This document shows, in pieces, positions 1 to 38,720 of a DNA stretch of 38,720 nt. Numbering within the stretch: the stretch's first letter is position 1; each line of letters begins with the position of its first letter. A program made the translations under genes and the position numbers. The notes beneath the pieces were generated by a model. It did not search any database. It was not told the DNA's origin and saw only the letters and a list, made by a program, of their open reading frames with translations. Origin of the DNA: Deltaproteobacteria bacterium (GTDB lineage Bacteria > Desulfobacterota > DSM-4660 > Desulfatiglandales > HGW-15); assembly GCA_016930835.1 (NCBI GenBank), contig JAFGGA010000165.1:1-38720 (forward strand). The letters are read 5' to 3'.

Positions 1-683
1 TATTGGATTTCAGGTTGGATCTGGATGCAATACGGGCGGCCGTGACTCCCGAGACAAAGATCATATTCATCAATAATCCCAATAATCCCACGGGCTCCGC
101 CCTTCCAATGGATGAAGTATCGGCTTTTCTTCAATCCATACCTTCCGATGTAATCGTTGTGATGGATGAGGCCTATATGGACTTTGTAACCGATAAAAAT
201 ATCGCAAAAGGGCTTGATCTTCTAGAAACCTTTTCTTCCATTATTGTATTGCGGACGTTTTCAAAGCTTTACGGCCTCGCCGGATTACGGGTAGGATACG
301 GGTTCTCATCTGAAAAGATCATCGATTATATGAATCGCGTTCGACAACCATTCAATGTGAATACGCTCGCTCAAGTAGGGGCAACGGCTGCCTTGGGTGA
401 TTCAGCGTTTGTGTCTGAAACATTGGCGATCGTTAGGGATGGATTGTCCTACCTGTTTGATGAACTGGAGAAAATCGGACTTGAGTATTTACCGACCCAG
501 ACGAATTTTTTCCTGATCAAAGTCCCCATGGGCGGAAAAAGGCTTTATGAACTTATGCTCAAGGAAGGGGTGATCATCAGGGCGATGGATAGTTATGGTT
601 TGAAGGATTATATCCGGATCAATGTGGGCCTTCCGGAAGAAAATGAGCGATTCATTGAGACCTTAAAAAGGATCCTGGGATGA
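1..683 (+). CDS. hisC: Histidinol-phosphate aminotransferase, C-terminal part (5' end outside window)
   Basis: PLP-dependent class I/II aminotransferase that converts imidazole-acetol phosphate and glutamate to histidinol phosphate in histidine synthesis. The frame is open from the window edge, so the start lies upstream and about 226 codons are visible of a usual 350-370. Visible family marks are the NNPNNPTG loop, the DEAYMDF segment with the pyridine-contacting Asp, the Schiff-base Lys in FSKLYGLAGLR (codon 264-266), and the C-terminal Arg in RINVG that binds the substrate carboxylate. The stop codon overlaps the cmk start as ATGA, so the two are translationally coupled. HisC is the usual name for this family next to cmk in deltaproteobacteria, but close relatives can act on aromatic amino acids, so the exact substrate is inferred. 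Confidence 0.9.
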   Translation, partial: LDFRLDLDAIRAAVTPETKIIFINNPNNPTGSALPMDEVSAFLQSIPSDVIVVMDEAYMDFVTDKNIAKGLDLLETFSSIIVLRTFSKLYGLAGLRVGYGFSSEKIIDYMNRVRQPFNVNTLAQVGATAALGDSAFVSETLAIVRDGLSYLFDELEKIGLEYLPTQTNFFLIKVPMGGKRLYELMLKEGVIIRAMDSYGLKDYIRINVGLPEENERFIETLKRILG

Positions 684-1342
684 ATGCCATTATCACTATT
701 GACGGCCCGGCCGGTGCGGGAAAGAGTACGATAAGCCGATTATTGGCTAAAGAGTTGGACTATCTTTATCTGGATACCGGCGCCATGTACCGCGCGGTTG
801 CCCTTCAGGCCCAACGGGAAGGAATATATTCCCATGACGGCGAGGCACTCATGAGGATGTGCCGAGATATGGATATCCATTTTTTCCAAAAGAACAAAGG
901 CGATACCCTTATTTTTATAGGAAACGAGAATGTATCTTCGGCCATCAGGACCCCGGAGATGGACATGCTCGCTTCCGATATATCCGCCATCCAAGAGGTC
1001 CGGCAGGCCATGACCGATTTGCAGCGAAAAATAGGCGAAACAGGTCGTTTGGTGGCGGAAGGCCGGGATATGGGGACGGTGGTATTTCCTGATGCGAAAG
1101 ATAAATTTTTTATCACGGCTTCAACAAAGGCCAGGGCGGAAAGGAGATACAAGGAACGGATACAAAGAGGCGAATCCGTGCTCTTGACGGATGTTGAAGC
1201 GGAAATGGTCAAACGCGATGAACAAGATCGATCAAGGACCATTGCACCCCTCCAACCCGCGGATGATGCGGTTGTGATTGATACAAGCATGTTGGATATT
1301 AACCAGGTTATTCAGAAAATCCACGAATACTTGAAGGTTTAA
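680..1342 (+). CDS. cmk: Cytidylate (CMP/dCMP) kinase
   Basis: Transfers phosphate from ATP to CMP or dCMP in pyrimidine nucleotide recycling; cytosolic. The 220-residue length is normal for the family. The P-loop GPAGAGKST is at residues 9-17, followed by the YLDTGAMYRA nucleotide-binding segment and the EGRDMGTVVFPDA segment (Arg and Asp of the CMP site). A lid-type stretch with RRYKER and the RDEQDRSR motif follows near residues 150-180. The ATG overlaps the hisC stop by 4 bases. The next gene is ribosomal protein S1, and cmk-rpsA adjacency is widely conserved in bacteria, which supports the call. Confidence 0.97.
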   Translation: MNAIITIDGPAGAGKSTISRLLAKELDYLYLDTGAMYRAVALQAQREGIYSHDGEALMRMCRDMDIHFFQKNKGDTLIFIGNENVSSAIRTPEMDMLASDISAIQEVRQAMTDLQRKIGETGRLVAEGRDMGTVVFPDAKDKFFITASTKARAERRYKERIQRGESVLLTDVEAEMVKRDEQDRSRTIAPLQPADDAVVIDTSMLDINQVIQKIHEYLKV

Positions 1343-1513
1343 AGACTGACGGCCACCCCGTTCTTTGATTCAGGGTTCGGGGTCATCAGGATATGAGTTT
1401 GTAGATTTCAATAAAAAAGCAATCAAATAGTTGCTATTTGCAATTATATTTGATAACAATACGCGGTTATATTCCCATTTATGGGGCAAAATTTCTAGGG
1501 GGTTATCAGTTTA

Positions 1514-3577
1514 ATGGACAAACTTACAAACCAAACAATGACGGACGATGCGAACAACAATGAAGAAGATCAATCCTTTCAAGGGGTCGAATCTGAAACA
1601 CAAAAAACCATTATGGATGAAACGGATGGGGGCGTAACCAGAGTGAATGGCGGTTCCACGGATCCGGACGAATCGCTGGCGTCTTCATCATCTATCCAAC
1701 ATCCTTCAAAATCAAAAGAGGAGAAGAAGGATAAAGGTGGTCTGGATAAGGATTCTGAGCAGGAGAGCTTCATGGAGCTTTATGAGACCAGCCTGAAAAG
1801 TATTCAGGAAGGTGAACTTGTTTCCGGTGAAATCGTCATGATCGGAAAGGAATATGTCCTCGTTGATATCGGGTATAAATCCGAGGGCCAGATCCGGATT
1901 AATGAATTCATTGACGCAGACGGCAACTTAACCGCGAATGTAGGGGATAAGGTGGATGTCCTTCTGGAGAGGAGAGAGGATGAAGACGGTCGAATTATCC
2001 TTTCTAAAGAAAAAGCCGCTAAGATCAAGATTTGGGATGAGATTAAAGAGATATATGAAAAGGACGGCACCATCACCGGAAAGATCGTTTCACGACTCAA
2101 AGGGGGTATGGCTGTTGATATCGGCCTTCAAGCCTTTTTGCCCGGTTCACAAATCGATCTTAAGCCCATTAGAAATTTTGACTCCCTTATCGATACAATC
2201 CATGAGTTTAAAATCTTAAAATACAATAAACGCCGGTCCAATATCGTTTTATCCCGTAGGGCCATTTTGGAATCAGATCGAAAATCATTAAGAGAAAAGA
2301 CCTTGGACGTTCTGGAAGAAGGTGCTGTACTGGAAGGCGTGGTGAAAAACATAACGGATTACGGCCTTTTTATTGATCTGGGCGGCATTGACGGCTTGCT
2401 CCATATTACGGATATGTCTTGGGGGCGGGTGGGTCATCCATCGGAGATGTGTAAACTGGGTGATACCATTAAGGTCAAGGTCCTAAAGTTTGACAAAGAA
2501 AAGGAGAGGGTCTCCCTGGGCCTGAAACAGCTTAACCAGGATCCATGGTTAAAAGCGGATGAAAAATATCCCATTCACACGAAGGTAAAAGGGCGGATTG
2601 TAAGCTTAGCGGACTACGGGGCTTTTGTAGAAATTGAGGAAGGGATTGAAGGGTTGATCCATGTTTCTGAAATCTCTTGGACCCGGAAGATCCGTCACCC
2701 CTCTCAGGTCCTAAAGGTCAATGACATAGTGGATGCGGTTGTTTTAAATATAGATATCCCGAATAAACGTATCTCGTTAGGTCTAAAACAGGTCGAACCG
2801 AACCCTTGGGACATTATCGGTGAAAAATATCCCGTGGGTACTACCATTGAAGGCAAGATCAAAAATATTACCGATTTCGGCATCTTCATTGGCATTGATG
2901 AGGGAATCGATGGGCTCGTTCATATTTCGGACATTTCCTGGACCAAGAGGATCAAGCACCCTTCGGAGCTTTACAAAAAAGGGCAAGAGGTGCAGGCAGT
3001 GGTTCTCAATATTGATGAATCAAATGAGCGGTTTTCTTTGGGTATCAAGCAGTTGACACCCGATCCATGGATCGAGATCCCGATCAAATATCAGCCGGGC
3101 ACCCGTGTGACGGGAACAGTCACGAACATTACGGATTTCGGCGTATTTGTGGAGATTGAAGAAGGCATTGAGGGGTTGATCCATGTTTCTGAATTAACTA
3201 AGGAAAAGGGTGGGAATCCCTTGAGTAGATTTAAGATAGACGATGTTATCCAAGCTAAGGTGATCAACGTCTCAAAAGAAGAAAAAAAGATCGGGCTTTC
3301 CATTAGGAAGTTGGAAGAGAGCGAGGAAAAGGATATCTATAAGACCTACCTTAACAGTAGCAACGGCGCTACTTCAAATCTGGGTGACTTGCTTAGGGCC
3401 GGGATGCTTAATCTTGAGGCCAAAGTGACCAAGGAAGAGAACAAATCGGCGGATGTTTCAACAGAGGGCGACCAGGATAACCTGAAGACGAAATCTCAGG
3501 GGGATGAGCGGCATGCGGAAGAAGGCCCCGGAGACGATCGAGCGGATGATAGCGATGATGATGGCCCTTCAGCTTAA
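1514..3577 (+). CDS. rpsA: 30S ribosomal protein S1, six S1 domains with acidic N- and C-terminal extensions
   Basis: RNA-binding protein that helps the 30S subunit unfold and bind mRNA during initiation. Six S1 (OB-fold) repeats can be read at about residues 100-166, 185-255, 270-337, 355-424, 442-511 and 529-598. The last four share the pattern G..v.G.V.nItDyGlFv.i..GidGLiHvSe. At 687 residues it is about 130 longer than E. coli S1 (557). The extra length is an approximately 95-residue Asp/Glu/Ser-rich N-terminal segment and an approximately 90-residue acidic C-terminal tail ending DDRADDSDDDGPSA. An AGGGGG ribosome-binding site lies 11 bases before the ATG. A 171-base AT-rich gap separates it from cmk, so it may have its own promoter. 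Confidence 0.95.
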   Translation: MDKLTNQTMTDDANNNEEDQSFQGVESETQKTIMDETDGGVTRVNGGSTDPDESLASSSSIQHPSKSKEEKKDKGGLDKDSEQESFMELYETSLKSIQEGELVSGEIVMIGKEYVLVDIGYKSEGQIRINEFIDADGNLTANVGDKVDVLLERREDEDGRIILSKEKAAKIKIWDEIKEIYEKDGTITGKIVSRLKGGMAVDIGLQAFLPGSQIDLKPIRNFDSLIDTIHEFKILKYNKRRSNIVLSRRAILESDRKSLREKTLDVLEEGAVLEGVVKNITDYGLFIDLGGIDGLLHITDMSWGRVGHPSEMCKLGDTIKVKVLKFDKEKERVSLGLKQLNQDPWLKADEKYPIHTKVKGRIVSLADYGAFVEIEEGIEGLIHVSEISWTRKIRHPSQVLKVNDIVDAVVLNIDIPNKRISLGLKQVEPNPWDIIGEKYPVGTTIEGKIKNITDFGIFIGIDEGIDGLVHISDISWTKRIKHPSELYKKGQEVQAVVLNIDESNERFSLGIKQLTPDPWIEIPIKYQPGTRVTGTVTNITDFGVFVEIEEGIEGLIHVSELTKEKGGNPLSRFKIDDVIQAKVINVSKEEKKIGLSIRKLEESEEKDIYKTYLNSSNGATSNLGDLLRAGMLNLEAKVTKEENKSADVSTEGDQDNLKTKSQGDERHAEEGPGDDRADDSDDDGPSA

Positions 3578-3688
3578 TAAAAGGAGGGGATTAGTTCGAG
3601 GAAATTTCTCAATCATTTGGGTTGACTAGGTAATACCCTATATCGATTGAAATGAGATATTTTCCAATCACCTTTTTCTCCATGAAAG

Positions 3689-4582
3689 ATGCCTAAGCAA
3701 AAGCATTCCATACTCCTCGTCCTGGCAATACTTGGCGGAGTTATCATATTCCTGGGTATGGTGATGTTGGTTGCTCTTCAAATTGCGGGACCATCCTCGG
3801 GTTTGACTTTTGAAGAGAAGATAGGGGTCATTCCTATTTATGGCACCATTATGAATGCCGAGCCCGTCATTTTTCAACTCATCAAATTCAAGAAGGATAA
3901 AAGAATCAAGGCCATTGTTCTCAGGGTCGATTCTCCAGGCGGTGGTGTGGGCGCCGCGCAAGAGATTTATCGGGAGATCAGAAAGACCATGGCCGCCAAA
4001 AGAGTGGTCGTCTCCATGGGTGGTGTGGCGGCTTCGGGAGGATATTATGTTGCTGCTGCCGCCGACAAGATAGTGGCCAACCCCGGAACCATCACCGGTA
4101 GTATCGGTGTAATCATGGAGTTTATCCAGATGGAAGAACTCTTGAAAAAGATCGGTATTACATTGGAAGTGATCAAGAGCGGTGAATTCAAAGACATCGG
4201 GTCCCCGCATCGGAAAATATCCGAAAGAGAGCGGGAGTTGATGAATCACCTAATTGCCGACATCCAGGATCAATTTGTCAGTGCCGTTGCTGATGGGAGA
4301 GGCCTTTCCAAGGAGGCCGTTAGGGAGATCGCCGATGGGCGTATCATCTCCGGGGCCATGGCTAAGGAATTGGGTCTGGTTGATCAATTGGGTAATTTTC
4401 AGGATGCAGTGGAACTTGCAAAAAAATTATGCGGCATAAAAGGTGAAGTCGGGCTGATATATCCGGAAAAAGCCAAGATCGGAATATGGGATCTCATCTC
4501 CCAAAAGGCAACCACGGCTCTCTACAAGGTCGTCCTTGATCTGACCATGCCTCATTTAGAATACCGTTGGAAGGGACAATGA
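3689..4582 (+). CDS. sppA: Signal peptide peptidase SppA (membrane-anchored serine protease)
   Basis: Inner-membrane serine protease that degrades leftover signal peptides; the active side faces the periplasm. At 297 residues it is the short single-domain form (as in Bacillus), not the double-length E. coli form. Residues 7-33 form one membrane anchor. The catalytic Ser is Ser116 in VAASGGYYVA and the general-base Lys is Lys168 in SGEFKDIGSP; their spacing of 52 matches the 147/199 pair of the Bacillus enzyme. DSPGGGVGA (81-89) is the oxyanion region. The ribosome-binding site is weak (GAAAG just upstream), and a four-codon out-of-frame ATG at 3682 overlaps this start. It converges on the Sua5/YrdC gene with an 11-base gap. 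Confidence 0.94.
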   Translation: MPKQKHSILLVLAILGGVIIFLGMVMLVALQIAGPSSGLTFEEKIGVIPIYGTIMNAEPVIFQLIKFKKDKRIKAIVLRVDSPGGGVGAAQEIYREIRKTMAAKRVVVSMGGVAASGGYYVAAAADKIVANPGTITGSIGVIMEFIQMEELLKKIGITLEVIKSGEFKDIGSPHRKISERERELMNHLIADIQDQFVSAVADGRGLSKEAVREIADGRIISGAMAKELGLVDQLGNFQDAVELAKKLCGIKGEVGLIYPEKAKIGIWDLISQKATTALYKVVLDLTMPHLEYRWKGQ

Positions 4583-4592
4583 TTTCAGGATA

Positions 4593-5180
4593 TCAGAAAA
4601 AACTGACATCTCCTTTCCCCTTGCGAATCACTTCCGGGACGTCTCCGATAAGAGATATCACACTGGAAGGGTTCGGATACAGGACCCCGCCGTCAATCAC
4701 TATTTGGATATGAGAAGAATAGGCCTCTTCAATAGCGTAAGGGTTATCTAATTCCGCGCTAGTGCTGATAATGGGGCGACCCAGGGTCTCCACAATCGCC
4801 AGACAGATGTTATTGTCGGGGACCCGGATACCCACTGTTTTGCGTTTCGTCAACATGATTTTTGGAACGAGTTTGGTTCCTTCTAAGATAAATGTGTAGG
4901 GTCCGGGGAGTAATCGTTTCATGGTTTTATAGGCGTAATTGGAGACCTGGGCATATCGGCTGATCTCTTTCAGGTTATCGCATATGATGGAGAAAGGTTG
5001 CTTGAGAGGTCTATTTTTGAGTCGATATATGAGCTGTATCCCTTTTTTGTTATACAGGTCACATCCGATTCCATAAAATGTGTCCGTGGGATAGACGATG
5101 ATCCCGCCTTGGTCCAATACATCACAGACCTTCTTGATCAGGCGCTGTTGCGGGTTTTGAGGGTTAATGGAGATGATCAT
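4593..5180 (-). CDS. Threonylcarbamoyl-AMP synthase, Sua5/YrdC/YwlC family
   Basis: Makes threonylcarbamoyl-AMP from threonine, bicarbonate and ATP for the t6A37 modification of ANN-decoding tRNAs. The 195-residue product is a single YrdC domain without the C-terminal Sua5 domain. Visible marks are YPTDTFYGIGCD near the N-terminus, the KNRPLKQPFS nucleotide-binding motif, LLPGPYTFIL, the basic segment KRKTVGIRVPD, and RPIISTSAELD near the active site. I start at the ATG at 5180, whose reading (MIISINPQNPQQ) resembles the family N-terminus. A TTG in frame at 5216 is less likely because it lies inside a TTGACA sequence that could be the gene's own -35 box and has no ribosome-binding site. Convergent with sppA, divergent from the prepilin peptidase. 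Confidence 0.9.
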   Translation of the reverse strand: MIISINPQNPQQRLIKKVCDVLDQGGIIVYPTDTFYGIGCDLYNKKGIQLIYRLKNRPLKQPFSIICDNLKEISRYAQVSNYAYKTMKRLLPGPYTFILEGTKLVPKIMLTKRKTVGIRVPDNNICLAIVETLGRPIISTSAELDNPYAIEEAYSSHIQIVIDGGVLYPNPSSVISLIGDVPEVIRKGKGDVSFF

Positions 5181-5244
5181 AATAGAATGCCTATCTGAAA
5201 AGCATTTTTTTGTCAATGGATTAGGGGGTAATGAGGAGCCATAA

Positions 5245-6021
5245 ATGACATTTTATGAGACGTCCATTGTATTTGCTTTTTTGTTCGGCCTGATCTTTGG
5301 AAGTTTTTTGAATGTATGCATCTATCGTATACCTAGAAAAAAATCGCTCATTATGCCATCTTCCAGCTGTCCTCATTGTGGGGAGCGTATTCGATTTTAT
5401 GATAATATTCCACTTGTCAGTTATCTCATCCTATTCGGCAAATGTCGTCATTGCCGCACAAAGATTCCCGTCCGATATCCCATCGTGGAATTGATAACCG
5501 GTCTATTAAGCCTTTTCCTCTTTATCCGATACGATATCAGTATTTATTCGGTTTCCATTTTTTTGTTTTCCGCATCCTTGGTGGTCATCACATTCATTGA
5601 CCTTTATCATCAGATCATTCCTGATGTTATCTCGATCCCCGGTATGATCGTGGGGTTGGCCATTTCATTTTTACCGGGCCATGTCGGATGGCTTGACTCG
5701 ATCATCGGGATTCTCGCGGGCGGCGGCGGCCTTTATCTTGTCGCCGTTTTATTCGAGAAGTTAACCGGTAAGGAGGGCATGGGCGGTGGGGATGTCAAGC
5801 TCCTGGGCATGATCGGCGCATGGATGGGATGGAAGGCATTACCGTTTGTCATTCTTTTTTCATCGTTGCTGGGGACCATTGTGGGTGGTGGCGCCCTGTT
5901 GATATACCGCCGCGGTTTGCAGACTCGAATACCGTTTGGCCCGTTCTTGGCCTTGGGGGCCCTAGCCTATCTTTTCTTTGGTGATGAGTTGTTAGCATGG
6001 TATTACGGGATTCTTTCGTAA
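5245..6021 (+). CDS. pilD: Prepilin peptidase / N-methyltransferase (A24 family, PilD/GspO type)
   Basis: Inner-membrane aspartic protease that cleaves type IV prepilin or type II secretion pseudopilin leaders and methylates the new N-terminal residue. The N-terminal domain has the two zinc pairs Cys42/Cys45 and Cys67/Cys70, as in the bifunctional methylating form. The catalytic aspartates are Asp118 (in TFIDLYHQIIPD) and Asp182 (in the GMGGGDVKL version of the GxGD motif). At 258 residues with several hydrophobic helices it has a normal size. GAGGAG lies 8 bases before the ATG. No pilins or assembly ATPases are next to it; the following genes are a two-component pair. PilC is 16 kb downstream. 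Confidence 0.95.
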   Translation: MTFYETSIVFAFLFGLIFGSFLNVCIYRIPRKKSLIMPSSSCPHCGERIRFYDNIPLVSYLILFGKCRHCRTKIPVRYPIVELITGLLSLFLFIRYDISIYSVSIFLFSASLVVITFIDLYHQIIPDVISIPGMIVGLAISFLPGHVGWLDSIIGILAGGGGLYLVAVLFEKLTGKEGMGGGDVKLLGMIGAWMGWKALPFVILFSSLLGTIVGGGALLIYRRGLQTRIPFGPFLALGALAYLFFGDELLAWYYGILS

Positions 6022-6036
6022 AGGGGAATGAACCGG

Positions 6037-7593
6037 ATGATTTCATTTTCGGGTTTAAGGGCCAATATATTGCTGCAACTCATATTTTTGATTATCGCAG
6101 CCATGCTTTTGGTCAACGTCGCCATGATGAAATTTTCGGAAGGGGGTCTTATCCAGGCAAAGGTGTTAACGGGGCGGTTATTGGTCCAGAGCGTGGAACA
6201 ATATCTGCGCTGCTCCTTTTTCAATCAGGATCGATCCATCAGCGATTTGCGATCAGATCTCAAGGCGCCATACGAGTTGGGACGATTGCTGAACGTCAGT
6301 GAATATTCCGAACTCACGATCGTGGATCAAGGCGGGGGGGTTGTTTTTTCCATCGGCCCTGAAAACGGCAAGACATCCCGTGTTTCTCTTGCCAGGACGG
6401 CTATGGCAAACGGTGCCCGGGCCGTTCATTACAGCGGCAGCACATGGGGCGTTATTTGGTTGAACCATAAAGACGTCAGTCTGTCGGCCCCCCTGACACG
6501 AGAAGGCCGAAATGTTGGCGGAATGGTCATTGTTTCATCACTTCAGCCTGTTTATCAGAGCCTAAGACAGTCAGAGAAGGTGGTCCTTTTTTATATCCTC
6601 CTGGATACGATCATTCTGGCCATTGTGGGCATATATATCTTGTCACGGATTGTCATCAGGCCCATACAAAAACTCCTGGCCATGACAGTGGAATATAAAG
6701 ACGGGTATGTTATCCCGTCATTTGCGGAGCCCTCGAAAAATGAAATCGGCAACCTTTCCCGCTCTTTGAGTCGTATGCTGAAACGGCTGGACGAGAATAA
6801 GAAGGAATTACGGACCCACATCGCGTCGTTGGAAAAGGCCAATGAGGAACTAAAAAAGGCCCAGGATGAAATCATTCGGTCTGAAAAATTCGCATCAGTG
6901 GGGCGGCTTTCGGCCGGGATAGCCCATGAGATTGGGAATCCCATCGGCATCGTATTGGGCTATCTGGACTTAATCAAGAAAGGAAAAACCAGCGAGGAAG
7001 AAACGAGAGATTTTCTGGATCGGATGGAATCGGAGATCACACGGATTCATGTGATCATCAAGCAACTTCTGGATTTTTCGAGACCGTCCAGTGGAAAGCC
7101 TGAAAGGATCCACCTCCATGAATTGATTAAAGATGCCATTGATATGATGAAGCCTCAGCCCATGATGGAGGAAATCCAAATTTTTTTTCACCTGGAGGCG
7201 TCCAAGGATGAGATTTTCGTGGATCCAAACCATTTTCAGCAGGTATTTTTAAACATCATCCTGAATGCCGCTGATGCATTAGCTGGAAAAGACCCTTTCA
7301 ATGGCACCCGAAAGACGCTGAATATAACCAGTGTTGACGCGAATCCCTTTATTGAGGTACGGTTCCGGGATAACGGCGTGGGGATCTCCGGCGATGAGAT
7401 CGTGCATGTTTTTGATCCCTTTTATACGACCAAAGAACCCGGCAAAGGCACCGGTCTCGGGCTTTCCGTGTGTTATCGCATCATGGAGAGTTATGGCGGG
7501 ACCATAAGTGTGGAGAGTCAACAGGGAGAAGGAACAACGGTTATCATCAAAGTCCCGATTTATCAGAATGATGAAGAGAAGGAAAGGGAATGA
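6037..7593 (+). CDS. Membrane sensor histidine kinase (HAMP, HisKA, HATPase_c)
   Basis: Sensor half of a two-component system. Two membrane helices (about residues 9-30 and 183-208 from this start) bracket a periplasmic sensor of about 150 residues. These are followed by a HAMP-like segment, a coiled coil, the HisKA dimerisation helix with the phosphoacceptor His297 in GIAHEIGNP, and the ATPase domain with NAADAL, DNGVGIS, FDPFYTTK and GKGTGLGLS. I prefer the ATG at 6037: the AAGGGG at 6021-6026 is 10 bases away, but only one base from the in-frame ATG at 6028, which would add three residues. The stop overlaps the next gene (ATGA), so the cognate regulator is clear. The ligand is not readable from sequence. 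Confidence 0.93.
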   Translation: MISFSGLRANILLQLIFLIIAAMLLVNVAMMKFSEGGLIQAKVLTGRLLVQSVEQYLRCSFFNQDRSISDLRSDLKAPYELGRLLNVSEYSELTIVDQGGGVVFSIGPENGKTSRVSLARTAMANGARAVHYSGSTWGVIWLNHKDVSLSAPLTREGRNVGGMVIVSSLQPVYQSLRQSEKVVLFYILLDTIILAIVGIYILSRIVIRPIQKLLAMTVEYKDGYVIPSFAEPSKNEIGNLSRSLSRMLKRLDENKKELRTHIASLEKANEELKKAQDEIIRSEKFASVGRLSAGIAHEIGNPIGIVLGYLDLIKKGKTSEEETRDFLDRMESEITRIHVIIKQLLDFSRPSSGKPERIHLHELIKDAIDMMKPQPMMEEIQIFFHLEASKDEIFVDPNHFQQVFLNIILNAADALAGKDPFNGTRKTLNITSVDANPFIEVRFRDNGVGISGDEIVHVFDPFYTTKEPGKGTGLGLSVCYRIMESYGGTISVESQQGEGTTVIIKVPIYQNDEEKERE

Positions 7594-8960
7594 CCGTAAA
7601 ACAGGTTTTAATCGTTGATGATGAAAAAAACATGCGGCATATGCTCCAGGTGATGCTGAATAAGGAGGGGTACATTACGAAAACGGCGGCAGACGGTGTG
7701 GAGGCCCTTTCCTCCATGGAAACGGATCATTTTGATTTTATCCTTTGTGACCTGAAAATGCCCAGGATGGACGGCATGTCATTCCTTAAGGAATCAAAAT
7801 CCAGATTTCCTGAAAAGACCTTCATCATGATGTCCGCCTATGGGACGGTGGATACGGCCCTGGAGGCCATGAAGATCGGGGCCTATGATTATATCTCCAA
7901 ACCTTTTAAGACCGATGAGGTCCTATTGACCCTGAAAAAGGCCGAGGAACGGGAGCGGCTTAAACAAGAAAATCTCATGCTGCACGACAAGATCAAACAG
8001 ATTGAACAGAAATATTCCTTCGGCAATATTGTGGCCAGGAGTGAGGCCATGGCCCATGTGTTTGAATTGGTGGAAAAGGTTGCGGCCCATAAGACAACGG
8101 TCCTGATAACCGGTGAAAGCGGGACAGGTAAGGAATTGATTGCCAAGGAGATTTATTCTCAAGGGGCCCGGTCCTCCGGTCCATTGGTGTCCATTAACTG
8201 TGGCGGGATACCTGAAAATCTATTGGAGAGCGAGTTGTTCGGCTTTAAAAAAGGGGCCTTTACGGATGCCATCAGGGATAAACCGGGGCTTTTCCAGGAG
8301 GCGGATAAAGGCACCCTGTTTCTGGATGAGATCGGTGAACTCCCGTTGACCCTCCAGGTCAAACTCCTTCGGGTGTTGCAGGAAGGGGAAATTACCCCCT
8401 TGGGTTCAACCGAAACCCGTAAGATTGATGTCCGGGTTATTGCAGCCACGGCCAGGGATCTGCATACAGAAGTGGAGGCAGGACGTTTTCGGGAAGATCT
8501 GTTCTACCGTATTCATGTCATGACCATTCATATCCCGCCTTTGAGGGAACGACGGGGAGACATACCTTTACTGATCGGATATTTTATTGATCGCTTTAAT
8601 AAAAAGTTGGATAAAAACATCGAAGGCCTTTCTTCGGAGGCCATGCCCGTTCTGATGGGGTATTCGTGGCCGGGGAATGTCAGGGAGCTGGAGAATGTCC
8701 TGGAGCGTGCCATGATCCTTGCCAAAGGGCGATGGATCACACCATCTGACCTTCCATCATCCGTGCTGTTCGACCCGCATTCCCCCTCATCCACCCAACC
8801 TGAGCACACCCTATCCATTAAAAAGGCCACCAGGCATCTGGAGAGGAATCTTATTAAGCAGGCCCTTGAATTGACCGGCGGCAACCGTTCCAAGGCCGCC
8901 AAGATCCTTGAGATCAGCCGCCCCATTCTGATTGCCAAGATCAAAGAGTTCGGGCTTTAA
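7590..8960 (+). CDS. Sigma54-dependent response regulator (REC, AAA+, Fis-type HTH)
   Basis: NtrC-family transcription activator, partner of the kinase upstream (4-base overlap). The receiver domain spans residues 4-120 with Asp10, Asp11 and phosphoacceptor Asp54 (CDLKMPRMDG) and Lys in YISKPF. The AAA+ domain spans about 147-380, with Walker A GESGTGKE at 175-182 and the sigma54-contact loop GAFTDA at 222-227, a common variant of GAFTGA. The C-terminal Fis-type helix-turn-helix includes GGNRSKAAKILEISR. 456 residues is normal. The pair resembles AtoSC/ZraSR-type systems, but the target genes cannot be told. I found no convincing -24/-12 promoter in this window that it might control. Confidence 0.95.
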   Translation: MTVKQVLIVDDEKNMRHMLQVMLNKEGYITKTAADGVEALSSMETDHFDFILCDLKMPRMDGMSFLKESKSRFPEKTFIMMSAYGTVDTALEAMKIGAYDYISKPFKTDEVLLTLKKAEERERLKQENLMLHDKIKQIEQKYSFGNIVARSEAMAHVFELVEKVAAHKTTVLITGESGTGKELIAKEIYSQGARSSGPLVSINCGGIPENLLESELFGFKKGAFTDAIRDKPGLFQEADKGTLFLDEIGELPLTLQVKLLRVLQEGEITPLGSTETRKIDVRVIAATARDLHTEVEAGRFREDLFYRIHVMTIHIPPLRERRGDIPLLIGYFIDRFNKKLDKNIEGLSSEAMPVLMGYSWPGNVRELENVLERAMILAKGRWITPSDLPSSVLFDPHSPSSTQPEHTLSIKKATRHLERNLIKQALELTGGNRSKAAKILEISRPILIAKIKEFGL

Positions 8961-8990
8961 AGATTTTTGCATGCCACACAAGGAATTGCT

Positions 8991-9380
8991 ATGAAAACAT
9001 TTATGTGTAAGGCCATGTTAGGTAAGGACAAGGCTCCGGATGTGGGTATGGATTGGGCCATATCAAAAAGATGTCTGTTCTCCATGGGGGAGGAATATCT
9101 GGTAGCCGGTGGACATAAGATTATGTTTTCGGAGATTGAAAAAGCCACTTTACTCGTTGTACCCTCTACATTTTTCCTGCAGGGATGCATCTTATCCATA
9201 AAAACGAAGGACGGCATCTTGAATCGTTATCAATTACGGTACTCATCTTTCTGGAAAAAAGGACTCCCGTTCGAGGTTGAGCGAATGAATGTCAGTATGC
9301 CAAGTGTATGGTTCAGCCGCATCATGATTGCCGGGATGGTTCTTTTCATAGTGTGGTATTTTTTTAAGAAGACATGGTGA
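8991..9380 (+). CDS. Small hypothetical protein with C-terminal membrane helix, possible PH-like fold
   Basis: A 129-residue protein of unknown function. I start at the ATG at 8991, preceded by AAGGA 7 bases away; an in-frame TTG at 8967 has no such site. The body (about residues 20-100) is a run of short beta-like segments with one predicted helix, a pattern seen in bacterial PH-like domains, but the sequence match is not strong enough to claim. Residues about 103-122 (FSRIMIAGMVLFIVWYFF) form one membrane segment, ending in a short basic tail KKTW, so the soluble part probably lies on the outside or inside with a C-terminal anchor. It follows the response regulator by 30 bases and may be co-transcribed with it. 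Confidence 0.7.
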   Translation: MKTFMCKAMLGKDKAPDVGMDWAISKRCLFSMGEEYLVAGGHKIMFSEIEKATLLVVPSTFFLQGCILSIKTKDGILNRYQLRYSSFWKKGLPFEVERMNVSMPSVWFSRIMIAGMVLFIVWYFFKKTW

Positions 9381-9436
9381 TTTAGAAAGAGGTGATGAGC
9401 TTATCCTATTCAGGAAGATCCATCAGGTATTCATCC

Positions 9437-10033
9437 ATGAATATTGTATTTGATTTGGGAGGTGTGGTTTTCCATTGGAGTCCGGACGAGATTATTGCGG
9501 ATCTGTTCGGATCAAAGGAGATTCGCGACCACGTTAAAAAGCAGGTATTTGAACATCCGGATTGGATCGCCTTGGATAGAGGGACTTTGGAAAGATCGGC
9601 CGCTATTGAAAACGCGGTTTTTAGAACCGGCCTTCCGCGGTCGGATATTATTAGACTGATGGATCATGTGCCTGAGACACTCATCCCCAAACCCAAGACA
9701 TTGGAACTTATCAGGCTTGTCAAAAAGAGTGGGAATCGGATCTTTATATTGTCCAATATGCAGGTTCCGGCAATCCATTACCTGAGGGAAAAATATCATT
9801 TCTGGGCCCTTTTTGATGGGATAGTGGTCTCTTGTGAAATCCATATGGTGAAACCGGAATCGGGGATTTATCAATATCTGTTGCAAAAGTATAATCTTTC
9901 TCCTGAAGAAACCGTTTTTATCGATGATATGATGGTAAACCTTAAGCCGGCGGAGGAATTGGGGATCCATTGCATTCAATTCAAAAATCCGGTTCAGTGT
10001 AAGGAAGAATTGAAATCAAGGGGGTGTGTTTAG
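9437..10033 (+). CDS. HAD superfamily hydrolase, subfamily IA (YihX-like)
   Basis: Predicted cytosolic phosphatase of 198 residues. Motif I is FDLGGVVF, with nucleophile Asp but Gly in place of the usual second Asp two residues on, as in the YihX-type group (sugar-phosphate phosphatases). Motif II is FILSNM, motif III the Lys in MVKPESGIYQ, and motif IV FIDDMMVN. The ATG at 9437 puts motif I at residues 5-12 as is normal. Upstream GTG/ATG codons at 9392-9397 would add an unneeded 14-15 residues, although they follow an AGAGG. Substrate cannot be assigned. A cupin gene follows after 55 bases. Confidence 0.88.
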   Translation: MNIVFDLGGVVFHWSPDEIIADLFGSKEIRDHVKKQVFEHPDWIALDRGTLERSAAIENAVFRTGLPRSDIIRLMDHVPETLIPKPKTLELIRLVKKSGNRIFILSNMQVPAIHYLREKYHFWALFDGIVVSCEIHMVKPESGIYQYLLQKYNLSPEETVFIDDMMVNLKPAEELGIHCIQFKNPVQCKEELKSRGCV

Positions 10034-10088
10034 CGTCCACTCTAAATTCGGATCGATGTGATGAGATTAATAAACATGGGAGGAGGAT

Positions 10089-10433
10089 ATGGTTGTTAAG
10101 ACATTAAGTGATGTGCCGGCTCAAGGTGTGGAGGGCTATGATCGCATCGAAAAGCGAGTCGTCATCGGCCAGGATGATGGATCACAAGAGATTGTTTTAC
10201 GTTATTTCAGTATCGGGGTAGGTGGAATGAGCCCACATCACTCCCACGACTTTCCCCATTTGGTGAAAATCGAAGCGGGGAATGGCGCGGTTTTGGACGC
10301 GATGGGGAATGAGCGTCACCTGCAAAAAGGGGATTATGTGTATATCCCGGATAATGAGGTTCATCATTTCATCAATACCGGATCAGAACCGTTTGATTTT
10401 ATTTGTATCGTCCCGAAAAGAGGAGAGGGCTAG
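10089..10433 (+). CDS. Cupin-domain protein
   Basis: Single conserved cupin barrel of 114 residues. Cupin motif 1 appears as SPHHSHDFPHLVKIEAG (metal-ligand histidines near residues 49-56) and motif 2 as KGDYVYIPDNEVHHFINTG (residues about 78-97). GGGAGG and GGAGG lie directly before the ATG. Small cupins of this type often bind a metal and act as isomerases, dioxygenases or sensors, and the reaction cannot be told here. It follows the HAD gene by 55 bases in the same direction. Convergent with the receiver-protein gene. Confidence 0.88.
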   Translation: MVVKTLSDVPAQGVEGYDRIEKRVVIGQDDGSQEIVLRYFSIGVGGMSPHHSHDFPHLVKIEAGNGAVLDAMGNERHLQKGDYVYIPDNEVHHFINTGSEPFDFICIVPKRGEG

Positions 10434-10507
10434 GCATGTTATTTTTGACTTCGGAAATGACAGCCACATTAGCTTATCAAGAGCGATCTCTTCGTCAATG
10501 ACTCCCA

Positions 10508-10996
10508 TTAGTAATAATAAGGAAATTTTTCCCAAAATTTTTTGTCTTTATCCTGCCATTTGGGTGTGAATTTTTTTGCGTAAAAATCGGCAAACCGATC
10601 CATCCAGCGCCACCAGGTATTCTTATCCTTTTCTTTAGCCTCCAGAACATCGTTGAGATAGATTGTGATGTCCGCCATTTTTTCCTTGGGGATATAAAGG
10701 GCGGCTCCCTGTTTAAAGGATCTGATGGTGTTTTCCATATTAAATGCATGTGCCGTGAGCATCACGGCGATGACATCTTTTTGCTTCGCGATATCCAGGA
10801 GTTTATATCCATCAACACCCATAATATCCAAAATCGCGATATCAAAAGGCTGGGATTCCATTTTCTCCTTGGCCTCTTTAAAATTGGAAGCTGTATCGAT
10901 CTTAGACATGGTTAATAGTTCTTTTAGGGTCTCCAGAACATCCGGTTCATCATCAACGATAAGGACTTTTTTGCCGTTTAAATACTGTCCGCTCAT
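10508..10996 (-). CDS. Stand-alone response-regulator receiver with a Trp/Tyr-rich C-terminal tail
   Basis: 162-residue protein: a receiver domain (residues 9-125) with acidic pair Asp15/Asp16, phosphoacceptor Asp57 and the Lys in YIPKEK. The loop after Asp57 is DIMGVDG, lacking the usual Pro (DxxMPxxDG). No DNA-binding or enzymatic output domain follows. Instead the last approximately 35 residues are aromatic and charged, with repeated W/F/Y and ending FPYYY; I do not recognise this tail. I start at 10996 because AAAGGAG lies 8 bases upstream. An in-frame ATG at 11014 overlaps that site. No histidine kinase is adjacent. A possible promoter lies at 11203-11232, leaving a leader of about 200 bases. 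Confidence 0.85.
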   Translation of the reverse strand: MSGQYLNGKKVLIVDDEPDVLETLKELLTMSKIDTASNFKEAKEKMESQPFDIAILDIMGVDGYKLLDIAKQKDVIAVMLTAHAFNMENTIRSFKQGAALYIPKEKMADITIYLNDVLEAKEKDKNTWWRWMDRFADFYAKKFTPKWQDKDKKFWEKFPYYY

Positions 10997-11040
10997 GAGC
11001 TTGTCTCCTTTCATTGTTTAGCCCATCCAATAATCCTCTC

Positions 11041-11074
11041 CTCCCGGTGCCAGGCGGGTTATTCGGGGGGGGAG
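11041..11074. other. Interrupted inverted repeat with an 8-G run
   Basis: CTCCC at 11041-11045 pairs with GGGAG at 11070-11074, enclosing a run of eight G at 11065-11072. It lies in the long leader of the receiver-protein gene. It could be a weak RNA hairpin; there is no U-run to make it a terminator. Confidence 0.2.
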
Positions 11075-11202
11075 GGCATTTCTGAATGGGCATTGATCTA
11101 TCCATCCATCAGGTCCAAATGGGGTGCCGGTGATAAAACATCGGGAACAGACATGGTCGTAATCGAATCCGAATGTGTGGATGCATATCCTATCGAATTT
11201 GT

Positions 11203-11232
11203 AATATAAGATAATTTGTTGGCAAAAATCAA
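11203..11232 (-). promoter_or_regulatory. Possible sigma70-type promoter for the receiver-protein gene
   Basis: On the minus strand TTGATT (11232-11227), an 18-base spacer, then TATATT (11208-11203). Both boxes match the consensus in 4-5 of 6 positions. It lies downstream of recG and upstream of the receiver gene. Confidence 0.3.
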
Positions 11233-11270
11233 GGAAAAGGGCAGGAGAGTTATTTTACATCTATCAACAT

Positions 11271-13397
11271 TCAAAGATCCAATGATCGTTCCAACATCAT
11301 CTTCACCATATTCTTTAATAACGCGTTTTCCGGTTTTATCAGTTTGGGGTCCAAGATGATCAGACGCTGGGCCTCGCGCTTTGCTCTTAAAAAAAGATCC
11401 TGCTCTCGCATGACCTCAGTAAGATCCAGCTCCCCCAGCCCGGCCTGTCTCATTCCCATTATCTCTCCATGCCCCCGGAATTCCAAGTCTTTTTGGGCGA
11501 TCTCAAAGCCATCATGACATTTCACCAATGTCTCCAATCTGGAACGGCCCGCCGAGGGGGCGTTATCGGATTCAATCAAAAGACAGATGCCTTTTTCCGA
11601 TCCTCTACCCACTCGACCCCTTAATTGATGAAGCTGGGCCAGACCAAAACGCTCAGCGTGCTCAATGATCATTACAGTGGCATTGGGAACATGGACACCC
11701 ACCTCGATGATCGTTGTTCCCACAAGGACATGAATACGACCTTTATGAAATGCATTCATTACCATTTCCCGCTCCTCACTTAATTGTCGACCATGGACCA
11801 GTCCGATCCTGAATGGAGGGCTGAGGACCTTTTTGAACCGACTAGCCATTTCCTGAGCGCTCTTTAGATCCATTTCCTCGGATCCCTCAATCACCGGGCA
11901 AATGATAAAGGCCTGTTGGCCGGCGGATAATTTTTCTCTTAATACATCAAAGGCCCACTTTTTTTGTTTTACTCCAATGATATGGGTCTCCACCGGTACA
12001 TGCCCTTTTGGATATTCTTTAATCATGGATATATCCATATCTCCATAGATGGCGATGGCCAAGGTCCTAGGGATGGGTGTGGCCGTCATCACCAGGACAT
12101 GGGGAGTATCTCCTTTTTCCTGCATCAAGGCCCTCTGCCGAACACCGAATCGATGCTGTTCATCAATGACCACCAGCCCCAAGTCCGCAAACGCAAGTTT
12201 CTCCTGAATGAGGGCATGGGTCCCTATGATCAGGTTGTAAGCGCCATCACGGATTTCACCATATATGTCATCTCGTGTTTTCTTTTTCTGAGCACCCGAA
12301 AGCAGGACGGGCCTCAATCCCATTGTCTCGGGAAGACCGGAAAGATATTCAAGGTGTTGTTTGGCCAGGATCTGGGTGGGCGTCATTAAGGCTACTTGTT
12401 TTTTGTTTAGGATCGCCATATATGCGGCTAATGCGGCCACCACGGTCTTGCCGCTCCCCACATCCCCCATGAGCAAGCGCTTCATGGGCCTGCCGGCCAA
12501 AAAATCCTTTTTTATTTCTTCAACCGCTTGGTGTTGGTGAGAGGTTAGGGGGAACGGGAAAAATGCCTCCATATCCTTGAGTTCACATCGAGGTAAGGCA
12601 TAGGGGGGACTGACGGTGTCTTCCCGAGATTGCCGTGTAACGGTAAGGGCCAGCATGACGGAGAAGAATCGGTCAAAAACGAGCCGTTTATGCCATTTCG
12701 TGTCAAATCGGTTTAAAGCGCTTATGGATGATGTTTTGGGCGGAAAATGGACATTATGTATGGCTTGCTGGAGAGTGGGAAGGTCTAATCCGCCAAGCAG
12801 TTCTTCTGGAACGGGGTCAATGATGCGATGCAAATACCCATCGCAAGATATGCGGATTAATGATCTTAAAAAGTGATCCGAAATCCCTTGAATCGATGAA
12901 TAAACAGGATAAAAATCCAGTCTGTCATCCAGTTTATCCTGGCCTGACACGGTGATATCAGGATGTATCATCTGGATGTGTCCACGATTATGGGTCCCGG
13001 TTCCATAAACCAAACATTCGGTCCCTTGCCGAGTGAACCGTTCCAAATGACCTTTGATATATCTGAACCAAATGAGTTCAAGAGAGCCCGTGGCATCCCG
13101 GACTATTATTCTATAAATCCGCTTTCGGCTCCTGAAGAACCGTTCTTCATTTCCGTAGATCACCTGACCTCGGATAAGGGAGCGTTCCCCGTTTTTGATC
13201 TCCCGGATGGGGGTGATTCGGGTGCGATCTTCATATCGAACAGGTGTAAAGAAAAAAAGGTCCGCCAGCGTGTGGATACCCTTATGGGCAAAACATGCCG
13301 ATTTTTGAGGTCCCACCCCTTTGAGGCGGATCAGAGGATCTGTGAGTGTTTGGATCCCTTGCAGAGGGTTGGTGTTATGGTTTTTCTTTCCAGCCAT
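11271..13397 (-). CDS. recG: ATP-dependent DNA helicase RecG
   Basis: Superfamily 2 helicase that remodels stalled forks and branched DNA. 708 residues, normal length. The N-terminal wedge/OB region begins with [34 protein letters not shown] in family style (helix-hairpin-helix plus PxxYxD). Motif I is GDVGSGKT with Lys317, motif II DEQH at 412-415, motif [11 protein letters not shown], and motif [11 protein letters not shown], followed by the C-terminal RecG segment ([17 protein letters not shown]). The start lies 23 bases inside the end of pcm, so the genes are coupled. DUF72-pcm-recG forms one minus-strand operon. Confidence 0.97.
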
Positions 13398-14028
13398 GAA
13401 TGCCTATCAAATCCACAAATCTGCATCCGCCGAGATTTTCTTTTTTGTACTGGTTGTTGCTTTTTTTAATCTTGATCAGCTCCTGACTGAACCGATTTCC
13501 CACCGGTACCACCATTCGCCCTCCATCGGCCAACTGATCCAATAAGGGCTCCGGTATGCGAGGGGCACCAGCGGTCACGATGATGGCGTCATAGGGGGAA
13601 TACTCTTTCCAACCCATGGTGCCATCAAATGCCTTGAACATGATATTGGTATATCCCAATTCATGTAACAGATGCCTGGCCTTTGCCATCAGGGGCATGA
13701 TTCGTTCAATGGTGTAGACTCTTTCGGACAATTCAGCCAAAATAGCGGCTTGATATCCGCTCCCAGTACCGATTTCGAGGGTCTTTCCCTTGCCGGTCAG
13801 TTCAAGAGCTTCGGTCATAAGGGCCACAATGTACGGTTGGGAGATGGTCTGTTTATGGCCTATGGGAAGCGGATGATCGTTATACGCCTCTCCCGCCAGT
13901 GCCTCCTCCACGAAAAGATGGCGATGGATCTTTCCCATGGCCTCCAGGACTCCCTTATCGCGGATGCCCCTGGGGATGAGTTGGCTTTTTACCATCCGTT
14001 CCCTGGCTAAACGGTAGTCATGATTCAT
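13375..14028 (-). CDS. pcm: Protein-L-isoaspartate O-methyltransferase
   Basis: Uses S-adenosylmethionine to methylate L-isoaspartyl residues in aged proteins and so starts their repair; cytosolic. 217 residues, normal. The conserved Ser/Thr-rich segment [19 protein letters not shown] is at about residues 57-75, the SAM-binding motif [12 protein letters not shown] follows at about 84-95, then [24 protein letters not shown]. It overlaps DUF72 by 4 bases upstream and recG by 23 bases downstream. Confidence 0.96.
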
Positions 14029-14822
14029 GAATAATTCCTATCTACTCGCTCCAGCATATTGATCAACATCCTGGCATTGTTGACCGCTTGGGCCCTGGCA
14101 TGATTATTAAAAAACACATACAGCTTATCCGTATCCTCCGCCAATTTACGAATTCTCGGTACCCATTCCCGGAGCTCTTCATTCGAATAGAGATAATCAT
14201 ACCTTTTTGTCGCATCCGTACCATACCAATTTTTTTTATTGCGCCCATGAAAGCGAACATATCCAATACGGGATGTATGAATGAACATGGGTGGAATAAG
14301 AGCTGGTAATGCCGGCTCATCCACGCATACAAATCCCGCGTTCAAATCCTTAAGAGATTTGAAGACCGACTCTCGGAGCCACTCCTTCTGACGAAACTCC
14401 ACAACCGCCGGGATTGGGGCCAATGCTTCAATTAAAGATTTCAGGTAAACCCTGTTGGCGGGCAGATAATGGAACCCCTGGGGGAACTGTAATAGAACGG
14501 CGCCCATTTTACCGGCTTCTATAAATGGAGAGATCCCTTTCATGAATAGCGGAAGGATCTCTGAAAGGGATCGATTCGATATCTCATGGGTCATTTGTCG
14601 GTTTGCTTTGATGACGAATTCCATCCTTTCCTCGGAATTGACCAGCATCTGCCTGGCTAGGCGGGCATCCGGAATCCGGTAATAGGAAAAATTTAATTCC
14701 AAGACCTGAAATTGGTGGGAGTAGAATGTGAGGTAATCCTTGGGGTCCATCTCTTTCGGGTAAAATACTTCATGCCAATCTTGATAAGAAAAACCAGAAG
14801 TTCCTATTAGAATATTCGTCAT
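14025..14822 (-). CDS. DUF72 (YecE-type) family protein
   Basis: 265 residues of the DUF72 family, a TIM-barrel-like group of unknown biochemical role. Family marks seen are [17 protein letters not shown] at the N-terminus, [34 protein letters not shown] and YVRFHGRN, and the C-terminal [16 protein letters not shown]. The gene is first in the operon with pcm and recG and overlaps pcm by 4 bases (ATGA). An AGGG lies about 10 bases before the ATG. Partnership with a repair methyltransferase and a helicase does not by itself reveal a function. Confidence 0.92.
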
Positions 14823-14885
14823 CGGTTTATGCCCTGGAAGGGGGATTTAGAACGTCGATTTGTTCGAGCGGTTTGACCTTTAAGA

Positions 14886-14915
14886 ATTATGCCCCAATAT
14901 GCACAGGATAAGCAA
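14886..14915 (-). promoter_or_regulatory. Possible promoter of the DUF72-pcm-recG operon
   Basis: Minus strand TTGCTT (14915-14910), 18-base spacer, CATAAT (14891-14886). The -10 box matches the consensus in 5 of 6 positions, and it lies 64 bases before the DUF72 start. The 248-base gap 14823-15070 lies between divergent genes; I see nothing else definite in it. Confidence 0.35.
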
Positions 14916-15070
14916 CCCATTTTCATTTTTTTCAGTGATCACCGTCCTTCAATATGTTAAAATATATTTATATCTTATGGTGTTGTTGTGTGATCTTAAA
15001 CAAAACAAGCGGATTGATGTCAAATGTAATGATAAAAATGAGAGATTATCCTTATTCAGGAGGTCTGGCC

Positions 15071-15634
15071 ATGACTCAAAACCCGGATCGTAAATTTTAT
15101 TTAAGAGAATTTAAGGCCATTAGCCATGCCATATCAACCTATGAAGACCTGAACCTGTTGATCAACCACATCGCGGAAGGCACTACCAGAACCTTTGACG
15201 CCAAAGGGTGTTGTATCATGCTCTATGATGACAGGGAAAACCAGCTCTTTACCGTGAGCAGTTATGGTGTCAGTGAAAAATATACGGATAAAGGTCCACT
15301 TTGGGTTGATAATAACGATTGCGCGTTTGTGCAAGGTGAACCCGTCTACATCGCGGATACCCAGAACGATCCTCGAATCCAATATCCGGCGGCCGCAAAA
15401 GAGGAAGGAATCGTTTCTATCCTGTCCATCCCCATTTCATATCGAGGGACAGCGGTTGGAACGATACGGATCTACCATGGTGAAGCAAAACATTTCAATG
15501 AGGAAGATATTGAAAGTCTAAAAATATTGGCCGAGCATCTCGGATTGGTAATAGAAATCAATGGGCTGAAAAATTTTCTGGATAAAGTGAAGATGGCCAT
15601 GGACAGCCTGCCCATGCGCATGCTTAAGGAATGA
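15071..15634 (+). CDS. GAF-domain protein
   Basis: 187-residue stand-alone GAF domain, a small-ligand or redox sensing fold (residues about 20-165). Marks include FDAKGCCIMLYDDRENQLFT, PVYIADTQNDPRIQYP and SILSIPISYRGTAVGTIRIY. There is no kinase or cyclase output on the same chain. The start at 15071 is set by AGGAGGT 6 bases upstream; in-frame upstream codons lack such a site. The two vicinal Cys in KGCC could be ligand or redox residues, which is inference. It leads a three-gene cluster with an atypical kinase-fold protein (10-base gap) and a universal stress protein. Confidence 0.88.
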   Translation: MTQNPDRKFYLREFKAISHAISTYEDLNLLINHIAEGTTRTFDAKGCCIMLYDDRENQLFTVSSYGVSEKYTDKGPLWVDNNDCAFVQGEPVYIADTQNDPRIQYPAAAKEEGIVSILSIPISYRGTAVGTIRIYHGEAKHFNEEDIESLKILAEHLGLVIEINGLKNFLDKVKMAMDSLPMRMLKE

Positions 15635-15644
15635 TGATCTTTCC

Positions 15645-16547
15645 ATGGAACAGCGTCAGTTTACAGACACATCCAATGTGTTTTCCATTGACTATGGAGA
15701 TGTCATTCTTGTAAACGGGAAACGATTTCAAGTGACCGGGCATGAGCGCGAACGTCGATTCGGGATTGAAGACCCGAAGTTCTGGGTTAAAAAAGTTCTT
15801 GATCTGGAAACGGGAGAGAAGAAGATCATTAAACTCTCTTTTTTTGAAACATTTGAACTTCTTCTGGGCGGCGTTAAGATAAATTGCTTTCGAAACCCGA
15901 AAAAAGAGGGCGATATCCTGAATACAGTGAGAGGTCACCCGCACTTTATGCAAGGTTGGTCCTGCCCGGATTCTCAAGGCAATATTTTGCGTATTTTGGA
16001 TATTGTACAGGGGCCTAATTTTTTGACCTATCTGGGTTCATTGGATATGAACCACGAAACATATTTCCAAAAGACGTTCCCGAACATATTGGAGCATCTG
16101 TTCAGAGCCTTTGATGCCATCCGCTTTCTTCATGTAAAAGGGTTCAAGCATGGCGATATTCGTAATGATCATATTATTGTGGAGCAGGGAACGGGAAATT
16201 ATGTCTGGATCGATTTTGATTATGATTTTATCACGAATGAGAACCCGTACGGCCTGGATATTATCGGTCTGGGGAATATTCTGCTCTATGCCGCCGGTAA
16301 AGGGTTTCATACTAAACGGGATATCGATGGAGAGGTCACTTTATATGGGGATTTACGGGAACGGATCAACCCGGGTGATTTCTCGATAATCAATAGAAGA
16401 CGCTTCGTCAATCTAAAAAAATTATATCCATATATCCCCGACTCTTTGAATGATATGCTCATCCATTTTTCAATGGGGACGGAGGTGTATTATGAATCTG
16501 TTCAAGAGATCATTGATGATTTGAATAGATACATGGATAGGTATTAA
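15645..16547 (+). CDS. Atypical protein-kinase-fold protein
   Basis: 300 residues with a divergent Ser/Thr kinase-like or APH-like fold. The ATP-anchoring Lys is probably Lys63 (KIIKLSF), and Glu88 may be its helix-C partner. The catalytic loop reads KHGDIRNDHIIV with Asp171 kept, but the Mg-binding Asn is replaced by His176. The DFG motif is DFD (Asp190-Phe-Asp192). No Gly-rich loop is plain near residues 30-45. Catalysis may be retained with altered metal binding, or the protein may be a pseudokinase; the sequence does not decide. The cluster with GAF and Usp genes suggests a stress-signalling role. The ribosome-binding site is weak (AAGGA about 14 bases upstream), so coupling to the GAF gene is likely. 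Confidence 0.8.
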   Translation: MEQRQFTDTSNVFSIDYGDVILVNGKRFQVTGHERERRFGIEDPKFWVKKVLDLETGEKKIIKLSFFETFELLLGGVKINCFRNPKKEGDILNTVRGHPHFMQGWSCPDSQGNILRILDIVQGPNFLTYLGSLDMNHETYFQKTFPNILEHLFRAFDAIRFLHVKGFKHGDIRNDHIIVEQGTGNYVWIDFDYDFITNENPYGLDIIGLGNILLYAAGKGFHTKRDIDGEVTLYGDLRERINPGDFSIINRRRFVNLKKLYPYIPDSLNDMLIHFSMGTEVYYESVQEIIDDLNRYMDRY

Positions 16548-16561
16548 GGAAGGAGGATGCT

Positions 16562-17017
16562 TTGGAAAAGCAAAAACGTTCCATCCTTGTGGCGTTAAAT
16601 GATTCCGTAAGTTCCAGAGCTGTGGTGGATTTTCTCATCGATCTAATACCATGCCCGGAGGATTGTTTCATCTATTTGTTACATTTTTTCAGGAAGCCAT
16701 CGGCCAGTGAAGAACTTATGGGTAAAAAATTTACTTCAGGGCTGTCTTCCAGGATGAAGATGGTTTTGGAAAAGGCCAAAGAAAAATTAGTGGAAAAGGG
16801 AATTGATCCCATGAATATCGAGACGGAGCTGGTGAGCCAACCCTATCCAACCATAGCGGACGGCATTATTGATCAGGTCAAGAGACGTAATGCAAATCTG
16901 GTGGTGATCGGTCGAAAAAAGATGTCGAAAGCCGAGGAGTTCGTCATGGGGGATATCAGCATAAAGCTTATCAGGTCCTTGGATGGAGTGTCCGTATTGG
17001 TTGTGAAGTCAAAATGA
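16562..17017 (+). CDS. Universal stress protein (UspA family)
   Basis: 151-residue single Usp domain. N-terminal RSILVALNDSVSSRAVVDFL and C-terminal NLVVIGRKKMSKAEEFVMGDISIKLIRS...SVLVVK fit the ATP-binding Usp pattern G-2x-G-9x-G(S/T) only loosely: the first Gly is present, but GRKKM replaces GSRG, so nucleotide binding is uncertain. The start is a TTG at 16562 preceded by AAGGAGG at the right distance; an ATG at 16557 is in a frame that closes after a few codons. It is the last gene of the GAF/kinase-fold/Usp cluster and converges on transketolase. Confidence 0.88.
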   Translation: MEKQKRSILVALNDSVSSRAVVDFLIDLIPCPEDCFIYLLHFFRKPSASEELMGKKFTSGLSSRMKMVLEKAKEKLVEKGIDPMNIETELVSQPYPTIADGIIDQVKRRNANLVVIGRKKMSKAEEFVMGDISIKLIRSLDGVSVLVVKSK

Positions 17018-17088
17018 AAATTTTCGCCTGCCTTGATATTAGACAAAATCGAGTATTTTCAAAGATCCCAAGGTGATCATATCTGGCC

Positions 17089-19116
17089 TTACATTCGCTT
17101 TAGAAGGGCCGTCGCCTCCTGAACAATCCGTTCGGACATAAAACCAAACTCCTTCAAGACCCTCGATCCCGGCGCGGATGCGCCGAAATGGTTGATGCCC
17201 ATCATGAATCCTCGATCACCGATATAACGTTCCCATCCCATGGAAATACCGGCTTCCACGGCAATACGGGCGGTCACCTCCTCGGGGAGGACCTGGCTTT
17301 TATATTCCTGGGGTGTTTCTTCAAAAAGCTCCCAGCTCGGCATATTTACAACCCTTGCGGAGATACCTTGATCATGAAGGATTTTAGCGGCTTGTAACGT
17401 TATATGGACCTCCGAGCCTGTCGCTATCAGGATGATATCCGGTTTGGTTTGAGGTTCAACCAGGATGTAGGCCCCGCTGGCTAGACCTTCGGCGGGAGGG
17501 TATTGCGAGCGGTCCAATATGGGAAGTTTCTGGCGGCTTAATATAAGGGCCACGGGTTTTTCCATGATGGATATGGCTTTCCGCCAAGCCACCACGGTCT
17601 CCGTGGCATCGGCGGGTCGAATAACCACAAGATCCGGTATGGCCCGTAAACATGCTAAATGTTCAATGGGTTGATGGGTGGGGCCATCTTCACCGACTGC
17701 AATGCTGTCATGAGTAAAGACATAAATAACGGGCAATTTCATTAATCCGGCCAAACGTATGGCGGGTCTCATGTAATCGGCAAACACCAGGAAAGTGCCG
17801 CCATAGGGAATCACCCCTTTATGCAAGGCCATTCCGGAAAGGATTCCTGCCATGGCATGCTCCCGAACGCCAAATCGGATGTTTCTCCCGTCGTATTGTC
17901 CCTTTTGGAAATCATGGGATGATGTGATAATGGTCTTATTGGATGGAGCGAGATCGGCCGATCCGCCCATCAAATTCGTTAATTTCTCCGCAATATTGTT
18001 TAACACCTTACCGGAGGCCGCACGGGTTGCCATAGGACCGTCCGATTGAGAGAAATGAGGTAGATCCAAATCCCATCCCTTTTTTAAGATATGATTGATT
18101 GAATCATTCAATTGCTCTGCAAGTCCTGGGTATTGTTTCTGGTAAGTCTTGAACCTTTCCTGCCACAATGATTCCGCTTCTTTTCCTTTCTCTATGCAAC
18201 ATCGAAATATTTTTAATGCCTGCTCCGGAATGAGAAAGGAGACATCCTCCGGCCAGCCCAAATTTTTTTTAGTCAGACGGATTTCATCTTCCCCGAGCGG
18301 TTCTCCATGGGCGGAAGCGGAATCCTGTTTATTCGGACTCCCATAGGCGATGTGGGTTTTGAGAAGGATGAGCGAAGGTCGATCCGTTTCGTTTCGGGCC
18401 TCTTGAATGGCCTGATAAATAGCGGTCCTGTCGTTTCCATCATTCACGTTTTGTACATGCCAATGATAGGCGCGAAACCTTTGCGCCACATCCTCCGTAA
18501 AGGCAATATCCGTCTTACCCTCAATGGTGATCTGATTGTCATCATAGATACAGATTAGTTTTGATAGACCTAGATGTCCCGCAAGGGAAGCGGCCTCGGA
18601 TGTCACACCCTCCATAAAATCTCCGTCACCGCACATGACATAGGTATAATGGTCTATGATCTCATGGCCTGGTTGATTAAAAACAGCTGCCAGATGTCGT
18701 TCAGCCAGCGCCATGCCCACTGCGTTGGTAAAACCCTGTCCAAGCGGGCCAGTCGTGGTTTCAACACCCGGTGTGCATCCGAATTCGGGGTGGCCGGGGG
18801 TGCAACTGCCCCATTGCCGGAAATTTTTGATTTCATCCAGAGCCAAATCATAACCGGTGAGGTGAAGAAGACTATATAGAAGCATGGACGCGTGACCACC
18901 AGAGAGGATAAAACGGTCCCGATCATACCAATCAGGATTTTTGGGGTTGTGTTTTAAAAATTTCGTCCACAACACAAAGGCCGCTGCAGCAAGTCCCATG
19001 GGCGCGCCTGGATGACCTGAATTCGCCTTTTGTACCGCATCCATTGAGAGGATACGGATTGTATTGATACATAATTCTTCATTATTCAGTGGGTTTTCAG
19101 GCTTCTCTTTTTGCAT
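17089..19116 (-). CDS. tkt: Transketolase
   Basis: Thiamine-diphosphate enzyme of the non-oxidative pentose phosphate pathway; moves two-carbon ketol units between sugar phosphates. 675 residues, normal. N-terminal [12 protein letters not shown], the TPP/Mg motif GDGDFMEG at 163-170, the donor-site [10 protein letters not shown], the catalytic region [10 protein letters not shown], and C-terminal DRFGASAPG-like segment ([10 protein letters not shown]) are all present. AAAGGAG lies 8 bases before the ATG. It is divergent from the sodium-pump beta gene, with a possible promoter at 19173-19202. Confidence 0.97.
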
Positions 19117-19172
19117 TCATCATTCTCCTTTATGTTACGCATCATTCCAAAAAAGATCCGACTTTATAGTGG

Positions 19173-19202
19173 TTCATATCGTCATTATCCATGAGGTGTC
19201 AA
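19173..19202 (-). promoter_or_regulatory. Probable promoter of transketolase
   Basis: Minus strand TTGACA (19202-19197, perfect -35), 18-base spacer, TATGAA (19178-19173). It would start transcription about 50 bases before the ATG. Confidence 0.42.
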
Positions 19203-19208
19203 ATGGTT

Positions 19209-19218
19209 TTTCCGGAAA
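19209..19218. promoter_or_regulatory. Perfect 10-base palindrome between divergent promoters
   Basis: TTTCCGGAAA lies between the -35 boxes of tkt (19197-19202) and of the sodium-pump beta gene (19238-19243). Its position is that of a shared operator, but a 10-base palindrome can occur by chance. Confidence 0.2.
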
Positions 19219-19237
19219 GGCCTTGGAATAATTCGAC

Positions 19238-19266
19238 TTGACAAAATACCGGCTCTCAACTATAGG
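19238..19266 (+). promoter_or_regulatory. Probable promoter of the sodium-pump beta gene
   Basis: TTGACA (19238-19243), exactly 17 bases, then TATAGG (19261-19266). The predicted start, about 19273, lies about 58 bases before the ATG at 19331. Confidence 0.55.
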
Positions 19267-19330
19267 CCAGACATCATAATTGTCCGATTTTTTTAATAAT
19301 CTATATTATATCAGCATGGAGAGTCATATT

Positions 19331-20473
19331 ATGTCTGCGAATGAAATTCTCGATATGTTGCGTGGTATTCTTCACACAACAGGAATATTCAATTTTGAAT
19401 GGAAGTTGATCATCATGTGGGCGGTCGGCGCACTTTTTATGTACCTGGCCATTGCAAAGAAATATGAACCCTTATTGCTTCTTCCCATTGGATTCGGGAT
19501 TTTTATTGTGAATTTCCCCCTGGTTCCTTTGATGGGATATGCCGAAGGACACGCCCAGCTCCTTCGAGTCTTTTATCATTATGGCCTTGAATGGGAGATT
19601 ATCCCGTGCGTTATATTCCTGGGTCTGGGCGCGATGACCGATTTCGGGCCCCTCATTGCAAACCCGAAGACCCTTCTGGTCGGAGCAGGTGCGCAATTGG
19701 GTGTGTTTATCACCTTCACGGGCACCGTCCTGGCCGGATTTACCCTGAAAGAGGCCGCATCAGTCGGTATTATCGGAGGTGCGGATGGCCCCACAACCAT
19801 CTATCTTACCCAGCATCTCGCCCCACAGCTTCTTGGACCCAATGCCCTGGCGGCCTATTCCTACATGGCCATGGTCCCCTTGATACAACCTGCAATCATG
19901 AGGTTAATGACCTCTCCGGAGGAGAGAAAAATCCGGATGAAACAATTAAGATCCGTATCAAGGGAAGAAAAGATTCTATTTCCTTTGGTCACGGTCGGAA
20001 TTATCGCGCTTTTGGTACCATCCGTTATCCCATTGATGGGGATGTTCATGCTCGGTAACCTCATGAAAGAGTGCGGTGTGGTGGAGAGACTTGCCGATAC
20101 GGCCCGAGAATCGCTGATGAATATCGTTACTATTTTCTTGGGTATCTCCGTGGGGGCGACCATGCACGCGGATAATTTTTTAAGCTGGAAACCCCTTTTT
20201 ATCTTCGGCCTGGGTCTCATTGATTTTGGGGTATGCACAGTAGGGGGTATCTTGACCGTTAAGATCATGAATCTCTTTATTAAGGATAAAATCAATCCCT
20301 TGATCGGGTCGGCCGGGGTATCGGCAGTACCTATGGCCGCGCGAGTCTCTCAGGTTCAGGGACAGAGGTATGATAAGACCAATCACCTTCTCATGCATGC
20401 CATGGGGCCGAATCTGGCCGGCGTGATCGGCTCTGCGGCAGCAGCGGGGATGTTTATTGCTATGTTTGATTAA
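19331..20473 (+). CDS. Sodium-ion-translocating decarboxylase, beta (membrane) subunit
   Basis: Integral membrane subunit that removes CO2 from the biotin carrier and uses the energy to pump Na+ out (OadB/MmdB/GcdB family). 380 residues with many helices. The functional Asp is Asp152 in IIGGADGPTTIYLT, equivalent to the essential Asp of the Klebsiella protein. The C-terminal ISVGATMHADNFLS and GSAGVSAVPMAARVSQ segments are also family marks. I start at 19331 because GGAGAG lies 7 bases upstream; earlier in-frame starts at 19280 and 19316 lack that support. Substrate (oxaloacetate, methylmalonyl-CoA or glutaconyl-CoA) is set by an alpha subunit not in this window. A gamma-like gene follows after 51 bases. 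Confidence 0.94.
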   Translation: MSANEILDMLRGILHTTGIFNFEWKLIIMWAVGALFMYLAIAKKYEPLLLLPIGFGIFIVNFPLVPLMGYAEGHAQLLRVFYHYGLEWEIIPCVIFLGLGAMTDFGPLIANPKTLLVGAGAQLGVFITFTGTVLAGFTLKEAASVGIIGGADGPTTIYLTQHLAPQLLGPNALAAYSYMAMVPLIQPAIMRLMTSPEERKIRMKQLRSVSREEKILFPLVTVGIIALLVPSVIPLMGMFMLGNLMKECGVVERLADTARESLMNIVTIFLGISVGATMHADNFLSWKPLFIFGLGLIDFGVCTVGGILTVKIMNLFIKDKINPLIGSAGVSAVPMAARVSQVQGQRYDKTNHLLMHAMGPNLAGVIGSAAAAGMFIAMFD

Positions 20474-20524
20474 TGCACAATAATTTTATTATACCAGGAA
20501 CTTTTCTTTAAAAAGGATAAAAAA

Positions 20525-20968
20525 ATGAAAAGATATATATTGGCTTTAATTGGTATTTTTTGGATACTTCCGGTCACCTCCATAGCCGATGATTTCCTTG
20601 GGGCACCACTTATACCTTCAGGTGAGGTTGTTCAAAAGACGGGTTCCCGTATGGAGATGAAAACAACCCAATCGCATGATGACACATTGGCGTTTTATAA
20701 GAAGGCGTTGAAAGATTATACCGACATAAAATTCAGAGATTGGAAAGACGCGACCTACATCGAAGATGACGGGAACCTTGCTTGGCATTCCATTACCATT
20801 TCAAAAGGCCATGCTCCGCAGACCACCATCTCGATCATGAAAGATAGTTGGACTTGGATTATCGGGACCTTGGTAATTCGGTATATCGGAGTATTTGTCG
20901 TCCTTGTCGTATTATTGTTGGGGATGTCTTTGTCCGGGAGCATTATTTCCCGAGCTTTTAAAAAATAA
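20525..20968 (+). CDS. Signal-peptide protein with C-terminal membrane helix; possible gamma-like partner of the decarboxylase
   Basis: 147 residues. Residues 1-21 form a signal peptide (MKRYILALIGIFWILPVTSIA), and a soluble segment of about 85 residues follows. One membrane helix lies at about 112-138 (IIGTLVIRYIGVFVVLVVLLLGMSL), then a short basic tail. OadG-type gamma subunits are small proteins with one membrane helix that hold the complex together; this tail segment resembles them in layout and position beside the beta gene. The N-terminal exported segment is unusual for that role, and the assignment is inference. AAAAGGA lies 7 bases before the ATG. Confidence 0.65.
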   Translation: MKRYILALIGIFWILPVTSIADDFLGAPLIPSGEVVQKTGSRMEMKTTQSHDDTLAFYKKALKDYTDIKFRDWKDATYIEDDGNLAWHSITISKGHAPQTTISIMKDSWTWIIGTLVIRYIGVFVVLVVLLLGMSLSGSIISRAFKK

Positions 20969-20977
20969 ATACCGACA

Positions 20978-21011
20978 AAAAAGCCTCATCCCACTCAGGA
21001 AGAGGCTTTTT
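20978..21011. terminator. Bidirectional intrinsic terminator between convergent genes
   Basis: AAAAAGCCTC pairs with GAGGCTTTTT across a 14-base loop; the stem ends in A-run and T-run, so it works for either strand. It sits between the gamma-like gene (+) and the biotin-carrier gene (-). Confidence 0.85.
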
Positions 21012-21070
21012 ATTATTATGGATACAGGGCTTTTCTGGAAGAGGCCTACTGCATTCTCACGCTACTTGAA

Positions 21071-21283
21071 TTATTCTAATATGATTAGAACGGCGTCGGC
21101 TTCAACCGCATCACCTTTTTTGCATTTAATCTCTTTGACCTTTCCGGATGCTGTTGCCACAACGGGCAACTCCATTTTCATGGCCTCCAAAATGATCACT
21201 TCCATGTCCTCATCAACTGAATCCCCTACATTTACTTTGACATCGATTACTTTTCCCCCCATCGGGGCGGTAATTTCACTCAC
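21071..21283 (-). CDS. Biotin carrier protein (biotinyl domain) of a sodium-pump decarboxylase or carboxylase
   Basis: 70-residue stand-alone biotinyl domain that carries CO2 on biotin. The attachment site is Lys36 in EAMKMEL, with the flanking Gly-rich folds ITAPMGGKVIDVKVNVGD and ASGKVKEIKCKKGD typical of the class. It starts with GTG at 21283, preceded by AAGGAGG about 8 bases away. The small size matches the separate carrier subunits of methylmalonyl-CoA or glutaconyl-CoA decarboxylases, but these normally have an N-terminal Ala/Pro-rich linker that is missing here. It faces the beta/gamma genes across a shared terminator; the alpha subunit is not in this window. Confidence 0.9.
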   Translation of the reverse strand: MSEITAPMGGKVIDVKVNVGDSVDEDMEVIILEAMKMELPVVATASGKVKEIKCKKGDAVEADAVLIILE

Positions 21284-21333
21284 GTTATTTTCCTCCTTCG
21301 CTGATTAAAATGTTTTCATGGTATTGATGCGCT

Positions 21334-21362
21334 ATTAAATGTGAAACCATAATTCTTGTCAA
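21334..21362 (-). promoter_or_regulatory. Probable promoter of the biotin-carrier gene
   Basis: Minus strand TTGACA (21362-21357), exactly 17 bases, TTTAAT (21339-21334). A start near 21327 gives a 44-base leader. Confidence 0.5.
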
Positions 21363-21389
21363 GGACAAATTATTCTTTTGATTTTGTCC
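21363..21389. promoter_or_regulatory. Inverted repeat abutting the biotin-carrier promoter
   Basis: GGACAAA (21363-21369) pairs with TTTGTCC (21383-21389), loop 13. It begins one base upstream of the -35 box of the minus-strand promoter. It has no T-run and so is more like a binding site than a terminator. Confidence 0.3.
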
Positions 21390-21416
21390 GGTTAGGATTA
21401 AGGGTTTGAAGAATAC

Positions 21417-21445
21417 TTGACATATCCTACCAATTTTATTAATGT
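21417..21445 (+). promoter_or_regulatory. Possible promoter of pilC
   Basis: TTGACA (21417-21422), 17 bases, TAATGT (21440-21445, 3 of 6). The -10 is weak; the distance to the pilC ATG is about 93 bases. Confidence 0.25.
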
Positions 21446-21538
21446 TATCTGATAAATACTGTTTATTTAATAACCATCTTGGATTGACGGTTATTCGGAT
21501 TTGTATTTTTTCACGCATATGGCAGGGGAGGAAATTCT

Positions 21539-22750
21539 ATGCCGTTCTTTTTATGGGTTGCGGAGACCAGAAAAGGGAAGAAACTCAAAGGTGAGTTGGA
21601 AGCTGCAAATGAACAAATAGCCCTGAATCAACTTAAAAAGCGCAATCTTAAGGTCCTTAAAATAAAACCCAAGCCGAAGGACCTGTTCGAAAATATTTCC
21701 TTCATGCAACCCAAGGTAACGAGTAAGGATATTGTTATTTTCACCAGACAGTTTTCAACAATGATCGATGCCGGCCTCCCCCTTGTCCAAGGCTTGACCA
21801 TTCTGGCCGAGCAAACAGAGAATCCCACCTTTCGGGGTATGCTAAAACAAATCACAAGGGATGTGGAAGGCGGTTCTACATTGGCCGAGGCCATGAGAAA
21901 ACACCCCAAGGTCTTTGACGATCTTTTTGTGAATCTGATTGCTGCCGGTGAAATGGGTGGCATCCTGGATACCATCCTCCAGCGTTTGGCCAATTTTATT
22001 GAAAAAGCGGAAGACCTTAAATCAAAGATCAAAGGGGCTTTAACTTATCCTATTGTCGTCGTGGCCATTGCCATTATTGTGATCGCCGTTATCCTTATCT
22101 TTGTGATACCGGTTTTCCAGGATATGTTTGCCAGCTTTGGTCAGGCCCTTCCTTTGCCCACTCAGATGGTTGTGTCCATGAGTGATTTTATGAAGTCAAA
22201 TATTATATTTATCGTCCCTGCCATTTTTGTCCTCATCTTTGCCTTTAAAAAATATCGGGATACGACCAAAGGACGAAAAGTGACGGATACGATCGCTCTT
22301 AAACTGCCTATTTTCGGGGATCTGTTGAAAAAAACCGCCGTGGCCCGATTTACGCGAACCCTGGGGACCATGCTTGCCAGCGGGGTACCGATTCTTGATT
22401 CCCTGGAAATCGTCGCCAAGACCGCAGGAAATGTCGTATTAGAGGAGATCATTTTTGATGTGAGAAGCAGCATTGCGGAAGGTCAAACCATTGCGGAACC
22501 TCTTTCCGAGACGGATGTATTCCCCGGCATGGTCATACAAATGATCTCAGTTGGTGAGGCCACCGGCGCCCTGGATACCATGCTCTCAAAAATAGCCGAT
22601 TTTTATGATAAAGAAGTCGATGCCGCTGTAGATGCATTGACATCCATGCTGGAGCCCTTGCTGATGTTGTTTTTAGGCGGCTCCATCGGTGGTTTGGTTG
22701 TGGCCATGTACCTGCCTATCTTTACGATGGCCGGTGCCGTCGGCGGTTAA
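21539..22750 (+). CDS. pilC: Type IV pilus / type II secretion inner-membrane platform protein PilC
   Basis: Inner-membrane platform (T2SSF family) that works with the assembly ATPases in pilus growth or secretion. 403 residues, normal. Two T2SSF domains lie on either side of the membrane part, each with a run such as FTRQFSTMIDAGLPLVQGLTIL and FTRTLGTMLASGVPILDSLEIV (first and second copy). Membrane helices are near residues 166-192, 219-237 and 374-397. GGGGAGG lies 7 bases before the ATG. No pilB/pilT or pilin gene is adjacent; the PilS-like kinase follows 11 bases later. Confidence 0.95.
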   Translation: MPFFLWVAETRKGKKLKGELEAANEQIALNQLKKRNLKVLKIKPKPKDLFENISFMQPKVTSKDIVIFTRQFSTMIDAGLPLVQGLTILAEQTENPTFRGMLKQITRDVEGGSTLAEAMRKHPKVFDDLFVNLIAAGEMGGILDTILQRLANFIEKAEDLKSKIKGALTYPIVVVAIAIIVIAVILIFVIPVFQDMFASFGQALPLPTQMVVSMSDFMKSNIIFIVPAIFVLIFAFKKYRDTTKGRKVTDTIALKLPIFGDLLKKTAVARFTRTLGTMLASGVPILDSLEIVAKTAGNVVLEEIIFDVRSSIAEGQTIAEPLSETDVFPGMVIQMISVGEATGALDTMLSKIADFYDKEVDAAVDALTSMLEPLLMLFLGGSIGGLVVAMYLPIFTMAGAVGG

Positions 22751-22761
22751 GCCGGTTTCAT

Positions 22762-24474
22762 ATGGTCGAATCTGACCCCAAAAAACCTCAAGCAGAGTTA
22801 TCAAGCAGTCTCCAAAAGCTCATGTTTTTGAGGGTCTTGTTTGTATCCATCCTTTTGGGTGCGTCTATCGTTATCCAAGTGCGAGAGACAAAGACCTATT
22901 TTGGAGATATCCAGACCTTCCATTACCTTCTTATTGCCACGCTTTATTTTTTGACCTTTATCTATGTTATTCTTCTGAAAATCGTCAAAGACCTTACCCA
23001 ATTAGCCTATGTCCAGCTCCTTACGGATACCCTTTTCACGACCGCCATTATTTATTCAACCGGTGGAATAGAGAGCATATTTTCGTTTCTCTACATACTT
23101 ACGATCCTTAACGCCAGCATGATTCTCTACCGAAAGGGAGGCATGATTATCGCCTCCAGCGGCAGCATCCTCTATGGACTTTTATTGGATCTTCATTTTT
23201 ACGGTCTGATTCATCCGATCGGCAGTCCGATCGGGCAATATATAGAGTATCAGCGTTCTTATATCTTTTTTTCAATCGTCGTGAACATCGCAGCGTTTTA
23301 TTGCGTGGCATTTTTGAGCAGTTACCTGTCGGAGCAGATCCGTAAGGGTCGAGTTGAGCTGGAGGCCAAGAAGGAAGATATCATCAAACTTGAAGCACTC
23401 AATGAATGGATCATAAGGAGTATCACATCGGGGTTGATTACGCTTGATGACCAGAACCGAATTATTCTGTTTAACCCGGCTGCGGAAAAATTCTTCGATA
23501 GCCCGGCGAATAAAATGATCGGAAAAAATGTGGTGGAAACAATCCCTTTTCTCAAGGACTATATAGGGGACCATGCGGGAGCGCTTCATCAAGATTTACC
23601 CAGATTCATCGATATCACCTACCAGGGGCAGGGCGACGATTCTCGGTTCATTCGATTGTCCCTTTCTCCACTCCTGCTTCCGGACGGGAACCGCAAAGGA
23701 CAAATCCTTATTTTTCAGGATATGACCGAGATAAAAAAGATTGAAGAAGAGATGAGAAGGGTTGAAGGACTTGCCTTGATTGGTGAACTCGCAGCGGGAA
23801 TCGCTCATGAAATAAGAAATCCAATGGCCTCGATCAGTGGCTCTATTCAAATGCTTAATGAAAATCCGGGAATGGATGATGTAAATGGTCGCTTAATGGA
23901 CATTGTTTTGAGAGAGATTAATCGATTAAACCACCTCGTAAATGATTTTCTTTTATTCGCAAGGCCCAAATCCACCAATTTTCATATATTTGAACTCAAC
24001 CAAGTGATCATGGATTCTCTTGAGCTTTTTAAGAACAGCGGCAAATGGAACCAAAATATGAAGGTTAAGACTCATTTTGATGATGTCATTAAGATGGAGT
24101 CCGATCCTGAACAAATCAAACAAGTGTTATGGAATATCTTTATCAATGCGGTTGATGAGATGCCTGATGGAGGAATTCTTGATATCCATATCAAAGAGAT
24201 GGAGATGGCGGATGCATCCCATCCGAAACAAAAAGGCGTCAAAATCGTTTTGCGGGATACGGGGAAAGGATTCAATGAAGAAACGCTTTCACATCTTTTT
24301 ACACCTTTTTATACGACCAAAACAGGCGGTGCAGGCCTTGGCCTTGCCATTGTAAAACGTATTGTAGAAGGACTAAAAGGAAAGGTCACGGGGGAGAATC
24401 ATCCGGATGGCGGCGCAGTGATAACGGTGCTTCTTCCTCTAAGGATAAATAACGTCTATGAAACCCATTCATGA
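22762..24474 (+). CDS. PilS-like sensor histidine kinase (six membrane helices, PAS, HisKA, HATPase_c)
   Basis: 570 residues. A block of about six hydrophobic helices fills residues 20-195, as in PilS, followed by a coiled coil and a PAS domain (about 213-330) with WIIRSITSGLITLD. The phosphoacceptor is His349 in GIAHEIRNP. The ATPase domain has NAVDEM, DTGKGF, FTPFYTTK and GAGLGLAIVKRI. It starts 11 bases after pilC and overlaps the next gene by 17 bases. PilS usually has a PilR sigma54 regulator next to it; here the next gene is a radical SAM protein, so the partner is elsewhere or is the regulator at 7590. Confidence 0.9.
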   Translation: MVESDPKKPQAELSSSLQKLMFLRVLFVSILLGASIVIQVRETKTYFGDIQTFHYLLIATLYFLTFIYVILLKIVKDLTQLAYVQLLTDTLFTTAIIYSTGGIESIFSFLYILTILNASMILYRKGGMIIASSGSILYGLLLDLHFYGLIHPIGSPIGQYIEYQRSYIFFSIVVNIAAFYCVAFLSSYLSEQIRKGRVELEAKKEDIIKLEALNEWIIRSITSGLITLDDQNRIILFNPAAEKFFDSPANKMIGKNVVETIPFLKDYIGDHAGALHQDLPRFIDITYQGQGDDSRFIRLSLSPLLLPDGNRKGQILIFQDMTEIKKIEEEMRRVEGLALIGELAAGIAHEIRNPMASISGSIQMLNENPGMDDVNGRLMDIVLREINRLNHLVNDFLLFARPKSTNFHIFELNQVIMDSLELFKNSGKWNQNMKVKTHFDDVIKMESDPEQIKQVLWNIFINAVDEMPDGGILDIHIKEMEMADASHPKQKGVKIVLRDTGKGFNEETLSHLFTPFYTTKTGGAGLGLAIVKRIVEGLKGKVTGENHPDGGAVITVLLPLRINNVYETHS

Positions 24475-26968
24475 ATATAACTGGTTTTCCCAAATTGAAC
24501 GCCCCAGTCGTTATCTGGGGCATGAGATCAATGCTATTCGCAAAGATCCATTAAGCGTGGATGTTTCCTTTGTGCTTGCATTTCCGGATGTGTATGAAGT
24601 GGGAATGTCCCATCAAGGGCTTAAAATTCTTTATCATATTCTCAACGCTCATGAGTGGATTGCGGCAGAGCGCGTATTCTCCGTCTGGATTGATCTTGAG
24701 AGGGAATTAAGAAAAAGAAATGTTCCCATCACAACCCTTGAATCCCAAAGACCGCTGCGTGATTTCGATATCATCGGTTTCAGCCTTCAGCATGAACTCT
24801 CTTTCACCAATGTGTTAACCATACTTGATCTATCGGGTATTCCTTTTCTAGCAGCGGGACGGGATGAGTCATTTCCTCTTATTATAGCGGGAGGACCAGC
24901 TTGTTTTAACCCGGAACCTGTCGCGGATCTCTTCGATGCCGTTGTCATCGGAGACGGGGAAGAGACGGTTTTGGGGATATGCGATATTATTCGCCGACAA
25001 AAAAAAGAAGGCCTAAAAAAAGAAGATGTCTTGCACCTATTATGCGGACTTGAAGGAGTGTATGTTCCTTCTTATTTTAGAGTTTGCTACAATAGGGATA
25101 AAACCATCCGGGCTATTGAACCTTCTTTGCCGGATTATCAAACGATTACAAAAGCCGTCATAGCCGATATCAATGATTCCCCCTTCCCTTTTAACCAGGT
25201 TGTTCCATTTACATCATTGATCCATGACCGCTTGGCGATTGAAATCTCCCGCGGTTGCACAAGGGGTTGCCGGTTTTGTCAAGCCGGTATGATCTATCGC
25301 CCAGTGAGAGAGCGTGATCCACGTTCGATTATTTCAATCCTAAATACCGCGCTTATGCAAACGGGTTATGATGAGATATCCCTCCTATCTCTCAGCACGG
25401 GTGACTATAGTTGCATTACGGCCTTGATAAAAGAGTTAATGAACATTCAGGCCCATCATCATGTCGCCGTAAGTTTGCCTTCCTTGAGGATTGACAGTAT
25501 GGATCCTTCCTGGTTTGATCAAATCAAAAGAGTGCGGAAAACAGGTTTTACCATGGCACCTGAAGCAGGGAATGATCGATTGAGGAATGTCATCAATAAA
25601 TCCATCACCAATGATGATATTTTAGTGACTGCCCGTGGTGTATACGAGGCCGGGTGGAATCTTCTAAAACTTTATTTTATGGTGGGGCTTCCCCGTGAAG
25701 AAGAAAAGGATCTTCAAAGCATCGTCGATTTATCAATGGCCGTGGTCAAGCAAGCAAAGAGAAAAGGTAGAAAAGCCAAATTAAACGTCAGCATCGCGAC
25801 ATTTGTACCCAAGGCTCATACACCCTTTATGTGGGCTTCTCAGATAACCCAGGACGAAAGCAGACGCCGGATCGAATCGGTTCGGACAGCCTTGAAAGGG
25901 GGTCTGGTTAGGGTCAAATGGAATCCCCCCGAACTCAGTTGGCTGGAAGGAGTCTTTTCCAGAGGTGACAGGCGCTTAACACCGGCCCTTATAGAGGCCT
26001 GGCGCTCGGGAGCCCGTTTTGATGCCTGGAGCGATCATTTTAATATGGCTGGCTGGAAGAAGGCATTTCAAAAATCAGGAGTAGACCCTGAATTTTATCT
26101 CTATCGGTCAAGACCCTTTGACGAAGTATTCCCTTGGGACCACATTCAATCCGGCGTTACAAAAGATTATTTGAGGATGGAAAACACGAGGGCATTTGAA
26201 GGTAAGATTACCCCTGACTGTCGACTCCAATGTCTTCAATGCGGCGTGTGCGATCATGAAAAAATTACATTAAAGACCTATAACCATCAGATCGCTTTTT
26301 CAACGCCAAAAGAAACGTCAGAGGGTTTTCCTCTCTCTAACTCCAAGAAATACCGGCTGACATTCTCAAAAACAGGGATAACCAAATATCTCAGCCATCT
26401 TGAGCTTTATCAGGTATTTATGAGGGCTATAAAAAGGGCCGGCCTATCTCCAGTCTTTTCAAGGGGGTATCACCCCATGCCTAAGATTTCATTTTTATCC
26501 GCTCTGCCCGTTGGAACCGAGAGCTTACATGAAACGGTCGATGTGGAGATCTACGATACGAGGTCTATACAGGAAGTCAAAGATGCGATAAATAACCAAC
26601 TTCCTCTGGGGTTATATATACATCATATTGAAGACCTTGCCGGGGCTTCAAAAGGGGTGGTTATCAAAGAAAGCCATTATGAAATCCGGTTTAAGGATCA
26701 GGAAATAGATCCAAACGCGATTGAAAGCTTTAAGCGTTTGAATCATTTCCCTTTGATCAAGTATGTTCATGAAAAAAAGAAGAGCGTGGATGCTAAGCCC
26801 CTTGTAAAGTCCATAAGCCTCATATCCCCGCAGGCCATAGCCTTGATCCTTAGGGAGCTTCCCGGACCTAAGCTCAAACCGGCTGAAATAATCCGAGGGA
26901 TATTTCAGCTTCAGGATGGGGATATGACGGACATTAATATCTTGAAGACTAAACAGATTCTGGAGTAA
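24458..26968 (+). CDS. TIGR03960-type B12-binding-fold radical SAM protein fused to a DUF2344 (TIGR03936) domain
   Basis: 836 residues. An N-terminal B12-binding-type fold (about 1-230, with GIPFLAAGRDESFPLIIAGGPACFNPEPVADLFDAVVIGDGEE in segments) leads to a radical SAM core with the cluster cysteines Cys267, Cys271 and Cys274 in ISRGCTRGCRFCQAG. Further marks are APEAGNDRLRN and LPREEE. From about residue 630 a DUF2344 domain follows (KYRLTFSKTGITKYLSHLEL, FSRGYHPMPKISF). In many bacteria the two parts are separate genes just before rng; here they are one chain and rng follows. The modified substrate is unknown. It overlaps the kinase gene by 17 bases. Confidence 0.93.
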   Translation: MKPIHEYNWFSQIERPSRYLGHEINAIRKDPLSVDVSFVLAFPDVYEVGMSHQGLKILYHILNAHEWIAAERVFSVWIDLERELRKRNVPITTLESQRPLRDFDIIGFSLQHELSFTNVLTILDLSGIPFLAAGRDESFPLIIAGGPACFNPEPVADLFDAVVIGDGEETVLGICDIIRRQKKEGLKKEDVLHLLCGLEGVYVPSYFRVCYNRDKTIRAIEPSLPDYQTITKAVIADINDSPFPFNQVVPFTSLIHDRLAIEISRGCTRGCRFCQAGMIYRPVRERDPRSIISILNTALMQTGYDEISLLSLSTGDYSCITALIKELMNIQAHHHVAVSLPSLRIDSMDPSWFDQIKRVRKTGFTMAPEAGNDRLRNVINKSITNDDILVTARGVYEAGWNLLKLYFMVGLPREEEKDLQSIVDLSMAVVKQAKRKGRKAKLNVSIATFVPKAHTPFMWASQITQDESRRRIESVRTALKGGLVRVKWNPPELSWLEGVFSRGDRRLTPALIEAWRSGARFDAWSDHFNMAGWKKAFQKSGVDPEFYLYRSRPFDEVFPWDHIQSGVTKDYLRMENTRAFEGKITPDCRLQCLQCGVCDHEKITLKTYNHQIAFSTPKETSEGFPLSNSKKYRLTFSKTGITKYLSHLELYQVFMRAIKRAGLSPVFSRGYHPMPKISFLSALPVGTESLHETVDVEIYDTRSIQEVKDAINNQLPLGLYIHHIEDLAGASKGVVIKESHYEIRFKDQEIDPNAIESFKRLNHFPLIKYVHEKKKSVDAKPLVKSISLISPQAIALILRELPGPKLKPAEIIRGIFQLQDGDMTDINILKTKQILE

Positions 26969-27071
26969 TATATTCATTTGCGCTGAACATCACCCCGGAC
27001 CCATTTAGTTGAAAAAATAATGCAGTGTCTTAAAAAATATCGGTTGTTACCCCCTGCTTACTGGGACACCC

Positions 27072-28613
27072 ATGACAAATGAATTGATTATCAATACCAG
27101 GCCCCATGAAACGCGGGTTGCGCTTGTTGAGAACGGCGTCGCCGTTGAACTTTATTTTGAGAGAAAAACAGGACAAGAACTAATGGGGAATATCTATCGG
27201 GGGCGAGTCGTCAGGGTACTGCCTGGAATGCAAGCCGCTTTTGTTGATATCGGCCAAGAGCGCACGGCTTTCCTCTATATATCTGACGTTCATAAGGGGG
27301 TGTCCGATCTCGAACAATTGATGCTCCAAGAACAGGTTCAGATTGAAAACGGCCTCTTGATAGACGAATCCGAAAAGACAAAGCAATCCTTTTTTAAAGA
27401 TACGGTTTTTACCATAGAGGATCTCCTTCGAGAGGGCCAAGATATAATGGTGCAGGTTTCAAAAGAACCCCTCGGGACCAAAGGCGCACGGCTTACCTCT
27501 TATATCTCTCTGCCGGGAAGGCATCTGGTTTTGATGCCCACTGTAAACCATGTCGGTATTTCAAGGCGTATTGAAGATCAGGCAGAGCGTGAAAGGTTAA
27601 AAAACATTGTTGAGGAAATTCGGCCTGAAGGATTCGGTTTTATTGTCAGAACCGTCAGCGAGGGGGCGGAAAAGGAAAAATTAAAATCCGAGATGGATTT
27701 CATGTTAAAACTCTGGACCAACATCCAGGAAAAGATGACGAAATCATCGGGGCCGGGTTTATTATATCAAGATTTGACCGTTTCATTGCGGGCGGTCAGG
27801 GACCTTTTTACACGTGAAGTGGATCGCCTTATCATCGATTCGCGTGAAGAATATGAGAATGTATTGAAATTTATCGACCATTTCGCTCCAAAATTAAGAT
27901 ATTCCGTGGAACTTTATACGGAAACAGATCCTATTTTTGATGCATACGGGATCGAAATGGAAATTTCCCGTGCGCTTGAAAAGAAAATTTGGCTGAGGTC
28001 CGGAGGCTATATTGTTATCGAATTGACGGAGGCCTTGACCTCCATAGACGTTAATACGGGTGGGTATGTGGGTAAGCGAAACCTGGAAGAGACGATTTTA
28101 AAGACAAACCTTGAAGCGGTAAAAGAGATAGCCTATCAGATCCGATTACGGAATATCGGCGGTCTGATCGTTATTGATTTTATCGACATGGAGAAATTGG
28201 AGAATCGAGAGCGTGTATTTGTGTCTTTAAAAGATGCTTTAAAAAAAGATAAAGCAAAAACGCATATCCTTAAGATGTCCGAGTTAGGGCTTATTGAGAT
28301 GACTCGGAAAAGGACCCGAGAAAATCTTAATCGGCTGCTGAGTGAACCATGTTCGTATTGCGAAGGAAGAGGATCGCTCAAATCAAAAATGACGATATGC
28401 TATGAGATCTTCAGGGATCTTGAACGGGAACCGCCTTCGATATCAACGACGGATGATAACAGTATCTACGTTCGAGTCAACCCGGAAATCGAGAATGTAC
28501 TTAAAGAGGATGAGCAGCAATCGGTTATGGAGCTGGAGAAAAGGCTGAATCGACCTATTATTATCATATCACAACCAAGTCTTCATATTGAGCAATATGA
28601 GATCACCATATGA
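27072..28613 (+). CDS. rng: Ribonuclease G (RNase E/G family)
   Basis: Endoribonuclease for 16S rRNA 5' end maturation and mRNA decay. 513 residues, close to E. coli RNase G. It opens ELIINTRPHETRVALVENG and has an S1 domain at about 35-130 with an inserted charged segment (about 85-120). Catalytic Asp326 (SIDVNTGG) and Asp369 (VIDFIDME) are 43 apart, as in RNase E (303/346). The zinc-link cysteines Cys427 and Cys430 (CSYCEGRG) are 58 beyond, as in RNase E (404/407). No clear ribosome-binding site precedes the ATG. In many genomes rplU and rpmA follow; here they do not. Confidence 0.96.
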   Translation: MTNELIINTRPHETRVALVENGVAVELYFERKTGQELMGNIYRGRVVRVLPGMQAAFVDIGQERTAFLYISDVHKGVSDLEQLMLQEQVQIENGLLIDESEKTKQSFFKDTVFTIEDLLREGQDIMVQVSKEPLGTKGARLTSYISLPGRHLVLMPTVNHVGISRRIEDQAERERLKNIVEEIRPEGFGFIVRTVSEGAEKEKLKSEMDFMLKLWTNIQEKMTKSSGPGLLYQDLTVSLRAVRDLFTREVDRLIIDSREEYENVLKFIDHFAPKLRYSVELYTETDPIFDAYGIEMEISRALEKKIWLRSGGYIVIELTEALTSIDVNTGGYVGKRNLEETILKTNLEAVKEIAYQIRLRNIGGLIVIDFIDMEKLENRERVFVSLKDALKKDKAKTHILKMSELGLIEMTRKRTRENLNRLLSEPCSYCEGRGSLKSKMTICYEIFRDLEREPPSISTTDDNSIYVRVNPEIENVLKEDEQQSVMELEKRLNRPIIIISQPSLHIEQYEITI

Positions 28614-28669
28614 TTTGAGGTGGCCTGATTTACTTTTACAGGTTGTTTTTCGCTTAAGGTGGGGTTCAT

Positions 28670-28695
28670 CATGGAAACCACGAACCATGTTTTTT
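28670..28695 (+). terminator. Probable intrinsic terminator after rng
   Basis: CATGG (28670-28674) pairs with CCATG (28685-28689), followed at once by six T. The stem is only 5 bp. An overlapping alternative stem, GGTTC (28663-28667) with GAACC (28682-28686), excludes it. Confidence 0.4.
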
Positions 28696-28697
28696 CT

Positions 28698-28726
28698 TTG
28701 ACATTAAGTTATTGTTTTGATACAAC
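28698..28726 (+). promoter_or_regulatory. Probable promoter of the kinase-phosphatase-FHA genes
   Basis: TTGACA (28698-28703), 17 bases, TACAAC (28721-28726) with TGA directly before it (extended -10). It begins 2 bases after the T-run of the rng terminator. The start would be about 60 bases before the kinase ATG. Confidence 0.48.
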
Positions 28727-28793
28727 TTTTTATCATTTGATCCGGCACGGGAAGATACATTAAAGTATTAATCGACATAATTCTACTATTTAA

Positions 28794-31253
28794 ATGACAG
28801 ATAAAAGTATAAAATTAGATATCGCCATAAGTATCTTTATCGTTTTGCTATTTATCGCTTTTTCCTATAAAAGCCTCCCTTTTTGCGATTCCATTGATAG
28901 ACATATCTATGACACCGCAATCAGATTCTCTCCTAGCAATGATTTGAAAAACGACCATATTATGCTTGTTGATATTGATGATCGAAGCATGGCCGAACTG
29001 GGTCCTTGGCCATGGCCGCGGGATCTCCTCGCGAACATGGTGGATCTTCTGAAGCAAAATGGCATCAGATTGATCGGGTTGAATATATTACTTCACGAAA
29101 AGGAAAATAGGCAGGCTTTGCTAGCCATGGAAACCATTGGTGAATCACTGGATCCCGCTGTCAAAGCAAAGATGACGGAAACACTGGATAAAGACCTTCG
29201 GTTGGTCGAGACCATCCAAAACAGTGGGAATGTGGTTCTACCCTTACAGGCAACACTTGGAAACGCACTCAAGTCCTCTAAAGGCAGAGAACACCCCGCT
29301 TTGAACAATAGCCTATTGGCCGCATCTAATATTTCTCCATCCGTTCATGAAAGACTCAACGCGGAATATCTGCTCCTCCCCTACGCTGATCTCTCCCTGT
29401 CCGCAATGGGTCTGGGACATAACCATATCACCCCCGATACCAGCATGAAGGGCAGGATCCACCCTGCCTTTATTAGTTATCACGGTTCCCTGATACCATC
29501 ATTTCCCCTGCGCTTAGCGATTGGATTTTTAAATGAACATCCCACTTCAGTGAAAGTAACGGATGAACAAATTTTGTTGAAAAACGGGCCTATACCCTTG
29601 ATAAATGGCGAAATGCTCATCCGCTTTCCTAGCGGGCTGCGTTTCTCCCGTTTTTCATTCGCGGATTTACTAACGACCCCTCCACATCCTTCGAAGATGA
29701 AAGGGAAGGTCGCCCTTATTGGTTTTGATCTCGCAAATAGTGTTCGTTATGACACTCCGATCTCTTCTCGAATGCCTGAGAATGATCTGACGGCGTATAT
29801 TCTATCAGATATTATCAACCATCAATACATTGAACGCCCGGTTTACTTATTTTATATCGAGATGGCTGTTCTTCTCTTTTTAGGGCTTTTTGCGTCATTC
29901 ATCTTGACGCAAAAAGGACAATTAATTCGATCCATATGGTCTCTGGGATTGATTGTCCTGGTCGTCACAACTGGTTTTATTTTCCTTTCGTGGTTTCATT
30001 TATGGCTTAAAACAGCATATATCATAAGCTGCCTGGCCATGATTTACGTCGTGGTTTCGGGAAGGCGGTTTATTGTTGCCAGAGAATCCCATGAAAGCTC
30101 TCGGTTGCTTGGAATCAACTATCAAAACCAAGGGCTATTGGATCTTGCCTTTGATAAATTTCGAAAACTCCCTTTGAATGAAGAGACAAAGAATCTTATC
30201 TACGGTGTTGGCCTGGAGTGGGAGAAGAAACGAATTATCGGAAAGGCTGTCATGGCCTATGAATATATTAATAAAAACGGTGGTTTCAAGGATCTTGATA
30301 CTCGTATCCCGAGACTTCAAGAGTTGGATAAATCCTCCACCATTGGGAGCTATGAAGGGGCGCAAGATGGTAATATTCTTGTTGAGTCTTCCACCGGAGC
30401 CATTACCAAGGTAGGCCGTTATGAGATCTTGGAGCAATTGGGAAGGGGGTCCATGGGCTTGGTCTTTAAGGCCCAGGATCCTAAAATCAACCGTCTGGTT
30501 GCTATAAAAACGATCCGTTTTTCCGATGAGTTCGAGGATGACGTTATCCAAGAGATTAAAGAAAGATTTTTTAGGGAAGCAGAGATCGCCGGCCAGCTTT
30601 CTCATCCTTCGATTGTGACGATTCATGATGTGGGAGAAGATCAAGATCTTACCTATATGGCCATGGAATATTTAGAGGGAGAGGATCTCGATAAATTTAT
30701 TGATAAAGACACATTGCTACCTCTTAGAAAAGTCCTAGATATTGTAGCGAAAGTCGCCGATGCCCTCGACTTTGCCCATAAGAACAATGTGATACATAGA
30801 GACATAAAACCTGCCAATATCATGCTCCTGCAGAACGGCCAGATCAAAGTGACTGATTTTGGTATCGCAAAGGCCATTTCGTCATCAAGGACTAAGACAG
30901 GGGTTATCTTGGGTACGCCCAATTATATGTCCCCAGAGCAAATCATGGGACAAAAGATTGATGCGCGATCAGATATTTTTTCATTAGGGGTATTATTTTT
31001 TCAGCTTATTACAGGCGAATTGCCTTTTCATGGGGATAACTTAAGCGGTCTTCTGTATCAGATTACCCAGGTCAAACATCCTTCCCCCAGAAATTTCAAT
31101 CCGAAAGTGCCTAAAATATGCGAACAGATTATCGATAAAGCCATGGCGAAAAACCCTGATAATCGATTCAAATCTGCCGAGGATATGGCCAGAATTATTA
31201 GACTTCTCAGCACAAAAATTGACGAGCTGAGAGAAAAAAGGGCAATGAAGTAA
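28794..31253 (+). CDS. CHASE2-domain receptor Ser/Thr protein kinase with TPR-like linker
   Basis: 819 residues. One N-terminal membrane helix (about 9-25) is followed by an extracytoplasmic CHASE2 sensor (about 35-340; opens DRHIYDTAIR, with DDRSMAELGPWPWPRDLLA), then three membrane helices (350-425). A short TPR-like region follows (about 445-515, YQNQGLLDLAFDKFRKLP), then the kinase domain at 543-810. Glycine loop LGRGSMG, ATP Lys572 (VAIK), catalytic HRDIKPAN (668-675; Asp670), DFG Asp688, and GTPNYMSPEQ in the activation segment are all intact. A PP2C phosphatase and an FHA protein follow. No ribosome-binding site is evident before the ATG. Confidence 0.94.
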   Translation: MTDKSIKLDIAISIFIVLLFIAFSYKSLPFCDSIDRHIYDTAIRFSPSNDLKNDHIMLVDIDDRSMAELGPWPWPRDLLANMVDLLKQNGIRLIGLNILLHEKENRQALLAMETIGESLDPAVKAKMTETLDKDLRLVETIQNSGNVVLPLQATLGNALKSSKGREHPALNNSLLAASNISPSVHERLNAEYLLLPYADLSLSAMGLGHNHITPDTSMKGRIHPAFISYHGSLIPSFPLRLAIGFLNEHPTSVKVTDEQILLKNGPIPLINGEMLIRFPSGLRFSRFSFADLLTTPPHPSKMKGKVALIGFDLANSVRYDTPISSRMPENDLTAYILSDIINHQYIERPVYLFYIEMAVLLFLGLFASFILTQKGQLIRSIWSLGLIVLVVTTGFIFLSWFHLWLKTAYIISCLAMIYVVVSGRRFIVARESHESSRLLGINYQNQGLLDLAFDKFRKLPLNEETKNLIYGVGLEWEKKRIIGKAVMAYEYINKNGGFKDLDTRIPRLQELDKSSTIGSYEGAQDGNILVESSTGAITKVGRYEILEQLGRGSMGLVFKAQDPKINRLVAIKTIRFSDEFEDDVIQEIKERFFREAEIAGQLSHPSIVTIHDVGEDQDLTYMAMEYLEGEDLDKFIDKDTLLPLRKVLDIVAKVADALDFAHKNNVIHRDIKPANIMLLQNGQIKVTDFGIAKAISSSRTKTGVILGTPNYMSPEQIMGQKIDARSDIFSLGVLFFQLITGELPFHGDNLSGLLYQITQVKHPSPRNFNPKVPKICEQIIDKAMAKNPDNRFKSAEDMARIIRLLSTKIDELREKRAMK

Positions 31254-31302
31254 TATTTCATCAAAAAGTAATATATTCTTTTTACTTATATGAGGGAGTA
31301 AA

Positions 31303-32166
31303 TTGCATATTGTTGCATCAGGAATAACGGATGTGGGCCTGAAAAGAGAGGGAAACGAGGATTCATTCTCGTCAGAAGACGCATTGGGCCTTTATGTCGT
31401 AGCCGATGGAATGGGCGGGCATCTGGCTGGAGAGGTAGCTAGTCGAATATCGGTCGAACTTATTAACAAGTGTTATCGTAAATGGGTCGAAGAAGGTGTA
31501 AGTGCTGATGAGATATATGGAGAACCTGATAACTCCCTCACCTTGCAAGGCAATTATATCCTGGGAAGTATCCGCTTTGCCAACCGGGTCATCTATGAAA
31601 TGGCGGTGGAGAACAAAAAATATCATGGCATGGGTACCACTGTTGTTATCCTATTGGTGACACAGGATGTAATCATCGCGGCGAATGTAGGAGATAGTCG
31701 TATTTACCTGGTAAGGGATGGGGTTATCGAAGGGTTATCAAAAGATCATACCATAGTTGCTGAACAAGTTGAGATGGGCATGATGACCAAAGAAGAGGCC
31801 GAAACGTCCCCATTGAAACATATCCTTACAAGAAATTTAGGTTCAGCAGAGACCGTGGAGCCGGATATATTTGAGATCGAACCCTCCAATAATGACCGGT
31901 TTATATTGTGTACGGATGGTTTGACGGACTTGGTAAGAGATGAAGAGATCTTAGCCATGGCCAATAATGAAAAAGAGCCGGAGAGTCTTTGTAGAAGATT
32001 GATTGATAAAGTTTTAAAGAGGGGTGCCCATGATAATACGACGATCATCTCTGTTTTCATAATGGATATGAAAGGGCACGAGGATGGAAGCTTTAAAAAA
32101 ATCGGTCAATTTTTTGCCGATTTTTTTATTGGCTTTCATAAAATATTAAAAAAATTGATACCTTGA
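31303..32166 (+). CDS. PP2C-family Ser/Thr phosphatase
   Basis: Metal-dependent protein phosphatase of 287 residues, expected to reverse the kinase encoded upstream. Motifs are TDVGLKREGNEDSF (Asp20), VVADGMGGH (Asp35), TVVILLVTQDVIIAANVGDSRIY, TDGLTDLV and AHDNTT. The C-terminal end has a hydrophobic/basic stretch FFADFFIGFHKILKKLIP that could bind membrane. It starts with TTG at 31303, preceded by GAGGGAG 4 bases away; no in-frame ATG would keep the first motif. It lies 49 bases after the kinase. Confidence 0.93.
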   Translation: MHIVASGITDVGLKREGNEDSFSSEDALGLYVVADGMGGHLAGEVASRISVELINKCYRKWVEEGVSADEIYGEPDNSLTLQGNYILGSIRFANRVIYEMAVENKKYHGMGTTVVILLVTQDVIIAANVGDSRIYLVRDGVIEGLSKDHTIVAEQVEMGMMTKEEAETSPLKHILTRNLGSAETVEPDIFEIEPSNNDRFILCTDGLTDLVRDEEILAMANNEKEPESLCRRLIDKVLKRGAHDNTTIISVFIMDMKGHEDGSFKKIGQFFADFFIGFHKILKKLIP

Positions 32167-32178
32167 TCTTAATTCATC

Positions 32179-32206
32179 TTGCTATTTTTATTTAGATTGG
32201 CATAAT
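32179..32206 (+). promoter_or_regulatory. Possible promoter of the FHA gene
   Basis: TTGCTA (32179-32184), 16 bases, CATAAT (32201-32206); a perfect TATAAT also occurs at 32206-32211 but has no good -35 at 17 bases. Confidence 0.3.
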
Positions 32207-32237
32207 ATAATACCCATTCATAATAAAGGGGGAGATC

Positions 32238-32960
32238 ATGGCCAGACTCATCTTAATGTTCAATAAGCAGGTACTCAAAGAATACCCTATTATGAAAGAG
32301 AGTATCACCATAGGCCGTAATAAGGACAATATCATCAATATAGATAATCTTGCCGTATCCGGATATCATGCCAGGATCGATAAGGCGGGATCTGATTTTA
32401 TTTTAACGGATCTGCAGAGCACGAACGGCACATTTATCAACGATAAGAAGATAACATCGCATAAACTGTCTCATGGCGATAATATTATTATCGGGAAACA
32501 CGTTCTTCTTTTTGTTGCTACTGAGAAAGGTAAGGTTGAAAAGAGCCCGGAGCAACTTGATATGGACAAGACGATGATGCTCAACACGGCCAAGCAGAAA
32601 GAATTATTGTCTAAACAAGAGCAACCCATCTCCACGGTGAAGCCGGTGGAGAAGATAGGCGTCATAAGCTTTATTGACGGGTCGGGACTGGGAGAGATTG
32701 AATTGACTAAAAAATTGACCAAGATCGGCAAGGCAGATACGTCAGAGATCAAACTCAGTGGCATGTTGATGGCTCCGACATCGGCAACCATCAGTAAAAG
32801 GCCGAATGGCTATACTATTTCGTTTACCGGTGGCATGACAAAGTTAAAGGTTAATAATAAAGTGGTCAAGGATAATGTCCAATTGAATGACTTCGATACC
32901 ATTGAGCTGGGCGCGTATAAATTCCAGTTTTTTCAAAAAGATGTAAATACCCAGGCTTGA
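32238..32960 (+). CDS. FHA-domain protein, two FHA-like domains (second degenerate)
   Basis: 240 residues. The N-terminal FHA (about 20-95) has the phosphothreonine-binding residues: ITIGRNKDN, LAVSGYHARI and STNGTFIN. The C-terminal half (about 150-235) repeats the FHA layout (KIGKADTSEIKLSG, SATISKRPNGYTI, VNNKVVKDNVQLNDFDTIELG) but lacks the Gly-Arg and Ser/His binding residues, so it probably does not bind phosphothreonine in the usual way. A linker of about 50 polar residues contains MDKTMMLNT, a possible Thr phosphorylation site. AAAGGGGGAG lies before the ATG. Confidence 0.92.
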   Translation: MARLILMFNKQVLKEYPIMKESITIGRNKDNIINIDNLAVSGYHARIDKAGSDFILTDLQSTNGTFINDKKITSHKLSHGDNIIIGKHVLLFVATEKGKVEKSPEQLDMDKTMMLNTAKQKELLSKQEQPISTVKPVEKIGVISFIDGSGLGEIELTKKLTKIGKADTSEIKLSGMLMAPTSATISKRPNGYTISFTGGMTKLKVNNKVVKDNVQLNDFDTIELGAYKFQFFQKDVNTQA

Positions 32961-32965
32961 AACCA

Positions 32966-32988
32966 GAAACGGTTGGAGGTGCCGTTTC
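32966..32988 (+). terminator. Possible terminator hairpin after the FHA gene
   Basis: GAAACGG (32966-32972) pairs with CCGTTTC (32982-32988), loop 9. The T-run (CTATTTTT) comes only about 15 bases later, so it may be a weak or Rho-independent-like stop. Confidence 0.35.
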
Positions 32989-33039
32989 CTCTGATGTACT
33001 CCTATTTTTAAGGAAATCCGCCTTTGAATATGTCATGCG

Positions 33040-33276
33040 CTATTCTGATTCTTTAGATTTCCTCATCTTTTTTATCTTTAGAAGCCCTTCTTCTATCTGA
33101 CTCATTTTATAAGTTTTTTGGCATTGGGTGCATTGATAAATTTCATCACATAATTTATCATAAATAAGATCATCCGAGAAATTACACCTGTGAAATCTTA
33201 GGGAAAAATTATAGATACGCTTAAAGTCTTTATTTTTACAGTTTTCACATTGAAAGTAATCTTGGATAAATTCCAT
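33040..33276 (-). CDS. Small zinc-ribbon protein
   Basis: 78 residues with two CxxC pairs, Cys10/Cys13 (QCENCKN) and Cys49/Cys52 (QCTQCQK), which likely bind one zinc. The rest is helical and lysine-rich toward the C-terminus. A strong ribosome-binding site GGGAGGAAGGA precedes the ATG. No family name is recognised. It faces away from the FHA gene and converges on it. Confidence 0.75.
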   Translation of the reverse strand: MEFIQDYFQCENCKNKDFKRIYNFSLRFHRCNFSDDLIYDKLCDEIYQCTQCQKTYKMSQIEEGLLKIKKMRKSKESE

Positions 33277-33370
33277 TTCCTTCCTCCCGCCTGAAGATCC
33301 AATAAAGAGTCTCGTTTGTACCTCGTCTCTTAGATTTTTTCAATCTTTTTTTCCTCAATATCATTTTGTG

Positions 33371-33612
33371 TTATATAGCGGCGGTAGGTCTTTCCTTTTT
33401 CGGGTGGACCCTAAAACATTTACAGTCCCGGTTATCATAATGAAGGCATCCTTTGTCATGTTTTGGCCTTCCCACTTCTGGATCATCCATCACATCAATG
33501 CAGAATAAACGAACCTTTTTCATATCTTGATAAAGGGCGCCTGTGGTTCCGGTATGTACATCCAATATGACTAATCGATTTGTTTAAAGCCTCGCCATTT
33601 GTTATTACACAT
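33371..33612 (-). pseudogene. Small Cys/His-rich protein gene, probably frameshifted
   Basis: Two frames fit one gene. A strong site GGAGGGGAGG lies 5-7 bases before ATG 33612, which reads MCNNKWRGFKQID and stops at 33571. One base away, the next frame is open from about 33580 to the TAA at 33371 and reads NRLVILDVHTGTTGALYQDMKKV..., with Cys/His-rich end (FCIDVM, KGCLHYDNRDCKCF). Joined after a single-base shift near 33580-33590 they would give about 80 residues. If the shift is real this is a pseudogene; if it is a sequencing error, a normal small metal-binding protein. An ATG at 33523 could instead start a 50-residue product but has no good ribosome-binding site. Confidence 0.35.
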
Positions 33613-33666
33613 CAAATATCCTCCCCTCCAACAAACTGTTAACTAAGGAGGGTCGCCATGCTCTAA

Positions 33667-33730
33667 GGTTTTCCTTTGGATGATATAGTGGAGGTGTTAT
33701 CGGCAGGTTCTCAAAGGAGGTTGGAAAACC
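33667..33730. other. Long-loop inverted repeat between tRNA-Thr and the small gene
   Basis: GGTTTTCC (33667-33674) is complementary to GGAAAACC (33723-33730), with 48 bases between. It lies in the 175-base gap 33613-33787, in which I find no intact gene. It may form an RNA stem in the leader of the small gene or in the tRNA read-through. Confidence 0.3.
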
Positions 33731-33787
33731 AAGAGAAAGATGTAAAGGCGGGTATTAAGTAAATGAAAATGATCCGTTTATTTTTTT

Positions 33788-33863
33788 TGGAGCCACCGCG
33801 CGGAATCGAACCGCGGACATCCTCATTACGAGTGAGGTGCTCTGCCGACTGAGCTACGGTGGC
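33788..33863 (-). tRNA. tRNA-Thr (anticodon CGT)
   Basis: 76 bases including encoded CCA. Acceptor stem GCCACCG pairs with CGGTGGC; the D-arm is GCTCAGTCGGCAGAGC; the anticodon stem CCTCA/TGAGG holds loop CTCGTAA, giving anticodon CGT for codon ACG; the T-arm is CGCGG TTCGATT CCGCG. Discriminator base is T, and CCA is encoded. Confidence 0.97.
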
Positions 33864-33874
33864 TTCAAAAAAAC

Positions 33875-33902
33875 TATATATTACTTTTCAAACCAATGTC
33901 TA
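33875..33902 (-). promoter_or_regulatory. Possible promoter of tRNA-Thr
   Basis: Minus strand TAGACA (33902-33897), 16 bases, TATATA (33880-33875). It would start about 5 bases before the mature 5' end. Confidence 0.38.
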
Positions 33903-33920
33903 TCATTTTTTAAAATGATA
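33901..33920. other. AT-rich hairpin between the nuclease gene and the tRNA
   Basis: TATCATTTT pairs with AAAATGATA over a TT centre, followed on the plus strand by TATTTTTT. On the minus strand, where the genes read, no T-run follows, so it is not a clear terminator for the nuclease transcript. Confidence 0.4.
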
Positions 33921-33982
33921 TATTTTTTCGGATAACCAAGCGAAGAAGATGCGTTTTCCCGCTGAAAAAGCCAGCGAAATTC

Positions 33983-36900
33983 CTATTGCTTTAATGATAA
34001 ATATTCCCTTTGAAAATCACGCAGCCGGGCAATGAGTTCATCAAGGTAGTAATGAAAAAAAGGTAACGAATCATATGACTTCTCAATGCAATCCTTAAAT
34101 CTCATTACTTTGTCATAATGTCCCTTACGCCCTGCGTCGGTCTTTAGCTCAAAGGCTTTTTTCATGCTGTTAAGGGTATCTTTCCATTTTTTTCTAAAAT
34201 CATCAACTGCTTTCCATTTTTCAAGGTTTTTTCTACCTGAATATAGTTCCGGGAATGATCCTGAATCCACAAGATATCCCATCCGTCGCATATCTTTATG
34301 GCAAACATGCCAGAATTCACAATGATGGCAGTTCGTCTCGTCTTCGGAATGATGAAAAACTCCCTTCTTAATAAGGGTCAGAAGTTGATCCACATAATCA
34401 TCTATCAGGCGAATGCCGGTAACATCAAGCCCTTTTATGTCATCACAATGATCAATGACTGTCTGTTTAAGGGGGTTTTCCTTCAACAAGATATCTCTGT
34501 TTAGAGAATAAAAAGATGCGGCTATTTTTTTAAAAGGAGAGCCAGCCCGCAGGGCCCTCATATATATGGGCAATTGAAAGGAAAGTCCTTTTTTAATCAT
34601 GCTTGAAGAAGAGATTCGCCCGCTTTTATAATCATAGATATATACTTTCTCAGGGTCATTTACATCCGAATCAAAGCGGTCGATATATCCTCGAATCAAT
34701 GAGTTCCCGATCTTAACGGTACACTCTTTTCCATACCCGAACCCATATTCAAGCCCTTGAGGTTTCCTGTCCCTAAAGTTTTTTTCCTCGAAACGGAGAA
34801 CACATGCAATGATCCCTTCCCTTATGTCCGAACCCGGTTTTGGATTTAAAAAATCTTGGTCCAACCCATCTCTTAAATCCCTTTTTTGTGATTCGGAAAA
34901 TTCGGATCGATCCATTACCGCATAATTGGAAAAATAATCATTCAGGACTTTATCAGCCAATAAAAAGGCTTTATGTATGCCTATACCCGCAATATTATCT
35001 TTATGTTCCAGCAGTTGGGTGAAAAGGGCCTTTAAGATTGCATGAATGTGTTGTCCCATTTCTTTTGAGGGGATTTCAGGGCCATGCTGTTCAATGGCCT
35101 TAAGCTCGTAGACCTGCTCAAAAAGATAGCGCATGGGGCAACTGGCTAATGCTTCTAATTGAGAAGGAGAAAAAATAAATTCTTTTTTTTGAAGAAAAGC
35201 TTGAAACCCGCATGCTTCGCTCACGAGTCCGTCGTATTCAAAAAGCCCGTCGGACGCCCATCTTGAGATGATCGAATGGATCCCCCTCAGGAGGCCGTCC
35301 ATTTTTGAATGCGATCGGAGGATAATGCGGTTAACAGGCCATAAATGACCTTCAGCTTTTTCAGCGGAGAGTTTTTCGGGGATGGATGCATTAAGGATCT
35401 CTCCTCGTGACGTATAGTAAGGATTGTTTCTCCATTGGAATCGTTTTTCTAATGATATCATATCGGCATTATGCCCATTCGTCCCCTCGTTCATCATCGC
35501 CAAATCTATTAAAATGATTGATGGATTTTCCTCTTTCTCTTCGCTGCGTCGTGGATATGATAGATACAGCCGTTTTCGATAATTTCTGAGAACGTGGCTA
35601 AATAGGTATCGCGAATGGTCCATTGGATCAGGGATCCGGAACATATGGGATGGTGAATGAGAGAGGATAAAATCGATCTCTTCTTGAAAGGGAAATTTGT
35701 CCGATGTCAATCCGCCGGCAAAAATGTAATCAAAGGCGCGCCCACGAACCTCTAACCACTGTGAAACCCGAATAACATTTGGATTGCGTTCATCAAGGAG
35801 GAAGGCACTGCTTAATCTGTTCTTAAAACCCGTATAGAATCGTTGAAGCAGGTCATGACCATGTATTGATTCAAATAAAAATTTACGGGTAATCCCTAAC
35901 TCCTTTTCGGTTGCCTTAATCAATTCGACTAAAATGGAATATATTCTAATATCTCGTTTTAGATTTTTTTGAATATCATTTGCGCCAGCTGGGTCTTTAA
36001 CGGTTTCATCAGGTATGAATGCTAGGTTACCGGGCAGGCCGAGGTCATCGAGAATGGAGAAAAAAAGCTCTGAGATATTTTGTGGATTATCCTGGTGGAG
36101 CATCTTGAGAAAGGGTTGAAGTCTTTGCTGTATGTGGACGGTCTGAATAAGAAAGCTGTAGTACTCTTGACGGATCGCCTTCTGTTCTTGCTGGTCCCTG
36201 GAATGGAGTAACATGTCTTGATAGAAATCTTTGACCCAGAATATTTCTCGATCTCCGATACAGGTTACATTATCCCCTAAGCGATGAAGACCACACTTTT
36301 TAGCTACTTGATCGAATGTGAAAATATCCGGGCTGAATAATTTGAGATCCTTTGACCCTTCTCGAATCGTCCGCATCACTTCTCGGAGATTATCCCCGGC
36401 CAGAAGGTATGCCGGTTGCAATTTCCGGCTATCAATTTCAGGGTTCAGGTTGTCATTATTATCCCCTGGATAATGGATCAGGTCTGATGAAAAAAGTCGA
36501 AAAACATCTTCCCTTTGAAAAGAACGAAGTGCGACCTCAAAAATGTAGATAAAAATACGAGTAATCGGGTGGGAAGCAACCGGTAGGCCTCTGGTCAGGC
36601 TAAAAGGGATTCCATAATCAGCAAATATTTCTGACAGTAGAGGCGAGTAGGTCTCAAGATCCGAAAAAATGACTCTGATGGACCCCAGCCCTTGGGATTT
36701 ATCCAGCCCTTCATCATGGATGATACGTTTGATCTCAGCGGCAATACCTTTTACTTCATCGATTCTATTTGAGAAGGATTTAATCATTAAGGTTTCTTTT
36801 GTGACACAATATTCCATCGTCCCATTTCGATAAAACCCTCGGGCCATTGGATTCAGGAAAATGGATTCAGTCGCCCTTTCTATTTGGTGTGGAATTCCGT

Positions 36901-37816
36901 TTCGTTCCAGCCTTTCCATAAAAGTGACGATGGAGGCAAAGATGCGGTATGCTTCATATCGTTTGTCTTTTTTAATACATTCGGTATCTTTTGGTTTTTT
37001 TTCTTGGAAGTATTCTTTTATGCCTGATATTTTGAATATATCTAATGGAGCCGAGACCCGATTATCACAATCAAGGGACCACCAAACCTCTTTGACTTGA
37101 GTGAATAGGTAAAAAAGGATCTCTTCTTCAATTCGGGAGAGATGAATAAAACCATCAAAGATAATGATATCGATATTCTTTATTGATGACGGAACCCCTT
37201 CATGTTCTAAGAAAGATCTCACATGGGAGAGGATATCATCATTATCATATCCTTTGATCATTCTTTTTATTTCTTCATAGTCTCCCAATAGCCATATAAG
37301 ATCGCTTTCCAAGGCAAACCTTTCTTCTTCCTCTCCGTGGATACTCTTGTTTGTTTTTAAGATCCGAGCTTCCACCTGGTTCACAAAATCATCTTCAAGA
37401 TGGTTTGTGACAAGCATGGAAAAAAAACGTAGAATAGTATTATAAATACCGGGGAAATTCGCCTCGGAAGAACGCTCTTGTGTAAGGCTGGAAAAATAAG
37501 AGAGGCAATCCGGCTGTTGACTCCTTCTTTCCAGTATCTTTTGTATCAGTTGGGATCGAAGGTGTGCATCCAAATAACGATGATCACTATATCGCCTTGG
37601 TTTAACTTCATTCTGGAACAGATGGTGAATCAAACCAGTTACTGTATTTATTTTTCTCTTAAGCCAAAAACGGTGGTCCGCTTCCAGCTCTATAACACGG
37701 CCTCGTGTTGGAACCAGATGCAAAATGGATTGGTATTCATCAGAAGCCATCTTCCGATCCAATAAATTTTGCAGTGCATCAACCGTGTCACCGATTAGAT
37801 AACGAATCATACCCAT
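33983..37816 (-). CDS. AddB-like PD-(D/E)XK nuclease with Fe-S cysteines
   Basis: 1277 residues of the AddB/RecB-family exonuclease type that trim DNA ends for recombination. No Walker A is seen in the N-terminal helicase-like half. The nuclease part has a single Cys in ALASCPMRYLFEQVYEL (about residue 892), a second set in CHHCEFWHVC (about 1164), and the active-site motifs GYIDRFD (about 1045) and YIYDYKSG (about 1059; Asp and Lys). The four cysteines fit the AddB Fe-S staple. AddA, the usual helicase partner, is not next to it: downstream lies tRNA-Thr. A small membrane-protein gene ends 24 bases upstream. The ATG at 37816 has no strong ribosome-binding site; a second ATG is two codons on. 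Confidence 0.85.
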   Translation of the reverse strand: MGMIRYLIGDTVDALQNLLDRKMASDEYQSILHLVPTRGRVIELEADHRFWLKRKINTVTGLIHHLFQNEVKPRRYSDHRYLDAHLRSQLIQKILERRSQQPDCLSYFSSLTQERSSEANFPGIYNTILRFFSMLVTNHLEDDFVNQVEARILKTNKSIHGEEEERFALESDLIWLLGDYEEIKRMIKGYDNDDILSHVRSFLEHEGVPSSIKNIDIIIFDGFIHLSRIEEEILFYLFTQVKEVWWSLDCDNRVSAPLDIFKISGIKEYFQEKKPKDTECIKKDKRYEAYRIFASIVTFMERLERNGIPHQIERATESIFLNPMARGFYRNGTMEYCVTKETLMIKSFSNRIDEVKGIAAEIKRIIHDEGLDKSQGLGSIRVIFSDLETYSPLLSEIFADYGIPFSLTRGLPVASHPITRIFIYIFEVALRSFQREDVFRLFSSDLIHYPGDNNDNLNPEIDSRKLQPAYLLAGDNLREVMRTIREGSKDLKLFSPDIFTFDQVAKKCGLHRLGDNVTCIGDREIFWVKDFYQDMLLHSRDQQEQKAIRQEYYSFLIQTVHIQQRLQPFLKMLHQDNPQNISELFFSILDDLGLPGNLAFIPDETVKDPAGANDIQKNLKRDIRIYSILVELIKATEKELGITRKFLFESIHGHDLLQRFYTGFKNRLSSAFLLDERNPNVIRVSQWLEVRGRAFDYIFAGGLTSDKFPFQEEIDFILSHSPSHMFRIPDPMDHSRYLFSHVLRNYRKRLYLSYPRRSEEKEENPSIILIDLAMMNEGTNGHNADMISLEKRFQWRNNPYYTSRGEILNASIPEKLSAEKAEGHLWPVNRIILRSHSKMDGLLRGIHSIISRWASDGLFEYDGLVSEACGFQAFLQKKEFIFSPSQLEALASCPMRYLFEQVYELKAIEQHGPEIPSKEMGQHIHAILKALFTQLLEHKDNIAGIGIHKAFLLADKVLNDYFSNYAVMDRSEFSESQKRDLRDGLDQDFLNPKPGSDIREGIIACVLRFEEKNFRDRKPQGLEYGFGYGKECTVKIGNSLIRGYIDRFDSDVNDPEKVYIYDYKSGRISSSSMIKKGLSFQLPIYMRALRAGSPFKKIAASFYSLNRDILLKENPLKQTVIDHCDDIKGLDVTGIRLIDDYVDQLLTLIKKGVFHHSEDETNCHHCEFWHVCHKDMRRMGYLVDSGSFPELYSGRKNLEKWKAVDDFRKKWKDTLNSMKKAFELKTDAGRKGHYDKVMRFKDCIEKSYDSLPFFHYYLDELIARLRDFQREYLSLKQ

Positions 37817-37840
37817 CGTGTAGATACCACAATCATGATT

Positions 37841-38074
37841 TTATTTTTTTAAGTTCTCTTCGATCTCTTTCTGAAGAGCCTTTCCGCTTTCTTCTAAAGC
37901 TTTCCCGCTCTTTTCGATTATTTCTCCACCGGTTTTCTTGATTGTCTTTTCTAAATCTTGCCCGGTAAATGGATTACTGAATAAGGGTTTACCCTTACCA
38001 ATGTTAATACCCAGCCCCATTCCCACAATCAATCCGATCATAAAACTAATAAAAGTCAGTTTGATCTTTTTCAT
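37841..38074 (-). CDS. Small membrane-anchored protein with amphipathic helix
   Basis: 77 residues. Residues 4-24 (IKLTFISFMIGLIVGMGLGIN) form one membrane segment after a basic start (MKK). The rest is a charged Lys/Glu/Ser-rich segment, probably helical (SGKALEESGKALQKEIEENLKK). AAAGGAG lies 8 bases before the ATG at 38074; an in-frame ATG further up lacks this. It precedes the nuclease by 24 bases in the same direction, so the two are probably co-transcribed. No function is recognised. Confidence 0.7.
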   Translation of the reverse strand: MKKIKLTFISFMIGLIVGMGLGINIGKGKPLFSNPFTGQDLEKTIKKTGGEIIEKSGKALEESGKALQKEIEENLKK

Positions 38075-38145
38075 TTGTATCTCTCCTTTATTCAATCATA
38101 AGAACAGATCTCAATATAATCTTGACAATCTCGTAAGAAGTCGTC

Positions 38146-38229
38146 ACCCCGGTCCCGTATCCAGTATGGGATAGACTGCAGCCGGGGTCCACAGCCCATG
38201 TAACTCTGGATTCCGGTCTTCACCGGAAT
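38146..38229. repeat. GC-rich double-hairpin repeat element
   Basis: First part: ACCCCGG (38146-38152) pairs with CCGGGGT (38182-38188), with a smaller stem TATCC (38158-38162)/GGATA (38169-38173) nested inside. Second part: ATTCCGGT (38210-38217) pairs perfectly with ACCGGAAT (38222-38229) across CTTC. The second stem resembles the widely seen short palindromic repeats with CTGGATTCCGG/CCGGAATGAC ends. Only one copy is in this window. Confidence 0.6.
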
Positions 38230-38531
38230 GACAAAAAAATAGGTGTTTTTCGACTTTTTGTGAGACCATCAATCTTAAGTTCTCATCCCATCCTGAATCG
38301 CATGGCCAATGATACACTTTCTCCTAACACCGGATGATGCTTCATATCAATAATACGCCGAAGTATACAATTTTATACAATCCTATGGATTCCGTTTGTC
38401 CCAACAATTTAATTTTACTTTTGATTTCAGCTTGTTACGGCTTTGTATCGCTTAGGCACACGGGTTGCAAAATCAAGTATGCGACCATTTCTATATAAAG
38501 GATTTTTTATGATTGAATTCTGCAGTTATAT

Positions 38532-38552
38532 ATCATTCATTTTAAGAATGAT
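38532..38552. other. AT-rich inverted repeat
   Basis: ATCATTC (38532-38538) pairs with GAATGAT (38546-38552), loop 7, with a T-rich stretch further right. No gene boundary nearby explains it. Confidence 0.35.
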
Positions 38553-38720
38553 CAATTTGCCTTATTTTTTTCTTCGGTATTATTCAATAATCAAACATGG
38601 GCTTTTTTCCATCGGATTTTCTCTTAGAATTCGGTCTATCGTATGTTCGGGTGTGACAAAATATTGTTACGGTAAAATGTTGGCACCTGAACACATTAAA
38701 TTGTCATCAATATATTTGAA

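Follow-up and report, generated by a model that had tools for sequence, protein, structure and literature searches.

A predicted atypical kinase and its dedicated universal stress protein in sulfate-reducer-type bacteria

The gene for an atypical protein-kinase-like protein, here called KIN, and the gene for a universal stress protein (Usp) form the core of a small cluster to which a GAF-domain gene is added in one clade. These genes suggest a GAF-KIN-Usp signalling module of sulfate-reducer-type bacteria. Our preferred reading, to which we give a probability of about 0.5, is that KIN is an active atypical kinase under the control of its dedicated Usp, which would sense nucleotide or, in the clade of the window, receive its signal from the GAF protein. 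The model builds directly on how the genes are ordered, which subfamilies they belong to and how they co-occur, and on motif loss and fold.

Results

Three adjacent genes in the window

The window, i.e., the whole stretch of DNA that was analysed, is one complete contig of 38,720 bases from a 4.7-Mb genome in 224 contigs. The genes are:

15071..15634, + strand: stand-alone GAF-domain protein of 187 aa, putative small-molecule input (Pfam GAF_2, predicted model, likeness to 3ci6)
15645..16547, + strand: KIN, atypical protein-kinase-like protein of 300 aa (kinase-fold model, invariant catalytic set)
16562..17017, + strand: dedicated Usp of 151 aa with the signature SKAEEF and a degenerate ATP motif (Pfam Usp, subfamily, co-occurrence with KIN)

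The first-pass annotation had placed three genes in the same direction with gaps of 10 and 14 bases, and both strand and positions were confirmed. The GAF gene starts with an ATG preceded by AGGAGG (a longer mechanical reading frame begins at 14954), KIN with an ATG, and the Usp gene with a TTG preceded by AAGGAGG. Two genes of the opposite (−) strand, for a DUF72 protein and a transketolase, flank the trio, and KIN has one match in its own genome. Scans of 14700-17200 gave no excess over shuffled sequences of promoter-like sites (3 against 6.3) or terminator-like sites (2 against 2.1).

KIN has a predicted kinase fold and a catalytic loop of its own

The AlphaFold model of KIN, made with an alignment of 51 relatives, had a pLDDT of 93.2 and a pTM of 0.90, and only residues 39-41 fell below a pLDDT of 50. 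The structural matches listed, which are the best 50 of the Foldseek top 1000, are protein kinases, and the absence of WaaP, Rio and RNase L from them is no evidence; the best match listed was PknB of M. tuberculosis (1o6y; Z 17.9, rmsd 4.1, 230 residues aligned). The kinase fold expected for the middle protein is thus borne out by structure prediction, and we are confident that the modelled KIN has the fold of the protein-kinase-like (PKL) superfamily. Among PDB profile matches, MSK1 came first (5.7e-8) and RNase L second (3.6e-7). The window KIN matched Pfam Pkinase at 0.0019 with 18.1 bits, below the cut-off of 31.7; at E<=1 Pkinase matched 44 of the 51 family members (best 2e-8), and APH matched 13 of them weakly (best 0.0033).

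The motifs found in KIN are Lys63, Glu88, HGDIRNDH at 169-176, DFD at 190-192 and a short activation segment. Residues were counted in 143 distinct sequences, obtained from 149 loci by dropping three short ones and merging duplicates. Glu88, Asp171, Asp175, His176, Trp188 and Asp190-Phe191-Asp192 were invariant, and Lys63 was present in 142, the exception being a gap in L150. The catalytic loop follows the signature HGD-[IVL]-R-x-D-H. Because His176 and DFD did not vary in any of the 143 sequences, the residues named in the first-pass annotation, which also included catalytic Asp171 and Asp190, are correct and are fixed features of the family. Judged from sequence, His176 and DFD leave Mg coordination by KIN uncertain.

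In the available text of PMC1821047, Kannan et al. give ten key residues of PKL kinases (PKA numbers G52, K72, E91, P104, H158, H164, D166, N171, D184 and D220), every one of which except one is dispensable in some family. With motifs placed by hand and the P104 equivalent left out, the corresponding KIN residues were G40 (142 of 143), K63 (142), E88 (143), H163 (142), H169 (143), D171 (143), D190 (143) and D205 (141), and the N171 position was His in all 143. Kannan et al. regard the stretch from HxD to the Asn place as a discriminative family signature (PMC1821047, in part); in KIN it reads [IVL]-R-x-D.

As had been proposed, KIN stands outside the usual Hanks type (ePK/PknB). Its loop is HGD with His176 in 143/143 sequences where Hanks-type kinases have HRD...N, the window KIN stays below the Pkinase cut-off, and the extended activation loop is missing, D190 and D205 being 15 residues apart in 141/143 sequences and 11 in 2/143. 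KIN shares its fold with the PknB-type bacterial Ser/Thr kinases but differs from them in having HGD for HRD, His for Asn and a short activation segment.

The His at the Asn place is not unique to KIN. WaaP of E. coli K-12 offers a precedent: in its loop (HRDCYICH), as in that of KIN (HGDIRNDH), His replaces the Mg-binding Asn at equal spacing. The pairing by hhalign puts both loops in register, yet its probability is only 0.9%, and WaaP has DLH where KIN has DFD. The Pfam Kdo profile gave no match to the window KIN at E<=10 and matched 13/51 family members at E<=1 (best 0.018); with matches this weak, KIN as a Kdo/WaaP member is unsupported. The kinase-homology domain of RNase L resembles KIN in DFD, the short activation segment and the profile match, but its loop reads HQDLQPQN against HGDxRxDH, and KIN is a single 300-aa domain. 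RNase L is a pseudokinase, and pseudokinases often fail to keep the Lys/Glu/Asp/Asp catalytic set. A defence role was also considered and rejected: PADLOC gave only weak kinase-type matches for KIN (best 0.00036) and none at 0.01 for the GAF protein and the Usp.

KIN and Usp are neighbours across the phylum

In an even sample of the phylum (395 genomes), 69 genomes had KIN. One locus was examined in each of 68 of them; the remaining genome, G081, carries a KIN fragment. A Usp gene lay on the same strand within 700 bases of KIN in 61/68 loci, and so the middle gene does not mostly stand alone; as the window's own 4.7-Mb genome has only 14 Usp-domain matches, this adjacency is above chance. The order was KIN-Usp in 46 of the 61 loci, GAF-KIN-Usp in 11 and Usp-KIN in 4. 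The three-gene order looked for in other genomes thus stands as a conserved unit, but its core is the KIN-Usp pair, and the GAF gene is an add-on in one clade only. Outside the 61, the Usp gene was the next gene upstream of KIN in G144 (L097), and in G157 KIN was cut by a contig end, with the Usp adjoining its other piece. In G345 a lone KIN and a GAF-Usp pair with a GD-type Usp occupied separate contigs, and G057 had KIN and Usp on different contigs; in G018, G117 and G152 the dedicated Usp was not found at 1e-30. In a wider set of loci, which leans to close relatives and in which at least three genomes were entered twice with identical KINs, an adjacent Usp was seen in 131/149. On the KIN tree (146 rows, built by a quick method with SH-aLRT as its sole support measure), the three orders imply at least two order changes.

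Across the 395 genomes, 65 had both KIN and the dedicated Usp, 4 had KIN only (G018, G081, G117 and G152), 1 had the Usp only (G093, 62% complete) and 325 had neither. The Fisher p value for this co-occurrence is 2e-68, uncorrected for ancestry, and it overstates independence because both genes have descended vertically through large parts of the tree. In a 17-genome family sample, 6 genomes had full KIN and 6 had the Usp subfamily (E<=4.8e-43), with 5 genomes in both groups. Here the sole Usp next to KIN in G001 was a divergent one (1.2e-27), G004 (64% complete) had the Usp subfamily without KIN, and G010 had a KIN fragment of 47 residues.

No in-frame fusion of KIN to Usp or GAF was present among 154 sequences scanned, and the profiles used found no second domain in the 683-aa frame of L097 or the 661-aa frame of L218.

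Several loci showed further arrangements. L019 has the order GAF-KIN-Usp-KIN, the second KIN (5998-6903) being divergent (5e-119). A ketopantoate-reductase-type gene (ApbA/PanE, Pfam) lies upstream of Usp-KIN at L053:4331-5290, and L084 looks alike by eye. In Solidesulfovibrio alcoholivorans, 275143-288000 (L081) and 381321-394178 (L086) of NZ_JNJA01000003.1 are 100% identical stretches of 12858 bases, each with KIN-Usp, in opposite orientation on one scaffold; they reflect either a recent duplication with inversion or an artefact of assembly.

KIN-adjacent Usps are a subfamily of their own

The window Usp matched Pfam Usp at 1.8e-11 (45.2 bits, cut-off 24). S/T-K/R-x-x-E-F is present in 123 of 129 distinct KIN-adjacent Usps, with S/T-K-x-E-E-F as the subfamily form; in this set position 122 is Ser/Thr in 127, E126 is present in 128 and F127 in 127. 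The signature was absent from the stretches shown of the Usp paralogs in the window's own genome, the loop of L160 left out. A profile built from 44 KIN-adjacent Usps split the 395 genomes, 66 matching at E<=1.8e-41 and the next best at 1.5e-37, and the matches beyond this gap do not track KIN. KIN-adjacent Usps thus make up a distinct subfamily, and it is found almost exclusively together with KIN. Usps in general were found in 13/14 control genomes and, to our knowledge, the molecular-level function of most Usps is unclear.

Loss of the ATP motif in GAF-linked Usps

The motif of ATP-binding Usps is G-2x-G-9x-G(S/T) (PMC8401546, in its available part). The window Usp departs from it, with Lys120 for the second Gly and Asp131 for Ser/Thr. 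The same loss, i.e., a missing second Gly and Asp for Ser/Thr, occurred in 44/44 distinct Usps beside GAF and KIN, and both positions were kept in 78/85 distinct Usps with no detected GAF. The exceptions among the 85 were L032 and L038, which are contig starts inside the GAF clade; L006, where a motif-less Usp comes after what look to be membrane helices; and L055, L124, L125 and L139, which have lost the second Gly and kept Ser, with no GAF. GAF-linked Usps away from KIN (G345 and G382) are also of the GD type. In G057 and G093 the Usp, which stands alone and reads ARRKTSRSEEFLFGS, has lost the Gly residues with no GAF neighbour. Since the GAF loci group together on the tree, the 44 losses count as one or few events. 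In these sequences, GAF linkage and loss of the ATP motif go together, with no simple rule (G057, G093, L055, L124, L125 and L139).

At L200:5637-6455 of G001, a Usp with a lost ATP motif follows an N-terminal part that by eye resembles several membrane helices; Pfam names the Usp only. Desulfatitalea alkaliphila M08but carries, besides its GAF-KIN-Usp locus (L048), a second KIN-Usp locus (L220), the Usp of which still has GS at the end of its ATP motif.

The GAF protein belongs to one clade of KIN loci

The GAF protein matched Pfam GAF_2 at 1.9e-17 (64.2 bits, cut-off 28.6), and its model had a pLDDT of 87.0. It resembled the GAF domain of PtsP (3ci6) with Z 20.6 over 152 residues and a profile match of 2.8e-14, and it matched NCBIfam PtsP at 3.2e-10. 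The GAF domains of PtsP (EI-Ntr) and NifA were its best-scoring family and structure matches; unlike them, the window GAF is a stand-alone protein with a conserved C-terminal LPxRML tail. PtsP and NifA GAF domains sense nitrogen- or carbon-status metabolites, and from the likeness to PtsP such metabolites are therefore the first candidate ligands. NreA-like stand-alone GAF regulators are presumably comparable, as GAF-only proteins encoded with a kinase; the target of NreA is a histidine kinase, unlike KIN.

With a profile built from 34 GAF proteins, 13/395 genomes matched at E<=2.8e-75 and the next at 3.0e-48 (at 1e-30, 114 genomes match, mostly with other GAF proteins). All 13 carry KIN and the dedicated Usp. 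On the KIN tree a single group of 56 rows (support 100) took in the GAF loci; 45 of its rows had GAF, 9 had no neighbour and 2 had the Usp only, the contig starting there. G382 has both a GAF-Usp pair and, separately, a KIN-Usp pair. A different kind of GAF-Usp pair, with no SKxEEF and no KIN in the stretch read, occurs at L213:2140-3309 and L214:2114-3046 (genomes G379 and G021), which suggests that stand-alone GAF and Usp form a wider pairing.

KIN occurs without the dedicated Usp

Seven genomes had KIN without the dedicated Usp: G018 (66% complete), G117, G152 (82% complete), G409, G431, G536 and G551. In G409 the best Usp-subfamily match reached only 1.7e-21. In the G406 group, 12/149 genomes matched KIN at 1e-5; apart from G406 itself, three are true KINs (G431, G536 and G551; 1.4e-88 to 7.6e-102) and the other eight matches are weak (1.4e-8 to 9.3e-6). 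The three keep HGDIRxDH and DFD, and no dedicated Usp was found within about 1.5 kb of KIN or elsewhere at 1e-15. KIN in G409, G431, G536 and G551 shows that KIN has no general need of this Usp. By branch lengths, the G406 KIN (L080) hardly differs from the KINs of two deltaproteobacterial bins, L082 and L085, and its contig may therefore be misplaced. L023, L037 and L080, filed as Omnitrophota, SAR324 and Planctomycetota, have KINs that group with deltaproteobacterial ones and may be misbinned.

No shared neighbour gene was seen among the stand-alone KINs inspected. At L075 and L077 the Usp-less KIN lies beside genes that by eye resemble sulfate adenylyltransferase.

Discussion

We propose that KIN is an active, atypical PKL member that has a distinctive catalytic loop and hardly any activation segment, and that the Usp would bind KIN as a dedicated partner and set its activity. 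In most lineages, a Usp that keeps the ATP motif would report the nucleotide state on its own; for the motif-less Usp of the window's clade, the GAF protein, sensing a small molecule, would provide the input instead. The signal would run from GAF to Usp to KIN, with a ligand and a substrate equally conjectural. The occurrence of GAF is nested in that of the Usp and that of the Usp in that of KIN, the pattern of inputs added to an effector, so that the GAF ligand or the Usp nucleotide would set KIN activity. Such nesting, as read from the genomes, agrees with GAF and Usp as inputs of KIN better than the Usp as its sole target. Stress as the stimulus, part of the original proposal, takes its basis from the name of the Usp family. 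A broader formulation, which we put forward tentatively and with somewhat less than even odds, is that KIN is a new atypical kinase family whose dedicated Usp has exchangeable inputs: an ATP-sensing Usp, a GAF-gated Usp that does not bind ATP and, in another genome, a membrane-fused Usp.

KIN might instead phosphorylate a small molecule rather than a protein, the Usp and GAF protein tuning a metabolic step. An HGD loop and a missing activation segment are usual for small-molecule kinases of the PKL superfamily, and the extended loop is a feature of the ePK, pknB and HRK families (PMC1821047, in its available part). The weak APH matches point the same way, but more members match Pkinase, the best folds among the matches listed are protein kinases, and the stand-alone KINs inspected have no biosynthetic neighbour in common; we therefore consider this reading unlikely. 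We are slightly more doubtful that KIN is a nucleotide-binding pseudokinase like RNase L, in which ATP or ADP would set the shape while Usp and GAF serve as a scaffold and no phosphate is transferred. DFD with the 15-residue spacing to D205, the RNase L profile match and His at the place of the Mg-binding Asn would suit such a protein. On the other hand, Lys63, Glu88, Asp171 and Asp190 are fixed in distinct relatives bar the one gap at Lys63, WaaP, an annotated heptose kinase, carries the same His, and loops of the KIN type recur in another genome group.

The tight co-occurrence and the Ser/Thr at Usp position 122 would also be expected if the Usp were the phosphorylation target and output of KIN, with the GAF protein as upstream sensor. 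Position 122 is also Ser in the paralogs of the window's own genome and is thus not specific, and KIN is present in genomes lacking this Usp, which makes the Usp as target rather improbable. A neighbourhood kept by inheritance alone, with no joint function, would agree with a cluster that tracks KIN clades and with a co-occurrence test uncorrected for ancestry, but is very improbable given that adjacency outlasts order changes, that partners stay together after the operon is split (G345 and G057) and that the next Usp matches are set off by an E-value gap and do not follow KIN.

In our literature search we found no report of a GAF-KIN-Usp module. The part of PMC8401546 available on Desulfovibrionaceae Usps shows no adjacent kinase, PMC10102598 and PMC5109826 deal in their available parts with other Usps, and in that of PMC5193443 the Usps Dde_3712 and Dde_3713 adjoin the hypothetical protein Dde_3711. 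Fusions of Usp domains with Ser/Thr kinases are already in print for M. loti, B. japonicum and N. europaea, as are plant Usp kinases (PMC1262709, in part). Like KIN-Usp, these join a kinase fold and a Usp in one signalling unit; as far as that text goes, they are fusions with Ser/Thr kinases, whereas KIN-Usp consists of separate genes with an atypical kinase family, and the KIN-Usp module itself is unreported in the literature found. The KINtaro catalogue has 72 kinase-like families in the available text of PMC10870513, and KIN may already be one of them.

A Usp subfamily tied to one kinase family would come with a definite partner and an output that can be tested, and cultured hosts such as Desulfatitalea alkaliphila M08but (L048) and Solidesulfovibrio alcoholivorans DSM 5433 (L081) are among the loci. 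The match between GAF linkage and ATP-motif loss predicts that the sensing job has moved from the Usp to the GAF protein. If the proposed reading is true, one branch of the Usp family would gain a defined molecular job.
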